Below, one piece after another: positions 1 to 64,000 of a DNA stretch of 64,000 nt (its first letter is position 1; each line of letters opens with the position of its first letter). The position numbers and the translations under genes were made by a program. The stretch covers positions 1 to 64,000 of the forward strand of contig JANSYO010000004.1 in NCBI GenBank assembly GCA_024742395.1, written 5' to 3'. A model generated the notes under the pieces. The model searched no databases and had not been told where the DNA came from. It saw only the letters and a program-made list of their open reading frames with translations. This DNA comes from Cytophagales bacterium. GTDB taxonomy: Bacteria > Bacteroidota > Bacteroidia > Cytophagales > Spirosomataceae.

Positions 1-714
1 CCAGCTTCCTCCAATATGAGAGTCAAAAATATAGGGTTTCCCATCTTTAGTTTTGATGCCATCCTGATCGTGCTCATGCCCATGAAAAATGGCTCTGACG
101 TTTGGATAATTTTTCAGAAGTTCAAAGAATTCTGTGGTCTCAATGGCATTAGCCGTCCACTTAGTTTGTGGAATATGAACAAAAAGAAAAACGTTTCTTT
201 TTGCTGAAATGGCATCCAATTCTTCTTTCAGGTAATTGAGATCCGGAGATAGGTAATCTCCTTTTTCATTTGAAGTAGTAACCAATAAAATTTCATTCTT
301 CTTAATGCTGTCGTGGTGATTTACCGGCATGCCCCAGATACGCTGCCACTCATCATCCGAAACTCTGTCATGATTGCCCTTTGTTACATAATACGGCACC
401 TTGAGCGTATCATACACCGTTTTGGCTTCAGGCATAAATTTAGGTTGGTCATGAATGATATCACCATTAATAACACAAAAATCTACCGGATTGCTTTTCT
501 GAAACAGATTTGCTTTAGCAATAAAGGTTTTCACCATTTCGTCATACTCCGTTTTGGGCTGGCCATAATGACTATCTGAGGCAATAATAAAACGCAGTTT
601 CACCTGATTACCCAGCTCAAAAACATCCTGAGCAGAAAGCTGACGTAAACCTCCACCTAAAACCAGGGCCATTCCTGAGCTGATCCCCTTTATAAAATCT
701 CTTCTTGTTTTCAT
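1..714 (-). CDS. Exported calcineurin-like metallophosphoesterase (3' end outside window)
   Basis: The gene runs off the left edge; 238 codons are visible. It begins with a twin-arginine-like signal (MKTRRDFIKG, then a hydrophobic stretch to about residue 30), so the product is probably exported. The metallophosphoesterase motifs follow in order: SDSHYG, NGDIIHD, GNHDR and, near the edge, GHEHD. These are the two-metal ligands of the calcineurin-like superfamily. The substrate cannot be told; related exported proteins hydrolyse phosphomonoesters or phosphodiesters. The start at 714 is chosen because the signal sequence begins there. The neighbouring GH2 and sulfatase genes lie on the same strand, about 100 bases upstream, so a shared catabolic setting is possible. 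Family assignment is firm; function is open. Confidence 0.85.
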   Translation of the reverse strand, partial: MKTRRDFIKGISSGMALVLGGGLRQLSAQDVFELGNQVKLRFIIASDSHYGQPKTEYDEMVKTFIAKANLFQKSNPVDFCVINGDIIHDQPKFMPEAKTVYDTLKVPYYVTKGNHDRVSDDEWQRIWGMPVNHHDSIKKNEILLVTTSNEKGDYLSPDLNYLKEELDAISAKRNVFLFVHIPQTKWTANAIETTEFFELLKNYPNVRAIFHGHEHDQDGIKTKDGKPYIFDSHIGGSW

Positions 715-817
715 AATTCTTTCATTAAATAGCCCTTACCACGCTTAAGTAATAAATTTACATCCTTGTGGTTTGTTATGCTCAGGACTTCGATTAAAAT
801 GATTGTTAATTTTCTAT

Positions 818-3553
818 TTACTTCTCCTCTAAAACCAAAGATGGCCCAAAAGGGTATCGCCCGAAATCCTTACCATAAACTGCAAGACCGCCACCGTTGT
901 TTACCTCAAGCCGAACATCAATCTTTTTATCTCTTTTTAAGTTCTTTAATTGAGCCTTACTTAGCGGTATCTTAACCATATAGCCATAACTCCCGGCCTC
1001 ATGAAGTTTTCTGTCTTCCTTCTGACTGTGCCAGCTGAGTATTCCTCTGTGATCTGCAGGATCATCCAGTAGCTCTATGGTTTTTACTGCTTGACCATTG
1101 ACAGAAACAGTCACTTTTGAAGGATACTTTGATTCATCTGTCATCGGGTAAGAATTCTTATTTTGACTAGGCTCGGCCTTTGCACCCAGCATATAATCAG
1201 AGTCTTTGATTTCCATACCTTCGCGGTCTTTAAAGAAAAGCTCTTTGGCTCCCAGCTCAAACAACAGATAACCTGATTTTACTTTACTGACCTTGCCCTC
1301 AAAAGTATAAGTAAAATTCCCGTTTCCTGTTCCATTCATCTTCTTGCCATCCAATACCTCCCAGGCTTTCACAGACCATTTTGATTGAGAAGTATTGTGC
1401 GGTTCCTTTGTCCACCTACTTTTACCTGCTGGCAATATGCCGCCTTCTACATTGAAAGACATGAAATTAGTATGCAAAACTCTGCCGGTTTTTGTTTTGA
1501 CTTTCAATCTTAATGTATACAAGCCATCTGTCTCAGGAAGAATAAGGCTGATAGACTCTATCTCCTTTTGCATCCAAGGCTGATACGCTGTATTGAACGA
1601 TTGCGAATAGCCATTAAAATAGTTTCCTAAAACATCTACTCCGTACAAAGAGTACTCAATGGTCAGCTCCTCGTCTTCAAAAGTCTCATCAGTTTGACAG
1701 GAAAGAAACAAAGGTACAGATACGGTACTACCAGCCTGAGCTGTTTGCGTAATGTCCTGACCTGTGGAAAGGTAAACTAACGAATGAAAATCTTTGTCTG
1801 TCATGCCCTCGGCCAAATCTCCCAGTCCTGTGAATTTCATGCTTCGATCAAAACGCCAGTACCCGTTCCATTCGTTAATGACATCATGGTGTTCTGTGTA
1901 TAACCAACCTGCCATTTTAGGATATTTCCTGAACACATTCATCATTCTGTGATAGTCGTAGCTCCAGTCTACATCTCCCGTACTGCCATCATAGCCCCAA
2001 ACATTCCCACATTCAGAGTTAATCATTGGCTGGTTTCCCTGAGTGAAACCCGCTTCAAAATCATGGGAACTCCCCGGATAAGTGTTCTTATCTAATTTAC
2101 TCATGAAAGCTTCCCACTCGTAGCCCGGCAGGTACTGATGCCATGAGTTGATATCTGTCTCCGTATGTCCTGCTCCACAGCAAATAGAGTTATCTTCTAC
2201 CAGCCTGGTCTGATCTAAAGACTTGGCTAAATAATACATACTGGCTACCCAATATTGAGTTTTTGGAAGATATCGATTCTCTTCTTTGCCTTCATCGTTT
2301 TTGACCTTTGTCCGTAATCCCCAGGTTTCGTTAAAGGCAATCCATGAAAATATGGCCGGATGATTGTAATCTCTCTTAATCATTTCTCTGAGTGTAAACT
2401 CAGATTCCTTTTGTGCTTTGACGTCTGGCTCTCCCCAGCTATTGGGCAGATCTGCCATAACCAATAAACCCAATTTATCGGCCCAATAGAGCTTTCTCGG
2501 TATATCCACTTTAATGTGTGTTCGCAAACCGTTAAGCCCAATATCTTTACAAAGTTGAATCTCGTTCTTCATGAACTCGTCACTCGGAAAAGTATAAAAA
2601 CCTTCAGGATGGTATGATTGATCTAAAGTTAGCTGAAGGTAGATGGGTTTATTATTTAAGGCCACATAAGGGTACTCAGTGCCCGGTAGATTTGTGACTG
2701 ATATTTTACGCATGCCGAAATAAGTTTTCAGTTCGTCATCAGCCACATTAGCTATCACTTCATAAAGAAAGGGGTCTTCTAAAGACCAGAGATGTTGATT
2801 TTCAATTGCAATAGTAAACTCAGCACTTTTTTGACCTTCAGGAATCACAGCTGAAAAACTTTGCGAAGCATTCTTAAAACTTAGTCTTAAACTTTCATTT
2901 TTAGCCGCAGGCATCTCCAAAGTAATTTTGGCGGTTACTTCTGACTTGTCAATATTCGGTTCAAAATGCAGGCTTTCAATGAAATTTTGCCCTCTGGCTT
3001 CCAAATACGGTGTTTGCCAAATACCTCTTGCATTGCCGTATCCCTGTTTTCCATACAGCGTAAACTGCCTGCGGGCATCATCTACTCGTATGATTATATT
3101 CTGCGACTGACCATAAGTAAGATACTCTGTTAATTCAAAAGAAAAAGGCGTATATCCACCCTCATGTTTACCAAGAAATTGGCCATCAATCCAGACAGAT
3201 GTTTGCCAGTCTGAAGCCCCGATGGTCAGGAATATTCTTTTCCCTTTCCATGACACCGGCACATTAATACCTTTTTTATACCAGGCAATATCTGCAAGGT
3301 CTTCCACACCTGAGAGTTTTGATCCCCAGGGAAAAGGAACATTAATTCTTTTAGAAAAGTCTGTTTGCCCAGCCTGCCAATGTTCTTTCATGCCTATATT
3401 CAGACTATCAAACTCAAAATCCCAAATTCCATTTAGGTTTTGCCATTGACTTCGTTCAAAATCAGGTCTGGGATGCTCCGGCAATGGGATACTTTGCCCG
3501 TAGACAGTGGTAATACACACAAAAAGTGTGAACAGTAAACAATTCAATTTCAT
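818..3553 (-). CDS. Secreted glycoside hydrolase family 2 (beta-galactosidase/beta-glucuronidase type)
   Basis: A 911-residue exported enzyme expected to remove a beta-linked sugar from an oligosaccharide by the retaining mechanism. I place the start at 3553, not 3613, because a clean signal peptide (MKLNCLLFTLF...VYGQS) begins there and the longer version would overlap the sulfatase stop. A GH2 sugar-binding jelly roll comes first (LNGIWDFEFD, then WYKKGINVP and FLGKHEGGYTPF). An immunoglobulin-like domain and the TIM barrel follow. The acid/base is Glu409 in WIAFNETWG, and the nucleophile is probably Glu514 in NSECGN. A C-terminal beta-rich extension of about 250 residues makes it longer than a minimal GH2. 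The sulfatase gene ends 29 bases upstream on the same strand, suggesting joint action on a sulfated glycan. The sugar specificity is not readable. Confidence 0.9.
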   Translation of the reverse strand: MKLNCLLFTLFVCITTVYGQSIPLPEHPRPDFERSQWQNLNGIWDFEFDSLNIGMKEHWQAGQTDFSKRINVPFPWGSKLSGVEDLADIAWYKKGINVPVSWKGKRIFLTIGASDWQTSVWIDGQFLGKHEGGYTPFSFELTEYLTYGQSQNIIIRVDDARRQFTLYGKQGYGNARGIWQTPYLEARGQNFIESLHFEPNIDKSEVTAKITLEMPAAKNESLRLSFKNASQSFSAVIPEGQKSAEFTIAIENQHLWSLEDPFLYEVIANVADDELKTYFGMRKISVTNLPGTEYPYVALNNKPIYLQLTLDQSYHPEGFYTFPSDEFMKNEIQLCKDIGLNGLRTHIKVDIPRKLYWADKLGLLVMADLPNSWGEPDVKAQKESEFTLREMIKRDYNHPAIFSWIAFNETWGLRTKVKNDEGKEENRYLPKTQYWVASMYYLAKSLDQTRLVEDNSICCGAGHTETDINSWHQYLPGYEWEAFMSKLDKNTYPGSSHDFEAGFTQGNQPMINSECGNVWGYDGSTGDVDWSYDYHRMMNVFRKYPKMAGWLYTEHHDVINEWNGYWRFDRSMKFTGLGDLAEGMTDKDFHSLVYLSTGQDITQTAQAGSTVSVPLFLSCQTDETFEDEELTIEYSLYGVDVLGNYFNGYSQSFNTAYQPWMQKEIESISLILPETDGLYTLRLKVKTKTGRVLHTNFMSFNVEGGILPAGKSRWTKEPHNTSQSKWSVKAWEVLDGKKMNGTGNGNFTYTFEGKVSKVKSGYLLFELGAKELFFKDREGMEIKDSDYMLGAKAEPSQNKNSYPMTDESKYPSKVTVSVNGQAVKTIELLDDPADHRGILSWHSQKEDRKLHEAGSYGYMVKIPLSKAQLKNLKRDKKIDVRLEVNNGGGLAVYGKDFGRYPFGPSLVLEEK

Positions 3554-3582
3554 ATTTATAGGGTTGTAATTACAGGTCAATC

Positions 3583-5133
3583 TCAATCGACAGTCGATTG
3601 GCTTCCCCACCAATCTTCATTTGGCTTATAGCCATCAGAAAGCATTTCCTTTCTTTGATTTTCAAGCTTAGGCCACAGCACATCACGGTTTTTGTCTAAA
3701 ACAGCTTTTTCCTTTTGAGCATCATACATCGGATCTGCCACGGGCATCTTGGCTCCGGAGTCTACCAACCATTTAGTAAGCTCCTTATTTAAAGCCTTCA
3801 GTTGTTTTGTGTTTGATGCTGCAAGATTCCTTTTCTCGCCAGGGTCATTAGCCAGGTCATACAGTTCATCTCTGCCGTCTTCGTAATAGTGAATCAGTTT
3901 CCAAGATCCTATTCTGGCAATAGAAGAGGGCTCGCCTCCCTGATTCCCATAATGAGGATAATGCCAGAAAAACTTACGATCAGAACCGGCACTTCCTTTC
4001 ATAGCAGAAACTAAACTCTGCCCATCTACATGCTGCGAAGCCAACAGCGTATTTCCTGTTAAATCAAGCAAAGTAGGATAGAAATCCATCCCTATTGCCG
4101 GGTGAATTATTTTCTGTGGCTTCATCCATGGCACCGATATTAAGTAGGGCTCTTTGATGCCGCCTTCCCACTGATATCCTTTTCCTCCTCTAAGAGGAGC
4201 ATTGGAGGTAGAAAATGCATCGCCAGAGGCCACGCCTCCATTGTCTGATGTAAAGACAACCATCGTATTCTTATCCAGTCCCAATTCCTTTAACCTGTTA
4301 AGAACTACCCCTACCGCGTCATCCATGCTTTCTACTAATCCGGCATAAACAGGATTGTCCTGATTTTTTCTGATAGGAAGTACTCGCTCCATTTCAAAAC
4401 CAGTTTCAGCCACACCCCTTTCCAGGGCTTTTTGCTGGTATTTTCTCCACTTTGCTTCTGTGGTTTCTATGGGCCCGTGCACAGCATAAAATGAAAGAAA
4501 GGCAAAAAAGGGTTTTTCCTTGTTAGAGCTGATGAAATCTGCGGTCTCTTTGGCCAGTCGCATCGAGAGATTTTCTCCATCCGGCCCATTCTCCATTTTT
4601 GGATTCGTATAAGGAGAAAAGTATCCTCCGTTCGGGCTTCCGGCATGATAGCCACCCACATTGATATCAAAACCATGATCTTCCGGAAAAGACCCTTCAC
4701 CTCCCAGATGCCATTTACCAGCAAAAAAAGTGGCGTAGCCATTGTGCTTAAACGCTTCTGCCATAGTGATTTCCTCTGAAGGTAAGGCATGCAAATACGA
4801 GGCGGGCAAAACTTTGTTTTCTCTTCCCACGGTTCTCCAATCAATACCGGTTTTTGCTCCTATCCAGTCTGTTATCCCTACTCGGGCAGGCGACTTCCCC
4901 GTCATAATAGCAGCTCTTGATGGGCTACATACTCTACTGGCTGCATACCCATTCACAAAATTGAAGCTATGCTCAGCCAACTGGTCTATGTTAGGAGTTT
5001 CGTAATATTTACTACCCGCATAACTGAGGTCGTGGTAACCAAGGTCATCTGCCAGAATAAAAACAACATTTGGTTTTTGCTGTGCAATGAGGCAAAAAGG
5101 GAGGCATAGCAAGAGAATAAAAAATCTTTTCAT
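3583..5133 (-). CDS. Secreted arylsulfatase (formylglycine-dependent)
   Basis: A 516-residue type I sulfatase that hydrolyses sulfate esters, probably on a carbohydrate. The signal peptide is MKRFFILLLCLPFCLIAQQ. The N-terminal metal site reads NVVFILADDLGYHD. The sulfatase signature CSPSR places the cysteine that is oxidised to formylglycine at residue 69. A second metal-site element, VVFTSDNGG, and the C-terminal subdomain (WKLIHYYEDGRDELYDLANDPGE) are present, so the enzyme looks complete. Activity would need a formylglycine-generating or anaerobic maturase; none is in this window. It is the first gene of a likely two-gene operon with the GH2 glycosidase. AACCCTA lies three bases before the ATG. 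Family certain, substrate unknown. Confidence 0.92.
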   Translation of the reverse strand: MKRFFILLLCLPFCLIAQQKPNVVFILADDLGYHDLSYAGSKYYETPNIDQLAEHSFNFVNGYAASRVCSPSRAAIMTGKSPARVGITDWIGAKTGIDWRTVGRENKVLPASYLHALPSEEITMAEAFKHNGYATFFAGKWHLGGEGSFPEDHGFDINVGGYHAGSPNGGYFSPYTNPKMENGPDGENLSMRLAKETADFISSNKEKPFFAFLSFYAVHGPIETTEAKWRKYQQKALERGVAETGFEMERVLPIRKNQDNPVYAGLVESMDDAVGVVLNRLKELGLDKNTMVVFTSDNGGVASGDAFSTSNAPLRGGKGYQWEGGIKEPYLISVPWMKPQKIIHPAIGMDFYPTLLDLTGNTLLASQHVDGQSLVSAMKGSAGSDRKFFWHYPHYGNQGGEPSSIARIGSWKLIHYYEDGRDELYDLANDPGEKRNLAASNTKQLKALNKELTKWLVDSGAKMPVADPMYDAQKEKAVLDKNRDVLWPKLENQRKEMLSDGYKPNEDWWGSQSTVD

Positions 5134-5283
5134 TAATAGGGTTTAATATATTTCTAAAGACTAAAGTAAAGCTAAAAAATAGTATTTTTCACCCTCAAAT
5201 GAAGGAATGGTCATTAAATAATCTCCCTCCGGACTATTTAATCAGACCTTATCCGTTTCAACCTTAACAAGAAATAATACAAA

Positions 5284-6270
5284 ATGAAAAGAATTTATTT
5301 AGCCGTTTTCGCCCTGTTCCTTTTTCAACAGTGCTCCACTCCAAACAAGGAAAGTAATCAAAACGAGGACAAGCGAATTCGTGTGATTTTTGATACTGAC
5401 GCAAACAATGAATTGGATGATCAACATGCACTAGCCTATCTCTTAAGTAATACAGACATTTTCAATCTGGTGGGTATCACGGTCAATGCCACATATAATG
5501 GCGGAGAAATTCAAGGGCATTATGATGAAGCAGAAAGGATTCTCCAGTTGTACAATATGAATGGGAAAATACCCCTTCTTAAAGGTGCCAATGCAGATTT
5601 TGAGGAAATTTCAACGATTGACTCACTAAAAAGTGATGGCTCTGAGGCAGTTGATTTCTTGATTGAAAAGGCCAATGAAGGACCATTGACTGTTATTGCT
5701 GTTGGCAAATTAAGTACTGTGGCTCTGGCTGTTAAAAAAGATTCAAGTTTTGCTCAAAAGGTAAACCTGGTTTGGCTAGGCTCTAACTATCCTGAACCCG
5801 GTGAATACAATCAAGACAACGATACTACCTCAATGAATTACCTTTTAAACTCATCTATTCCGTTTGAAATGGTGACAGTTCGCTACGGTAAACCTTCAGG
5901 AACAGATGCCGTGAAGGCTTTACAATCTGAAATACATCAAAAAATGCCGGGTCTGGGGCCCACTGCGGCAAAGCCTGTTACGGGCAGACATGGAAACACA
6001 TTTACCAATTTTGGCGACTATTCTATTGATCTTTTTGATCATATAGACCTCCACGGTAACCCTCCGTCCCGTCCGCTTTTTGACATGGTGGCTGTAGCCA
6101 TTTTAAAAGATCCTTCCTGGGGAGAAAAAAAGGAGATTCCTGCTCCGGTTTTAATTGACAATAAATGGGTAGAAAGACCTGAGAATGGCCGTAAAATCAT
6201 CGTTTGGGAAAACTTTGACAAAGAAGGGCTTCTCAATGATTTCTATGATCGAATGAAAAATTACAAATAA
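5284..6270 (+). CDS. Lipoprotein of the inosine-uridine nucleoside hydrolase family
   Basis: A 328-residue protein with a lipoprotein signal (MKRIYLAVFALFLFQQC, lipidated cysteine 17). The calcium-binding fingerprint of nucleoside hydrolases, DTDANNELDD, lies at residues 37-46. A later segment (LFDMVAVAILKDP) resembles the C-terminal metal site. Nucleoside hydrolases cleave the N-glycosidic bond of nucleosides; exported Bacteroidota members may act on nucleosides or on other N- or O-glycosides, so the substrate is uncertain. It is divergent from the sulfatase gene and convergent with the Gfo/Idh gene, from which a bidirectional terminator separates it. It appears to be monocistronic. Confidence 0.85.
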   Translation: MKRIYLAVFALFLFQQCSTPNKESNQNEDKRIRVIFDTDANNELDDQHALAYLLSNTDIFNLVGITVNATYNGGEIQGHYDEAERILQLYNMNGKIPLLKGANADFEEISTIDSLKSDGSEAVDFLIEKANEGPLTVIAVGKLSTVALAVKKDSSFAQKVNLVWLGSNYPEPGEYNQDNDTTSMNYLLNSSIPFEMVTVRYGKPSGTDAVKALQSEIHQKMPGLGPTAAKPVTGRHGNTFTNFGDYSIDLFDHIDLHGNPPSRPLFDMVAVAILKDPSWGEKKEIPAPVLIDNKWVERPENGRKIIVWENFDKEGLLNDFYDRMKNYK

Positions 6271-6280
6271 GATTACAAAA

Positions 6281-6307
6281 AAAAGGCCCGCCAATCGCGG
6301 GCCTTTT
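6281..6307. terminator. Bidirectional intrinsic terminator
   Basis: GGCCCGC and GCGGGCC pair around a five-base loop, extended by four A and four T to an 11-base-pair stem. The A tract on one side and the T tract on the other let it work on both strands, between two convergent genes. Confidence 0.9.
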
Positions 6308-6324
6308 ACAATTAAACAAAATTG

Positions 6325-7785
6325 TTACACCTCCCACCCTTTACGGTAAGTTCGAGTCACAAACTGATTAGCTTCTTCCAGGTTGGTGATTCGCATGTTT
6401 TCACCATCCCATAGTAGTTTCTTTCTTGCAAAGAAGTCTAGTTTGCCTTTCTCGTTTTCTTTGCGAAGCATATAACTTCTTATCGCCAAATTACCCATCA
6501 AGACCGTCTCAGTCATCGGGCCGGCATAATCAAAAGAGGAGGTCAAAGCCTTATGCTCTTTAGAGTTAAATCCGGCTTTGCAGGCATCTACCCATTTTCT
6601 TTGGTGGCCATTCTCTGGCTCGGTTTCGTCACGACCGGTAGGTCCAAATTCCGTAGTACCATCATTCATGTATAATTTAGGCGTCAAAGGTGAACTATCA
6701 TTGATGTTTGTTGAGATAATACCTTTTTCACCAATAATGAGCACGCCATTATAACTGCCCGGGCCACCTATATCGTCATTGGCAGGAATAATATCCGGGT
6801 GACTAGGGCGTATGCCACCATCGCTCCAGGCCATTTCTATGGGTGATTTGCTTTTAGCTGTAGCCCCAAAATGCAAGGTTATAAAAGAAGAAGGCGGACA
6901 GCCCTCAGGGTGGTAATCTGCATTCCACATTTTAGAGTAGACAGAAGCCACACTACATTCGGCATCAGTAGGATAATGCAAACCCAACGTTCTGAATGGA
7001 ATATCTATCAAATGGCAGCCTACGTCACCAAGAGCACCTGTTCCGTAATCCCACCATCCTCGCCAGTTAAACGGATGTAAGTTTGGTGTGTAAGGCTTGT
7101 ATTCTGCCGGCCCCAACCATAAATCCCAATTCATGTCCTTAGGTTTTAAGCTGGCATCCGGCTTTGGCATTTCACCACCTTGAGGCCATACTGGCCTATT
7201 CGTCCATATTTGCACTTTACTGATTTTACCTAATTTGCCAGAATCCACCCATCCTTTCACTAGGTCCAGATACGGGTTAGAGCCCCCTTGGTTTCCCATT
7301 TGTGTCACCACTTTTTGAGTGCGGGCCAGTTGCGTTAATACTCTGGCCTCTCTGATATTGTGGGTCATGGGCTTTTGCACATAAACATGCTTACCTCTGT
7401 CCATAGCAAATTTGGCTGCAGGCCCATGCACATGATCAGGTGTAGATATAGTTAAGGCATCAATGTCCTTTATTTCATCAAGCATCACGCGGTAATCTGC
7501 ATAAAGCTTGGCCTTAGGAAAATTCTTCACAGACTCAGCGGCTGAGCCTGAAAAGTCTACATCACAAAGAGCCACTACTCTCTCCCGACCTTTTACTGAT
7601 GCATTCATTATATCGCTTCTGCCTTTACCGCCCGCACCTATGGCCGCCAGATTTAACTGATCACTGGGCGATATAAAACCTTTTCCGCCGAGCACATTAC
7701 GAGGCACAATAAAAAAGGAAGAGGCAATAGCCGAATTCTTGATAAATTCACGCCTGGAGGAGGCTGAAAACTTCTTTTTAGTCAT
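6325..7785 (-). CDS. Exported Gfo/Idh/MocA family oxidoreductase
   Basis: A 486-residue NAD(P)-dependent sugar oxidoreductase. The N-terminus has a twin-arginine signal (SSRREFIKNSA, arginines 11-12), so the folded protein with bound cofactor is probably exported. The Rossmann motif GAGGKG is at residues 50-55 after a hydrophobic strand (LNLAAI), and the family lysine-proline pair appears as YVQKPMTHN (Lys138-Pro139). The later part (WDYGTGALGDVGCHLIDIPF) is the conserved substrate-side region of this family. Members oxidise or reduce a sugar ring hydroxyl, often at C3. That fits the DUF1080 and TIM-barrel genes further right, though they are not in one operon. The substrate is not determined. 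Confidence 0.9.
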   Translation of the reverse strand: MTKKKFSASSRREFIKNSAIASSFFIVPRNVLGGKGFISPSDQLNLAAIGAGGKGRSDIMNASVKGRERVVALCDVDFSGSAAESVKNFPKAKLYADYRVMLDEIKDIDALTISTPDHVHGPAAKFAMDRGKHVYVQKPMTHNIREARVLTQLARTQKVVTQMGNQGGSNPYLDLVKGWVDSGKLGKISKVQIWTNRPVWPQGGEMPKPDASLKPKDMNWDLWLGPAEYKPYTPNLHPFNWRGWWDYGTGALGDVGCHLIDIPFRTLGLHYPTDAECSVASVYSKMWNADYHPEGCPPSSFITLHFGATAKSKSPIEMAWSDGGIRPSHPDIIPANDDIGGPGSYNGVLIIGEKGIISTNINDSSPLTPKLYMNDGTTEFGPTGRDETEPENGHQRKWVDACKAGFNSKEHKALTSSFDYAGPMTETVLMGNLAIRSYMLRKENEKGKLDFFARKKLLWDGENMRITNLEEANQFVTRTYRKGWEV

Positions 7786-8226
7786 CTTAAATATTTATTG
7801 ACAGGGTTGAAAGGAAAAGATTGAACAATGAATTTAAGGTAAAAATACGCTTCTACTAAACAGAAGCAGACTTATTTCGTATTAAGAAACATTGAAATCT
7901 TCTTTTGGGGGCTCCATTGAAGGTTTTGACATATATTTTTGACTAAGATTAGGTTTAAGCACCGCAAAGCCTTTTTGACTTGCTGTAATGTAGGTCAACC
8001 TTCAGATTGAAAAAAAGTATGTCTTGTAATTGAAAGGTATGTATTAAATGAAAATTAAGAGAATAATAATCAGAGAAGGATTTATAAGAATCTGCTTTGA
8101 TCTACAAAGGCTAAGCTGTTGGAGTTGTTTTGCTAAGTCAATAAACTTGCGTTTAAATAAAAATGACTTATTTCAAACAAACTTTGTACGGTGTAAGTAG
8201 CAACACATACCTTAGAATGTGGCGGT
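7786..8226. other. AT-rich gap, no supported gene
   Basis: About 440 bases with no convincing gene. A 50-codon open frame (8048-8200, plus strand) has no leader or recognisable motif and is not called. The gap opens an AT-rich stretch that continues to about 9658 and differs in character from the flanking genes. It may hold the promoter of the Gfo/Idh gene; AACCCT lies at 7803-7808 on the minus strand. Confidence 0.5.
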
Positions 8227-8571
8227 TTAAGTATAAAACAATATGTAAATTATACTTAGGATATTAAAAGAATAAATAGCCAAACCAATTGCTCGAAAAA
8301 AGGCTTTCGGTTTATACGTATCTCTTAGCATTTCTATTGTCATTTTATCGAAAAAGGAATGTTTCCACCACGAAAATAAAAGAGTGATGGAAGTCATACT
8401 TATAATCAGATTTTTTAATTCACTCCAATCCAATATAATACTTAAGCATAGTGTCAGAAACATTAAAAGATTAATTATAGCATAGAAAAAGTATGATGCC
8501 CGAGTAAAATAAGGTAGCCTAGTTACCCAATACATTGTTCCCAAAATTGTTTCATTAAGAATTTTAAACAT
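8227..8571 (-). CDS. Small membrane protein of unknown function
   Basis: A 114-residue protein I do not recognise. It has about three hydrophobic helices: around residues 26-47, 53-67 and 91-112. A short polar segment (FFDKMTIEMLRDTYKPK) lies between the second and third. There is no signal peptide cleavage site or catalytic motif. It sits in an AT-rich stretch, about 300 bases from and divergent to another small membrane protein (8869-9411). The two might belong together, but their sequences show no clear similarity. An immunity or stress role would be a guess. The gene is supported by length and by the consistent membrane-protein pattern. Confidence 0.55.
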   Translation of the reverse strand: MFKILNETILGTMYWVTRLPYFTRASYFFYAIINLLMFLTLCLSIILDWSELKNLIISMTSITLLFSWWKHSFFDKMTIEMLRDTYKPKAFFRAIGLAIYSFNILSIIYILFYT

Positions 8572-8706
8572 GGCTCTAAACTAATTTCTACTATATATAT
8601 TATGCTATACATCCAAAAGGCTCAAAAAAATTAGCTTACAAAATACCAGGTCTGGCTGACGACTGAAATACTAGCATGTAGCGTAAAGATAAAAACGTTT
8701 CTTTTC

Positions 8707-8740
8707 ATATCGTTTTATAAGAAAAATCCTAAAACGATAT
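8707..8740. repeat. Perfect 11-base inverted repeat between two membrane-protein genes
   Basis: ATATCGTTTTA (8707-8717) and its exact complement TAAAACGATAT (8730-8740) are separated by 12 bases. It lies between the divergent genes at 8571 and 8869 and could be an operator or an RNA hairpin. Neither side has a strong T tract, so a simple terminator is less likely. Confidence 0.7.
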
Positions 8741-8868
8741 TAGTTTTATTTCTTAAACCGAGTTTAACTTGATCGACGTCCCAATGAAGCTTCAAGCTTA
8801 AGAAAGAAGATCCGAAATTGAAGGCTGGGTTATTTACAACTTCATGTGAAATAGTGAAAAGGCATTAA

Positions 8869-9411
8869 ATGAAAAGATTTTGGTTCTACTGTTTTTATAC
8901 TTACTTCATTTTTTTCAATAAGCTACATAGAGGTTTTAATAAAATAAACCCTGCATTACTTTTATTCAATACTCGATGGGCCAAGAAAAAGTTTGAAAGC
9001 AGAGGTATTATTGATCCCCATAAAGAATTCGATAAGACCTATGAAGATCCCATTAATGGGATTAGTATCCGATGGGCCGAAGGCCTTTTGTGTGGATTGC
9101 TTTTTTTGATTTTGTTCAATGCGTATTTAACAGTAAATTCTCTTTTTTTAGTTTATACAAAGGATTTAGGGACAATAGTAATAATTTTTTGCGGTGCATT
9201 AAGTTTGGTTTTCAATTCAATAATTGTATTTAGAAATAACATTTATCTAGATCATTTTAGGGATTTTCAAAAAATTGAAAGAAAACGAAGAAAAGTATAC
9301 TCAGTACTTGTTTTGGTAATAACCTTAACCACTTTAGTTTACTTTTTTATGATTTTTAATTTCCTCACTTTACTAAATCCAACCATTACACAAACACAAT
9401 TTGTCCCTTAA
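8869..9411 (+). CDS. Membrane protein of unknown function
   Basis: A 180-residue protein I do not recognise. It starts with an aromatic, basic segment (MKRFWFYCFYTYF), followed by a soluble stretch of about 50 residues (WAKKKFESRGIIDPHKEFDK). Three hydrophobic helices follow at roughly residues 70-88, 100-120 and 145-168, with a basic loop (FQKIERKRRKVY) between the last two. The coding region is AT-rich compared with its neighbours, as is the surrounding 2 kb. It is divergent from the membrane protein at 8227-8571. No function can be assigned; the frame is probably real because of its length and regular helix pattern. Confidence 0.6.
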   Translation: MKRFWFYCFYTYFIFFNKLHRGFNKINPALLLFNTRWAKKKFESRGIIDPHKEFDKTYEDPINGISIRWAEGLLCGLLFLILFNAYLTVNSLFLVYTKDLGTIVIIFCGALSLVFNSIIVFRNNIYLDHFRDFQKIERKRRKVYSVLVLVITLTTLVYFFMIFNFLTLLNPTITQTQFVP

Positions 9412-9658
9412 ATTACTTTGCTCTCCAAGAGCTAGGCCTTATTGAGTTTTTATTCTAGTCCTTGACTCAACTTTCAATTCAAAAGTATTTTACCAAACCA
9501 TCTCTAGATAGAAAAAAGAGTTTCCAACTTCATAGAGTAGGCTAAACTATATGATAAGATTGTATTTCCTTTGTTAAGACCTTGCATTGGCTTTCTACAT
9601 ATACTTTCCTAAACCAACATCAATGAATTATAAGGTCTTAAGATTGGTTAATTAATCT

Positions 9659-11491
9659 ATGCCGCCACCGTTAAAATCACTGAAACCGCAGAAAATAAAA
9701 CTCAAAGAGAGTTTTGCCTCTTTAAAATATATCCCACGTTTTTTTAAGAAAATCTGGGCGGTCAATTCAAAATTGTTTGCTGCTAACATCTTTGCCAGAC
9801 TTTTGGCTGCCGCACTTCCCGTAGCTATGCTCTGGGTAGGTAAAATCATCATCGATGAAGTGATACTTCAGGTAGGTCTTGAAGTCAAAAATTATGACCG
9901 GCTCTGGATGTATGTAGGCTTAGAATTTGGTCTGGCCATCCTATCTGATCTTTTGGCCAGACTAACCAGTCTGACTGATGGTTTATTGGGCGATCAATAT
10001 GCTAATCTGTCTTCAATCGAACTCATCAAAAAAACCTCGGAGCTTAACCTGGAGCAGCTGGAAGACTCTGAGTTTTATGATAAATTGGAAAGGGCCAGAC
10101 AGCAAACCACCCGAAGAATAGGGCTGATGTCTGCCGTCCTGAATCAAGCTCAGGATATCATTGTCATTGTATCATTAATAGGTGGACTGGTGGCTTTTGA
10201 ACCCTGGTTGATTTTGCTTCTCCTGGTTTCCATTTTACCAACCATACTCAATGAAATAAAATTTAGCGGAACCAGTTACTCTCTGGCCAGAAGCTGGACA
10301 CCTGAAAGAAGGGAGCTTGATTACCTGAGATATGCCGGAGCCAGCGATGTCACAGCCAAAGAAGTAAAGCTATTCGGTCTGGCTGCTTACATCTCAGATA
10401 GGTTTAAATTACTCTCTGATAAATATTACGAAGCCAATAAAAAACTCTCTCTTGAAAGAGCCGGATGGGGGTCTTTCTTTAATGTCATCAGTACAGTAGC
10501 TTATTATGGAGCTTATGTTTTGATTTTGCTCCGCACTGTGGCCGGAGTACTAAGCATTGGTGATTTGACCTTTCTTTCAGGCTCATTTAATAGTTTGAGA
10601 AATAAGCTTCAGGGCTTCTTTGTTCGCTTTACCCAGATTACAGAAAGTGCTCTTTACCTGCAGGATTATTTTGAGTTTTTAGATTTAGAAAGCTCAGAAC
10701 CCGAAGCCGAGACTGTCAAACCATTGCCGGAGCATTTACAGCAAGGCTTTGAATTTATCAATGTTGGTTTTAAATACCCCAATACAGAAAAATGGGTAGT
10801 CAGAAACATCTCTTTCAAACTGAAAGTAGGAGAAAAACTGGCCTTTGTTGGCGAAAATGGGGCTGGCAAGACGACCTTAATCAAGCTTCTCTTACGATTT
10901 TACGACCCCAATGAAGGAGAAATCCTGTTGGATGGTGAGAATATCAAGAATTTTGACCGTGCAAAGTATCAGCAATATTTCGGAGTCATCTTTCAGGACT
11001 TTGTTAAATATGAACTGAGCCTCAAAGAGAATATTGCCGTAGGTAAAATTGAAGACATAGATAAGCAGGACAAGCTTGACTCTGCCGCTCAAAAAAGCCT
11101 GGCCGAGCAAGTTATTCAAGATTTGCCTGAAGGTTATGAGCATCAGCTAGGCAGAAGGTTCAAAAATGGCATTGATTTATCTGGTGGTCAGTGGCAAAAA
11201 ATTGCTTTAGCCAGAGCCTATATGAAAGATGCTGAGGTACTTATTCTGGATGAACCCACCTCTGCTTTAGATGCCCGGGCAGAGTATGAAGCCTTTCAGC
11301 GATTTATAGGTTTAACGAAAGGCAAAACGGCCGTAATTATCTCGCACCGTTTCAGCACAGTCAGAATGGCCGATAGAATCCTAGTCCTAAAAGATGGTGA
11401 CGTTTTAGAAATAGGCACCCATGAAGAACTAATGGCAAAAGAGCAACTCTACGCCGAACTGTTTAAGCTTCAGGCGGAGGGGTATCGGTGA
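9659..11491 (+). CDS. ABC exporter half-transporter (membrane domain fused to ATPase)
   Basis: A 610-residue type IV ABC exporter, expected to act as a dimer in the inner membrane. The N-terminal half (to about residue 340) has the hydrophobic helices of the membrane domain. The C-terminal half is the ATPase: Walker A GENGAGKT at residues 398-405, Q-loop in IFQDFVKYELS, signature LSGGQW, Walker B VLILDEPTSALD and switch histidine in ISHRFSTV. All key residues are present. The cargo cannot be inferred. It is a single gene followed by a terminator-like hairpin. It is not close to the second exporter (16190-18013), whose sequence is more MsbA-like. Confidence 0.9.
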   Translation: MPPPLKSLKPQKIKLKESFASLKYIPRFFKKIWAVNSKLFAANIFARLLAAALPVAMLWVGKIIIDEVILQVGLEVKNYDRLWMYVGLEFGLAILSDLLARLTSLTDGLLGDQYANLSSIELIKKTSELNLEQLEDSEFYDKLERARQQTTRRIGLMSAVLNQAQDIIVIVSLIGGLVAFEPWLILLLLVSILPTILNEIKFSGTSYSLARSWTPERRELDYLRYAGASDVTAKEVKLFGLAAYISDRFKLLSDKYYEANKKLSLERAGWGSFFNVISTVAYYGAYVLILLRTVAGVLSIGDLTFLSGSFNSLRNKLQGFFVRFTQITESALYLQDYFEFLDLESSEPEAETVKPLPEHLQQGFEFINVGFKYPNTEKWVVRNISFKLKVGEKLAFVGENGAGKTTLIKLLLRFYDPNEGEILLDGENIKNFDRAKYQQYFGVIFQDFVKYELSLKENIAVGKIEDIDKQDKLDSAAQKSLAEQVIQDLPEGYEHQLGRRFKNGIDLSGGQWQKIALARAYMKDAEVLILDEPTSALDARAEYEAFQRFIGLTKGKTAVIISHRFSTVRMADRILVLKDGDVLEIGTHEELMAKEQLYAELFKLQAEGYR

Positions 11492-11492
11492 T

Positions 11493-11535
11493 AAAGCCCC
11501 TCTGACGGAAGAAAGAGAGGCTTTAGTGATCATAA
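11493..11535 (+). terminator. Probable terminator of the ABC exporter gene
   Basis: AAAGCCCCTCT and AGAGAGGCTTT pair with one mismatch around a ten-base loop (11493-11524), two bases after the stop codon. A T-rich run follows at about 11530. Confidence 0.65.
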
Positions 11536-11609
11536 TTTTTTTTATTCCCATCCAACTTTCACCCACAAAAAAGCATTCTCTTCCTAAACGACGATAAAAT
11601 TAAAATTCA

Positions 11610-12101
11610 ATGCTTAGTAAAATCATTTTGGCTTTAAGCCTACTATTAATTTACAATATGCCAGCTTGTGAAAAAGAGACTATTGATCAGCTTCAAGGTG
11701 AGTGGACTCTCTCTAAGGTCTTCCTAAGTGATGCTTACGATTCACCCTGTGGCTGGGAGGCCGGAGAACACAAGCCACTGACATTAATACTTTCTAAAAA
11801 AGGGGATAGCTATGAATTCAACGGACAATCTGCAGTAAACACCTATTTCGGAAGCCTAAAAGTTTTAAAGTTTCAGATTGGTGACCAAACAGGAAAAGTA
11901 GAGGTAGGGCTCATTGGAGCTACCAAAATGGCAGGGCCGGAGCCATTGATGAATTGCGAAACCCGCTTCTTTAATTTTTTGGAATCTGCCAATCATTTCA
12001 GCCTCAATGACGACGGTACTTTGAGTATTGGAAACTTCAGAACAGCAGAAAGTCACCCACGTGATGGGGGTTCTTATTTAGTTTTTGAGAAAATGAACTA
12101 A
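11610..12101 (+). CDS. Probable lipocalin-like lipoprotein, function unknown
   Basis: A 163-residue exported protein. The N-terminus (MLSKIILALSLLLIYNMPAC) resembles a lipoprotein signal with cysteine 20 as lipidation site. The mature part opens with LQGEWTLSKVFL, the usual start of small lipocalin-like domains of Bacteroidota lipoproteins, followed by short beta strands and the ending GSYLVFEKM. No catalytic residues are evident. It stands alone between the ABC exporter and a DUF2911 gene and is followed by a long hairpin. The family call is by pattern only. Confidence 0.7.
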   Translation: MLSKIILALSLLLIYNMPACEKETIDQLQGEWTLSKVFLSDAYDSPCGWEAGEHKPLTLILSKKGDSYEFNGQSAVNTYFGSLKVLKFQIGDQTGKVEVGLIGATKMAGPEPLMNCETRFFNFLESANHFSLNDDGTLSIGNFRTAESHPRDGGSYLVFEKMN

Positions 12102-12126
12102 TCGCCCCACATTCTGATTGCTAAGC

Positions 12127-12174
12127 TAAGCCGGAATTATTCACAATTCTTTAATGTGCAATGATTCCGGCTTA
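12127..12174. repeat. Long hairpin between the lipoprotein and DUF2911 genes
   Basis: TAAGCCGGAAT (12127-12137) is exactly complementary to ATTCCGGCTTA (12164-12174). The inner 26 bases can partly pair further (TTCACA with TGTG). The following bases are only mildly T-rich, so it may be a terminator for the upstream gene or a leader element for the downstream one. Confidence 0.65.
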
Positions 12175-12189
12175 TTTGGGTCTTTTATT

Positions 12190-12197
12190 TATTTTTG
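12190..12197 (+). promoter_or_regulatory. Candidate -7 promoter element of the DUF2911 gene
   Basis: TATTTTTG matches the Bacteroidota -7 consensus TAnnTTTG and lies 28 bases before the ATG. No well-spaced TTG was found upstream, so confidence is moderate. Confidence 0.45.
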
Positions 12198-12224
12198 ACA
12201 AAATCAAAACCTTAATTTAAAACG

Positions 12225-13046
12225 ATGAAAAAAATCCTTTTAGGTCTGGCAGTCTTATTTTCTGTTCAAGTTTCTGCTCAAAACCTCCGCACCCCGGCTC
12301 CAAGTCCAACACAAACCATCACTCAGGACTTTGCCTTATCAAGCATTGAAATTAATTACTCAAGACCGAGTATGAAAGGTCGCGAAATCTTTGGTTCACT
12401 TGTGCCTTACGGCGAAAAATGGCGTACAGGTGCCAATGGCCCTACTACCATTAAGTTTGGTCAGGATGTAACCGTAGGCGGCAAAGCCGTTAAAGCAGGC
12501 ACTTATTCTATAATTACGGCTCCCGGAAAAACTTCTTGGGATGTAATGTTATGTACCGAAGGAACCAGTGTTTTCAACTTCAAAGACGAAAACGTAGTCA
12601 CTACTTTTAAAGCAGAAGCAATGACAATGCCTTTCAAAGTTGAGACTTTTACTATCATGATTGATAACATGACAAACAACTCATGTGAAATTGACCTGAT
12701 ATGGGAAAACACTGCTGCAGCCTTTACTGTAACGGCAGACATTGATTCTGAAATCATGGCTCAGATTGACAACGTAATGAATAAGGATAACAAACCTTAT
12801 TTTGCGGCAGCCAGCTATTATTATGAAAACGGCAAGGATGTAAATAAAACACTTGAGTGGGCTAAAAAAGCTGCAGAAGCTCAGCCTGATGCATACTGGG
12901 TGAAACACCTATTAGCTAAAGCAAACGCAAAAGCGGGTAAAAAAGCAGATGCCATTGCTGCAGCAAAAGCCTCTATGGAAGCCGCTAAAAAAGCAGGTAA
13001 CATGGACTATGTTAGACTAAACGAAAATCTTTTAAAGACACTCTAG
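12225..13046 (+). CDS. Secreted DUF2911-domain protein with C-terminal repeat helices
   Basis: A 273-residue protein with signal peptide MKKILLGLAVLFSVQVSAQ. The body matches the DUF2911 pattern common in Bacteroidota: INYSRPSMKGREIFG, LVPYGEKWRTGANGPTTIKF and VKAGTYSIITAPG. Its biochemical function is not established. The last 80 residues (NKPYFAAASYYYENG, then LEWAKKAAEAQPDAYWVKHLLAKANAKAG) look like two tetratricopeptide-type repeats. The gene has its own likely promoter and a good terminator, so it is probably monocistronic. Confidence 0.88.
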   Translation: MKKILLGLAVLFSVQVSAQNLRTPAPSPTQTITQDFALSSIEINYSRPSMKGREIFGSLVPYGEKWRTGANGPTTIKFGQDVTVGGKAVKAGTYSIITAPGKTSWDVMLCTEGTSVFNFKDENVVTTFKAEAMTMPFKVETFTIMIDNMTNNSCEIDLIWENTAAAFTVTADIDSEIMAQIDNVMNKDNKPYFAAASYYYENGKDVNKTLEWAKKAAEAQPDAYWVKHLLAKANAKAGKKADAIAAAKASMEAAKKAGNMDYVRLNENLLKTL

Positions 13047-13070
13047 TCAGTAAAGACATACAAGTAAAAG

Positions 13071-13100
13071 GCACAGGGTCAAACGGCTCTGTGCTTTTTA
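13071..13100 (+). terminator. Terminator of the DUF2911 gene
   Basis: GCACAG (13071-13076) pairs with CTGTGC (13089-13094), flanked by AAAA and TTTTT, which extends the stem and gives the T tract. Confidence 0.85.
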
Positions 13101-13192
13101 ATTTTAATCAAATACATTCTGATGACAATTCCGAAAAAGTGAATTGTGATTATTCATCTGAAAGGGCTAGCTTCGATTCAAAATTTGATTCA

Positions 13193-14092
13193 ATGCCATT
13201 AAAACTCTTCCCCCTGTTTATCTGCTTCCCTTTTCTTTCCATTGCTCAGCAAATAAAGCCCTTATATTCAGGAACAATCCCAAACAGCACAGGTTATGAG
13301 ATGAAAGAAGTTACGCTTTTGCGTAATGAAGTTTTTTTGGGCTACAGCAAGGTTTCTGACCCTACAATTCAAAGCTTTTTACCTGTGAATAAAACAGAGC
13401 CAAGTTCGGCTGTTATAATTTGCCCGGGAGGTGGTTACGCCATGGAAAGCTACCGTATGGAGGGCACCAGAATTGCCGAAGAGTTTCAGAAAAAAGGGAT
13501 AGCGGCTTTTGTATTAAAATATCGGCTGCCTTCAGATTCTATAATGGTAGACAAGACCATTGGCCCATTACAAGATGCACAACAAGCCCTTCTACGGGTA
13601 AGGCAGCAGGCAAAAGAACTCAATATCGACCCAAATAAAATTGGTATCATGGGCTTCTCGGCTGGTGGTCATCTGGCTTCTACCGCTGGTACGCACTTTG
13701 AAAAATCTTATGTTGACAATCGCGAAAAAATTAGCCTGAGACCAGACTTTATGGTTCTGATATACCCGGTAATAAGTATGCAGGATAGTCTCACTCACGC
13801 AGGCTCAAGAAATTTGCTTTTGGGCTTAAGTCCCACTGAAAAAGAAAAAGATCTTTTCTCTAACGAACTTCATATCACAAAAAACACCCCGCCTACCTGG
13901 TTAACGCATACAGGAGACGACACCGTGGTAAATGTAGAGAACAGCATTAAGTTTTATCAAGGACTAATTAGCAATGAGGTACCTGCAGAAATGCACCTTT
14001 ATCCGAAAGGCAATCATGGCTTTGTACTTAGCATACCTACTGAACAATGGATGGTTCCGTTATTTGATTGGCTTGAAAAAAGTGGATTTTAG
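13193..14092 (+). CDS. Secreted alpha/beta hydrolase, probable carbohydrate esterase
   Basis: A 299-residue exported esterase. An upstream in-frame GTG at 13091 lies inside the preceding terminator, so I take the ATG at 13193, where a signal peptide (MPLKLFPLFICFPFLSIAQQ) begins. The fold markers are: oxyanion-hole segment VIICPGGGY; nucleophile elbow GFSAGG with Ser156; acid in HTGDDTV (Asp242 or 243); histidine in KGNHGF (His275). This order matches the BD-FAE/Abhydrolase_3 type esterases that remove acetyl or other acyl groups from plant sugars. The natural ester is not determined. It is convergent with the collagen-like lipoprotein gene; the two stop codons lie about 27 bases apart. Confidence 0.88.
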   Translation: MPLKLFPLFICFPFLSIAQQIKPLYSGTIPNSTGYEMKEVTLLRNEVFLGYSKVSDPTIQSFLPVNKTEPSSAVIICPGGGYAMESYRMEGTRIAEEFQKKGIAAFVLKYRLPSDSIMVDKTIGPLQDAQQALLRVRQQAKELNIDPNKIGIMGFSAGGHLASTAGTHFEKSYVDNREKISLRPDFMVLIYPVISMQDSLTHAGSRNLLLGLSPTEKEKDLFSNELHITKNTPPTWLTHTGDDTVVNVENSIKFYQGLISNEVPAEMHLYPKGNHGFVLSIPTEQWMVPLFDWLEKSGF

Positions 14093-14119
14093 AACCCAGT
14101 TTGGGTGTTTTCAAACTGC

Positions 14120-14803
14120 CTATTTCGGTATTCCCAATTCCCTAACCACACTTTCATAATCATTCCAATTCATAGCCTTTACTCGGGCAGAAACATTACC
14201 TTTTAAGGCTATAACCCTAAACTGGTGTAAATCCTTTGCATATATTTCTATGATTTCTTCAGCAGATAGACCTTTTAATGCCGGAATCGTATCAGCCGCC
14301 GGAGTGGGACTAGCCTGCCAGCCCGTTATGAAGGTACTACCATCAAAGTCTATGCCTTCGATATCATAATTATTATTGAAATATACTACTGTAGTCACGT
14401 AATCATCATACTGCACACCTGTGGAGTCAGCAATTTTCTTGTAGCCAGTAGAACCAACATCTCTGGTATAAATTTCTTTCAGAAAAACTTCTTCAGTCTC
14501 TCCATTGTATGCTAATGTTTGTGTCTTTCCATAAATATAGAACACCCCGGTATTGAGTATATCTGTAGTGATGATATCTGAGAATTGATCATACCAGCCT
14601 ATTTGGATTGCACCAGATGAATTTCCAATTATATCCCACTCTGCTGATTTCCATTCACTGTAAATGACATTTGCGTTGCCATCTTCTCCCGGATCACCCT
14701 TCTCTCCCTGAATACCCATTGGACCTTGGTCTCCCCTATCCGGTTTACAGCTAAATAGAAGAGCTAAGAAAGTCACTGAGATTAGAGTTGTCTTTTTTGT
14801 CAT
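14120..14803 (-). CDS. Lipoprotein with a short collagen-like segment
   Basis: A 227-residue lipoprotein (MTKKTTLISVTFLALLFSC, lipidated cysteine 19). The mature part begins with about six Gly-X-Y triplets (GDQGPMGIQGEKGDPGEDG), enough to start but hardly to hold a collagen triple helix alone. The other 180 residues, including IQIGWYDQFS and VFYIYGKTQT, are beta-rich and unfamiliar. Similar short collagen-headed lipoproteins occur in Bacteroidota; I know of no function. Surface display and trimerisation are guesses. The gene is single and convergent with the esterase gene. Confidence 0.75.
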   Translation of the reverse strand: MTKKTTLISVTFLALLFSCKPDRGDQGPMGIQGEKGDPGEDGNANVIYSEWKSAEWDIIGNSSGAIQIGWYDQFSDIITTDILNTGVFYIYGKTQTLAYNGETEEVFLKEIYTRDVGSTGYKKIADSTGVQYDDYVTTVVYFNNNYDIEGIDFDGSTFITGWQASPTPAADTIPALKGLSAEEIIEIYAKDLHQFRVIALKGNVSARVKAMNWNDYESVVRELGIPK

Positions 14804-14950
14804 TGTGCTGATATATGTTTTTTGAATTATTCGTAAAAGTAAATCGATTGCTTTAGCAACTACCCCACTTCCCTTAATTCTAATTTATCGGTTTCATCTA
14901 ACTTTTGTGAACTCTTAGTTATCCTCTACCTTTTTACAGTACTTTGCCCC

Positions 14951-15880
14951 ATGCATCCCAGAAATAGATATCAAGGAAAATACCCGATGAATGAGCTTAA
15001 GAAGCTTGTTCCTGATTTGGCTCAGTATATAAGAAAGAATCCAAAGGGAGAGAATACCCTTGATTTTGCAAATCCTGTTGCCATCAGGCTACTTAATGAA
15101 GCCTTGTTGAAGCAATACTATCAATTAACCTTTTGGGAAATTCCTGAAGATTATCTCTGCCCGCCTATTCCTGGCCGTGCCGATTACATTCATATTATTG
15201 CCGACATACTGAAAGAAACCAGTCTTACAGACTCTATACCAAAAGGCGATCACATCAAAGGCTTAGATATAGGAACAGGGGCAAACCTCATTTATCCGAT
15301 TCTTGGAAACCGGGAGTACGGCTGGCAGTTTGTGGGTTCTGAAATTGACAAAAAAGCCCTAAAATCCGCTCAGAAAATCATTGACAAAAACGAGTGTTTT
15401 AAGAATCGATTAGAGCTCAGACTACAACCAAATCCAAGAGACTTATTCAGAAGTATCATTAAAGAGGGAGAGCAGTTTGACTTCAGTCTTTGCAACCCAC
15501 CGTTTCATGCTTCAGCCACAGAAGCACGAGAAGCCAATGAAAGAAAGCAAAGCAATCTCAAAGGAAAGACAGTCAGTGAAAGCATCTTGAATTTTGGAGG
15601 AAAAAACACAGAACTTTGGTATGAAGGTGGCGAAGCCAAGTTTATCCAAAACATGGCTTTTCAAAGCAAATTCTTCAAAGAGTCATGTCTTTGGTTTAGT
15701 ACGCTCGTCTCTAAAAAAGAAAACCTAAAGGGCCTTAATAAAACATTAAAAAAAGTTGAGGTAGCAGAAATAAAAACTGTTCCCATGGGTCAGGGAAACA
15801 AAAAAAGCAGAATGGTAGCCTGGACGTTCCTGAATGAAGAGCAAAGGAATGAATGGACTCAGAAGCGATGGAAAAAATAA
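14951..15880 (+). CDS. rlmF: 23S rRNA (adenine(1618)-N(6))-methyltransferase RlmF
   Basis: A 309-residue SAM-dependent methyltransferase that modifies A1618 of 23S rRNA. The N-terminus (HPRNRYQGKY, then TLDFANPVAIRLLNEALL) and the segment LCPPIPGRADYIHIIADIL closely follow the E. coli enzyme as I remember it. The SAM site is GLDIGTGANLIYPILG (residues 104-119), and the catalytic CNPPFH motif is at residues 181-186, typical of N6-adenine methyltransferases. The length is normal. It lies alone on the plus strand, followed by the tiny lysine-rich gene after 67 bases. Confidence 0.95.
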   Translation: MHPRNRYQGKYPMNELKKLVPDLAQYIRKNPKGENTLDFANPVAIRLLNEALLKQYYQLTFWEIPEDYLCPPIPGRADYIHIIADILKETSLTDSIPKGDHIKGLDIGTGANLIYPILGNREYGWQFVGSEIDKKALKSAQKIIDKNECFKNRLELRLQPNPRDLFRSIIKEGEQFDFSLCNPPFHASATEAREANERKQSNLKGKTVSESILNFGGKNTELWYEGGEAKFIQNMAFQSKFFKESCLWFSTLVSKKENLKGLNKTLKKVEVAEIKTVPMGQGNKKSRMVAWTFLNEEQRNEWTQKRWKK

Positions 15881-15947
15881 TCTGAGGAATATATAAGATA
15901 GTACCTACCTTCGTTATTGGTTATACGCCCACTTAAACGATAACATT

Positions 15948-16061
15948 ATGGCGAAAGGACAAAACGCAAAAAAAACCGTGAAGAAAGAAGCGGTGAAGTC
16001 TGCAAAAGAGAAAAAAGCGGATAAAATTGCAAAGAAGCTTAAGAAATCAAAAGCAGAATAA
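15948..16061 (+). CDS. Tiny lysine-rich basic protein (37 residues)
   Basis: A 37-codon gene starting MAKGQNAKKTVKKE and ending KKLKKSKAE. About 40% of its residues are lysine, and alanine is also common. It is a genuine candidate because it has a clear ATG, ends just before a strong terminator (16086-16116), and lies in an otherwise empty gap. I recall very small proteins with the same MxKGQN-KK opening in other Bacteroidota but cannot verify this here. A highly basic helix suggests nucleic-acid or ribosome binding; that is inference. The gene is too short for most automatic gene calls. Confidence 0.7.
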   Translation: MAKGQNAKKTVKKEAVKSAKEKKADKIAKKLKKSKAE

Positions 16062-16085
16062 GGCTCGGAAAAGCATTCAATCATT

Positions 16086-16116
16086 AGCACGTAATCGAAA
16101 GATTAGGTGCTTTTTT
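16086..16116 (+). terminator. Strong terminator after the tiny lysine-rich gene
   Basis: AGCACGTAATC and GATTAGGTGCT form an 11-pair stem with one mismatch, closed by a GAAA tetraloop and followed by six T. Confidence 0.92.
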
Positions 16117-16189
16117 AATTTAATCCAGCAGGGTTTATTGAAGAATTTAATGGTTGCGATTTATCTTTCTTTTGAGTAAAGAAAATACC

Positions 16190-18013
16190 TTAAATCTCCT
16201 GCAGTTCCACCAGTTTTTTATACACGCCGCCGGCTTTATGGTACAATGAACTGTGCGTTCCTCTCTCTACTATTTTTCCGTCCTGAATCACCAAAATCTC
16301 GTCTGCTTCCTGAATGGTGCTTAATCGGTGGGCAATAACCAGTGTTGTTCTGTTTTCCATCAGATGCATCAATGCATCCTGCACCAGCTTCTCTGATTCT
16401 GTATCCAAAGCAGAAGTGGCCTCATCTAAGATTAATATTGGCGGGTTTTGAAGAATAGCCCGGGCTATTGATATTCGTTGTCTTTGTCCGCCAGAGAGCT
16501 TGGTTCCCCTGTCACCAATTAAGGTTTGATAACCTTGGCTTTGTTCCTGAATAAATTCATGTGCATTGGCAATTTTCGCTGCTTTCTGCACCTCCTCCAC
16601 ACTGGCCTCAATACCAAAAGTGATATTGTTAAAAATGGTATCGTTAAACAAAATTGCTTCTTGCGTTACAATGCCCATCAGCTGACGTAAGGAATGCTGG
16701 CTCACCTCCTTTAAATCAGTGCCATCTATTTTTATGCTGCCCGCTGTAGGATCAAAAAAGCGTGGCACCAAATCTGCCAAGGTGGACTTCCCTCCACCTG
16801 AAGGGCCCACAAGAGCAATGGTTTTACCCTTATCCAAAGAAAAGTTTATCTCTTTTAAAACCGGCTGACCCGCTTGATATTCAAAGGATACATTTTCAAA
16901 AGTCAATGTATCTTTGAAGTTTTTGACCTCTATAGCTCCTTCCTGATTTTTGACCTCCGCTTCTGCGTGTAATACAGATAAAATTCTTTCGCCTGCGGCT
17001 ATTCCCCTTTGCGAAGTACCAAATGCCTGAGTGATTTCTTTGGCTGGTCTGACTACCTGTGAAAACAAGGCGATATAGGCCAAAAAAGTAGATGCCTCCA
17101 TACCACCCTGATCTGTTAAAACTAAGCTACCGCCATACAAAAGAAGTGCCGCCACCATACTTACACCTACCACTTCAGAAAACGGATTGGCCAGCTCTCT
17201 TCGCACAGAATAAGAGAATATAGATCGTTTATAACCTTGGTTTTCTTCTTTGAATTTCTGACTGATAAAGTTTTCAGCCACAAAAGCCTTTACCACACGC
17301 ATGCCCCCATATGCTTCATCCATAAGACTCATTAAATTCCCGAGTCTGCCTTGCCCCTGCCCGGCATCTTGTCTTAATCTTTTCAAAATAACGCCAAGAA
17401 AACCTCCAGTAATTGGAATAACTATTAACGCAAAAAGCGTGAGCTTCACCGATAAGTAGAACAATGCCGCCAGATAACCAATGAGCAGCAAAGATTCTTT
17501 AATAGCAGCTGAAAAGGTATTTCCAACACTGTTTTCTACCTCTTGCACATCGGTGGTAATTCTGGAAATCAGGTTTCCTTTACGTTCATTATTAAAAAAG
17601 GCCAGGTGCATATGCATTGATTTATCAAAAATGGCCTGACGAAGATTTGCCACCATATTTACCTTAAAGCCTTCTAAGAGTCTATTGCTCAGATATCTGA
17701 ACACATTAGTTAAGAAGATCCCTATAATTAGTGAAATACAAACAAACTGCAAACCGGCAAACTTACCTCCTTCCTGATAGTAACCTGCAAAATAATAGTT
17801 AAACCAGTCAATCGGATTTATACCCGCCGGCGTCTTAATCATGGCTTGAATGGCATCTTCGCCTACTTGCCCAAACAGGATATCTAGCATGGGCTTAATT
17901 AACACCAAATTAAGCACCCCAAAAACCGCCGAGATGAATGAGGTAAACAAGAAAGGTATGACAAAATTGCGAAGTTTACCGGCGTAGGAAAGTAACTTAA
18001 AATACGTATTCAT
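16190..18013 (-). CDS. MsbA-like ABC exporter
   Basis: A 607-residue ABC half-transporter. The N-terminal membrane domain has six expected helices; HLAFFNNERKGNLISRITTDVQEVENSV is the coupling region common to MsbA-like lipid and drug exporters. The ATPase has Walker A GPSGGGKST starting at residue 403, Q-loop IVTQEAILFND, signature LSGGQRQR, Walker B ILILDEATSALD and switch IAHRLSTI. All catalytic residues are present. A role in lipid A-core flipping is plausible for an MsbA-like protein in a Gram-negative, but multidrug export is equally possible. It is divergent from the lipoprotein gene at 18142. Confidence 0.9.
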   Translation of the reverse strand: MNTYFKLLSYAGKLRNFVIPFLFTSFISAVFGVLNLVLIKPMLDILFGQVGEDAIQAMIKTPAGINPIDWFNYYFAGYYQEGGKFAGLQFVCISLIIGIFLTNVFRYLSNRLLEGFKVNMVANLRQAIFDKSMHMHLAFFNNERKGNLISRITTDVQEVENSVGNTFSAAIKESLLLIGYLAALFYLSVKLTLFALIVIPITGGFLGVILKRLRQDAGQGQGRLGNLMSLMDEAYGGMRVVKAFVAENFISQKFKEENQGYKRSIFSYSVRRELANPFSEVVGVSMVAALLLYGGSLVLTDQGGMEASTFLAYIALFSQVVRPAKEITQAFGTSQRGIAAGERILSVLHAEAEVKNQEGAIEVKNFKDTLTFENVSFEYQAGQPVLKEINFSLDKGKTIALVGPSGGGKSTLADLVPRFFDPTAGSIKIDGTDLKEVSQHSLRQLMGIVTQEAILFNDTIFNNITFGIEASVEEVQKAAKIANAHEFIQEQSQGYQTLIGDRGTKLSGGQRQRISIARAILQNPPILILDEATSALDTESEKLVQDALMHLMENRTTLVIAHRLSTIQEADEILVIQDGKIVERGTHSSLYHKAGGVYKKLVELQEI

Positions 18014-18107
18014 TTAATTGTTTCAGCGTGATTCTCATCCAGACAGGCCACAATTACCCTGATCGCCTACCTGGTCTATATTATCGAGAGATGTAATTGC
18101 TTTCGTT

Positions 18108-18119
18108 CGCAAATTTGCG
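18108..18119. repeat. 12-base perfect palindrome in a divergent promoter region
   Basis: CGCAAATTTGCG is its own complement. It lies 23 bases before the lipoprotein gene at 18142 and 95 bases from the divergent ABC gene. It could be an operator; CAAATTTG within it also resembles a -7 element. Confidence 0.45.
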
Positions 18120-18141
18120 GAAATCCTTTTACTTTGAGTCT

Positions 18142-19164
18142 ATGAAGCTACGTTTCTTCGTAATCTCTATTGTTGTAATCCTGATTTCTTGCTCTGAAAA
18201 GAAAAGTCAGAAGATAATTACTGCAGCCGCATACCATTGGAAATCGAGCTATAAACCTACCGAAGCTCTTTTGCAAAAGGTAGACCAGGCCCATATCTGC
18301 AAGCAATACATTCGTTTTTTTGATATTGATTTAGATCAGGAGTCTAGCAGCCCTATTCCCAAAAGTCTTATCAGATTTAAGAAAAGGCCACAGTCAGAGA
18401 TTGTGCCGGTTATTTACATTACCAACAGAACTTTCAAAGACGCCAACAGCCTTTTGCCCAAAGATCTGGCACAGAAAGCAGCCAAAAAAATAAATGAAAT
18501 AGCCGAAAACAACGCCATAGATTTCAGAGCTGTTCAAATTGACTGTGACTGGACAAAAAGTACAGCGAAGTCTTATTTTGATTTTCTGGAAGAATTTAAA
18601 AGAGGATTTTCTAATGACATTCAATTTTCTGTCACTTTAAGGCTGCATCAAATAAAGTTTAAAGAGCAAACAGGCGTACCGCCGGTGTCAAGAGGTACCC
18701 TCATGCTTTACAATATGGGAGACTGGACCAATATTGAAACACCAAATTCTTTGTTTGACCCTCAAATTATTGACCAATACATTCATAGAATCCCGGAATA
18801 TCCGCTAGCCCTTGACATTGCCCTTCCGATTTATACTCAAATAATCGTTTATAGGAACAATCAATTCTTCACCTATTTAAAAAATGCTTCTATCATAGAT
18901 TTACAAAAGGAATTTGATTTAAAAAAGGGTGACAAAACCAATCAATATATCTGTACTATAGATAAGGAATACAGAAGTAAATCGTTTAGAAAAGGAGACA
19001 TTTTCAGAGCAGAAAAAGCCTCCTATGCCAACCTTATAAAAGTCAAAAAAGCCATGAAACAGCGAATAACCAACAAAGAAATGGAGATCATTCTTTACCA
19101 TTTAGATGAGAAAAGCTTTGAGAACTTTTCTCAGAGACAAATTCGCCAATTAGTCAAGAATTAA
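18142..19164 (+). CDS. TIM-barrel-like lipoprotein (DUF3142-type), function unknown
   Basis: A 340-residue lipoprotein; the start at 18142 is chosen because it gives a perfect signal (MKLRFFVISIVVILISC, cysteine 17). The barrel-like core contains VPVIYITNRTF, a strand ending in acids and Trp (AVQIDCDWTKSTAKSYFDFLEEF) and TLMLYNMGDW. Together these resemble DUF3142 proteins and other glycosidase-like TIM barrels that scan a polysaccharide. No catalytic pair can be named with certainty; Asp in IDCDW is a candidate. The next gene starts 20 bases after its stop, so the two are almost surely co-transcribed and may form a surface complex. Family assignment is by pattern and moderate. Confidence 0.65.
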   Translation: MKLRFFVISIVVILISCSEKKSQKIITAAAYHWKSSYKPTEALLQKVDQAHICKQYIRFFDIDLDQESSSPIPKSLIRFKKRPQSEIVPVIYITNRTFKDANSLLPKDLAQKAAKKINEIAENNAIDFRAVQIDCDWTKSTAKSYFDFLEEFKRGFSNDIQFSVTLRLHQIKFKEQTGVPPVSRGTLMLYNMGDWTNIETPNSLFDPQIIDQYIHRIPEYPLALDIALPIYTQIIVYRNNQFFTYLKNASIIDLQKEFDLKKGDKTNQYICTIDKEYRSKSFRKGDIFRAEKASYANLIKVKKAMKQRITNKEMEIILYHLDEKSFENFSQRQIRQLVKN

Positions 19165-19184
19165 TAGCAGTCCCTGCCAATTCC

Positions 19185-21542
19185 ATGAAACTTCCATCAA
19201 AGAAAAGAATCCTTTCTTATTTCATTTTATTCTCCATTGCCTGCGGACCCGGCCCTCTGGATTTCACAGAGTACTTTACCATTTTTGAGCCTGAGGCAGC
19301 CCCTAATCCGATGGCTACGCAGCCATACTTCTACACAAACGATTATCTGAATCAACAATTTTTCATGAACAGTTCTGCCTACTTGGCAGATTCACTAAAC
19401 ATTGAGAGCTGGTATAACTATACCGGCAAAAAAATTTCAAAGGCTGACTTAAAAGCAGGACTTTATGAAAAAGTAACCGGTAAATCCTTGGCAAATCAAT
19501 TACGACTGATTGGTAAATCTCAGGCTGCAGAATATGTTTTGCTGACACAGGAAATTGACAAAGAAACCCAAAAGTTTGGCACTTATTGGGAACCAGCTGA
19601 GCCTGTCAATGAACAGTTACTTTCCGACCTCAAAGATTATGTCTTAATCAATGCCGCTAAAACCTCTGACGACTTTCTGAAAGAGCGATATGGTTTTCAG
19701 GCTATGAAAATTAATGCGAAACTGAAAGACTGGAAATACTCAATTGCTGACTATGAGAAGTTCAATAATGAAATCAGAAACAAAACCTTTATTTCTGAGT
19801 GGAGTCAGTCTCGCTATGCCGGAAGCTTACTTTATTTGGGCGACACTGCCCGGTCTGTCATAGAATTTGCCAAAGTTTTTGAGCAATCGCCCACCAGAAG
19901 AAATCAGGCAGACTTAAGTGTAAGACGACTGCCAACTTCTGCCTTCTCTAAGGCTATTAATGCATGCACCAGTGATCAGGAAAAAATTGCGGTTTACGCC
20001 CTCCAGGCAATCCAGCCTTTTCAAGATGGTCTGTCTCTTATGAAAAGCATCTCCAACATAGAACCGAATTATTCCTTACTGCCCCTTATCATGGCCAGAG
20101 AAATAAATAAGAATGAGGTAAATTTCTATGCAGAGAAAAATGCAGGATTGTATTCTCATATTCTGGATGTATTCGACGAGAATTATAAAATTGACTCTTC
20201 AAAAGTGACTGTTTTAAAGCAGAAAGGTCAATCCTACTTTGAGCAACTTTTAACATATAATGAGACCCTTTTAACCAATCCACAGCTTGAAAATAAAGGG
20301 TTTTGGCATACTACTGCCGCATATCTCAATTATATAAAAGGCGACCACACAGCCATGGAGAACCACCTGGCTATGGCAGAAACAGATGAAGACAAGAATG
20401 CCGAGTTAAATAAACAAATTAAACTCTTAAAAGCCATTCACTTTTTAAATCATGGAACACTGGAAGAAGACGAAGCAGAAATGCTGGATAAAATAGCAGA
20501 TTTCAAAGAGGTTGAAAGTTTCAGAGACAATAATCGACTGGTGTATCTTACAGAGAAGCTTAGTTCTCTTTATTTATCCATTAAAAAGACAGAAAAACCA
20601 AAAACAGGATGGCTGGGCTCTTGTTTCAAATCACAGCAAAAGGAAAGTTCGGCAGACCCAAGTGAAATCAAAAGCTTTTTGGCCAGGCACATAGCCGCAG
20701 TAAAAGAAGATGGCTATACGTATATGAACGGCATCTCAGAAGCTTACCTTTTAAAAAATGCTGATCGATCTTTACTTAAAAACACTTTGGCATTCATTGA
20801 ATCTGGCGATCTAACAAATGATGATAAAAAGCTAATTCAGCTTTCTGGCTTGAATACTCAGGAATTAAAAATGGCCTATGCCAGAAAATTAATCAGAGTT
20901 CAGGAATATGAACCAGCTCTTGCATTATTTAAGGATTGCGAACGCTCCCATTTTGAAGGTGGACCTTTTGCCTATTACTTTTCTCCTTTGCCAGATCAGT
21001 TTATTCTGGGAGAAACCGTGAATGAAAACCTGCTTTCTGCTATTCCCTACCTTGAGGAGGTAGTTAATTGGAAAAAGGAAACTGAGAAAAACCCAAAAAA
21101 TGCCCGTGCCTGGTATGATCTGGGGCTTGCTGCTTACAATATGAGCTATTGGGGTAATGGCTGGCTGTTTTCAGACCGAGAATGGAGTATCAATGAAATT
21201 GAATACGGTGACCCAAGTTCAGAAGATTATTTCACTAATAGTTATGCTAAAGAGTGCTTTGAGAAAGCCCTGGCAGCCAATCCGGAACCCGAACTCGGTG
21301 CCAAAATCTGCTATATGGGAGCCATGTGTGAAAGAAACCAATATTACATTGCTTATACCAATGGTAAACCAAACACTTATAATCAGGAAGAATTAGACCA
21401 TTACCGTATTAAAATGGAAACGAGTGTAAAGCCAACTTTCAGATCTTTCTTTAAAAGATTAAAAAATCAATATGACGAAACCCTTTACGAAAGTCAGGTC
21501 ATTAAGGAATGTATATCCTATGTAAATTATAAATTGCAGTAA
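19185..21542 (+). CDS. Large helical-repeat lipoprotein, function unknown
   Basis: A 785-residue lipoprotein (cysteine 20 in LFSIACGPGP). Most of the protein looks alpha-helical, with tetratricopeptide-like features such as ARAWYDLGLAAYNMSYWGNG and AKECFEKALAANPEPELGAKICY near the C-terminus. The N-terminal 100 residues (FTEYFTIFEPEAAPNP, then YFYTNDYLNQQFF) form a distinct region I do not recognise. No enzyme motif is visible; a scaffold or binding role is inferred. It follows the TIM-barrel lipoprotein by 20 bases and precedes the heme protein by 12 bases, so it sits in the middle of an apparent operon. Confidence 0.7.
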   Translation: MKLPSKKRILSYFILFSIACGPGPLDFTEYFTIFEPEAAPNPMATQPYFYTNDYLNQQFFMNSSAYLADSLNIESWYNYTGKKISKADLKAGLYEKVTGKSLANQLRLIGKSQAAEYVLLTQEIDKETQKFGTYWEPAEPVNEQLLSDLKDYVLINAAKTSDDFLKERYGFQAMKINAKLKDWKYSIADYEKFNNEIRNKTFISEWSQSRYAGSLLYLGDTARSVIEFAKVFEQSPTRRNQADLSVRRLPTSAFSKAINACTSDQEKIAVYALQAIQPFQDGLSLMKSISNIEPNYSLLPLIMAREINKNEVNFYAEKNAGLYSHILDVFDENYKIDSSKVTVLKQKGQSYFEQLLTYNETLLTNPQLENKGFWHTTAAYLNYIKGDHTAMENHLAMAETDEDKNAELNKQIKLLKAIHFLNHGTLEEDEAEMLDKIADFKEVESFRDNNRLVYLTEKLSSLYLSIKKTEKPKTGWLGSCFKSQQKESSADPSEIKSFLARHIAAVKEDGYTYMNGISEAYLLKNADRSLLKNTLAFIESGDLTNDDKKLIQLSGLNTQELKMAYARKLIRVQEYEPALALFKDCERSHFEGGPFAYYFSPLPDQFILGETVNENLLSAIPYLEEVVNWKKETEKNPKNARAWYDLGLAAYNMSYWGNGWLFSDREWSINEIEYGDPSSEDYFTNSYAKECFEKALAANPEPELGAKICYMGAMCERNQYYIAYTNGKPNTYNQEELDHYRIKMETSVKPTFRSFFKRLKNQYDETLYESQVIKECISYVNYKLQ

Positions 21543-21554
21543 AACCCTATAGCC

Positions 21555-24530
21555 ATGAAAAAACTGCTTCTCTTGTCATTCGTATTTATAACCTGCTGCC
21601 AGACTAAAAAAACGGAATACTTTGATAAAAGGGCTGATCTTCAAAAGGCTTTGGAAGATTTTGAAATCATGGAGGGTTACACGATTGAACTTGTAGCTGC
21701 AGATCCACTCATTTCAGATCCTGTGGCTATGGAAATTGACGAAAACGGCGATTGGTACGTAGCAGAGATGCCCGGGTATCCATTAGATTTGAGCCGCAGC
21801 GGCAAGATAAAAAAGCTAATCGATACGGACGGTGACGGCTTCCCCGATAAAAGTGAAATTTACGCTGACAGCCTCACCCTGCCAATGGGGCTCATGAAAT
21901 GGGAAGATGGAATATTGGTAGCAGACTCGCCCGATATTACCTTCCTGAGAGATCAGGATAAGGACGGAAAAGCAGAAAATCGTTCGACGATGCTGACCGG
22001 TTTCTCTCTGTCAAACCCACAGCATAACATGAATACTCCCCGCTTTGGAGTAGATAATTGGATTTACATAGATCATTCTGGAGCCATTAACTCGTTTGCT
22101 TATGAGCATGTTTTTAATGATAAGGGCTCTGAAATCAGGTTTCCAAACAATGAAAACGCTCCTAAACTTGGCAGAAATGCCGACGGTAGAAACGTGCGTT
22201 TTAAGCCAAACTCACTGGAGCTTGAAAATTTATCAGGGGAATCGCAGTATGGTCATGCACATGATCCTTGGGGACATCGATTTTATACCGATAATGCCAA
22301 CCACATTTTTCATGAGGTTCTTGATGCCAGATACATGGCCGCAAACCCAAACTTAGCGATTGCTGAGGCTTTGGAAAAAATACCTGATCATGGAGATGCC
22401 TGTGAGGTATTTCCAATTACTGAAAATCCAAACCACCAGCTTCTTACTGATGTAGGTGTAGTAACCTCCAGCTGTGGAATCACCTGGTACGATGGCGGAG
22501 CTTTCGGCTCAGAATTTGAAAACATCACGCTCATTGGTGAGCCGGTTCATAATTTGGTTCATATTGATCGTATTCTGCCTGATGGAGCCACATTTACAGG
22601 AAAAAGAGTGCTTGAGAAAAAGGAGTTTTTGGCTTCAAAAGATCCCTGGTTCAGGCCTGTATTCTTTTATGTAGGACCTGATGGGGCCCTTTATGTAATT
22701 GATTATTACCGACAAATTGTGGAACACCCCGAATGGATGAGCGACGAGGTTAATAAAAGCGGAGCTCTCTATGAGGGCACCGATAAGGGTAGAATTTACA
22801 GAATCACCCCAACAGGTGGCCTGAAGATGAATTGGCTAAACAAACTTAATCTTGCCAGCCAAAGTTCTGAGGAATTAACAGAACTATTAAAACATAAAAA
22901 TGGCTGGTACAGAAGAACGGCCCAACGCTTACTATATCAAAGAAATGACGTTTCTGTTTCAGACAAGCTCCATGATATTCTTGCCGGCAAATCAGAAGAA
23001 GCTAAGATCGCTGCTTTGTGGCTTCTGAATGATTGGAGACAAATCACAGAAAAGGATCTGGCCTTAGCAATGAAATCGATGACGGCAGGTGTAAGAGAGA
23101 ATGCCCTTCAAATTACTGAGAGGTATCTGATGAATAATACGGCAATATCGAATGAGTTTAAGCAGCAAATTCTTCAGCTGGCTAAAGATCCAGACCCTCG
23201 TGTTCGGTTTCAGTGGCTTTGTTCATCCGCCTATTTTGATTTGCCAGAAATCGCTGAATTAAAATCTGAACTTTTGAAAAATGACATTGATGACAAATGG
23301 GTGGGAATAGCAGCCATTGCTTCATCAGCTGGCCATGAAAAAGAATTGTTTGAAAAAGCGGTAAGAGATTTCGGAAAAGCTCCTTCGACCAAGAAGGAAG
23401 TCTTTTTTGCCCATGTAAGTGCCGCTTTGTATAAGTCAGGTGATGACGATTTGCTCAAACGAATTCTACAACATTCAGAAGAAAATGTCTGGTGGCAAGC
23501 TGCCATGCTGAAAGGTTTTGCTGAAGCTCAAAACATTAGCAGAACCACACTAAATAAAGAGAATGAGGACCAATTGATGAATAAGTTTCTCCATACCAAA
23601 AGTACTGATTTGAGAAAAAGCATTACAGATGTTTTTAAAGAAGTTAAAGCAAGTCCTTCAACAAATATGCTTTTAAAAAGACTGACGGAAAGCAAGGAAC
23701 CTTCCTTTAGGTCAGATGCAATGGCTCTTCTTTCGGTATTAAATGAGCCAAAAGTAAATTCAATGATCTTAAATGAAATAATAAGCCCATCAGACATTAA
23801 AAGCCAGGAGGCAGCACTTAAGGCTCTGCCCGAAAAATTGGATAACACTTTTGTTCAAAAATTAAATGCTGCTTATTCTGAATGGCCGCTTAAGGCCAAA
23901 AAACTTTGGATAGCCTATTTAACCAGAAGACCTGAACGGGTGACACAATTAATTAAGCAGGTAGAACTGGGAAATATAAAGAGGTCTGAATTAGAATGGC
24001 CACAAATAGTAAGCATGATGAATTACTATGATCAGGGTATCCGCGATTATGCACGGGAGGTTTTTGCGATCAATGAAGACAGAAAAGCCGTGTTACAGAG
24101 TTATCTTCCGGCTGCAGATATGATAGGAGATGCCAAAAACGGACGGGAGATTTTCTCTCAAAATTGCTCTGTTTGCCATCAATTGAACGGAGAAAATGGC
24201 CTGGCGTATGGTCCAGATTTGGCCACTTTAAAAAGCCGAAACAAACATTCTATTATTACAGAGATTATTAATCCGAATAATTCTATAGCAGACAAATACG
24301 GTCAGTGGGAAATTGAAACCAAAGAAGGTCAATATTTTACAGGAATTATGGTTTCAGAAAATGAAGAAACTCTACAGCTAAAATTACCTGGAGGTGAAAA
24401 TCAAACCATATCAAAATCCAACATTCGATCAAAGAGCAGTTCAAAGGTATCTGGCATGCCCAATGGTCTTGAAACATCCCTCAATCCTCAAGAAATGGCT
24501 GATTTATTAGCTTTGATTAAAGGTGAATGA
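21555..24530 (+). CDS. Membrane-bound-dehydrogenase-type lipoprotein: propeller, HEAT repeats, cytochrome c
   Basis: A 991-residue lipoprotein (MKKLLLLSFVFITCC). It is built like the large PVC-type heme proteins. First comes a beta-propeller opening EGYTIELVAADPLISDPVAMEID, with DTDGDGFPDKSE and DQDKDGKAE, which look like calcium loops. Helical HEAT-type repeats follow from about residue 430 to 850. Last is a cytochrome c domain with CSVCH (Cys871, Cys874, His875) and the usual tail ending MPNGL. The fold suggests periplasmic oxidation of a sugar or alcohol, with electrons passed to heme. The propeller cofactor and substrate are unknown. AACCCTA lies five bases before the ATG although the gene starts only 12 bases after its neighbour. 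Confidence 0.85.
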   Translation: MKKLLLLSFVFITCCQTKKTEYFDKRADLQKALEDFEIMEGYTIELVAADPLISDPVAMEIDENGDWYVAEMPGYPLDLSRSGKIKKLIDTDGDGFPDKSEIYADSLTLPMGLMKWEDGILVADSPDITFLRDQDKDGKAENRSTMLTGFSLSNPQHNMNTPRFGVDNWIYIDHSGAINSFAYEHVFNDKGSEIRFPNNENAPKLGRNADGRNVRFKPNSLELENLSGESQYGHAHDPWGHRFYTDNANHIFHEVLDARYMAANPNLAIAEALEKIPDHGDACEVFPITENPNHQLLTDVGVVTSSCGITWYDGGAFGSEFENITLIGEPVHNLVHIDRILPDGATFTGKRVLEKKEFLASKDPWFRPVFFYVGPDGALYVIDYYRQIVEHPEWMSDEVNKSGALYEGTDKGRIYRITPTGGLKMNWLNKLNLASQSSEELTELLKHKNGWYRRTAQRLLYQRNDVSVSDKLHDILAGKSEEAKIAALWLLNDWRQITEKDLALAMKSMTAGVRENALQITERYLMNNTAISNEFKQQILQLAKDPDPRVRFQWLCSSAYFDLPEIAELKSELLKNDIDDKWVGIAAIASSAGHEKELFEKAVRDFGKAPSTKKEVFFAHVSAALYKSGDDDLLKRILQHSEENVWWQAAMLKGFAEAQNISRTTLNKENEDQLMNKFLHTKSTDLRKSITDVFKEVKASPSTNMLLKRLTESKEPSFRSDAMALLSVLNEPKVNSMILNEIISPSDIKSQEAALKALPEKLDNTFVQKLNAAYSEWPLKAKKLWIAYLTRRPERVTQLIKQVELGNIKRSELEWPQIVSMMNYYDQGIRDYAREVFAINEDRKAVLQSYLPAADMIGDAKNGREIFSQNCSVCHQLNGENGLAYGPDLATLKSRNKHSIITEIINPNNSIADKYGQWEIETKEGQYFTGIMVSENEETLQLKLPGGENQTISKSNIRSKSSSKVSGMPNGLETSLNPQEMADLLALIKGE

Positions 24531-24541
24531 ACAGGTTTTAT

Positions 24542-24573
24542 TTGAAAAAGCTGCCTAAACTACCCTATCTTTA
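24542..24573 (+). promoter_or_regulatory. Candidate promoter of the DUF1080 operon
   Basis: TTG (24542-24544), a 21-base spacer and TATCTTTA (24566-24573) match the Bacteroidota pattern with one departure (A for G). It lies just upstream of the ATG at 24596. Confidence 0.5.
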
Positions 24574-24595
24574 CCACTCATTTTTTAACTGACCT

Positions 24596-26413
24596 ATGAA
24601 AAAAATTAGATTCGGGGTATTACTATGTCTTATCCCCTCTTTTCTCATTGCTCAAAAGCAAATTCTTGAGAATAGCCTCGACTCATTCACTAATGAGGCA
24701 GGAAACTGGGAAATTGTAGGTGGCGTAACAGCCCATCCATTCAAAGACAATGACCTTAAAACCAGTCCGGGTACTGGCATTTTAGCCAATATTCACGAAC
24801 ATGGCACCTATGGTGGAAAATACGAACTGGTTTCTACTTTTAAGCATGGCGACATAGATCTTGAATTTGATTACATGATTGCAAAGGGATCTAACTCCGG
24901 CATTTACATGCAAGGCAATTATGAGATTCAGCTTTATGATAGCTGGGGCAAAAAAACAGCCAAATACAGCGATGCAGGTGGGATTTATGAAAGATGGGAT
25001 GAATCAAAACCCGAAGGACAAAAAGGATACGAAGGCTATGCCCCTCGTGTAAATGCGGCAAAGGCTCCGGGATTATGGCAGCACATGAAAATTTCTTTTC
25101 AGGCACCACGTTTTGATGCCAATGGCAAAAAACTAGAAAATGCTAAAATCCTATCTATTCACTTAAATGGCCAATTACTTCACGAAAATGTAGAATTATC
25201 AGGCGTTACCAGAGGAGCTCTAACCGAAAAAGAAGTAGCAGAAGGCCCATTAAGATTTCAGGGAGATCACGGATCATTGGCTTTTAGAAATATCATCCTG
25301 AGCAATTTTGATCAGAAGCCTGCCAGCCTTTCTAACAGCACATATTCTGTTTCATATGCTCCATATGACCCGGCTGCAGACCCTTCCAAATTACCCGTAG
25401 ATGCTACCGGAGAATTAAAAGAACTTACTTGGGAATTCCTTAAGCAACCAAACGAGTACGCTTATACCATTAAGTCAAAACTAACAGTTGAGAATGATGG
25501 CACTTACAAATTCACTCAATTCTCTTCTTCCAATAACTGGTTAAAAATTGATGGAAAAGAAGTTATTGGCAATAGATATACAGGCCCAAATGACGAAAGA
25601 ACAGGTTCTATCGAGTTAAAAGCTGGTGTGCACGATCTAGAAGTGTACAGTGCCAAATACGATGCCTGGATGCCTCCGGCATTAGGACTTTTTGTTTCTG
25701 GGCCGGGCTTTAGAATGCAGCCGCTTCATGCTGCCAGCTCTATGATTGGTAGCCAGCCAAATGATCCGATAATTGTAGAGGCCAAAACCAATACAAACCT
25801 GCGAAGCTTCATGGACTTTACAGAAAATGGGGTCAAAAGAAGAATTGTACATAACATCAATGTGGGCTTCCCTGAAAACATCCATTTCTCGTATGACCTG
25901 GACAAAGGTGCCTTATTTCAGGCATGGCGGGGAGGCTTCTTAAATACTACCCCCATGTGGGATAGCCGTGGAGATGGCAGCTCCAGACCCTTGGGGCCAA
26001 TTACCTCTTTCAGTGATGAAATGTTCATATCTAATTCTCTGACCAAAGCCTGGCCAAAGGACAGTACTGGAACAGAATATATGCCACACGGTTATACGCT
26101 GGATAACGAAGATGTTCCTACTTTTCATTACAGCATCTATGGTGCTAAAGTAAAAGACAAAATTTCTGTAGCCGAGGGCAAATACTTTATCAGAAAAGTA
26201 GATTTAACCAATATGGGAAAAGCCTTATATGCTAAAATTGCCGGAGGCCAAACCATTGAGAAGATTGACAATGGCCTTTATGCCGTCAATAACCGCCAGT
26301 GGTATGTTAAAACAAACCCGGATGCCACCTTAATCCTAAGAAATGGAGGTCAGGGACAAGAGTTAATCGCTATGCTTAACTCAGGCACATTGGAATATCA
26401 AATAATGTATTAA
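24596..26413 (+). CDS. Secreted DUF1080 protein (3-keto-glycoside hydrolase/lyase family), multidomain
   Basis: A 605-residue protein with signal peptide MKKIRFGVLLCLIPSFLIAQ. The first domain (to about residue 240) is DUF1080, a concanavalin-like fold now linked to cleavage of 3-keto-glycosides; see IDLEFDYMIAKGSNSGIYMQGNYEIQLYDSWG. A PA14-like carbohydrate-binding domain follows (ENDGTYKFTQFSSSNNWLKIDGK). The last 220 residues (LFQAWRGGFLNTTPMWDSRGDG) match a domain usually found with periplasmic cytochrome/PQQ sugar oxidation proteins. The next gene starts 11 bases after the stop. Its function as a cleaving enzyme is inferred from the family. Confidence 0.82.
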   Translation: MKKIRFGVLLCLIPSFLIAQKQILENSLDSFTNEAGNWEIVGGVTAHPFKDNDLKTSPGTGILANIHEHGTYGGKYELVSTFKHGDIDLEFDYMIAKGSNSGIYMQGNYEIQLYDSWGKKTAKYSDAGGIYERWDESKPEGQKGYEGYAPRVNAAKAPGLWQHMKISFQAPRFDANGKKLENAKILSIHLNGQLLHENVELSGVTRGALTEKEVAEGPLRFQGDHGSLAFRNIILSNFDQKPASLSNSTYSVSYAPYDPAADPSKLPVDATGELKELTWEFLKQPNEYAYTIKSKLTVENDGTYKFTQFSSSNNWLKIDGKEVIGNRYTGPNDERTGSIELKAGVHDLEVYSAKYDAWMPPALGLFVSGPGFRMQPLHAASSMIGSQPNDPIIVEAKTNTNLRSFMDFTENGVKRRIVHNINVGFPENIHFSYDLDKGALFQAWRGGFLNTTPMWDSRGDGSSRPLGPITSFSDEMFISNSLTKAWPKDSTGTEYMPHGYTLDNEDVPTFHYSIYGAKVKDKISVAEGKYFIRKVDLTNMGKALYAKIAGGQTIEKIDNGLYAVNNRQWYVKTNPDATLILRNGGQGQELIAMLNSGTLEYQIMY

Positions 26414-26424
26414 AAGAACCAGGA

Positions 26425-28347
26425 ATGAAGTATTTAATAAATTTTTGCATTACACTTTTAGTTGCCTTTACACTTAAGGCACAAGAGTCACCCAAAGAAG
26501 AAGATTTTTATAGAATTGTCACTCCGGCTATTCCTGAGGGGCTATTGCTTGAAGTAGGCGGAATATGCACCCTGCCAAATGGCTCCATTGCCATGGCAAC
26601 TAGAAGAGGTGAAGTTTGGATCATGGAAAGTCCTACAAGCCGTAACCCATATTTCAGAAAATTTGCCAGTGGTTTGCACGAAATCCTGGGGCTTGAATAT
26701 CAAAACGGCGATTTGTACTGTGCTCAGAGGGGAGAATTAACACGACTGGCCGATGAAGATGGTGATGGTAAAGCGGATAAATACGAAACCGTGCATGCAT
26801 GGCCCGTTTCCGGTCATTACCACGAATATTCGTTTGGACCCAAAATAGCTCCTGATGGCAACTTCTTTGTAAGTGGAAATGTGGCATTTGGAAACGAAGA
26901 ATGGTGGAGAGGAGAAGCCCGTGTACCAACAAGAGGAACAATTTTCAAGGTATTTAAAGACGGTCACCGCGAAGAATTCGCAGCAGGAATGCGTTCTCCG
27001 GCCGGACTTGGAATGATAGATGGCGAACTGTTTTACACAGATAACCAAGGTGACTGGATGGGCTCTGGTGGCCTTTGGCACATTAAGAAAGGGGTATTTA
27101 CCGGTCATCCGGCGAGCTTAGCCTGGACCAATGAAAACTCTCCCATTGGAATTACCGAAGAACAGTTTTTTGCCGAAAGAGATAATCGAAAAGTAAGAAA
27201 TGCTGCCGGAGCCTACATAAAGCCAGAGAACGTTGTAAACGAAACACCGCAAATGCTTTGGGAACTGAAAGAAAAATATCCTGCTGTTCAGACTCCTGCC
27301 GTTTGGTTGCCACATGGTATTCTAGGGATTTCTAACTCTGATATAATTAAAGATGAAACAGGTGGTGCATTCGGGCCTTTTGTGAATCAAATTTTCGTAG
27401 GAGATCAGGGACAGTCTAAAATCATGAGGATTTTTCTTGAAAAAGTAAACGGTGAATATCAGGGGGCTGCATGGGATTTCAGAAGTGGATTTCAGTCAGG
27501 TGTAATGCGAATGGATTGGGCCAAAGACGGTAGCTTATTTGTAGGTGAAACGAATAGAGGCTGGGGCTCAGCAGGTGACGCCAATCAAGGATTGCAAAGG
27601 CTGGTTTGGAACGGTAAAATGCCTTTTGAAATGCTTAGAGTAAAGGCCATGCCAGATGGCTTTGAAATTGACTTCACCCTACCCGTTGACAAAAAATCAG
27701 CCGAGGATTTGGCCTCATATTCTGCAGCCAGCTTCCTTTACAAACATCACCCGGTGTATGGTTCACCCCCTATTCACAGAGAAGATTTGAAGATAAAGGG
27801 AGTAAAACTTTCTCCAGACGGAAAAAGCCTAAGAGTGGTACTAGGCGGCCTTAAGAAGTATTTTATACATGAACTGAATCTGGATGGCATCAGAGCTGCA
27901 GGCACATATTATTCATTAATTCATCCTACGGTTTATTACACTTTAAATAATATTCCTGAAGGAGAAAAACTGAGCACCAGCGAATTAAAGATGACAGACT
28001 CTGGCAAGGCAAAACCTGCTTCTGCATCTGCTTCTACTAAGAAGCTTGTTTCTCCTGATGGGAAAGGGCAACCTGCAAAAGCAGCCACGGCTGCACCCAC
28101 TTTTGCCGAAGTAAAACCTTTATTACAAAAACATACTTGCCTGGCCTGTCATGCACAAGATAAAAAAGTGGTAGGTCCGGCATTCAAGGATATTGCCAAG
28201 AGAAAATATAGCGATCAGAAAATCATGGATCTGATCTATAATCCGCAACCACAAAACTGGCCGGATTATGCCACGCCTATGGCACCTATGCCACATGTGC
28301 CCAAAGCTGATGTAATGAAAATAGCAAGTTATATCAACGGCCTGTGA
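26425..28347 (+). CDS. PQQ-type sugar-dehydrogenase-like protein with C-terminal cytochrome c
   Basis: A 640-residue exported protein (signal MKYLINFCITLLVAFTLKA). Residues 30-420 form a glucose/sorbosone-dehydrogenase-like beta-propeller: GLLLEVGGICTLPNGSIAMATRRGEVW, EYSFGPKIAPDGNFFVSGN, and AVWLPHGILGISNSD. A low-complexity linker rich in Ala, Ser and Lys precedes a class I cytochrome c with CLACH (Cys572, Cys575, His576) and probable methionine ligand in PMAPMP. It should oxidise a sugar and pass electrons to its own heme. The quinone cofactor is not proven by sequence. It forms a tight unit with the DUF1080 gene (11 bases) and the isomerase downstream (60 bases). Confidence 0.85.
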   Translation: MKYLINFCITLLVAFTLKAQESPKEEDFYRIVTPAIPEGLLLEVGGICTLPNGSIAMATRRGEVWIMESPTSRNPYFRKFASGLHEILGLEYQNGDLYCAQRGELTRLADEDGDGKADKYETVHAWPVSGHYHEYSFGPKIAPDGNFFVSGNVAFGNEEWWRGEARVPTRGTIFKVFKDGHREEFAAGMRSPAGLGMIDGELFYTDNQGDWMGSGGLWHIKKGVFTGHPASLAWTNENSPIGITEEQFFAERDNRKVRNAAGAYIKPENVVNETPQMLWELKEKYPAVQTPAVWLPHGILGISNSDIIKDETGGAFGPFVNQIFVGDQGQSKIMRIFLEKVNGEYQGAAWDFRSGFQSGVMRMDWAKDGSLFVGETNRGWGSAGDANQGLQRLVWNGKMPFEMLRVKAMPDGFEIDFTLPVDKKSAEDLASYSAASFLYKHHPVYGSPPIHREDLKIKGVKLSPDGKSLRVVLGGLKKYFIHELNLDGIRAAGTYYSLIHPTVYYTLNNIPEGEKLSTSELKMTDSGKAKPASASASTKKLVSPDGKGQPAKAATAAPTFAEVKPLLQKHTCLACHAQDKKVVGPAFKDIAKRKYSDQKIMDLIYNPQPQNWPDYATPMAPMPHVPKADVMKIASYINGL

Positions 28348-28407
28348 TTTGAGGAAACAGAAACTGAATTTCTTTTACTAATTTTAAGTATAAACCCTAA
28401 CATTGAA

Positions 28408-29298
28408 ATGACATCCAGAAGAAATGTAATAAAGACCATTGGAACTGTAGCCGCTACATCCATGACAGGTGGTGCAGCCATGGCCAGCCAAAAAATGATG
28501 AACCCTAAAGGAGAATTAAAAAACAACATAAAGCACTCGGTATGCAGATGGTGCTATAGCTCAATAGACTTTGAAACCCTTTGTCAGGGAGTAAAAGATA
28601 TTGGTATGGCCTCTATTGAACTTACAGGACCAGGGGAATGGCCTATCTTAAAAAAATATGGATTAACGGCGGCTATTGGCTGGGGCGACTGGCCCAAAGG
28701 TACCGGACTGACAAACTTTTTTGCCGACCCCAAAAACCATGATGTATTAGTTGCGTTTTACGAAGATCTCCTGCCAAAAGCAGCTGCTAATGGTATAAAG
28801 AATATCATTTGTTTTTCAGGAAACAGAAATGGTATGGATAATTACACAGGAATGATTAATTGTGCCCAAGTGATCAGAAGGCTTATTCCAACCTGCGAGA
28901 AGTATGATGTTGTACTCTCTATGGAGTTATTAAGTTCACGTGACAGCCACAGAGATTACATGTGCGACCACATCGACTGGGGTGTATCACTTTGCGAAAT
29001 GGTGAATTCAGAGTATTTCAAATTGCTTTATGATATTTTCCATATGCAGAGCATGCATGGAGACCATATCAGAAACATCAGAAGGTACGGTAAATACATC
29101 AGCCACTATCATACCGGCGGAATGCCAGGCAGAAAGGAAATAGATGAAACGCAGGAAATTTACTACCCAGCAGTTATTAAAGCCTTGATTGATTCCGGAT
29201 ACAAAGGATATTTAGGCCAGGAATTTATTCCTACTCCGAAAGATACCAAAGGCATGCTGGCTTCACTGGAACGTTGCGTAAAAATCTGTGATGTTTAA
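28408..29298 (+). CDS. Exported sugar isomerase/epimerase (hydroxypyruvate-isomerase-like TIM barrel)
   Basis: A 296-residue TIM-barrel protein of the xylose-isomerase/AP-endonuclease-2 superfamily. It has a twin-arginine-like leader (MTSRRNVIKTIGTVAATSMTGGAAMA), so export with bound metal is likely. The barrel shows IELTGPGEWPILKKYGL, VLSMELLSS (metal-binding Glu), LLYDIFHMQ (Asp/His) and GYLGQEFIPT (final Glu), the usual metal ligands. It resembles hydroxypyruvate isomerases but may epimerise or isomerise keto-sugar products. It is the last gene of the DUF1080 series and is followed by a strong terminator. AACCCTA lies eight bases before the start. Confidence 0.85.
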   Translation: MTSRRNVIKTIGTVAATSMTGGAAMASQKMMNPKGELKNNIKHSVCRWCYSSIDFETLCQGVKDIGMASIELTGPGEWPILKKYGLTAAIGWGDWPKGTGLTNFFADPKNHDVLVAFYEDLLPKAAANGIKNIICFSGNRNGMDNYTGMINCAQVIRRLIPTCEKYDVVLSMELLSSRDSHRDYMCDHIDWGVSLCEMVNSEYFKLLYDIFHMQSMHGDHIRNIRRYGKYISHYHTGGMPGRKEIDETQEIYYPAVIKALIDSGYKGYLGQEFIPTPKDTKGMLASLERCVKICDV

Positions 29299-29320
29299 AA
29301 ACCATTTACTTTGATTATTT

Positions 29321-29353
29321 AAGCGAAGAGTTTTTACTCTTCGCTTTTTTTAT
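29321..29353 (+). terminator. Terminator closing the catabolic series
   Basis: AAGCGAAGAG and CTCTTCGCTT form a perfect ten-pair stem with a six-base loop, followed by seven T. It also serves the end of the opposing OmpA-type gene. Confidence 0.93.
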
Positions 29354-30567
29354 TCTATCCCTAGGATTAGCATTTCTACTCTTCTATTCTTTTCAGGCTC
29401 ATCCTCGCTAATAGGTTTGTCTGGCCCGTAACCCACGGTCCGAATTCGCTTCGCTGATATTCCTTTCTTAATTAAATACCCTTTGCAAGATTCCGCTCTT
29501 TCCTCTGACAGACGTAAATTCTCTCTTCTGCTTCCCTCTGTAGAAGTATGACCACTAATTTGAATTCTCATTTCAGGGTAATGCAAAAGCAATTGATAAA
29601 CATCTTCTAATTGGGCAAGTGAAGAGCTTGTCAATTCAGAGCTGGATTGCTGAAAAATAATATTTTCTAAAACCAAATTTTCTCCCTCCTTTACTATTTC
29701 ATTCCCCACCTTATAATCTTGAATTTCTATTATTTCGGGACTGTACACCGGGGATTTATCCCTTTTTCTAAATTGTAAAGGCTGACTCAATGTTACAAAA
29801 ACAGCATTGGTAGTATGATGCAAAACATTTGTAGCAAAGCGATTCCCGTCTCTATAAAAATCTATTTGTTCATCATATAATGGAGTCAATGAAAAGCTAA
29901 AACCCAATTCCAGATTGGCCGGACTATCCATAAAGTCAACCTCCTGACCTATACCAAGATAGAAACTAGATCTTTGAACTTTCTGAACAGTATTTGAAAA
30001 AACTAATCCCGTTCCGAAATCATTCAGATAATTTCCAGTGGTTTCAGAAGGGTCTTGCTTTCTTACTTTCCTTTCATTATTGGAAAAAATATTGGGCTGA
30101 AAATTAATAGCACCAGAAAAGTAAAGATTATAGGTTTTGACTTTAGCACCTATACCATAATCTAAAAAACTAAAATTATCGTAAAAGCCATCCACAAGAA
30201 TGCCATTAAACTCGTAGTTCAGACTTTGCCTGTAGGCATTCATCAGATTACTTCTTTGACCTTGGGCATAAATATCTAAAAAAGGAGCCAGTCTTAAGTT
30301 TACTTTTAGGCCGATTCTGTTTGTGGTATTAAAACCAATTTGGGCTTTACCTTGAGAATTAAATGTGGAACCAAAATTGAAAAACTTCCAGAGGTAAGTC
30401 ATTTTTTCATTACCAGACAAGGACTCCTGCCTTGCCGGCATCCTCATCCCTAAACCCATAAAAGGGCTAATACTTATTCTGGAATATTCGTTTTGCCCGC
30501 AAACCTTCTCATTAAGAAGACTGGCAGAAAGAATAAAAAATAACTTTATGACAACCTCTGACTTCAA
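29350..30567 (-). CDS. Outer-membrane protein with C-terminal OmpA peptidoglycan-binding domain
   Basis: A 405-residue protein with a signal peptide (MKSEVVIKLFFILSASLLNEKVCGQ). The first 270 residues alternate beta-strand segments (NRIGLKVNLRLAPFLDIYAQG, SFYLGIGQEVDF), consistent with an outer-membrane barrel. The last 110 residues form an OmpA domain: ENIIFQQSSSELTSSS, then ISGHTSTEGSRRENLRLSEERAESCKGYL and VGYGPDKP. The Asp/Arg pair that binds diaminopimelate appears replaced in part (GHTSTEG), but the arginine in NLRLSEERA is present. It anchors the envelope to peptidoglycan. It stands alone. Confidence 0.85.
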   Translation of the reverse strand: MKSEVVIKLFFILSASLLNEKVCGQNEYSRISISPFMGLGMRMPARQESLSGNEKMTYLWKFFNFGSTFNSQGKAQIGFNTTNRIGLKVNLRLAPFLDIYAQGQRSNLMNAYRQSLNYEFNGILVDGFYDNFSFLDYGIGAKVKTYNLYFSGAINFQPNIFSNNERKVRKQDPSETTGNYLNDFGTGLVFSNTVQKVQRSSFYLGIGQEVDFMDSPANLELGFSFSLTPLYDEQIDFYRDGNRFATNVLHHTTNAVFVTLSQPLQFRKRDKSPVYSPEIIEIQDYKVGNEIVKEGENLVLENIIFQQSSSELTSSSLAQLEDVYQLLLHYPEMRIQISGHTSTEGSRRENLRLSEERAESCKGYLIKKGISAKRIRTVGYGPDKPISEDEPEKNRRVEMLILGIE

Positions 30568-30613
30568 TCAATCGGCAACTTAGGACTACAAGTTACTAGA
30601 ATTGAATGACATT

Positions 30614-31180
30614 CTATTTTACCCTTCGGCAAGAAATCTTCCATGTCGGAAATTGAATGGTCTCCTCACTATTAACCCACTCCCCTATCCATTCAAAACC
30701 CTCTTGACTAATTTCAGAAAAAGTTAATCTGTAAAAACCGGGTGCACCATTTGGGGCTACTTGCTTTTTGTTGAGAACAATGTCTTGCCCTTCCACACCG
30801 CCACTCCAGACAGATAAAACCGACGGTGTAGCCTTATTGGTATAATAATGAACCCGCCAGGTAAGACTATCGGCATCGTATACACGGATGCTTCCAGAAT
30901 GCGAACCATCAGGTTTCAGAGTTTCATCCTGTACTGCATTGCCATTCATGATGTATTTCCATTTCCAAATAATTTCTTCTGGCTCTAACCATTCCTGATT
31001 TGCGTTTCTGGCTTCAGAAATACATGTATATTCACCGATAAACTGACCAAAATCATCCAGTCTTTCATGAGCATTGGGGTTTCTTTTTCCGAAATGATTT
31101 TCTGCTGAAGGCTCGTAACTGTACTGAGCATAAAGTGCATGGGAGAATAGCAAAATTAGTAGTGTAAAGCATTTAATCAT
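30614..31180 (-). CDS. Secreted DUF1579-like protein, function unknown
   Basis: A 188-residue exported protein (MIKCFTLLILLFSHALYAQ). Its mature part has the pattern of DUF1579-like lipocalin-type domains: LDDFGQFIGEYTCISEARN, EIIWKWKYIMNGNAVQDE and IRVYDADSLTWRVHYYTN, ending in a threonine/tryptophan-rich strand. These small domains occur beside catabolic genes in several bacteria, without an established reaction. It lies 47 bases upstream of the OmpA-type gene on the same strand, so the two may be co-transcribed. Confidence 0.7.
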   Translation of the reverse strand: MIKCFTLLILLFSHALYAQYSYEPSAENHFGKRNPNAHERLDDFGQFIGEYTCISEARNANQEWLEPEEIIWKWKYIMNGNAVQDETLKPDGSHSGSIRVYDADSLTWRVHYYTNKATPSVLSVWSGGVEGQDIVLNKKQVAPNGAPGFYRLTFSEISQEGFEWIGEWVNSEETIQFPTWKISCRRVK

Positions 31181-31378
31181 TTGTAAAATTTTAATAAAAC
31201 AAACATAAAGAATGACCGACTAGGGCTCATCCCTCATTAATAGCCAATTGCCCTGAAGAATCAAATTTTCAAAACGAGTCCGTTTTCCTTGATTTAGTCT
31301 ACCCATTTTTAGTATTGGGCTAACATCAGAATCCTCCCTGATATTTTTACTAAGTTTACCTATAAACCTAATTTTATT

Positions 31379-32131
31379 ATGAAATCAATTATCATAACCT
31401 TACTGTTTATTGGCACTATGTTTACTTCCAATGCCACAAAACCAGACACAAGAGTGTACGAACTTCGGGTATATCACTGTCATGATGGCAGAAGACCTGC
31501 CCTAATTAAACGTTTTCAGGATCATACTACCCGTATTTTTGAGAACCACGGAATGGAAAACGTAGCCTACTGGCTACCTACCTCTGATGACATGAAAAAC
31601 GACCTCATTTACATGCTTTCTTATCCTTCAATAGAAGCCCGCAACGCCTCCTGGAAGGCATTTATGGCTGATCCTGAATGGCAAAAAGTATGGGCAGACT
31701 CTAAAAAGAATGGGGATATTGTCGCTTCTGTTGATTCCAAATTTTTAAAAATAGAACCAGAGTTGACCAAAAAGCTAAAGCTGAAAGCAGAGGACCCGGA
31801 AAGAGTTTTTGAATTACGCTCTTATTACTGCCTACCGGGTCGATATCCAAATATAGTTGCCAGGTTCAGAGATCATACCAGAAAGATTTTTGAAGACAAT
31901 GGCATTCAGAATATTGCCTATTGGGGCACAATAGATGAAAAGCAGGAACAGCCACATTTAGTATATATTATAGCCCATGAAAGTCTTGACGGTGCATCGC
32001 AATCATGGGATGCTTTTAGAAAAGACCCAAAATGGATTGCAGCTAAAACGGCCTCAGAAGCCGACGGAAAAATAGTTGAAAGAGTAGAATCCATTTTTAT
32101 GGAGCCACTACCTTTTTCAAAATTAAAATAA
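31379..32131 (+). CDS. Secreted tandem NIPSNAP-domain protein
   Basis: A 250-residue exported protein (signal MKSIIITLLFIGTMFTSNA). It contains two NIPSNAP domains: VYELRVYHCHDGRRPALIKRF (from residue 25) and VFELRSYYCLPGRYPNIVARF (from about residue 142). Each is followed by the typical NVAYW or NIAYW strand and a Ser/Trp helix (ARNASWKAFMADPEW, ASQSWDAFRKDPKW). NIPSNAP domains have a ferredoxin-like fold; their bacterial role is unclear. Exported versions often accompany secreted sugar oxidation proteins, as here. The stop is two bases from that of the opposing TIM-barrel gene. Confidence 0.88.
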   Translation: MKSIIITLLFIGTMFTSNATKPDTRVYELRVYHCHDGRRPALIKRFQDHTTRIFENHGMENVAYWLPTSDDMKNDLIYMLSYPSIEARNASWKAFMADPEWQKVWADSKKNGDIVASVDSKFLKIEPELTKKLKLKAEDPERVFELRSYYCLPGRYPNIVARFRDHTRKIFEDNGIQNIAYWGTIDEKQEQPHLVYIIAHESLDGASQSWDAFRKDPKWIAAKTASEADGKIVERVESIFMEPLPFSKLK

Positions 32132-32133
32132 AG

Positions 32134-33027
32134 CTAGCTATTAAGTATTAGTTTTGAAAAGGCGGGCAAAGCTACGTCTGGATCTGCCAGTTCCGGATGC
32201 CATCTTTTTTCCCATTCAAAACTGACAAAACCTTTATAGTTCATTGTATCAAGAAGCATGAGTATCTCTTTGTATGGCACTTCGCCATCACCCATCAGAG
32301 TATAGTCATGCTTCTCTTTATTACTTAGGTGGCCATCTTTTAACTGAACAAAAGACACATAGTTTTTTAATACCTTCATCATTTCTGAAGGGCTTTCTCC
32401 TGTTTGGTAGTGCATATTAAAAAAGTCCCAGATTAAACCCGTCACCTTCGGGTTCTGCACTTTTAGAACTTCATCAATATCAGCAGAACGAACCAAAGCT
32501 CCATGAGCATCTAACAGCACCTTTACTCCACTTCCTTTGGCGTATTCACCTAATTCCTGTAGTGTCTGTTTCATTAGATTAACAGTAGCTTCTTTAGTGT
32601 AGCCTTCTGGAAATTTGTCTGGAAATACTCTAACAAAGGAAGAATCCATCTTCTCTGCTAAATCAATATAGCCCTTAACCTCATCAATATTCTTCTGTCT
32701 TTTTACCTTGTCATGTTCATGCAAATGGGCTGAGGTATTCAGGTTCACTACCTCAATGCCCGCATCATCTGCTATTCGTTTTGACTCTTTCCAGGCGGTG
32801 CCTTTAAAATAGGGGCTATCTAATATATTTATCTGATCCTGTACTCCTCGAACTTCTACCCCTTTATAATTATACAGAACAGCCTTATCAATAATCTCCT
32901 GCCAGCCCCAACTTGGTGTACCCAAGGTGGTGTAACATAGCTTCCATTTTCTTTTATAGGCCGCAGAGCTCAAAAACGGCATAAAAGAACCAGCAAGTGA
33001 AGCAAGGATAAAATCACGTCTATTCAT
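32134..33027 (-). CDS. Exported sugar isomerase/epimerase (TIM barrel)
   Basis: A 297-residue protein with a twin-arginine-like leader (MNRRDFILASLAGSFMPFLSSAA). The xylose-isomerase-like barrel shows YKGVEVRGV, RVFPDKFPEG, VKVLLDAHGALV, GLIWDFFNMH and GFVSFEWEKRW, giving the expected Asp/His/Glu metal ligands. It is a different subfamily from the isomerase at 28408, so the two may act on different keto-sugars. The cupin gene lies 69 bases upstream on the same strand, separated by a terminator, so this gene probably has its own transcript. Confidence 0.85.
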   Translation of the reverse strand: MNRRDFILASLAGSFMPFLSSAAYKRKWKLCYTTLGTPSWGWQEIIDKAVLYNYKGVEVRGVQDQINILDSPYFKGTAWKESKRIADDAGIEVVNLNTSAHLHEHDKVKRQKNIDEVKGYIDLAEKMDSSFVRVFPDKFPEGYTKEATVNLMKQTLQELGEYAKGSGVKVLLDAHGALVRSADIDEVLKVQNPKVTGLIWDFFNMHYQTGESPSEMMKVLKNYVSFVQLKDGHLSNKEKHDYTLMGDGEVPYKEILMLLDTMNYKGFVSFEWEKRWHPELADPDVALPAFSKLILNS

Positions 33028-33035
33028 TGTATATC

Positions 33036-33075
33036 AAAAAAGGGTTGCCGAAAATACACATTTCAACAACCCTTT
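33036..33075 (-). terminator. Terminator of the cupin gene
   Basis: AAAGGGTTG (33039-33047) and CAACCCTTT (33067-33075) pair around a 19-base loop; on the minus strand the stem is followed by extra T. It lies between the cupin gene and the isomerase start. Confidence 0.75.
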
Positions 33076-33096
33076 CATACAAGGTAGAAATCTATT

Positions 33097-33936
33097 TTAA
33101 ACAGAAGCTCTTTCAGCAGCTTTGTTTTCTTTCCAGTCCCTCCATTTCGCTCCCATCACCTTAGTCATGCCTCTGTCTACAAGCTGATGACGTACCAGAT
33201 TGTAGCCTCCTTTCACGAAGGTAAATACCGAGTCATTGGCTCTCAAAGCCAAACTAAAACCTCCATCTACATAACGGATATGATGCCACCACAAGGAAGG
33301 AATAAACGCTGTTTCTCCATGTCCAAATGTGGCTTCGTATCCTACAAGGTTTTTAGCCGCCGGAAATTTATCAAAATCAGGATTTTCAGGATCAAAATGA
33401 CTCATGACCGTATACGGGTGATGATATAAATTTTTGCTCTGATCTGGCCCGAAAAGGATTATTTTCTTTCGTGTTTGAAACTGAGTTAAAAACACATTGG
33501 AGCAGTCCATGTCATAATGCAGATTGGTCACAGAATCCTTTCCCCCAAAAAAGACAAATTTGTAGCTTTTGATAAACCCATCCATAATGTTAGGATAGAT
33601 AATATCATTGGCTAATTCAGGCACTTTTTTGAAAATATCAAAAAGGAAAATCCTTAAGTCAATCGGCTCATTAGCCTCTACCAAATCCAGATAATCACCA
33701 AAACGCATGGTTTTAGCAATCTTAAAATATTTATCAGGATCGTGATAATGCTTATCAATTAGAGGCACCTCAATATGACCGTGGGTATTTCTTAACCAAT
33801 CAAAAGTCCACTTGTCTCTGGCTGGCCAGTCCTTAATTAAATCTGTAAATATAACCGGCTTTTTGGGCTTAAGATAGTTCTCAATAAACTCCTCTCTACT
33901 TAAATTGCTTCTTCTTTCTATTGGTAATAACTTCAT
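33097..33936 (-). CDS. Cupin-like JmjC-domain oxygenase
   Basis: A 279-residue cytoplasmic protein of the Cupin_8/JmjC type, which uses Fe(II) and 2-oxoglutarate to hydroxylate proteins or small molecules. The opening (LSREEFIENYLKPKKPVIF) matches the start of this family. The metal-binding HxD lies in NLHYDMD (His140, Asp142). The distal histidine is probably in WWHHIRY (His218 or 219), after FIPSLWWHH. A lysine or tyrosine for 2-oxoglutarate is plausible (RKKIILFGP). The target is unknown. It is a single gene by context. Confidence 0.85.
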   Translation of the reverse strand: MKLLPIERRSNLSREEFIENYLKPKKPVIFTDLIKDWPARDKWTFDWLRNTHGHIEVPLIDKHYHDPDKYFKIAKTMRFGDYLDLVEANEPIDLRIFLFDIFKKVPELANDIIYPNIMDGFIKSYKFVFFGGKDSVTNLHYDMDCSNVFLTQFQTRKKIILFGPDQSKNLYHHPYTVMSHFDPENPDFDKFPAAKNLVGYEATFGHGETAFIPSLWWHHIRYVDGGFSLALRANDSVFTFVKGGYNLVRHQLVDRGMTKVMGAKWRDWKENKAAERASV

Positions 33937-34114
33937 AGCATCAAAATGTTGAACTCACTAAGACACTCTTTTGAGTAATCGTATGTTCTAAAGTCGAGAA
34001 TTCTCAAAAAAGTTTAATTTTTCCGAAATTTTTGTTTTGACAGTTTACGCAATTCCTTCACAAAGGAAACGTATTTTATAAAGACAAAATAATCTACTTG
34101 ACAAATTATTTTAA

Positions 34115-34702
34115 ATGACGAAAATCATAAACAGGGTTCTGGCTATAACGGTCTTAGCATTCCTAATATTCTTTGGATGGAATGTACTAAGTGGTAATTT
34201 CAAAAACCCATTTGGTATAAAGACAATCGAAAGCACCCATTCCCTCATTCTTGAAAAAACAAAAGCTTTAGGAAATCTTGAGCTCGTAACCTTTCAGTTC
34301 AAAGACATAATTGATCAAAAACTCTCAAGAGACTATTTGCCAGACCCAAGAGCATTACTTATTGTTCATGGGGAGGCTGTAGGCTGTATCAATCTTTCTA
34401 AAATACAAAAGGAGGACATTCGTTCTGAAGGAGACACTATTACCATTATGCTTCCCCAGCCAGAGCTTTGTCAGTATAAGATTGATCATGCTAAGTCTTC
34501 TATTTATGATGCTCAATATGCCTTTATGAATGAAGCTTTACTTTTTGAAGAGGCATATAAATCTGCCGAAAAGAAATTAAAACAGTCTGCATTAGAATCA
34601 GGTATCTTAGAAACAACGAAAGAGAATGCTCAAACAATGCTGAAACCACTGCTAGAAAGTATCTCTCAAAAACCGGTTTTACTTAAATTTACAGACAATT
34701 AA
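34115..34702 (+). CDS. Membrane-anchored DUF4230 protein
   Basis: A 195-residue protein with an N-terminal membrane helix (residues 7-24, VLAITVLAFLIFFGWNVL). The rest matches DUF4230: ALGNLELVTFQFKDII, then ALLIVHGEAVGCINLSKI and DTITIMLPQPELCQYKID, followed by a charged helix. DUF4230 proteins are common in Bacteroidota without a known function; an envelope role is inferred. It stands directly upstream of secA, but with a 150-base gap holding secA's own promoter. Confidence 0.8.
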   Translation: MTKIINRVLAITVLAFLIFFGWNVLSGNFKNPFGIKTIESTHSLILEKTKALGNLELVTFQFKDIIDQKLSRDYLPDPRALLIVHGEAVGCINLSKIQKEDIRSEGDTITIMLPQPELCQYKIDHAKSSIYDAQYAFMNEALLFEEAYKSAEKKLKQSALESGILETTKENAQTMLKPLLESISQKPVLLKFTDN

Positions 34703-34738
34703 GCTGGCTGCTAACGAAACAACATATAAAAACAACCA

Positions 34739-34756
34739 TCAAAGTGGCCATTTTGA
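34739..34756. repeat. 18-base near-palindrome upstream of the secA promoter
   Basis: TCAAAGTGGCCATTTTGA is a palindrome apart from one G/T pair. It lies 26 bases upstream of the secA TTG element and could be an operator. Confidence 0.5.
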
Positions 34757-34781
34757 CCGCTTTTCAATTACAGCACTATTC

Positions 34782-34814
34782 TTGTAACGAAACTGCTTGA
34801 ATTGAGTAAATTTG
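34782..34814 (+). promoter_or_regulatory. secA promoter
   Basis: TTG (34782-34784), a 22-base spacer and TAAATTTG (34807-34814) fully match the Bacteroidota consensus. The start codon follows 38 bases later. Confidence 0.75.
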
Positions 34815-34852
34815 CACTCTCAAATTAAGAACGAAAGAATTCATATATAATA

Positions 34853-37800
34853 ATGTTAAATTTTTTAAGCAAAGGGTTTTCAAAGGTATTTGGTACTAAG
34901 TCAGACAGAGATGTCAAGGAACTAACGCCTTTTGTAAACGCCACCAATGAGGAGTTTGCCAAGCTGAGTTCACTCAGCAATGATGACTTCAGAGCTAAAA
35001 CAAAAGAACTTCAGGACTATATTAAGTCTTCATTGAAGTCTATAACTGACGAAATTACCGAATTAAAAGAGAGGGCTGAAACTGATGATAGTCTGAGTAT
35101 TGACGATAAAGAGGCTATCTTCAAACAAATTGACGACCTGGTTGCCAAAGAAGATGAAGAACTTGAGGTAGTCTTGCTTGAAATCCTTCCAAGAGCATTT
35201 GCTATTGTTAAAGAAACTGCCAGAAGATTTAAGGAGAATGACCACCTGACAGTCACAGCTTCTCATTTAGATAGAGAGTTGGCCATGAAAAAGGGCCACA
35301 TCACTATTGATGGGGATAAAGCCACCTGGAACAGTGAGTGGGAAGCAGCAGGAAATCTTATTAAATGGGATATGCTTCATTATGATGTTCAGATCATTGG
35401 TGGTGCAGCTCTTCATTCAGGAAAAATTGCCGAAATGCAAACTGGTGAGGGTAAGACATTAGTAGCTACGCTCCCTGCCTTTTTAAATGCCTTGGCAGGT
35501 AAAGGCGTGCATATTGTTACAGTCAATGACTACCTGGCACGACGTGACTCTGAGTGGATGGCTCCAATATTTGAATTTCATGGTATTACCTGTGATTGTA
35601 TAGACAAATATGCAGCAAACTCTCAAGCCAGAAGAAATGCGTACAACTCAGGCATTGTATATGGAACCAATAATGAATTCGGTTTTGATTATTTGAGAGA
35701 CAATATGGTGACCAACCCGAAAGAACTTGTTCAGGGTAAACACCACTTTGCGATGATTGATGAGGTTGACTCCGTTCTAATTGATGATGCTCGTACTCCG
35801 TTAATTATTAGTGGACCAATGGCAAAAAAGGGCGACGAAGCCCTGTTCAATTCCTTAAAGCCAAGAATAGCTCAGGTGGTTGAAGTGCAAAAAACATTGG
35901 TAAATAATTACCTGAACGAAGCAAAAAAACTTGTTAAAGAAGGTGATATGAAGGAAGCTGGTCTTCCCTTATTCCGTGCTTACAGAGGTTTACCAAAAAG
36001 TAAGCCTTTGATAAAATTCCTTTCTGAATCTGGTATGAAAAAGCTTTTGCTGGAGACAGAAGCAGTTTATATTGCCGAAAACAATAAGCTCATGCCTCAG
36101 GCAGACGAGCCTTTGTACTTTACCATTGATGAAAAAAATAACTCTATAGAGTTGACTGATAAGGGTATTGACTACTTAACAGGTCATGATGAAGATCCAA
36201 ATTTCTTTGTTATGCCAGATTTGTCAATTGATATTGATAAAATTGACAAAAGTGATTTGAGCGAACAAGATAAGATTCTCAAGAGAGATGAAATTATCAG
36301 AGACTACGCTACCAAAGCAGAACGTATCCACGCGATTAACCAATTACTTAAATCTTATTGTCTATTTGAGAAGGATGTAGATTATGTCCTTATGGATGGC
36401 AAAGTGAAGATTGTAGATGAACAAACCGGTCGTGTAATGGATGGTAGAAGATGGTCTGATGGTTTGCACCAGGCAGTCGAAGCTAAAGAAAATGTTAAAG
36501 TGGAGGATTCTACTCAGACATATGCCACAATTACACTTCAGAATTACTTCAGAATGTATCACAAACTGGCAGGTATGACCGGTACCGCAGAAACTGAAGC
36601 AGGTGAATTCTGGAAAATCTACAAGCTGGATGTGATGTCCATTCCAACTAACAGGCCGGTAGTTAGAGAAGATTTGCAAGATAAAGTTTATAAAACGGTA
36701 AGAGAAAAATACAATGCTGTAGCAGATGAAATTACCGATTTAGTACAACAAGGCAGACCTGTTCTGGTAGGTACTACTTCTGTAGAAAATTCAGAAATAA
36801 TGAGTAAAATGCTTAGCATCAGAAAAATACCACATCAGGTACTGAATGCCAAACAGCATGCCAGAGAAGCCGACATTGTGGCAGAAGCCGGAAAACCGGG
36901 CACTGTAACCATAGCCACTAACATGGCGGGACGTGGTACAGACATTAAACTTTCTCCAGACAGTAAGTCTGCCGGCGGTTTGGCCATTATTGGTACAGAA
37001 CGCCATGAATCACGAAGAGTAGACAGACAGCTCCGTGGTCGTGCAGGTCGTCAGGGTGATCCTGGATCTTCCCAGTTTTTTGTGAGCTTAGAGGATAGCC
37101 TGATGCGTCTTTTCTTCTCAGATAGAACCGCTAAAATAATGGATAAGCTTGGCATGGAAGAGGGTGAAGTAATTCAACACTCTATGATCACCAACTCCAT
37201 TGAAAGAGCTCAGAGAAAAGTAGAAGAAAATAACTTTGGAATGCGTAAACGTCTCATAGAATATGATGATGTGATGAACATACAAAGAGACACTATTTAT
37301 AAGCGTAGAAAAAATGCTCTTTATGGTGACAGACTTTCTCTGGACATTGCCAACGTTCTTTATGACACTTGCCACACCATTCTAATTAATGCCAATGGCA
37401 ATTACGATGAATTTGAATTAAGGTCACTTCAGAACCTAGGCTTCAAGCCTGACATTAGTCGTGAGGAGTTTGACCGAAGTGGTAATAAAATAGAAGGTAA
37501 ATTCTTTGAATTAGCTCAAGCTCATTATAACGAAAAGAATCAGGCCATTGCCCAAAAAACCATTCCTGTTCTTAAAAATGTACTGAATGACAGAAATGCT
37601 TTAAAAGACGAGCCATTTATGGCTGTAATTGGTGATGGTACAAAGAACATTGCGGTTTTCTGCGATATGCAGAAAACTGTAGACTCTAATGGTAAAGACC
37701 TGATAAAAGAAATGGAGAAATCTATTTCTCTTGGGGTGATAGATCAGCAATGGAAAGAGCATCTGAGAGACATGGATGACCTGAAACAATCGGTTCAAAA

Positions 37801-38167
37801 TGCTTCTTACGAGCAAAAAGATCCTTTATTGATTTACAAATTTGAAGCCGTAGAACTTTTCCAGAATTTCCTTTCAAAAGTTAATGCTGAAATGGTTTCC
37901 TTCTTAATGAAAGCCGGAGTAGTGGAAATGCGTTTTCAGCAAGTAGCTCCCCCTAAGGAAAACAAACCAAAGCTTTCTACCAACAGAGCTGAAGGCTCAA
38001 CCGGTGAAAGTGGCTCAGCACCAGTAACGCCTGCCAAATCACAGAAAGTAGCCAGTAGAAACGATAGAGTAAGTGTTCAGTATAAAGACGGCTCTATTAA
38101 GAAAGACGTGAAATTTAAGCACGTGGAGCAGGACGTGATCAACGGAAATGCAGTTCTGGTAAACTAA
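34853..38167 (+). CDS. secA: Protein translocase ATPase SecA
   Basis: A 1,104-residue SecA, the motor that pushes preproteins through SecYEG. Walker A is QTGEGKT at about residues 196-202. The DEAD-type box is MIDEVDSVLIDDARTPLI. The second nucleotide fold has GTTSVENSE, TNMAGRGTDIKL and DRQLRGRAGRQGD. The helical wing and scaffold domain follow. An extra insertion of about 200 residues around 280-470 in the first ATPase fold explains the length, as in other Bacteroidota. The C-terminal tail lacks the zinc-binding cysteines of the E. coli linker, so SecB-type binding there is unlikely. The following dehydrogenase gene starts six bases after the stop. Confidence 0.97.
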   Translation: MLNFLSKGFSKVFGTKSDRDVKELTPFVNATNEEFAKLSSLSNDDFRAKTKELQDYIKSSLKSITDEITELKERAETDDSLSIDDKEAIFKQIDDLVAKEDEELEVVLLEILPRAFAIVKETARRFKENDHLTVTASHLDRELAMKKGHITIDGDKATWNSEWEAAGNLIKWDMLHYDVQIIGGAALHSGKIAEMQTGEGKTLVATLPAFLNALAGKGVHIVTVNDYLARRDSEWMAPIFEFHGITCDCIDKYAANSQARRNAYNSGIVYGTNNEFGFDYLRDNMVTNPKELVQGKHHFAMIDEVDSVLIDDARTPLIISGPMAKKGDEALFNSLKPRIAQVVEVQKTLVNNYLNEAKKLVKEGDMKEAGLPLFRAYRGLPKSKPLIKFLSESGMKKLLLETEAVYIAENNKLMPQADEPLYFTIDEKNNSIELTDKGIDYLTGHDEDPNFFVMPDLSIDIDKIDKSDLSEQDKILKRDEIIRDYATKAERIHAINQLLKSYCLFEKDVDYVLMDGKVKIVDEQTGRVMDGRRWSDGLHQAVEAKENVKVEDSTQTYATITLQNYFRMYHKLAGMTGTAETEAGEFWKIYKLDVMSIPTNRPVVREDLQDKVYKTVREKYNAVADEITDLVQQGRPVLVGTTSVENSEIMSKMLSIRKIPHQVLNAKQHAREADIVAEAGKPGTVTIATNMAGRGTDIKLSPDSKSAGGLAIIGTERHESRRVDRQLRGRAGRQGDPGSSQFFVSLEDSLMRLFFSDRTAKIMDKLGMEEGEVIQHSMITNSIERAQRKVEENNFGMRKRLIEYDDVMNIQRDTIYKRRKNALYGDRLSLDIANVLYDTCHTILINANGNYDEFELRSLQNLGFKPDISREEFDRSGNKIEGKFFELAQAHYNEKNQAIAQKTIPVLKNVLNDRNALKDEPFMAVIGDGTKNIAVFCDMQKTVDSNGKDLIKEMEKSISLGVIDQQWKEHLRDMDDLKQSVQNASYEQKDPLLIYKFEAVELFQNFLSKVNAEMVSFLMKAGVVEMRFQQVAPPKENKPKLSTNRAEGSTGESGSAPVTPAKSQKVASRNDRVSVQYKDGSIKKDVKFKHVEQDVINGNAVLVN

Positions 38168-38173
38168 AGCATA

Positions 38174-38962
38174 ATGAAAGGAAAAGTAGTCTGGATAACA
38201 GGAGCTTCATCGGGTATTGGTGAAGCTACTGCTTACGAATTTGCTAAACACGGAGCTAAACTTGTTCTCTCTGCACGCAGAGAAGAAGAGCTTGAAAGAG
38301 TAAAATTAAAAACTGGACTTAATCCGGACGATGTTTTAGTTCTTCCGATGGACTCTGAAGACTACCATCATTTTGAACCACATGTCAATACAGTACTAAG
38401 TCATTTCGGTCAAATAGATATCTTATTCAATAACGCCGGTATTTCTCAAAGAAGTTTTGTCATTGATACAGACATTTCGGTTTATGAGAGGTTACTCAAA
38501 ATTGACCTATTGAGTGTCATTGCCTTAACTAAAGCCGTGCTTCCACACATGCTTGAAAGGAAGTCTGGCCATATAGCAGCTACTTCAAGTGTAGCAGGTA
38601 AAGTCGCAACACCTGGTAGGGCCGGATACGCGGCTGCGAAATTCGGACTCCATGGTTTTTTTGATGCACTCAGAGCCGAAGTTTATGACCATAATATAGG
38701 GGTAACCGTTGTGTGCCCGGGTTATATAAAAACTGACATTTCTAAGAATGCCCTTGCTTCCGATGGCTCACAATACGGCAAAATGGACAGCAACCAAATG
38801 AAAGGTATGCCACCTGAGATTTGTGCTCAAAAGATCTTTCAAGCCATTTTGAAGAATAAAGCCGAAGAATATATTGGTGGTAAGGAAGTTATAGGGGTTT
38901 ACTTAAAGAGGTTTTTACCCGGTTTGCTTGCTCGTATTGTGAGAAAACAAGCTCCAAAATAA
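38174..38962 (+). CDS. Short-chain dehydrogenase/reductase
   Basis: A 262-residue NAD(P)-dependent oxidoreductase. The cofactor motif TGASSGIG is at residues 9-16, LFNNAG at about 84-89, catalytic Ser138/139, and YAAAK with Tyr152 and Lys156. Sequence style is that of DHRS7-like reductases, which reduce ketones or retinoid-like substrates in animals; the bacterial substrate is unknown. It is co-transcribed with secA, six bases downstream, an arrangement without obvious functional meaning. Confidence 0.9.
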   Translation: MKGKVVWITGASSGIGEATAYEFAKHGAKLVLSARREEELERVKLKTGLNPDDVLVLPMDSEDYHHFEPHVNTVLSHFGQIDILFNNAGISQRSFVIDTDISVYERLLKIDLLSVIALTKAVLPHMLERKSGHIAATSSVAGKVATPGRAGYAAAKFGLHGFFDALRAEVYDHNIGVTVVCPGYIKTDISKNALASDGSQYGKMDSNQMKGMPPEICAQKIFQAILKNKAEEYIGGKEVIGVYLKRFLPGLLARIVRKQAPK

Positions 38963-39011
38963 TATTCTGTTTTCTCCTCAAAAGCCCATCTAGATATTTT
39001 CACATTTTACC

Positions 39012-39037
39012 TTAGAAGCATTCAATAATGCTTCTAA
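39012..39037. repeat. Perfect 11-base hairpin after the secA-dehydrogenase unit
   Basis: TTAGAAGCATT and AATGCTTCTAA are separated by CAAT. There is no T tract on the plus strand, so it may be a weak terminator or a processing hairpin. Confidence 0.65.
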
Positions 39038-39137
39038 AAAGGCATGGAAATTACTCTAAACCAGCCTTTCCTGAACATCAATTAAATTCACTGATTACGA
39101 GCATTTTAAGAAAAAAATCTACAAATACACTTAAAAG

Positions 39138-39151
39138 GTATGCATGCATAC
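39138..39151. promoter_or_regulatory. Perfect palindrome, candidate operator of the susCD operon
   Basis: GTATGCATGCATAC is a perfect palindrome flanked by AAAAG and TTTTT, which nearly extend it to 24 bases. It lies 24 bases upstream of the candidate promoter. Confidence 0.5.
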
Positions 39152-39292
39152 TTTTTGACTTTTCCAACAAACCGTTGTACTATTTCTATACATTATGTAT
39201 TTTTCTTATTAATTCTACATGCTCCTTATTTAACATTTTTTAATTTGGCATCTTCAAATCATAAACAATTAAAAACCTTAAAAACAAACTGT

Positions 39293-42200
39293 ATGAAGAA
39301 ATTTTTATTAACCATGTATTTGGTTGGTCTAAGTGCTTTTGCATTTGCCCAATCCATGGAAGTTTCTGGAAAGGTTACCTCGTCTGATGACGGCATCGGT
39401 CTTCCCGGTGTTTCTGTCACAATTCAAGGAACCACGCGTGGTACTACGACGAATTCTGAGGGATCTTACAAACTTGCAACTGAAAAAGGTGCAACTCTTG
39501 TGTATTCATTCGTAGGGATGAACTCTCAGTCAGTAGTAGTTGGCAATGCTAATGTAATTAATGTTGCCCTTACTTCTGATGCAAATCAACTTTCTGAAGT
39601 AGTAGTTACTGCACTAGGTGTATCTCGTGAGAAAAAATCACTAGGTTATGCTGTTCAGGAAATTGATGGTGAAGAAGTAACAAAGGTTAAGCAACAAAAC
39701 TTTGTTAACTCATTATCTGGTAAAGTAGCAGGTCTTCAAATCCGTCAAACAACGACAATGGGTGGTTCTACGAACATTTTGATTCGTGGTAACAACTCAC
39801 TAACTGGTAACAACCAGCCTCTTTTCGTAGTTGATGGAGTACCTGTATCAAACAACCAAGGTAACTCAACCAGCCAAACTAATGGTGGTTATGGTTATGA
39901 CTATGGTAATGCTGCTTCAGATATTAACCCTGAAGATATCGCTGACATCTCTGTACTTAAAGGTGCTGCTGCAACGGCTCTTTACGGTTCAAGAGGTGCT
40001 AACGGTGTAATCATGGTTACAACGAAGAAAGGAACAAAGAAAAAAGGTATTGGTGTGAGTATATCAAGTACTGTAACTACAGGTAAAATTGATAAGAGCA
40101 CATTCCTTACATATCAGAAAGAATATGGTGGTGGATACGGCCCTTACTATGGCGACACTAATCCATACTTCCTGGATTATGCGGATATTGATGGTGATGG
40201 CGTAAATGATTTAGTAGTTCCTACTACAGAAGATGGTTCTTACGGTGGTAAGTTTGACCCAACTCTAATGGTTTATACTTATGAGTCATTTGTTCCAGAG
40301 TCTGCTTTATTCGGTAAGAAGTCTCCATGGGTAGCTGCAGAGAACGATCCATCTACTTTCTTTGAGACTCAAACTACTTATAACAACTCAATTGCTTTTG
40401 ATGGTGGTAATGAGGCAGGAAATTTCCGTTTAGCTTACACTAACTTAAGCGACAAAGGTATCCTTCCTAATAGCTCTCAAAAGAGACATAACGTGAACTT
40501 TAACTCTTCTTACAACTTAGGTGATAGAGTTACTGCTTCAGCGGGTGTTAACTACACAAACCAAGGAACAATTGGACGTTACTCTACAGGTTACAGTGAT
40601 AACCTTATGACTCAGTTCCGTCAGTGGTGGGCTACTAACGTAGACATCAAGCAGCAAGAGTACCTTTACAACTTAACAGGAAGAAACGTATCATGGAACA
40701 TGAGCGATCCTATTGGTGGTACTACTTTCCCTATCTACTGGGATAATCCTTACTGGACTCGTTACCAAAACTTCCAGTCTGACGACAGAAACCGTGTATT
40801 CGGTAATGCTCAATTGACTTACAAAGTAGCTGATTGGTTCAACTTAGTAGGTAGAGTATCAATGGATAGCTTTACAGAACTTCGTGAAGAAAGAAGAGCT
40901 GTTGGTTCATTAGCTGTAAACTTTGGTCTTCAGCAAAACGATGAAAAATCAGGTTACCAAAGATCTGACATCGCTTCGACTGAAATGAACTATGATTTAA
41001 TGGGTAACTTCAATCACAGATTTAGTGATGATTTCAGTATCTCAGGTATCTTAGGTACAAACATCAGAACTAACAAGTATGAAAGAATCATCCAGTCAAC
41101 TACAGGTGGTCTTGCGGTACCAGGATTATATGCAGTGTCTAACTCTGTAAATACTCCTCCACTTCCAAGTGAGTTCCTTTCTGAAAAGCAGGTAAACGGT
41201 TATTATGCCAGTGCTTCATTAGGATTTAAGGATACTTATTTCTTAGACCTTTCTGATAGAATTGATATTTCTTCTGCACTTCCGATTGGTAACAATACCT
41301 ACAATTACTACTCAGCTTCAGGTAGCTTTGTATTCTCTAACTTAGTAGATGCTAGCTGGTTAAGATTTGGTAAAGTAAGAGTTGGTTACGCTGAGGTAGG
41401 TAATGACCTTGGTGCACTAAATGTGAATGATGTTTATGTAAGAGGTGATAACTTCAGCAGCTCTATTCTTGCTTCTGTACCTTCTACTAAGAACAACCCT
41501 AACCTTCTTCCGGAAAGAACTAAGAGCTGGGAAGCTGGTTTAGAAATGAACACTTTAGGTGGTCGTTTAGGCTTAGACATGTCAGTTTATCAGGTAAACA
41601 CTGTTAATCAGTTAATGCCAGTTACTCAGTCAACTGCTACTGGTTATTCTGCTCGTTGGGTAAATGCTGGTGATCTTGAAAACAAAGGGGTTGAAGTTAG
41701 CTTATTCGGTTCTCCAATCAAGACAAACGGATTTGAGTGGAAAATGAATGTTAACTGGTCTAAAAACGTAAACACTGTTCAATCTCTATATGCTGGTGTT
41801 GAAAACATTCAGTTAGCTTCTTACCAAGGTGGTGTTACACTTAACGCTACTTTAGGAGAAAGATACGGTACCATCAGAGGAACTGGTTTCCAGTATGATG
41901 ACAACGGAAATAAAGTAGTGAATAGCAGTGGTTACTATGTATCTGCAGCTGATCAGGTTCTTGGTGTAGCTGCTCCAGATTGGATGGCTGGTATCAATAA
42001 TACACTATCTTACAAAGGCTTAAACTTAAGCTTCCTTGTAGACATGTCTCAAGGTGGAGAGGTTTACTCTCTTGATATGCACTATGGTCAGGGTACTGGT
42101 CTTCCAGATTACACTGCTGGTCTTAACGAATTAGGAAACCAAGTTCGTCTTCCAGTATCTGAAGGTGGTGGAATTCTTAACGAGGGTGTATTAGCAGATG

Positions 42201-42538
42201 GTTCTGAGAACACTACACGTGCTCGTGCAGATTACTACGGTGGTGCTTACTACTGGGGTAATGCTTCAAGAAATCCAGGTGCTTTAACTACATATGATGC
42301 ATCTTTCGTGAAACTTAGAGAAGTTGCTCTTTCTTACAAACTTCCTACTTCACTTTACTCAAGCTTCGCAAACAACATCTCTGTTGGAGTTGTTGGTCGT
42401 AATGTTTGGATCATTAAGAAAAATGTTCCTTTCGCCGATCCTGAATCAGGTTTAGGTGCCGGTAATGCTCAGGGATACCTTTCAGGTTCATACCCTACTG
42501 TACGTAACATTGGTTTCAATGTGAAGATTGATTTTTAA
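39293..42538 (+). CDS. SusC/RagA-type TonB-dependent outer-membrane transporter
   Basis: A 1,081-residue outer-membrane channel. I choose the ATG at 39293 because a signal peptide (MKKFLLTMYLVGLSAFAFAQS) begins there. A carboxypeptidase-D-like domain comes first (SDDGIGLPGVSVTIQGTTRG). The SusC plug follows (NSLSGKVAGLQIRQTTTMGG, DINPEDIADISVLKGAAATALYGSRGANGVI). The rest is a beta-barrel ending VRNIGFNVKIDF. It takes up a substrate captured by the SusD partner, driven by TonB. Codon use is strongly biased towards GGT, GCT and AAC compared with neighbours, which suggests very high expression. No degradative enzymes adjoin it, so the substrate is open: glycan or peptide. Confidence 0.93.
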   Translation: MKKFLLTMYLVGLSAFAFAQSMEVSGKVTSSDDGIGLPGVSVTIQGTTRGTTTNSEGSYKLATEKGATLVYSFVGMNSQSVVVGNANVINVALTSDANQLSEVVVTALGVSREKKSLGYAVQEIDGEEVTKVKQQNFVNSLSGKVAGLQIRQTTTMGGSTNILIRGNNSLTGNNQPLFVVDGVPVSNNQGNSTSQTNGGYGYDYGNAASDINPEDIADISVLKGAAATALYGSRGANGVIMVTTKKGTKKKGIGVSISSTVTTGKIDKSTFLTYQKEYGGGYGPYYGDTNPYFLDYADIDGDGVNDLVVPTTEDGSYGGKFDPTLMVYTYESFVPESALFGKKSPWVAAENDPSTFFETQTTYNNSIAFDGGNEAGNFRLAYTNLSDKGILPNSSQKRHNVNFNSSYNLGDRVTASAGVNYTNQGTIGRYSTGYSDNLMTQFRQWWATNVDIKQQEYLYNLTGRNVSWNMSDPIGGTTFPIYWDNPYWTRYQNFQSDDRNRVFGNAQLTYKVADWFNLVGRVSMDSFTELREERRAVGSLAVNFGLQQNDEKSGYQRSDIASTEMNYDLMGNFNHRFSDDFSISGILGTNIRTNKYERIIQSTTGGLAVPGLYAVSNSVNTPPLPSEFLSEKQVNGYYASASLGFKDTYFLDLSDRIDISSALPIGNNTYNYYSASGSFVFSNLVDASWLRFGKVRVGYAEVGNDLGALNVNDVYVRGDNFSSSILASVPSTKNNPNLLPERTKSWEAGLEMNTLGGRLGLDMSVYQVNTVNQLMPVTQSTATGYSARWVNAGDLENKGVEVSLFGSPIKTNGFEWKMNVNWSKNVNTVQSLYAGVENIQLASYQGGVTLNATLGERYGTIRGTGFQYDDNGNKVVNSSGYYVSAADQVLGVAAPDWMAGINNTLSYKGLNLSFLVDMSQGGEVYSLDMHYGQGTGLPDYTAGLNELGNQVRLPVSEGGGILNEGVLADGSENTTRARADYYGGAYYWGNASRNPGALTTYDASFVKLREVALSYKLPTSLYSSFANNISVGVVGRNVWIIKKNVPFADPESGLGAGNAQGYLSGSYPTVRNIGFNVKIDF

Positions 42539-42563
42539 TTAAAAAAGACATTATATAATTGAT

Positions 42564-44003
42564 ATGAAAAAATTATTAGTAATTCTATTTCTAGGAACGC
42601 TAGTATCATGTACGGATCACTTCGCAGAACTAAATACTGACAAGAAGAGTCCTGCCTCTGTACCTGGTGAAGCTCTATTCAATAGTGGTATGGAGCGTTT
42701 CTACCACCGTTTGAATAACGCAAACGTAAACACGAATGTGTTCAGATTGTATGCTCAATATTGGGCTCAAACTACTTATCCTGAAGAATCACAATACCAA
42801 ATGGTAGGTCGTTCTATTCCGGATAGATGGTTCTCTACAATCTATAAAGATGCTCTTAAGGATCTTGACGAAGCGAAGAAAATCATTGCAGCAGAGTCTA
42901 CAAACTCTGAAACTGCTCCGGTTCAGAAAAACAAACTAGCGATTATCTCAATCAACGAAGTACACATGTACGCTACATTGGTTGACCTGTTTGGTAACGT
43001 TCCATTCACTCAAGCACTAGATTTCGAAAATCCGAATCCTGCTTATGATGACGCTAAGACTATTTACTATGCGATCATTGATCAACTTGATCAGGCTATC
43101 GCTGACTTAGACGTTACAAAGGCTAGCTTTAGTGCTTCTGATGACTTGTTGAACCAAGGTGATACAGGTATGTGGAAAAAAGCTGCCAACTCTTTGAAGC
43201 TTAGATTAGCAATGAGAATTGCTGACACTGATGCTGCTAAAGCGAAATCTATGGCAGAAGCTGCCGTAGCTAGTGGTGTTTTCTCAAGCACTTCTGAAGA
43301 CTTATCAATGGAATACATTTCTGCTGCACCTTATACTAACCCAGCATATGAGGACTTAGTATTAAGTGGTCGTTCTGACTTCGTAGCTGCAAATACTATC
43401 ATTGATAAAATGGTAGCTCTAAACGATCCAAGATTACCTCTTTACTTTGACCAAAACTTAGGTGACGGTGTTTACGAAGGTGGTATCTATGGAACAGCTA
43501 ACTCTTTCCCTAACGCAACTCACATGGGTGCTAGACTATACTCTGCTACTACGCCGGGTGTATCTATCAGCTGCTCTGAAGTTGAGTTCTTGAAAGCTGA
43601 AGGTGCTGCTCGTGGATTTAACATGGGAGGTACTGCAGAAGAGCTGTACAATAAAGCTGTTACTGCTGCTATCGTTGAGTGGGGTGGTACTGCTGCTGAT
43701 GCTGATGCTTACTTAGCTCAGGAGTCTGTGGCTTACTCTACTGCTGCTGGTGACTGGAAAATGAAAATTGGAACTCAGAAATGGATTTCATTATTCAATA
43801 ACGGTCTTGAAGGATGGACAACTTGGAGACAATTTGATCTAGATTTCTTCAACGTACCAGAAGGTTTAACCTACAGTGATATTCCAAAGAGATTGATTTA
43901 TCCAATCGCTGAAGCTACACTAAACGGTTCTTCTTTAAGTGCTGCAGCTAGTGCTATTGGTGGAGATACTCCACAAACGAAAATTTTCTGGGATGCCAAC
44001 TAA
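42564..44003 (+). CDS. SusD/RagB-type surface lipoprotein
   Basis: A 479-residue lipoprotein (MKKLLVILFLGTLVSC, cysteine 16), the substrate-capturing lid of the SusC channel. Pattern elements of SusD-like proteins are visible: DHFAELNTDKKSPAS at the start, YAQYWAQTTYPEESQYQ, ALKDLDEAKKII, LVDLFGNVPFTQALD, and LSCSEVEFLKAEGAARG (tetratricopeptide-like core). The length is usual. It follows susC by 25 bases and shows the same expression-biased codon use. A strong terminator follows. Confidence 0.92.
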   Translation: MKKLLVILFLGTLVSCTDHFAELNTDKKSPASVPGEALFNSGMERFYHRLNNANVNTNVFRLYAQYWAQTTYPEESQYQMVGRSIPDRWFSTIYKDALKDLDEAKKIIAAESTNSETAPVQKNKLAIISINEVHMYATLVDLFGNVPFTQALDFENPNPAYDDAKTIYYAIIDQLDQAIADLDVTKASFSASDDLLNQGDTGMWKKAANSLKLRLAMRIADTDAAKAKSMAEAAVASGVFSSTSEDLSMEYISAAPYTNPAYEDLVLSGRSDFVAANTIIDKMVALNDPRLPLYFDQNLGDGVYEGGIYGTANSFPNATHMGARLYSATTPGVSISCSEVEFLKAEGAARGFNMGGTAEELYNKAVTAAIVEWGGTAADADAYLAQESVAYSTAAGDWKMKIGTQKWISLFNNGLEGWTTWRQFDLDFFNVPEGLTYSDIPKRLIYPIAEATLNGSSLSAAASAIGGDTPQTKIFWDAN

Positions 44004-44022
44004 TTGGATCCTTTAGAATACT

Positions 44023-44056
44023 AAAAAAGGGAAGTCGAAAGGCTTCCCTTTTTTTA
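44023..44056 (+). terminator. Terminator of the susCD operon
   Basis: A 12-pair stem (44023-44034 with 44043-44054) around an eight-base loop, with A tract before and T tract after. Confidence 0.93.
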
Positions 44057-44106
44057 TTTGAACTATGCCAATTAGAAAACAGTTTTTCTATTGATAAAAA
44101 ACTACC

Positions 44107-45369
44107 ATGCTAAGATCAATTCTAATTGCCGTTCTACTCTTTCTTTTTCTATTGGTGGATATGTATATATTCACTGGAGTAAAATCCCTTACAAGAACTT
44201 GGAGCCTATCAAATCAAAGAATTCTCGCCTATTCTTACTGGGCCGTTCCAATACTTTGTATTCTTCTGTTTTTTGCCACTTTCTACTGGCTCAATGATAG
44301 ACTAACCTTTAAGACCAGAAACTTTCTGGCCTCTTTCGTATTCATCATTTATCTCTCAAAACTACTTTCTGCCGTTGTTCTTTTATTCGCAGATACTATT
44401 CGGTTAGGTAAATGGTCTTTCCAGGAAATAAGTAATTTCTTTAAACCCGAGAAGAAATTAGTCGACTCCTCCTCAACTCTTCCAAAAATTGAACGTTCCG
44501 AATTTATAACGCAAGCGGCATTAGCCCTTGGTGCTACCCACATAGGAGCTATGAGCTGGGGAATAATATCAGGAGCCTATGATTATAGAATAAGAAGGGT
44601 GCCATTGAAACTAAGTAACCTCCCAAAGAAATTCCATGGTTTAAAACTCATTCAAATATCTGATATACATAGCGGAAGTTTTTATAATAAAACAGCAGTA
44701 GCAGGTGGTGTAGACATGTTGCTGCAAGAAAAGCCGGATCTTGTGTTTTTTACAGGTGACCTTGTCAATAATAAATCTGAAGAGCTGGAAGAATATTTCA
44801 ATATCTTTAAAAAAATAAAGGCTCCACTGGGAGTATATTCTACATTGGGAAACCATGATTATGGTGATTATGCCAGCTGGGACTCAGAAAAGGCAAAAAT
44901 TCAGAATCTTAAGACATTAATTGAAGGCCACAAACTAATGGGCTGGAATCTCCTCATGGATGAAAGTCAAACCATTACAGTTAATGGTGAGAGTATAAGT
45001 GTCTTAGGAATCCAAAATTGGGGAAAAGGTTTTGCTCAATATGGGAATCTGGAAAAGGCAATGAAAAACACTGATCAAATGCCGGTTAAACTGTTACTTT
45101 CACATGACCCAAGCCATTGGAGAGAGCAAGTCCTAAATCAAACGAATATTGATGTTTCCTTTGCAGGCCACACACACGGCATGCAATATGGTGTAGAAAT
45201 AGGTGATTTTAAATGGAGCCCTGCACAATGGAGATATAAAGAATGGGCTGGGTTATATAAAGAAGGAAACCAACAACTTTATGTTAATCGAGGCTATGGA
45301 TTTCTAGGCTATCCGGGCAGGTTAGGCATATTACCAGAAATTACCGTCTTTGAATTGCAAGCGACATAA
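44107..45369 (+). CDS. Integral-membrane metallophosphoesterase
   Basis: A 420-residue protein. The first 160 residues hold about four membrane helices (residues 4-24, 42-62, 73-95 and one near 135-155). The phosphoesterase domain follows: ISDIHSG (Asp186, His188), FFTGDLV (Asp218), LGNHD (248-251), LLLSHDP and FAGHTHG. This layout matches YkuE/YaeI-like enzymes at the inner membrane, with the active site probably outside or in the periplasm. The substrate may be a lipid phosphate, but this is inference. The MATE gene starts four bases after its stop. Confidence 0.88.
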   Translation: MLRSILIAVLLFLFLLVDMYIFTGVKSLTRTWSLSNQRILAYSYWAVPILCILLFFATFYWLNDRLTFKTRNFLASFVFIIYLSKLLSAVVLLFADTIRLGKWSFQEISNFFKPEKKLVDSSSTLPKIERSEFITQAALALGATHIGAMSWGIISGAYDYRIRRVPLKLSNLPKKFHGLKLIQISDIHSGSFYNKTAVAGGVDMLLQEKPDLVFFTGDLVNNKSEELEEYFNIFKKIKAPLGVYSTLGNHDYGDYASWDSEKAKIQNLKTLIEGHKLMGWNLLMDESQTITVNGESISVLGIQNWGKGFAQYGNLEKAMKNTDQMPVKLLLSHDPSHWREQVLNQTNIDVSFAGHTHGMQYGVEIGDFKWSPAQWRYKEWAGLYKEGNQQLYVNRGYGFLGYPGRLGILPEITVFELQAT

Positions 45370-45373
45370 ATTT

Positions 45374-46720
45374 ATGTCTGAAAAGTTAACAAGCCACCAA
45401 TATTTATCAGAGGCTAAAACCACCATCTATCTAGCTATTCCAATTGTCACCGCACAGTTAGGGGTAGTGCTAATGGGTGTTTCAGATAATATAATGATTG
45501 GAAGAATGCTAGGCAAGCAAGCTTTAGCAGCTTCCGGACTGGCACATTCTATCAGCTTTCTCATCGCCTCAATTGCCGTTGGTGGATTAGCTGTAATAAG
45601 CCCCATTATTGCTAAACATAAAGCCTCTGGCGATAGAGAATCTTTTACAAATACCTACTTTGCCTCATTTAAACTGGCTCTTTGGCTCTCTATCCTACTT
45701 TCTGCTGTCGCTTTACTGGTTTATATCATTTTTGAAAAACTCGATCAGCCCGAAGCTGTCTCAGTTTTGGCGAAACCGTTTTTTCTAATCATTTCAATGG
45801 CAAAATTTCCTGCTTTTTTCTTTATAGCCTATAAGCAGATACTGGATGGTTTCAGCAAACCAGAACCAGCCATGATATTTACTATTGCCGGACTCTGTCT
45901 TAATATTATACTTAATTATATACTGATTAAATGGATGGGGCTTAACGGAGCAGCTCTTTCAACACTCTTGGTGCGTATTTCTATGTTGGTTCTGATGTGG
46001 CAGTATTTTAAAAGATCTAAATGGATTATGGCCAACATTCTTCCAACGTATTCAGACTTACTTAAAATTCGAAATGAGGCCATTAGACTCTTTCGTTTGA
46101 GTATTCCCGGAGGCCTACAGTTCTTTTTTGAAATTGGTGCATTTTCAATCTCTTTAATTATGATGGGCTGGATTAGTGAAAATGCGTTAGCCGCCCACCA
46201 AATAGCCATAAACATTGCTTCTACCACTTATATGATGGCCTCAGGAATAGCCTTTGCCGGAAGTATAAGAGTTGGAGACGCATTAGGGTCAAAAGCCTAT
46301 CATCGCGTAAGGCTGGCGGGGAATACATCCCTTTTAGTAACCCTCCTCTTTATGTCACTTTCCATGATTATTATTGTGGCTTTTAAACACTCATTGGTTA
46401 AACTGTATGTAGATGACCTAAGCATTCTGGCTTTGGCAGAATCACTTCTTGTAATAGCCGCCATCTTTCAGCTTTCAGATGGCATCCAGGTAGTGGGTTT
46501 AGGAAATCTTCGAGGACTGTCAGACGTCAAAATACCTGCATATATTACCTTTGTGGCCTATTGGCTTATTTCCATTCCATTAGGTTATTACCTTGCCTTC
46601 TTTACCTCATTAGGAGCTAAGGGAGTATGGATTGGTTTGCTGGCTGGTCTAACCGCGGCGGCCATATTCTTAACCTTCAGATTTTATCAGCAGTCTAAAC
46701 GATCAGTCCTGTTAGCATAG
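45374..46720 (+). CDS. MATE family efflux transporter
   Basis: A 448-residue inner-membrane exporter with about 12 helices, coupled to H+ or Na+ gradients. The start at 45374 (MSEKLTSHQYLSEAKTT) is preferred to 45350, which would overlap the upstream gene. Family hallmarks include GVVLMGVSDNIMIGRMLG in the first helices, ALAASGLAHSI, ALAAHQIAINIASTTYM at about residue 275, and a C-terminal SDVKIPAYITFVAYWLISIPLGY. Drugs, cations or secondary metabolites are typical cargo. It probably shares a transcript with the metallophosphoesterase. Confidence 0.92.
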   Translation: MSEKLTSHQYLSEAKTTIYLAIPIVTAQLGVVLMGVSDNIMIGRMLGKQALAASGLAHSISFLIASIAVGGLAVISPIIAKHKASGDRESFTNTYFASFKLALWLSILLSAVALLVYIIFEKLDQPEAVSVLAKPFFLIISMAKFPAFFFIAYKQILDGFSKPEPAMIFTIAGLCLNIILNYILIKWMGLNGAALSTLLVRISMLVLMWQYFKRSKWIMANILPTYSDLLKIRNEAIRLFRLSIPGGLQFFFEIGAFSISLIMMGWISENALAAHQIAINIASTTYMMASGIAFAGSIRVGDALGSKAYHRVRLAGNTSLLVTLLFMSLSMIIIVAFKHSLVKLYVDDLSILALAESLLVIAAIFQLSDGIQVVGLGNLRGLSDVKIPAYITFVAYWLISIPLGYYLAFFTSLGAKGVWIGLLAGLTAAAIFLTFRFYQQSKRSVLLA

Positions 46721-46748
46721 TCTATTAAAAGCGAGGAATTGCAAAAGA

Positions 46749-47546
46749 TTAACGACTGTATGTTTGAATATGCTCATGGATTTTCGAAATCCGGTTGGCC
46801 GGACTTGGATGGGAACTCATAAACTCATCTCTGTTCATATCACCCCCCGAAGCCTCAGCTAGAATCTCCATCACTTCAATCATCGATTCTGGTTGATATC
46901 CTGATTGGATCATATATCTTACCCCAAACTCATCAGATTGAAGCTCATCATCTCTACCAAACTTCATCATTTTAATCTGTGCTACATAACTGGCTATCTG
47001 TGCTCCACTTTGGCTTCCGCTAGCTGCTGTTGCCGCCCCGGCCAACCCTTGATAAAATTCACCCTTCGCCATTTGTTGTGCAGAATGTCTATGTATAACA
47101 TGTCCAATTTCGTGCCCTAAAACTCCGGCCAATTGATCTTCTGACTTAAGTCTGCTAAGAAGCCCTGCTGTTATGAAAATTTGTCCACCGGGAAGAGCAA
47201 AAGCGTTGACTGTTTGAGGATCTCTCAACACATGAAAATCAAAACGGTAAGGATTATTCACTCCTGCAGACTGTAATGTTTCTTCAAAACTGTTCACTAA
47301 CTTGTTTCCTACCGTTTTTACTTGATTTTGTATAGCATTGTCTGGATACAACCCACCATATTCCTGTGCCATTTGCGGAGCTGACTGTAAACCCATAGCC
47401 ACTTCTTGTTCCGGGCTCATTCCCACTTGCTGCTTTTCTCCCGTAAGTGGATTGGTCTGTGTTTTACCATAATAACTAATCAGGGCAATCCCGGCCATTA
47501 TTAAGCCTAGAATAAATCTCATTTTTAAACCGGAGGAGCGTCTCAT
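46749..47546 (-). CDS. M48-family zinc metalloprotease, membrane-anchored
   Basis: A 265-residue protease with an N-terminal membrane helix (about residues 9-26). The zinc site is HEIGH at residues 145-149, with the third ligand glutamate in DELQSDEFGVRYM. PEQEVAMGLQSAPQMAQEYGG and NAFALPGGQIFITAGLL are typical of BepA/LoiP-like enzymes, which process or degrade outer-membrane proteins in the periplasm. The start at 47546 (MRRSSGLKMRFILG) is chosen, but the methionine nine residues later is possible. It converges with the MATE gene. Confidence 0.88.
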   Translation of the reverse strand: MRRSSGLKMRFILGLIMAGIALISYYGKTQTNPLTGEKQQVGMSPEQEVAMGLQSAPQMAQEYGGLYPDNAIQNQVKTVGNKLVNSFEETLQSAGVNNPYRFDFHVLRDPQTVNAFALPGGQIFITAGLLSRLKSEDQLAGVLGHEIGHVIHRHSAQQMAKGEFYQGLAGAATAASGSQSGAQIASYVAQIKMMKFGRDDELQSDEFGVRYMIQSGYQPESMIEVMEILAEASGGDMNRDEFMSSHPSPANRISKIHEHIQTYSR

Positions 47547-47726
47547 TGCAGTATGGTTTTAATTAACGAACGTAAAACAAAGCTATTAAAAACAAATTAA
47601 ATCAGAAGTTCAAATTTTCAAAGTTGAAGAAAGAAATAAAAGATATTTAGAAACTCTCTTTACTCCTTATAGCCTCTTTTTCAACAAGTTAAATTAAAAC
47701 CCAGACCAATTCTGATTCATTTGTAT

Positions 47727-47757
47727 TTGTACAAGCACATATTATAAACTAACTTTG
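47727..47757 (+). promoter_or_regulatory. nrdB promoter
   Basis: TTG (47727-47729), a 20-base spacer and TAACTTTG (47750-47757) match the Bacteroidota consensus perfectly. Confidence 0.8.
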
Positions 47758-47760
47758 ATT

Positions 47761-47789
47761 TGTATGTAATTATTAATGAATTACATGCA
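47761..47789. promoter_or_regulatory. Inverted repeat just downstream of the nrdB -7 element
   Basis: TGTATGTAATT and AATTACATGCA pair with one G/T pair around seven bases (the inner eight pairs are perfect). It starts three bases after the -7 element, so a protein bound here would block the transcription start; an RNA hairpin is the alternative. Confidence 0.6.
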
Positions 47790-47824
47790 TTTAGTGAATC
47801 TAGAATTTTAACAATCCTCCATAA

Positions 47825-48814
47825 ATGACTGACAAAGAATTACGGACTCTAGAACCCTTATTAATTGAAGATCCTCAACGATTCGTGATCTTTCCAATTA
47901 AACACCATGACATTTGGCAATTCTACAAAAACTCTGAAGCTTGTTTCTGGACAGCGGAAGAATTAGACCTTTCTCAGGATTTGAATGACTGGGAAAAGTT
48001 AAATGATGGCGAAAGACATTTCATCTCTCATGTTCTTGCCTTCTTCGCTGCTTCTGACGGAATTGTAAATGAAAACTTGGCAGTTGATTTCATCTCAGGA
48101 GTACAGTACGCTGAAGCCAAATGCTTTTACGGCTTTCAGATTACCATTGAAAATATACATGCCGAAGTATACTCCTTACTTATCGACACCTATATAAAAG
48201 ATACCAAAGAAAGAGATAAACTACTTAATGCGGTAGAGCTTATTCCATGTGTTCAGAAAAAGGCCGACTGGGCCATGAAATGGATAGAAAACGGCAATTT
48301 TATTGAGCGATTAATTGCTTTTGCCGCCGTAGAAGGGATATTCTTCTCTGGTTCGTTTTGCTCCATATTCTGGCTGAAGAAAAGAGGTTTAATGCCTGGA
48401 CTATCTTTCTCCAATGAATTAATTTCAAGAGATGAAGGCATGCACAGGGATTTTGCCTGCCTGCTTTACACAGACCATATCAAAAATAAATTACCTGCAG
48501 AGCAGGTGTACACCATTATAAAGGATGCCGTTGAAATTGAAAAAGAATTTGTCAGCGATGCACTTCCCGTTTCACTGATTGGTATGAACGCCGATTTGAT
48601 GTGTCAGTACATTGAATTTGTCGCTGATCACCTGTTGGAACAATTAAACCTTGAGAAAGTATACAACTCAAGCAATCCGTTTGATTTTATGGAGTTAATA
48701 TCTTTAGAAGGTAAAACTAATTTCTTTGAAAAGCGTGTAGGTGACTATCAGAAAGCAGGAGTTAGTTCTGCAGATGCTGATTCACATAGTTTTTCATTAG
48801 ACGAAGATTTCTAA
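47825..48814 (+). CDS. nrdB: Class I ribonucleotide reductase small subunit, eukaryote-like
   Basis: A 329-residue R2 protein that houses the di-iron site and tyrosyl radical used to make deoxynucleotides. The sequence is strikingly like the animal R2: [40 protein letters not shown] (radical Tyr102), [18 protein letters not shown] and [21 protein letters not shown]. All metal ligands appear present. The last residues SFSLDEDF are the tail that docks on the large subunit. It faces nrdA tail to tail instead of forming an operon with it, and has its own promoter with an inverted repeat. Confidence 0.96.
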
Positions 48815-48841
48815 CAACAGTTTATTTAAGGATCGACTTGA

Positions 48842-48873
48842 AAAAAGGGGTGGTTTTACCGCCTCTTTTTTTT
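48842..48873 (+). terminator. Terminator of nrdB
   Basis: A 12-pair stem with two G/T pairs (48842-48853 with 48859-48870) around TTTTA, preceded by A and followed by T. Confidence 0.85.
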
Positions 48874-48890
48874 CAGTTTGGACAAAAATA

Positions 48891-48914
48891 AAACCTCCGC
48901 TTTCACGGAGGTTT
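48891..48914. terminator. Second hairpin between nrdB and nrdA
   Basis: AAACCTCCG and CGGAGGTTT form a perfect nine-pair stem around CTTTCA. It lies beside the end of nrdA and probably terminates that transcript. Confidence 0.8.
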
Positions 48915-48942
48915 CTTATTTTATACACGTTAGTCGGAATCC

Positions 48943-51429
48943 TTAAGAGCCACACATTACACATCCTTCAGGATCGTCTAGCGAGCATTGCATTGCTGCA
49001 AACTTCTTTTCTTCCTCAGTCATTTCATCACTAAAGCTATCTGCTGCAGCCTTCTTTTGCAGTTCTTCGTTCTCCTTAGCAAAACCCTTATAGTCTAAAG
49101 GCTTCTCTTCTATCTTTTCAGTGCCTTTATTCGTCTCTTCCATGGTCTGCTTATCTACAGTAAACTTCACAGCTCCTACCGCCGCTTTTGTTCTTAGATA
49201 ATACATTCCGGTCTTAAGACCTGCCTTCCATGCATAAAAGTGCATAGAGGTAAGCTTACCAAAATTAGGATTCTCCATGAAAATATTCATTGACTGGCTT
49301 TGGCAAATATAAGCCCCTCTGTCAGCCGCCATGTCAATAATTACTTTTTGCTTAATCTCCCATGAAGTTTTATAAAGATCTTTCAATTCTTGTGGTATTT
49401 CGTCAATATTCTGAATTGAGCCGTTGGCTGCAATCAGCTTATTCTTCATCGTACCATTCCACATATTGATTTTAACAAGATCACGTAACAAGTGCTTGTT
49501 TACTATGGCAAACTCCCCCGACAATACCCTTCTTGAATAAATGTTTGAAGTATAAGGCTCAAAACACTCATTATTACCAAGAATCTGACTGGTAGAGGCA
49601 GTAGGCATTGGAGCTAAAAGTAAAGAGTTTCTAACGCCATGTTCTTTTACCTTTTCTCTCATGGCTTCCCAATCCCATCTTCCAGAATCTGGTGTTACGC
49701 CCCACATATCAAACTGGAATATCCCTTCAGAAATAGGAGAACCTTTCCATGTTTCGTAAGGACCTTCCTCAATGGCAAGCTCCATAGATGTTTCTACGGC
49801 AGCATAATACATTGTTTCAAAGATCTCTTTATTTAACTGACGGGCTTCATCAGAATCAAATGGCATTCTTAGCTGAATAAAAGTATCAGCCATTCCCTGT
49901 ATACCAATACCAATAGGTCGGTGGCGTTTGTTGCTGTATTCGGCTTCCTTCACTGGATAATAGTTTACATCTATTATTCTGTTTAGGTTTCTGGTTACCA
50001 CTTTAGTGATTTGATACAGCTTTTCATGATCAAACCTGATAGAATTTCCATCATTATCTTCCTCTACAAACTTAGGTAGAGCAATTGAAGCAAGATTACA
50101 AACCGCTACCTCATCAGGAGAGGTATACTCCATTATCTCTGTACATAGGTTTGAAGACTTAATTGTACCCAAGTTCTTCTGATTTGACTTTTTATTGGCC
50201 GCATCTTTATAAAGAATATAAGGTGTACCAGTTTCTATTTGAGATTCTAGAATCTTAAACCAAAGTTGCTGTGCCTTAATTTTTCTTTTCGCCTTACCTT
50301 CTGACTCATACTTTTCATATAATTTCTCAAAAGCATCTCCGTAAGCATCTGCCAAACCAGGACATTCATGTGGACAGAAAAGAGACCATTCCGCGTCTGC
50401 TTCTACTCTTTTCATAAACAAATCAGAAATCCACATGGCGTAGAAAAGATCTCTGGCTCTCATTTCCTCTTTACCATGGTTTTTCTTTAGATCAAGAAAA
50501 TCCTCAATATCAGCATGCCATGGCTCAAGATAGATAGCAAATGACCCCTTTCTTTTTCCTCCCCCCTGGTCTACGTATCTGGCTGTGTCATTATATACTC
50601 GCAGCATCGGTATGATGCCGTTTGACGTTCCGTTTCTACCCTTAATGTATGACCCTTTAGCTCTTATATCATGAATAGAAAGCCCGATTCCTCCTGCTGA
50701 CTGAGAAATCTTAGCACATTGCTTTAAAGTATCGTAAATACCATCAATGCTATCATCTTTCATTGTTAGTAAGAAACAAGAAGATAACTGAGGTTTTGGA
50801 GTACCGGCGTTAAACAATGTAGGAGTAGCATGAGTAAACCATTTCTCAGATAATAGGCCGTATGTTTCTATTACCTTTTCAATGTTCTCACCATGAATAC
50901 CAACAGAAACACGCATAAGCATATGCTGCGGACGCTCCACTATCTTACCATTCATTTTCAGAAGGTATGATCTTTCCAGTGTTTTGTACCCAAAATAATC
51001 GTAGCTGTAATCTCTATCATAGATGATTGTTGAGTCTAAAAGTGCAGCATTCTGCTGAATCACTTTCCAGGTTTCTTTCGAAATCAGCGAAGCATTCTCA
51101 TTGGTTTTGGGATCAACATACTGATAGAGCATCTTCATTGTACCTGAAAAAGACTTCAAGGTATTTTTATGAAGATTGCTTATAGCAATTCTTGCTGCAA
51201 GCTGGGCGTAATCAGGATGCTTTGTAGTCATCGATGCCGCAGTCTCGGCAGCCAGACTATCTAGCTGCGACGTAGACACTCCGTCATAAATTCCCGAGAC
51301 GACTTTCATAGCCACTTCCACGGGTTGTACAAAATTGGGGTCTAGCCCATAACAAAGCCTCTCAATTCTCGAGGTAATTTTGTCGAATTTGACGGATTCT
51401 CTACGACCATCACGCTTGATTACATACAT
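48943..51429 (-). CDS. nrdA: Class I ribonucleotide reductase large subunit, eukaryote-like
   Basis: An 828-residue R1 protein. The N-terminal ATP cone ([18 protein letters not shown], residues 1-90) gives allosteric activity control. Catalytic cysteines fall at Cys218 (LSSCFL), Cys429 (SNLCTEI) and Cys444 (VAVCNLAS), the same numbers as in the mammalian enzyme. The tail ends EGCVMCGS, the redox-shuttle cysteine pair. The radical-transfer tyrosines are expected in the segment [18 protein letters not shown]. It is fully equipped. Its upstream region contains a candidate promoter and, further away, a cluster of DnaA boxes. Confidence 0.96.
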
Positions 51430-51517
51430 ACAGCAGTTGCGTTAAAAGGGTTATAAATAAAGTATTTCTTTTTGCTCAAGTGAACAAAACCAGGGTCATA
51501 ATTTTGTTCGCGGACTA

Positions 51518-51544
51518 CAAATCTACCACAGATTTTAGCTTCAA
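51518..51544 (-). promoter_or_regulatory. Candidate nrdA promoter
   Basis: On the minus strand: TTG (51542-51544), a 16-base spacer and TAGATTTG (51518-51525). The -7 element is perfect; the spacer is one base shorter than usual. The leader would be about 80 bases. Confidence 0.55.
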
Positions 51545-51667
51545 AAAAACCGAAATTTTGTTTGCTTTTTTGGCATTGTGCATTTCTTACAAACCATCTA
51601 TCTATATACGACCTTATGCTCAACGATTTACAAGTTTACATCCATTAGAATAATACCAAATTGAAAG

Positions 51668-51676
51668 TTTTCCACA
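51668..51676 (+). promoter_or_regulatory. DnaA-box-like site
   Basis: TTTTCCACA differs from the consensus TTATNCACA at one position. TTTTCCACT at 51691-51699 is a weaker neighbour on the same strand. Confidence 0.5.
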
Positions 51677-51698
51677 TTCCTATTCAGGCCTTTTCCAC

Positions 51699-51707
51699 TT
51701 ATCCACA
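51699..51707 (+). promoter_or_regulatory. Perfect DnaA box
   Basis: TTATCCACA matches the strongest form of the consensus. With the next seven bases (AAAACAT and T) it is the left arm of a 16-base inverted repeat. Confidence 0.75.
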
Positions 51708-51788
51708 AAACATTCGAAAATGTGGCCGGAAAGCATATATACCACGTTTTCTGATGTTTAGCTCTTAAACTTAAACTATTAATTTAAA

Positions 51789-51810
51789 ATTTTCAATAAT
51801 AATTGAAAAT
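51789..51810. repeat. AT-rich hairpin inside the DnaA-box repeat
   Basis: ATTTTCAAT and ATTGAAAAT are exact complements around AATA. The surrounding 35 bases are almost pure A and T, as expected for a DNA unwinding element. Confidence 0.7.
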
Positions 51811-51834
51811 AATTCGACACTTGTCTAAATGTTT

Positions 51835-51843
51835 TGTGGATAA
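51835..51843 (-). promoter_or_regulatory. Perfect DnaA box, opposite orientation
   Basis: TGTGGATAA is the reverse complement of TTATCCACA. It lies only nine bases from the stop codon of the thiamine pyrophosphokinase gene. Confidence 0.75.
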
Positions 51844-51851
51844 CTTTGACA

Positions 51852-52529
51852 TTAGTCAATACATTCCATTAACAAAAGTTCGCCCACCTCAAAAGAGACA
51901 TTTATGAGGCCATCTTGAGCTACTTCGTTGCTGTTTCCGAGGCGTGTTCCAAGCTCTAGCCAGCTATTAGTCAGAGGATACTTCAAATTAGCAGTGAGTA
52001 TACCTTCAACCCTACCCAATGGAAGCAAAGAAATAGCTGTACCCCGTTTATACCACTTTTCAAAATTTGATGGTTTTGGCTTTAGTGGATAAATCTTTGA
52101 GTAATCATCCATCATGACAAGTTGTACTTCATTTTTGTACTTCGCAAGATTTAAAACGTTAGCCAAGGTATGGTCCATTCGCCGCCCTGTAGCCCACAGA
52201 ATATTCACGGCGGGAAAGCCCCGATCTATCAAAAATTCAATTCCCTTTTCTAAGTCCGTTTTATTCTGATCAGGCGTATGCACAATTTCAATAGGGAACT
52301 GAGACTGTCGAATTTCTTCAAGATTTGACGTTGAGTTATGGTCAAAATCTCCTAGCAACACATCTACCTTAATGCCCAACTGAAGTACGCGGTCAATGGC
52401 TCCATCTAAAACCACCACAAATGGCGACCATTCTAAAAGCTCTTCAAGTAACTCAGAGCTACATGCAGCTCCATTGGCAATTAATAAGGCTGGCTCCTGC
52501 TTTTCTTTAACAATATGATGAGAAGACAT
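51852..52529 (-). CDS. thiN: Thiamine pyrophosphokinase
   Basis: A 225-residue enzyme that transfers pyrophosphate from ATP to thiamine, giving the active cofactor TPP. The substrate motifs are LLIANGAACS, VVLDGAIDRVL, LLGDFDH and TPDQNKTDLEKGI, with ILWATGRRMDHTLANV next. The C-terminal domain has SLLPLGRVEGILT and YPL, as in the family. No thiamine biosynthesis genes adjoin it, so it may serve salvage. Its stop codon abuts the DnaA-box region. Confidence 0.92.
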   Translation of the reverse strand: MSSHHIVKEKQEPALLIANGAACSSELLEELLEWSPFVVVLDGAIDRVLQLGIKVDVLLGDFDHNSTSNLEEIRQSQFPIEIVHTPDQNKTDLEKGIEFLIDRGFPAVNILWATGRRMDHTLANVLNLAKYKNEVQLVMMDDYSKIYPLKPKPSNFEKWYKRGTAISLLPLGRVEGILTANLKYPLTNSWLELGTRLGNSNEVAQDGLINVSFEVGELLLMECID

Positions 52530-52557
52530 ATCAGTGTATAGTATTTAGTAAAAGAAC

Positions 52558-52587
52558 AAAAAAAGGCCCCTGAACAACAGAGGCCTT
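52558..52587 (-). terminator. Terminator of the lolA transcript
   Basis: AAGGCCCCTG (52563-52572) and CAGAGGCCTT (52578-52587) pair with one mismatch around five bases. On the minus strand a run of T follows. Confidence 0.85.
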
Positions 52588-52609
52588 AATATAAAAATTC
52601 TTATTCCAA

Positions 52610-53251
52610 TTAACGTAAATCCACTACCTCTACCCCCGGGTAATTAGCCGTATTGAATTTAAAGTAACTATCAGAGAGCGTTGGATTAGCCACAAAATTG
52701 GACACATCAAAAACAGTTTGCTTTCCACTTGAGTCCCACAGCTTCCATCTCTTCAATATCTTTGAGTTCTTATCCACTACAAGCTCTACTTTAGAGACAT
52801 TATTCTTCTTTATTGGTACCAGTTCCACTACGTCATATGAAGTACCAGAAATGTTTGTTGAACCATTGTATTTATACTTATAACCCTTTTTATAAATATT
52901 ATAGATATTCGCCGGAGAAAACTGAGAGTCTGCACTATCATCGTACTCAGTTATATTCACTTCATTTGTTTCCTTTACAAAAGAATATATCTCAGAACCA
53001 TTATTGTAAATCTCCTGACCTACCATATTCAATTTAAACTTCACCCCTTTTACAGCTATCTGTCCTGTACGCTTTCTTCCCATCTTACCAGCAGAACTAA
53101 CTGTAGCGTAGGAAAAGTCAGCCTTAAAGGTTTGCATTTTTTTATACTTGGCACTCATAGCTTCCAGTATGGCGTCAGCTTTGGCATCCTGACCAAAGGC
53201 CATCATTACTGAACTAAACATCACTATGACTAACACCTTTAATTTCTTCAT
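52610..53251 (-). CDS. lolA: Periplasmic lipoprotein carrier LolA-like protein
   Basis: A 213-residue protein with signal peptide MKKLKVLVIVMFSSVMMAFGQ. The mature part follows the LolA fold: AILEAMSAKYKKMQTFKADFSY, GKMGRKRTGQIAVKGVKFKLNM and a C-terminal beta region with YFKFNTANYPGVEVVDLR. LolA carries lipoproteins from the inner to the outer membrane, and this chromosome region encodes many of them. It lies downstream of ftsK on the same strand, an order I regard as common in Bacteroidota. A -7 element TACTTTTG (53327-53334, minus strand) suggests its own promoter as well. Confidence 0.85.
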   Translation of the reverse strand: MKKLKVLVIVMFSSVMMAFGQDAKADAILEAMSAKYKKMQTFKADFSYATVSSAGKMGRKRTGQIAVKGVKFKLNMVGQEIYNNGSEIYSFVKETNEVNITEYDDSADSQFSPANIYNIYKKGYKYKYNGSTNISGTSYDVVELVPIKKNNVSKVELVVDKNSKILKRWKLWDSSGKQTVFDVSNFVANPTLSDSYFKFNTANYPGVEVVDLR

Positions 53252-53326
53252 CTTAATTATACAATTTCTTTGGTTTAAGTGTACCTACTGCTCTGAATTT
53301 GAAACAATATTGTAGTAAATTGGACA

Positions 53327-53334
53327 CAAAAGTA
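53327..53334 (-). promoter_or_regulatory. Candidate -7 element of lolA
   Basis: TACTTTTG on the minus strand fits TAnnTTTG, 75 bases before the lolA start. No well-spaced TTG was found. Confidence 0.4.
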
Positions 53335-53369
53335 GGAGAAAAGTTTAATAAGCAGATGTTAACGAATCT

Positions 53370-55802
53370 TTAATTGGAATTATGGATGTTTCTTAAGACC
53401 TCCTCAAGGTGAGTCATATCTTTTATTAAAACCTCCCTGGCCTTACTTCCTTCAAACTGCCCAACTATTCCTGCAGCCTCTAACTGATCAATAATACGAC
53501 CGGCTCTATTGTAACCTAGCTTCATTTTCCTTTGGATCAGAGAGGTACTACCTTGTTGAAAAGTAACCAACAAACGAGCAGCATCATCAAACAATGGATC
53601 CAGATCAGACATATCTACTTCGAGCGGGTCAGGCTCATCATCTCCATAAAATTCAGGTAAAGCATAAGACGACTCATAGCCCCGCTGCTCTCCTATGAAA
53701 TCACAGATACCATCCACCTCAGGCGTATCAATAAACGGACACTGCAAACGAACCATATCGGAACCCATACTCAAAAGCATATCTCCGTTACCGACTAATT
53801 GCTCTGCCCCACCCGTATCTAGGATCGTTCTTGAATCTACTTTAGCTGTAACTTTGAAAGAAAGTCGTGCGGGAAAGTTGGCCTTTATTAATCCGGTAAT
53901 TACGTTAACCGATGGCCTCTGGGTAGCTACAATTAAATGAATGCCAATAGCTCTGGCAAGCTGTGCCAAACGTGCAATCGGCTGCTCTACTTCTTTACCC
54001 GCAGTCATCATCAAATCGGCTAATTCATCAATCACAAGGACTATGTATGGCAAATACCTATTCCCTTTCTCAGGATTGAGCTTCCGTTTAGTAAACTTGG
54101 TATTGTATTCTCTGATATTCCTTACTCCGGCATCTTTTAGCAAGTCATACCGGTTATCCATCTCTATACAGAGAGAGTTCAACGTATAAATCACTTTTTT
54201 GGTATCAGTAATAATGGCATCTTCGGCATTTGGAAGTGTGGCCAGAAAGTGCCTTTCAATTTTGTTAAAAAGCGACAATTCCACCTTTTTGGGGTCAACC
54301 AAGACAAATTTCACTTCTGCAGGGTGCTTTTTATATAAAAGTGAGGCGAGCAACACATTAATGCCCACAGATTTACCCTGACCTGTAGCACCCGCCATTA
54401 GCAAGTGAGGCATTTTTGCTAAATCAGAAACAAACATTTCGTTAGCAATAGTCTTACCTAAAACTATGGGAAGTTCAAATTTTGAGTTCCTGAATTTCTC
54501 ATTAGAGAAAACGGATTTCACTGATACTAATTCAGGATTTTTGTTTGGCACCTCTATACCAATCGTACCCTTACCTGGCATCGGAGCTATAATCCTTATA
54601 CCCAGAGCTGCCAGGTTTAGAGCAATATCATCTTCGAGGTTTTTAATTTTAGAAATTCTAACCCCGGCCTCTGGCACTATCTCATAGAGCGTAACGGTAG
54701 GACCGATTGTCGCCTTTATGCTGGAAATACCAATGGAAAAATTTCGCATGGTCTCCACAATATTGATCTTATTGGCCTCAAGCTCCTCCTGACTTACTTT
54801 AGCCTGATTTCCTACATGCTCCTCTAATAAAGATAATGGTGGATAGATATAAGATCCTAAGTCTAATTTCGGGTCATAAGGACCAAACTCTTCAAGATCA
54901 TTATTGTTTTCTTCATCTATAGGTAAAAAGCTAGTAGCCTCCTCAGAGACTTCAAGGGTGAGCTCTTCATCAGATTTTGATTCCTTCGGCTTAACTTCTG
55001 GTTCAGGCTTTTTTTCTTCGCGTGTATCTTCAATACTAAAGGTTATACCACCTTCAAAAGGTTTTTCTGCAATAGAATCAGATTCTTTCTCTTCCCTCAC
55101 CGTAGCCTCCTTAATAGTATTAACTTCAATCTCTTCTTGCTCAATGTTCTTTGGCTCTGTGGCATCTCTCTTTAAAAAGTAATTATCAATTTGAGTAAGG
55201 CCATGAAAGAAGACAAGGAAAAGAAACAGAAGTAAACCAATGAGCAAGATGCTCCCCCATCCCATTACATGACTAAGCATTTCATTCAAACTATATCCAA
55301 TTTCGCCGCTAATAGCTCCATGCCCTAAACTAAAATGATAGACAAAATACCCGAGGAAGAGAGAGCTAAAAAAAACATAAAAAAGACTGGCCTTAGCAAA
55401 TCTATTCAAGTTAATAGAAAACAAGTCTTGCTGAAAAATCAGCCGAAAAGCGGAAAGAAAAATTAATGGAATAATACCAAAAGAAGCATACCCAAACCAT
55501 TTAAAAATAAAATAATGCGAAATAAAAGCACCGATCACACCTAAAGAATTCTCGGCATTTTTATGGCTCGGATCAATCGCTGTTTTAAAGTTTCTTTGAA
55601 CCAAATCCTGATCAGCTTCACCCGTAAAAAGATAAGAGATAAAAGATATGGATAGGACAAAAGTGACTACCAAGAAGAATACACCAAAGATTAACTGCCA
55701 TTGTGCAGAACTTATTTTGACTCCTTGTGATGCCGGCTTCTGAGTAGAAGAACTGCGTCGTTGATTGGCCGCAGTTTTTTTCTTACGAAAAGTTTTCGCC
55801 AT
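53370..55802 (-). CDS. ftsK: DNA translocase FtsK/SpoIIIE
   Basis: An 810-residue motor that pumps chromosome ends through the division septum. Four or five membrane helices lie between about residues 30 and 200, followed by an acidic linker (to about 310). The motor has Walker A GATGQGKS at residues 471-478, VLVDPKKVELS, VLVIDELADLMM (Walker B) and IVATQRPSVNVITGLIKANFPARLSF. The C-terminal gamma winged-helix (LVTFQQGSTSLIQRKMKLGYNRAGRIID) reads the DNA polarity signals. The linker is shorter than in E. coli. Helix-rich and complete. Confidence 0.96.
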   Translation of the reverse strand: MAKTFRKKKTAANQRRSSSTQKPASQGVKISSAQWQLIFGVFFLVVTFVLSISFISYLFTGEADQDLVQRNFKTAIDPSHKNAENSLGVIGAFISHYFIFKWFGYASFGIIPLIFLSAFRLIFQQDLFSINLNRFAKASLFYVFFSSLFLGYFVYHFSLGHGAISGEIGYSLNEMLSHVMGWGSILLIGLLLFLFLVFFHGLTQIDNYFLKRDATEPKNIEQEEIEVNTIKEATVREEKESDSIAEKPFEGGITFSIEDTREEKKPEPEVKPKESKSDEELTLEVSEEATSFLPIDEENNNDLEEFGPYDPKLDLGSYIYPPLSLLEEHVGNQAKVSQEELEANKINIVETMRNFSIGISSIKATIGPTVTLYEIVPEAGVRISKIKNLEDDIALNLAALGIRIIAPMPGKGTIGIEVPNKNPELVSVKSVFSNEKFRNSKFELPIVLGKTIANEMFVSDLAKMPHLLMAGATGQGKSVGINVLLASLLYKKHPAEVKFVLVDPKKVELSLFNKIERHFLATLPNAEDAIITDTKKVIYTLNSLCIEMDNRYDLLKDAGVRNIREYNTKFTKRKLNPEKGNRYLPYIVLVIDELADLMMTAGKEVEQPIARLAQLARAIGIHLIVATQRPSVNVITGLIKANFPARLSFKVTAKVDSRTILDTGGAEQLVGNGDMLLSMGSDMVRLQCPFIDTPEVDGICDFIGEQRGYESSYALPEFYGDDEPDPLEVDMSDLDPLFDDAARLLVTFQQGSTSLIQRKMKLGYNRAGRIIDQLEAAGIVGQFEGSKAREVLIKDMTHLEEVLRNIHNSN

Positions 55803-55832
55803 GTTTTTTTATTAGAAAAGCAGAATGATTCA

Positions 55833-55840
55833 CAAAGCTA
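55833..55840 (-). promoter_or_regulatory. Candidate -7 element of ftsK
   Basis: TAGCTTTG on the minus strand fits TAnnTTTG, 30 bases before the ATG. A matching TTG is not seen at the usual distance. Confidence 0.5.
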
Positions 55841-55880
55841 AGCAATCTGAATTAAAAACGTAACTCTAATTAGATTAACA

Positions 55881-55894
55881 AACCTACGTAGGTT
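55881..55894. repeat. 14-base perfect palindrome upstream of ftsK
   Basis: AACCTACGTAGGTT is its own complement. It lies about 40 bases upstream of the ftsK -7 element and is a candidate operator. Confidence 0.55.
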
Positions 55895-55968
55895 CAATCA
55901 CTCATACACTCAAATTATATAGACCTCTGAAGTCTGAACATAGAATTTAACTTCTTGTCCTAAATAAA

Positions 55969-56163
55969 TCAAGAACTAATCTGGCCGGACACTAACAATT
56001 CAAGAACTTTGGCAATCATCGGGAAATAAGCCTTCTGAACTAAGGCATCAAAGCCACCAAGCCGGATAAACGCTCTATAAGGCTTAACGTTCTAAGCATA
56101 CACTTTATTAAGAACTAATTGTTTGGTTCTACCCATATAAGAGAACCCCAGGTATTTAACCAT
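55969..56163 (-). pseudogene. Short coding-like frame broken by one amber codon
   Basis: From an ATG at 56163, 65 codons run to a TGA at 55969, interrupted only by a TAG at codon 24 (56092-56094). The second part, NVKPYRAFIRLGGFDALVQK, then AYFPMIAKVLELLVSG, reads like protein, not random AT-rich sequence. I do not recognise it. It may be a decayed fragment, a chance frame, or a recoded gene. Confidence 0.3.
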
Positions 56164-56243
56164 GAGAATTCAATGTTTCAAACATTAAGTACAAGGCATT
56201 AATTAAGAAACAACAATTCAATTATGTTTGCCTCTTTTGCCAA

Positions 56244-57053
56244 CTATACCACTGCCTCTCTTATCCTAACCAAATCTTCCAGTAGCCTTTCCAATTTATC
56301 TAAATGTAACATGTTCGCCCCGTCTGACTTAGCATTGGCTGGGTCTGGATGAGTTTCTATGAAAAGTCCGTCTGCTCCCACAGCGATCGCTGCTTTGGCA
56401 ATGGTGCCAATTAACTCCGGATTCCCACCAGTTACTCCTGAAGTTTGATTAGGCCTTTGTAAAGAGTGAGTACAGTCCATTATAACGGGAGAACCAAAAG
56501 TCTTCATGTCAATTATATTTCTGTAATCTACTACCAAGTCTGAATAACCAAAGGAGTTCCCTCTTTCTGTCAGCATAACAACAGCATCCGGGTTTTCCAT
56601 TTTTACTTTTTCGATAGCAAAACCCATTGAAGCCCCAGACATGAATTGCCCCTTTTTTACATTAACTGCTTTTCCCGTTTTGGCCGCAGCTGCTAAAAGC
56701 TCTGTTTGTCGGCACAAAAAAGCAGGTATTTGCAATACATCTACATATTCTGCAGCTAATGTGGCCTCATGTGTCTCATGTATATCTGTCACTGTAGGAA
56801 CACCAAAAACAGACCCAACTTCTCTAAGAATATTCAAGGCTTTTTCATCTCCAATACCCGTAAAACTATCAGCCTTTGTACGATTAGCCTTTCTATAACT
56901 TCCTTTAAAAACATAAGGAATGCCCAGCCTATCCGTAATACCAACCACTTTCTCTGCTACACGCATCGCTAAATCCCGATTTTCAATAGCACAGGGCCCA
57001 GCCAAAAGGAAAAAGTTATTATTGTTGTATTTTTTTGAGAAAAGGGCTTCCAT
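56244..57053 (-). CDS. kdsA: 3-deoxy-8-phosphooctulonate synthase (KDO-8-P synthase)
   Basis: A 269-residue cytoplasmic enzyme that joins arabinose 5-phosphate and phosphoenolpyruvate, the first committed step to KDO of lipopolysaccharide. The start at 57053 (MEALFSKKYNNNNFFLLAGPCAIEN) is preferred to 57089, since the extra residues do not belong to the family. Signatures: FKGSYRKANRTK, DIHE, LTERGNSFGYSDL, DCTHSLQRPNQTSGVTGG and ETHPDPANAKSDGANML. Metal ligands depend on subclass; the family region CAIE is followed by Asn. It is divergent from acpP and has its own candidate promoter. Confidence 0.95.
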   Translation of the reverse strand: MEALFSKKYNNNNFFLLAGPCAIENRDLAMRVAEKVVGITDRLGIPYVFKGSYRKANRTKADSFTGIGDEKALNILREVGSVFGVPTVTDIHETHEATLAAEYVDVLQIPAFLCRQTELLAAAAKTGKAVNVKKGQFMSGASMGFAIEKVKMENPDAVVMLTERGNSFGYSDLVVDYRNIIDMKTFGSPVIMDCTHSLQRPNQTSGVTGGNPELIGTIAKAAIAVGADGLFIETHPDPANAKSDGANMLHLDKLERLLEDLVRIREAVV

Positions 57054-57086
57054 AGAGTAATTATTGAATGTTTTTATTGTATTGTG

Positions 57087-57114
57087 CAAATATCGTGGAT
57101 GTTAATGATTTCAA
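57087..57114 (-). promoter_or_regulatory. Candidate kdsA promoter
   Basis: On the minus strand: TTG (57112-57114), a 17-base spacer and GATATTTG (57087-57094), one base from consensus. It gives a leader of about 30 bases before the chosen start. Confidence 0.5.
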
Positions 57115-57130
57115 AAAACCAATAGGTACT

Positions 57131-57161
57131 TTGTTGGTTTCATTTAAAAGTTTTTTCTTTG
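57131..57161 (+). promoter_or_regulatory. Candidate acpP promoter
   Basis: TTGTTG (57131-57136) gives TTG 17 or 20 bases before TTTCTTTG (57154-57161), one base from TAnnTTTG. The ATG follows about 30 bases later. Confidence 0.5.
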
Positions 57162-57190
57162 CACTGATTTAAACCAAATACATTTTTATA

Positions 57191-57427
57191 ATGTCAGATA
57201 TCGCATCGAAAGTAACGAAAATTATTGTAGAAAAGCTTGGTGTTGAAGAGTCAGAAGTGACTACCGAGGCTTCTTTTACAAACGATTTAGGAGCAGATTC
57301 ATTAGATACAGTAGAACTTATCATGGAGTTCGAAAAAGAATTTAATGTTTCTATCCCTGATGATCAAGCAGAAAATATCCAAACTGTTGGACAGGCAGTA
57401 GCATACTTAGAAGAAAATACTAAGTAA
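57191..57427 (+). CDS. acpP: Acyl carrier protein
   Basis: A 78-residue acidic, helical protein that carries growing fatty acyl chains on phosphopantetheine. The attachment serine is Ser37 in GADSLDT, after [18 protein letters not shown]. Length and motif are standard. It is first in the acpP-fabF-rnc run; a hairpin between acpP and fabF may lower readthrough and keep AcpP in excess. Confidence 0.97.
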
Positions 57428-57444
57428 TATTCCTGACCCTTTTC

Positions 57445-57490
57445 AAAAGTTCAATATTCAGTTTTTTTGTAAATTGGGTATTGAACTTTT
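57445..57490 (+). terminator. Attenuator-like hairpin between acpP and fabF
   Basis: AAAAGTTCAATA (57445-57456) is exactly complementary to TATTGAACTTTT (57479-57490) across a 22-base loop that includes seven T. It lies just after acpP and ends 24 bases before fabF. Confidence 0.65.
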
Positions 57491-57514
57491 CCATTTAAAA
57501 CCAAACCAATAAAC

Positions 57515-58768
57515 ATGGAACTGAAACGTGTTGTAGTTACTGGCATGGGTGCCCTTACCCCAATTGGTAATACAGTTGAAGAATACTGGGAAGGACTAAA
57601 GAATGGTGTGAGCGGTGCAAATCCAATTACTCATTTTGATCCCACGGAATTCAAAACACAGTTTGCCTGCGAACTCAAGAACTTTGATCCCTTGGAATTT
57701 ATTCCTCGTCAGGAAGCAAGAAAAATGGACTTGTTTTCTCAATATGGTGTTATTGTAGCCGAACAGGCTGTTCTTGATTCAGGCCTTGATTTAGAGAAAG
57801 TCAATAAAGATAAGATTGGCGTGATCTGGGGCTCAGGTATTGGTGGTTTAAAGACATTTGAAGAAGAGGTACTTAACTTGGCAGAAAACGATTTGAAGCC
57901 TCGTTTCAATCCCTTCTTTATTCCAAAAATGATTGCCGATTCGGCATCAGGTCAGATTTCTATGAAATTTGGTTTCCGTGGCCCAAACTACGTAACCGTA
58001 TCTGCTTGTGCTTCAGCAAACAATGCCATCATTGACGCCTTTAATTATATCCGTTTAGGAAGAATGGTAGCATGTGTAACAGGCGGATCAGAAGCAGCTG
58101 TAACCAGGGCAGGTGTAGGAGGTTTCAATGCTCTAAGAGCACTTTCTACCCGAAACGATGACTATAAAACAGCTTCCAGACCTTATGACCAAGACCGTGA
58201 TGGTTTTGTACTAGGCGAAGGTGGTGCCGGTTTAATCTTAGAAGATTATGACCATGCAAAAGCCAGAGGAGCCAAAATATATTGTGAGCTCGTTGGTGGA
58301 GGTATATCCTCAGATGCGTACCATATCACGGCCCCACATCCTGATGGCCTCGGAGCTTTCCTTTCAATGGAAGATGCTTTGGATGATGCCAAAATGAAGC
58401 CGGAAGAAATTGATTATATCAATACACACGGAACCTCAACAGGCCTGGGAGATCCGCAGGAAATAAAGGCAATTCAAGATTTATTCAAAGATCATACATA
58501 CAAGGTTTCTATCAGCTCTACAAAATCTATGACCGGACACCTACTGGGTGGTGCAGGTGCTGTAGAATCAGTAGCTGCAATATTGGCAATTCAACATCAA
58601 ATGGTACCTCCTACCATTAATTTGTTTAATATTGACCAAACAATTGACTCAAGAATAGACCTTACACCAAACAAGGCCAAATCAAAAGAGATTAACGCAG
58701 TTTTATCAAATTGCTTTGGTTTTGGTGGTCATAACGCAACACTTATCTTTAAAAAAGTTTCTGAATAA
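57515..58768 (+). CDS. fabF: 3-oxoacyl-ACP synthase II (FabF)
   Basis: A 417-residue condensing enzyme that extends acyl-ACP with malonyl-ACP. The catalytic triad is Cys165 (SACASANNAI), His305 (NTHGTSTGLGD) and His342 (KSMTGHLLGG). The opening KRVVVTGMGALTPIGNTVEEYW and the loop GFGGHNATLIF near the end are standard. Length and order are those of a complete KAS II. It lies between acpP and rnc and ends 28 bases before the latter. Confidence 0.97.
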   Translation: MELKRVVVTGMGALTPIGNTVEEYWEGLKNGVSGANPITHFDPTEFKTQFACELKNFDPLEFIPRQEARKMDLFSQYGVIVAEQAVLDSGLDLEKVNKDKIGVIWGSGIGGLKTFEEEVLNLAENDLKPRFNPFFIPKMIADSASGQISMKFGFRGPNYVTVSACASANNAIIDAFNYIRLGRMVACVTGGSEAAVTRAGVGGFNALRALSTRNDDYKTASRPYDQDRDGFVLGEGGAGLILEDYDHAKARGAKIYCELVGGGISSDAYHITAPHPDGLGAFLSMEDALDDAKMKPEEIDYINTHGTSTGLGDPQEIKAIQDLFKDHTYKVSISSTKSMTGHLLGGAGAVESVAAILAIQHQMVPPTINLFNIDQTIDSRIDLTPNKAKSKEINAVLSNCFGFGGHNATLIFKKVSE

Positions 58769-58796
58769 GCGATATTTGCTTATTCAGATAGATTAA

Positions 58797-59537
58797 ATGG
58801 CAGTAACAGAAGACATACTCAATTACTTTAAGACTGACTCTGAAACCAAAGAGTTCAGAAAGGCCATTGAAAGAATTATTGGAGAAAAGCCAGGGAAAGA
58901 CACTTTGTATCAGCTGGCTTTTCGCCATACCTCAGCCTCTAAAAAGACGATAGTTGAAGGTTTTAAAGAATCTAATGAACGTCTGGAGTACTTAGGAGAT
59001 TCTGTACTAGGTATGGTAGTTGCGGAGTATTTATTCAAAAAATATCCATTCAAGGACGAAGGCTTTTTAACTGAAATTCGATCTCGAATTGTCAATCGTG
59101 AATCCTTGAATCAAGTTGCTCGTAAAATTGGCCTGGATAAACTTATCACTTTTGATGGCAACCGAGTAACCCATGCCCGAACCTCAATGTACGGTGACGC
59201 CATGGAAGCTCTTATAGGTGCTATTTACCTGGACAAAGGCTTTAAGTTTACTAAACAGTTTATCGTTAAAAATCTCATGATCAATTACTTTGATCTGGAT
59301 GCGGTAATTAAAAATAATGCCAACTACAAGAGTATAATCTTAACCTGGGCACAGAGTCTGTCAAAACAGGTAGAATTCACGATAATTAAAGAAAACGGAA
59401 AGCACCACAGTAAAGAATTTGTGGCTCAAGTATCTGTTGATGACGAGATTATCAGTGAAGGCCGAGGATGGAACAAGAAAAAAGCCGAACAAGACGCTGC
59501 ACGTAAGGCTTGCGAATCTCTAGATATTGAAGGTTAG
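58797..59537 (+). CDS. rnc: Ribonuclease III
   Basis: A 246-residue double-strand RNase that matures rRNA and mRNA. The catalytic signature NERLEYLGDSVLG is at residues 60-72, and DAMEALIGAIYLDKG at about 140-154 supplies the other acidic ligands. The last 70 residues form the double-stranded RNA-binding domain, including HSKEFVAQVSVDDEIISEGRG and KKAEQDAARKACE. Its stop overlaps the end of the opposing siroheme gene by four bases. Confidence 0.97.
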   Translation: MAVTEDILNYFKTDSETKEFRKAIERIIGEKPGKDTLYQLAFRHTSASKKTIVEGFKESNERLEYLGDSVLGMVVAEYLFKKYPFKDEGFLTEIRSRIVNRESLNQVARKIGLDKLITFDGNRVTHARTSMYGDAMEALIGAIYLDKGFKFTKQFIVKNLMINYFDLDAVIKNNANYKSIILTWAQSLSKQVEFTIIKENGKHHSKEFVAQVSVDDEIISEGRGWNKKKAEQDAARKACESLDIEG

Positions 59538-60124
59538 TCCTTATCCGATTTCGACCCTTTCATCACATTGGTGATCTCATTGAGCTTCTCAACTTTGTAT
59601 TCAAAATCCCCTTTTAAACGATCTCTGATGGCTCGTAAGTTATCCAGAGTCTCTTGCAAAGAATCAGGCAAAATCTCCTCCAGAACCTCACGAAAACGCT
59701 TCGCAAAGGTTGGTGATTTCCCATTGGTAGAAATGGCAATTTTCAAATCTCCTTTAACTACGGTAGAGCCCAAATAAAAATCACATAAAGCTGGCTTATC
59801 TGCTACATTGACCAAAATGTTTTGATTTCGACAATCTCTTTGCACGGCCTCGCTTACCTCCATAAGACCTGTACCCACTATTACCAGATTCTTCCCTTTT
59901 AAATGCTTAATGTGGTATGGTTCATAGATCAGTGTAATGTTATGTTCCATAGTCAATGCCTCTATTTCCTCTGAAATCTCGGGTGCCACGATTGTAATAC
60001 TGGTTTTAGGAGAATTCTTCAAAACCGCCTCCAACTTCTCAATACCTACATATCCACCTCCTACTATTAGAAGGTTCATTTGCTCTAATTTTAGAAAAAC
60101 AGGGAAAAGATTGTTCATACCCAA
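59534..60124 (-). CDS. Siroheme synthase N-terminal type: precorrin-2 dehydrogenase/ferrochelatase
   Basis: A 196-residue protein matching the CysG N-terminal or Met8 domain. It oxidises precorrin-2 with NAD+ and may insert iron to form siroheme for sulfite or nitrite reductase. The NAD site is NLLIVGGGYVGIEKLEAVL (from about residue 16). VNVADKPALCDFYLGSTVVKGDLKIAISTNGKSPTFAKRFRE is the core with the catalytic Asp and substrate loop. The methyltransferase half of CysG is absent. The start may be residue 3 (60118). It converges with rnc. Confidence 0.9.
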   Translation of the reverse strand: MGMNNLFPVFLKLEQMNLLIVGGGYVGIEKLEAVLKNSPKTSITIVAPEISEEIEALTMEHNITLIYEPYHIKHLKGKNLVIVGTGLMEVSEAVQRDCRNQNILVNVADKPALCDFYLGSTVVKGDLKIAISTNGKSPTFAKRFREVLEEILPDSLQETLDNLRAIRDRLKGDFEYKVEKLNEITNVMKGSKSDKD

Positions 60125-60131
60125 AGGTCAT

Positions 60132-60160
60132 AAAAAAAGGGGCACTTTTCAGTGTCCCTT
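60132..60160 (-). terminator. Terminator of ppiD
   Basis: On the minus strand AAGGGACACT and AGTGCCCCTT pair with one mismatch around a GAAA loop, then seven T. It lies just after the ppiD stop codon. Confidence 0.9.
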
Positions 60161-60179
60161 CTAAATTCTTATATCTATC

Positions 60180-62318
60180 TTAGAACATTTTAGCTCTTCT
60201 GTCAACAATCTCAGCGGCCTCTCTTACTGCCTGATCAGCTAAGTTAGCTGAGCTGTAAAGACCTCTACGCTGTATAATGTTTTCCTTGTATTGCGTATAA
60301 TCGGCAACTTCCGGAGCTATATTCTCAGCCGTCTTTTTCATGATAAAGACACCATTTTGCCCTTTAAAAGGCTTAGTAGTTTTGTTTACAGCCAAACCGA
60401 ATAACTTACCAATCGCTATACCATCAATACCGGCACTATTCAGCATACCTGTTTGGAAAGTAATGTCTTCAACAGATTCTACCAAAGCACCTGCACCATA
60501 AGAAGAAGCAATAGCGTTAAAATCGCCAGAGGCTTTAGCTAGTTTACCTAAAATCACATCGGCTTTCTTCTCATTCTTAACTTTTGCAATAATCTGATCT
60601 TTAAAGTCAGCAGCCTTAGGATCTTCCTTATCTGAAGCACCCGTTAAGGCAGCAACTATATAAGAATCATCTACTACAAAGACCTGATCAGCAACTTTTC
60701 CAACTTCAGCATCATTTCCAAATGCCCAAAGTACTACTTCTCTGGCATTCTGTACTGTATTAAATGAAGTAGCAGCAGGATTTACTCTTTGAGCAGAAAG
60801 CATCACCAAACTTTCATCTTCATCCGCTTTCTTCTTTAAATCTTCTGCTGTTTTTACAGTGGCTCTCAGATCTTCTGCAGCCTGATATGATTCATTAAGC
60901 GTTGCTTCAGAAGGTTCCAGAATTTTCGTAATGGCAGCCAACTTATACTTAATATTGCTTTTTGCACTAGTTACTTTTACGATGTGATAACCAAAATCAG
61001 TTTCTACTAAATTTGGCATAAGACCTTCACCTCTAAAACCAAACAAAGCGTTTTCAAACTCAGGAACCATTTGTCCATTATTAGAGAAATATCCCAGATC
61101 ACCACCTTGTGAAGCTGTTCCATCAGAACCGTTAATTCTTGCCATAGTAGCAAAATCAGCTCCGCCTTTAATTTGATTTAAAATTCCTACCGCCTTTTCT
61201 CTAGCCGCAGCTTTTGCTTCGTCTCCCTCTGCATCAGGACGTATCAATATATGAGAGGCTCTCATTGTGTACAAGGTATCTGTCTCAGTACCCTCATATT
61301 TATAAATAGTATAGTTTTGTCCCTCTTTAACCGGGCCAAAAGAACCTCCCTGAACTGTATTTGAAATCAGAGATAATACTTCATCAGATAATTCTCCAGC
61401 ACTCCATGCGTATGGATTTCTTATATCAGAGTTTGCAGAAGCATAAGCCTCAGCATTTTCTGCAGATGCCATACCTCTGGCCAAAAGATTAATTTCCTGC
61501 TGTAATGCAGCACTATCTTCCGGAGAAGGCACCACCTGATAAACTATGTAATCAAATGAACGACTGTTATAAGGAGTAAACTCTGACTTATGAGAACTGT
61601 AGTATGAGCTTACTTCATTATCTGTCACAGAAACCAATGTGTCATTTACACTATAAAAAGGCACATATAGGTATTCTCCACTTACTTTATCAGTAGTAGC
61701 TTTATATTCTTTCTTTGCCTCTGCAGAAGTTATATAACTTGCTGAAGCCACCAGGTTTTGATACTTCTCACTTTTTCTTATTTGAAGAAGACTGGTCTTG
61801 AAACTATCCCAGATATATTGTTGCTCGGCAGGTAATGTCTTATTTGCGGCAGCATTAATAAACTCTCTATGCTGAGCCTCGTTAAACTGACCTGTGTTAG
61901 GATCTGTAAACTGCTGACGGATATATGGGTGCAGGTTCTTAGTTCCCTGAATCATTTCGCGTAGTTCATCTGCAGTAACATCAATACCTAACTCATCATA
62001 TTGTGCCTGGAAGGCATTATCCTGAATTAACTGCTCCCAAACCTGCTCACGAATGTTTCTTAAGTCTGCATCAGTGGCCGACCTGCCTGTAGAAAGCTCC
62101 AATTGCTGACGCTGAGCATCTACCAATTTCACAAACTGCTGATAGTCAACGTCTACACCATTAATGGTACCTACTTTGTTCTGATCTCCTCCAAATAAAC
62201 CGCCTGTAATGGAGTTTCCAGAGAAAATATCGCCACCCACAATGAATAACATAAGGGCTACTGCAAGAAAGCCCACCGCAATTCCTGACTTCTCTCTGAT
62301 CTTATTAATTAATGCCAT
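60180..62318 (-). CDS. ppiD: Periplasmic folding chaperone, peptidyl-prolyl isomerase PpiD/SurA type
   Basis: A 712-residue protein anchored by one N-terminal helix (about residues 12-29), with the rest in the periplasm. The N-terminal SurA-like chaperone region includes IREQVWEQLIQDNAFQAQYDELGI. A parvulin (PpiC) domain spans about residues 345-450: RASHILIRPDAEG, then GGADFATMARINGSDGTASQGGDLGYF and TDFGYHIVKV. A second, degenerate parvulin-like region seems to follow. It helps outer-membrane proteins leave the Sec channel. It is a single gene with its own promoter. Confidence 0.93.
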   Translation of the reverse strand: MALINKIREKSGIAVGFLAVALMLFIVGGDIFSGNSITGGLFGGDQNKVGTINGVDVDYQQFVKLVDAQRQQLELSTGRSATDADLRNIREQVWEQLIQDNAFQAQYDELGIDVTADELREMIQGTKNLHPYIRQQFTDPNTGQFNEAQHREFINAAANKTLPAEQQYIWDSFKTSLLQIRKSEKYQNLVASASYITSAEAKKEYKATTDKVSGEYLYVPFYSVNDTLVSVTDNEVSSYYSSHKSEFTPYNSRSFDYIVYQVVPSPEDSAALQQEINLLARGMASAENAEAYASANSDIRNPYAWSAGELSDEVLSLISNTVQGGSFGPVKEGQNYTIYKYEGTETDTLYTMRASHILIRPDAEGDEAKAAAREKAVGILNQIKGGADFATMARINGSDGTASQGGDLGYFSNNGQMVPEFENALFGFRGEGLMPNLVETDFGYHIVKVTSAKSNIKYKLAAITKILEPSEATLNESYQAAEDLRATVKTAEDLKKKADEDESLVMLSAQRVNPAATSFNTVQNAREVVLWAFGNDAEVGKVADQVFVVDDSYIVAALTGASDKEDPKAADFKDQIIAKVKNEKKADVILGKLAKASGDFNAIASSYGAGALVESVEDITFQTGMLNSAGIDGIAIGKLFGLAVNKTTKPFKGQNGVFIMKKTAENIAPEVADYTQYKENIIQRRGLYSSANLADQAVREAAEIVDRRAKMF

Positions 62319-62348
62319 GCTGTAATGTATATGATTAAATAACGCACA

Positions 62349-62367
62349 TTGACCTAACCTTGGTCAA
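62349..62367. repeat. Inverted repeat in the ppiD leader
   Basis: TTGACC and GGTCAA lie seven bases apart, 12 bases downstream of the ppiD -7 element, so near the transcription start. Confidence 0.4.
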
Positions 62368-62379
62368 AAAAACGAGCCG

Positions 62380-62410
62380 CAAAAATAGGTAGATTCCAAG
62401 TGAATATCAA
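62380..62410 (-). promoter_or_regulatory. ppiD promoter
   Basis: On the minus strand: TTG (62408-62410), a 20-base spacer and TATTTTTG (62380-62387), a full match to the Bacteroidota consensus. Confidence 0.75.
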
Positions 62411-62503
62411 AGAAATCTAATTTAGTTCTTTACTCTTTCTGAGGACGGGTCAAAATCCTGAGAATGAGCAGACTTAAATGTGGCTAATTTTAAATAAATA
62501 CGC

Positions 62504-63508
62504 TTAAAATCCTTTACCTGTAGTTTTAGTTCTGATCCTGCACAAATAACTATCTGCTGTAATATAGAGTGTAGAACCCTTGTCTCCCCAATTACAATTT
62601 GAAGTGGCTTCACCTGTTTCAATTCTTCCCAGCAACTTACCGTTTGGCCTAAGTACAAGAATTCCGCCCGGTCCTGTGCTGAAAATATTTCCATTCTTAT
62701 CTGTCTTTAAACCGTCGGGAAGTCCTGCAAGCCCACTTTTTACCATATCAGTAGCATCAAATAGAACTTTCCCTTCGCCTAAATCACCATTCGACTTAAT
62801 AGGATAGGAAAGAATAAAGGCGGCATCGGGATCAGACTGAGCCACATACAAGATTGTCTCGTCAGGTGATAGTGCCACGCCGTTTGGTCGACTTAGATTT
62901 TCAATAACTAACTCTGCCGGCCCTCCCTTTTGAACTTTATATACCCCAAAAAGGTCTATCTCACGAGTGGTAGCATGTTCTCTGTTGGGAAGCCCGTACG
63001 GCGGATCTGTAAAGTAATATGTGCCATTTGAGGCCTGAACCACATCATTCGGGCTGTTAAATCTTTTCCCCTTCCAGTTGTCAGCTAAAGGATATTTACC
63101 TTCGCCTCCCTTTAAAGCCATTCTTGTTAATCGCCTGTCGCCATGTTCGCAAGCCACCAGTTCGCCATCGCTGTTAATTATCAATCCATTACTTCCGGGC
63201 TCCAGGCTGTAAGGAGGTATGCCGGTAAAACCCGAAGGCTTTAAGAACACGCTAAGTCCCTCTTCCTCTTTCCATTTAAAAATTGTATTCTCAGGCACGT
63301 CCGAAAAAAGAAGACAAGCACTCTCTTTATTCCACACAGGTCCTTCTGACCAATTAAAGCCTTCGGCCAAAACCTCAATTTTTGCTTCCTTATCTATCAA
63401 TTCATAAAAAGCCGGATCATTAACAATTAATTTTCCGATAGTTTTGTTTTGACCAAGCAGATTTGCACTTATTGAAAACATAAGAAGTAAAAGTTTAATA
63501 GTGTTCAT
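62504..63508 (-). CDS. Secreted SMP-30/gluconolactonase-type lactonase
   Basis: A 334-residue exported beta-propeller. I take the ATG at 63508, where a signal peptide (MNTIKLLLLMFSISANLLGQ) begins, over the longer frame from 63559. Family motifs: EGFNWSEGPVWNKESACLLFSDVPENTIFKW (the first Glu is a metal ligand), FNSPNDVVQASNGTYYFTDPPYG, LSRPNGVALSPDETILYVAQSD and GLPDGLKTDKNGNIFSTGPGG. It should hydrolyse a sugar lactone, the product of a sugar dehydrogenase, which fits the oxidation proteins elsewhere in this window. AACCCT directly abuts the ATG. Confidence 0.9.
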   Translation of the reverse strand: MNTIKLLLLMFSISANLLGQNKTIGKLIVNDPAFYELIDKEAKIEVLAEGFNWSEGPVWNKESACLLFSDVPENTIFKWKEEEGLSVFLKPSGFTGIPPYSLEPGSNGLIINSDGELVACEHGDRRLTRMALKGGEGKYPLADNWKGKRFNSPNDVVQASNGTYYFTDPPYGLPNREHATTREIDLFGVYKVQKGGPAELVIENLSRPNGVALSPDETILYVAQSDPDAAFILSYPIKSNGDLGEGKVLFDATDMVKSGLAGLPDGLKTDKNGNIFSTGPGGILVLRPNGKLLGRIETGEATSNCNWGDKGSTLYITADSYLCRIRTKTTGKGF

Positions 63509-63637
63509 AGGGTTGAATCTTAAAGATTTAGATTTAAAATTAGAAAAGGATATGGACATTCCGCTTGATGTTTTTTTGTTTTTAAAGTCTGCCCCATAAT
63601 TTTAAAAGTATAAGTGTCCTGAAAAAGTGGCAGAAGA

Positions 63638-64000
63638 ATGGATTTTAAAGAATTATCAAAACTTGTTTTAAACGGAGAAGGGGATCATCTGGAGTTTAAA
63701 TTAAAGTCAAATCACCCTGAGAAAATAATTCGTGAAATGGTGGCTTTTGCCAATACCAGTGGAGGAAAACTACTTATCGGTGTAAATGACAATGGAGAGT
63801 TAATAGGGCTTTCTTATGCCGACGAAGACGAGTACGTATTGGAAAAAGCCTTGAAAAATGGAATAGAACCTGCCTTAAACTATAAACTGGAGAAGGTCAG
63901 GCTACCAGAGGGTAAGGAGGTATTGGTTTTTAATATTCCAAAAGGGACAGAAAGACCTTATTATATTTTAGGTGATAACGGCACAAAAAAAGTATATGTC
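63638..64000 (+). CDS. AlbA_2 (Schlafen-like) domain protein, 5' part
   Basis: The first 121 codons of a gene cut by the right edge. EGDHLEFKLKSN, then EMVAFANTSGGKLLIGVNDNGELIGLSYADEDEY, is the AlbA_2 (divergent AAA-4, Schlafen-type) domain usually followed by helicase C-terminal-like or winged-helix parts in putative transcriptional regulators. Later roles include defence or RNA cleavage in some relatives; this one cannot be judged from the fragment. The start at 63638 is the first ATG before the domain. Confidence 0.85.
   Translation, partial: MDFKELSKLVLNGEGDHLEFKLKSNHPEKIIREMVAFANTSGGKLLIGVNDNGELIGLSYADEDEYVLEKALKNGIEPALNYKLEKVRLPEGKEVLVFNIPKGTERPYYILGDNGTKKVYV

Follow-up and report, generated by a model that had tools for sequence, protein, structure and literature searches.

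The window analysed here is a 64,000-nucleotide (nt) stretch of DNA from a Cytophagales bacterium. It carries a 422-bp intergenic gap (51430–51851) between two minus-strand genes, nrdA, which encodes the class I ribonucleotide reductase large subunit with an ATP cone (48943–51429), and a thiamine pyrophosphokinase gene as its upstream neighbour (51852–52529), so that the gap constitutes the nrdA upstream region. The nrdB gene (47825–48814, plus strand) is convergent with nrdA, and no DnaA box with at most one mismatch occurs in the 4 kb upstream of it. As a sequence-only reading of this DNA had noticed, the nrdA gap holds two perfect boxes, TTATCCACA, in opposed orientation: the distal box A, oriented towards nrdA (51835–51843, minus strand), and box B (51699–51707, plus strand). 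The near match that it listed at 51668 is also present and is designated box C (51668–51676, plus strand; TTTTCCACA in the window), and its weaker site at 51691, TTTTCCACT, has by eye two mismatches and a one-base overlap with the box at 51699. Counted in the nrdA sense from the ATG, boxes A, B and C lie at −414, −278 and −247, with spacings of 31, 136 and 167 bp.

The two perfect boxes belong to an exact 16-bp inverted repeat whose arms (51699–51714, plus strand; 51828–51843, minus strand) are 113 nt apart, as originally described. The DNA between the arms was called almost pure A/T, which overstates its composition: it is AT-rich only, with a measured GC content of 27% and a lowest 60-bp value of 13%. 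The AT-rich hairpin of the same description corresponds to a small dyad between the arms, recognized by eye, TTTTCAAT-N4-ATTGAAAA (51790–51809; half-sites 51790–51797 and 51802–51809). On the nrdA side of box C, a partly conserved block (51600–51667, minus strand, by eye) begins with CTTT and continues into GTAYTWTTCYAAT-like and TTGATNATNAGG-like stretches. The Bacteroidota −7 consensus is TAnnTTTG, and a −7 element is predicted at 51518–51525 on the minus strand (TAGATTTG), with a T-run 15–24 nt upstream of it. This places the predicted nrdA promoter at about 51518–51549 and the boxes approximately 143–318 bp upstream of the predicted −7 element. Sigma-70 and terminator scans gave no signal exceeding that in shuffled sequence, and no Rfam family scored above its threshold.

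Of 58 matching genomes, 48 supplied the DNA upstream of nrdA in which conservation of this arrangement was assessed (30 + 18 loci; the ten omitted were all at most 78% identical), together with 80 loci retained out of 594 matches. After removal of five regions that were too short, including one at 88% identity that came without upstream DNA (L262), and of one duplicate, 122 of the 128 were usable. We refer to the genomes with NrdA at least 87% identical as the clade (n = 15, the window's own genome included; named members include Emticicia and Lacihabitans) and to the remaining 107 as distant, a limit that was set after the data had been seen, though it coincides with the top of the identity ranking. 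A box pair, defined as a perfect box with a second one, perfect or carrying a single mismatch, within 200 bp of it, lies upstream of nrdA in 15/15 clade genomes and in 1/107 distant ones, the single exception being an Arcicella (L280); reversed sequence yielded 0/15 and 0/107. At least one perfect box is found in 4/107 distant genomes. Single boxes with at most one mismatch occur in 29/107 distant regions, and in reversed sequence in 12/107 distant and 7/15 clade regions; because they are this frequent, we give single weak boxes little weight. The comparison across relatives, which the sequence-only reading had proposed with absence of conservation as the outcome that would count against it, thus found the boxes conserved.

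Within the clade, the best-kept site is box C, present in all 15 genomes as TTATCCACA (10/15) or TTTTCCACA (5/15) and followed by CTTT and then by a less strictly conserved stretch. It is therefore the core site, though it had been recorded only as a near match. Six of the 15 genomes have a perfect box A, oriented as in the window and lying between −401 and −421 relative to the nrdA ATG, and the place of box B is occupied with at most one mismatch in five (L002, L003, L005, L006 and L007), the window's own genome being counted in both cases. Five of the 15 (L009, L010 and L259–L261) have instead two perfect boxes in the same direction, 125–128 bp apart. Where the boxes can be paired off, the spacings are 31–33 bp between B and C in 5/5, 134–136 bp between A and B in 4/5 (125 bp in one), and 166–169 bp between A and C in 5/6 (157 bp in one). 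The dyad core TTTCAA...TTGAAA is shared by three of the 15 and the TAnnTTTG motif, at −71 to −103 from the ATG, by nine, again including the window's own genome. Among the 15, a double box with 3-bp spacing (at most one mismatch) exists only in G001.

A GTAYTWTTCCA-like sequence lies upstream of nrdA in the window (51646–51656, minus strand) and at seven other loci (L291, L293, L294, L295, L311, L324 and L327). With at most one mismatch it matches 24 of 107 upstream regions, nine of which are clade members that supplied the motif; 22 of the 24 matches are on the nrdA sense strand, and reversed sequence gave 0/107. The GTAYTWTTCYAAT-like motif is likewise found upstream of nrdA genes that have no DnaA boxes, in Aquirufa-like genomes. 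Given its occurrence without DnaA boxes, the GTAYTWTTCCA-like element is possibly an older nrdA control site.

Could the boxes be functionless chance matches? Taken as a whole, the window is not enriched in boxes that deviate by no more than one base (21 observed, 18.3 expected), as such an explanation would have it. Perfect pairs behave differently from this expectation: with 33 perfect boxes in the 5.54 Mb of the window's own genome, uniform scatter predicts 0.04 perfect pairs within 200 bp genome-wide, and set beside the distribution of box pairs, universal in the clade and nearly confined to it, this makes chance hardly credible. The nrdA-upstream pair is the sole perfect pair within 200 bp on any one contig of that genome, and the sole such pair in each of two relatives, G001 and G022, is likewise upstream of nrdA.

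The sequence-only reading preferred a different explanation, a chromosomal replication origin with an AT-rich unwinding element, and the two perfect opposed boxes around AT-rich DNA do fit that description. Since the window's own genome (G000) is in 440 contigs and its own skew is indecisive, we read the GC skew in the single-contig relatives G001 and G022, sampling twenty 20-kb stretches in each and then refining. The skew changes sign at about 2.71–2.72 Mb in G001, next to a box cluster at 2.7316–2.7323 Mb, and at about 4.14 Mb in G022, next to a cluster at 4.1598–4.1605 Mb; the sampled values to the left and right of the cluster are −0.064/+0.082 and −0.030/+0.080, respectively. The G022 skew is noisy, with positive samples at 1.50–2.04 Mb and negative ones at 5.01–5.28 Mb, and its refinement skipped some stretches. 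Both clusters share the gene order mnmG, a 532-amino-acid gene, box cluster, TPR-type gene (mnmG is cut at the locus end in G001; MnmG was named by TIGR00136 in G022). An origin beside mnmG (gidA) is a recognized bacterial type, and its DnaA boxes and AT-rich DNA are features that the nrdA site shares.

These switches lie 444 kb (G001) and 408 kb (G022) from nrdA, so that the skew minimum that the sequence-only reading looked for at the site falls elsewhere in both relatives, and in the window itself the skew is below zero in the 12 kb and 20 kb left of the site as well as in the 12 kb right of it. Skew located the mnmG-side cluster in G001 and G022, whereas in G000, G035 and G006 it was recognized only from a gene match or from boxes. 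In the window's own genome the orthologous locus is on contig C162 at about 138.3–138.7 kb; its boxes are degenerate and its AT-rich end is similar. This region (L145, C162:137000–142500) is the candidate for the real oriC and, unlike the nrdA site, has no perfect box. The cumulative skew of C162 reaches its minimum at 160 kb, about 22 kb past the candidate, and the right arm is only 28 kb long with a skew that is not positive (−0.021). A perfect pair elsewhere on that contig (115257/115599) was dropped as an origin candidate because it lies inside an open reading frame (ORF). A DnaA-box cluster beside AT-rich DNA, which the nrdA site does have, is insufficient by itself to identify an origin; there is no skew switch at the site, and as an origin locus conserved across relatives the mnmG-side cluster fits instead, the nrdA box pair being missing in 106/107 of the more distant ones. 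We therefore reject the nrdA-upstream sites as the chromosome's replication origin, which they are very unlikely to be.

The sequence-only reading had also offered, as its alternative, DnaA control of nrdA, and this gains support from the clade-wide conservation and from where the other intergenic perfect boxes lie. In the window's own genome, with ORFs called by a simple script, 28 of 33 perfect boxes are within predicted ORFs and five are intergenic: the two at nrdA, single ones upstream of dnaA and of parA, and one in the gap that separates a LacI-type regulator from an MFS transporter. G022 has 36 perfect boxes, of which the script classed 31 (26 in ORFs and five intergenic, one of these at dnaA and four elsewhere, one borderline); two at nrdA and one at parA were placed separately and two were left unclassed. 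Among the boxes classed, the intergenic places common to the two genomes are nrdA, parA and dnaA. The further intergenic perfect boxes, one in the window's own genome and four in G022, are at genes without an evident link to replication.

The parA-upstream boxes recur in all nine clade genomes tested and are absent from six of six outgroups. Seven of the nine have two boxes 19 bp apart, both with one mismatch in G023, and the remaining two have a single perfect box. The dnaA-upstream box is less constant, present in three of nine clade genomes (at −173 and −176 in G000 and G002, and by hand count at about −172 in G022) and absent in six. Because boxes occur at parA and sometimes at dnaA, the nrdA site would be part of a small DnaA regulon. 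The order parA, parB, dnaB is found in G000, G001 and G035 and, judged by coordinates, apparently also holds in G002, G022 and G016; in G023 dnaB is approximately 27 kb from parA. The dnaB of this cluster is a second copy in seven of the nine genomes (G028 and the 66%-complete G026 have one dnaB), and in the window's own genome both copies exceed the DnaB cut-off.

In the window's own genome the parA–parB–dnaB cluster occupies positions 5210–8393 of locus L193 (G000:C95:66000–80000), with a second, convergent ParA-like gene beyond dnaB and the ordinary dnaB on contig C82. A 14-mer extended around the parA box, with one mismatch allowed, matched 58 times, against 59 in the reversed control, and four of its five exact matches are the parA site. 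Upstream of parA at L162–L169 (G026, G028 and outgroups), GTGAAACA/GTGGAACA-like repeats can be seen by eye, which we take to resemble parS half-sites. Box pairs in outgroup G006, with spacings of 19 and 16 bp, lie beside genes that by eye seem unrelated, namely a transporter gene and biosynthetic genes.

Two further explanations accept the boxes as functional. In the first, the boxes form a locus of the datA or DARS kind, which would titrate DnaA or alter the nucleotide bound to it, and nrdA is a mere neighbour. E. coli datA lies several hundred kilobases from oriC, and nrdA here is 408–476 kb from the oriC-side TPR gene in four of four clade genomes with both on one contig (G001, G022, G035 and G002), compared with 0.82–2.49 Mb for parA and 1.08–1.46 Mb for dnaA (three genomes each). 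In the outgroups G006 and G027, nrdA is 1.31 Mb and 1.03 Mb from the oriC side. Perfect boxes are also enriched within 700 kb of oriC (uncorrected P: G001 0.019, G022 0.0006, G006 0.004), and E. coli has a box-rich region near oriC according to the accessible part of PMC12371093. Excerpts of PMC5835720 describe two consensus boxes at datA, as here, which are required and flank an IHF site; the boxes here differ in being attached to the nrdA promoter region. Within 250 kb of oriC, G001 shows no excess (4 against 5.0), symmetric inversions would also preserve the distance (nrdA in G022 is on the other side of the TPR gene), boxes also occur at parA, distant from oriC, and the nrdA site has only two to five boxes with at most one mismatch. 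We give such a locus an outside chance. A different regulator with a TTATCCACA-like site is quite improbable: conservation does extend beyond the 9-mer, to the CTTT beside box C and the GTAYTWTTCYAAT-like stretch, but those nine bases match the DnaA consensus exactly and recur upstream of dnaA and parA.

The region is thus probably a DnaA-binding regulatory region of nrdA rather than an origin, and a lineage-specific DnaA regulon in which nrdA is controlled from upstream boxes is the most likely setting. This reading draws on sequence, conservation, gene context and the origin's position elsewhere in relatives, from which we infer DnaA binding, regulation and looping. The domain make-up of DnaA in the window's own genome is the usual one, and the C-terminal DNA-binding domain is preserved, with GGRDHSTVIHA where chain 8btg_A has GGRDHTTVIHA, in a closely matching C-terminal segment. 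A search for NrdR (TIGR00244) was negative in all 59 genomes of the order, the window's own included, and positive in 9 of 14 controls; the regulator that usually governs ribonucleotide reductase transcription is thus not detected. NrdR and Bacteroidetes are treated in PMC3019208 and PMC5794259, as far as their accessible portions go. In the proposed mechanism, DnaA would bind box C, and boxes B and A where present. The spacings are near whole helical turns, so DnaA molecules could share one face of the DNA and co-operate or loop from approximately 143–318 bp upstream of the predicted nrdA −7 element; with few independent spacings, this phasing is suggestive only. The supply of ribonucleotide reductase would then depend on how much DnaA is present or on its nucleotide state, through either activation or repression of nrdA. 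Counting against nrdA control are the distance of the boxes from the predicted promoter, the lack of a box at nrdB, the restriction of box A to 6/15 and box B to 5/15 clade genomes, the absence of the dnaA box in 6/9, and the intergenic perfect boxes at genes without an evident replication link.

That DnaA controls nrdAB is established for E. coli, where it both activates and represses the operon (PMC8203912) and prefers double boxes with 2–3 bp spacing (PMC11317965), as the accessible parts of these papers (both for the control itself) describe. The shared features are boxes upstream of the class I large-subunit gene and dnaA among the targets. The 2–3 bp double-box arrangement is not what we found: the boxes here are opposed and tens to more than 100 bp apart, and nrdA and nrdB are convergent rather than an operon, in an order without detectable NrdR. 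Ribonucleotide reductase genes are proposed targets of the Caulobacter and Bacillus DnaA regulons as well (PMC8203912, in part), with the differences that the present lineage belongs to another phylum and that its set includes a parA–parB–dnaB cluster. No report of DnaA control of nrdA in Bacteroidota appeared among the titles and abstract openings of the matches listed, a set that mostly excludes subscription literature.

On a broader and more tentative view, which we hold as possible but somewhat doubtful, DnaA in the Emticicia/Lacihabitans lineage may have become a compact master regulator that links replication initiation with dNTP supply through nrdA, with chromosome partition through parAB and with dnaB2, a second replicative helicase particular to this lineage; phased boxes acting over long distances would be part of the means. 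How DnaA controls ribonucleotide reductase is understood in E. coli, and such control has been proposed for other bacteria; the promoter geometry seen here differs from that of E. coli in ways that can be tested. The conserved sites at nrdA, parAB–dnaB and sometimes dnaA would extend the coupling of dNTP supply and segregation to the replication initiator into a lineage without detectable NrdR.
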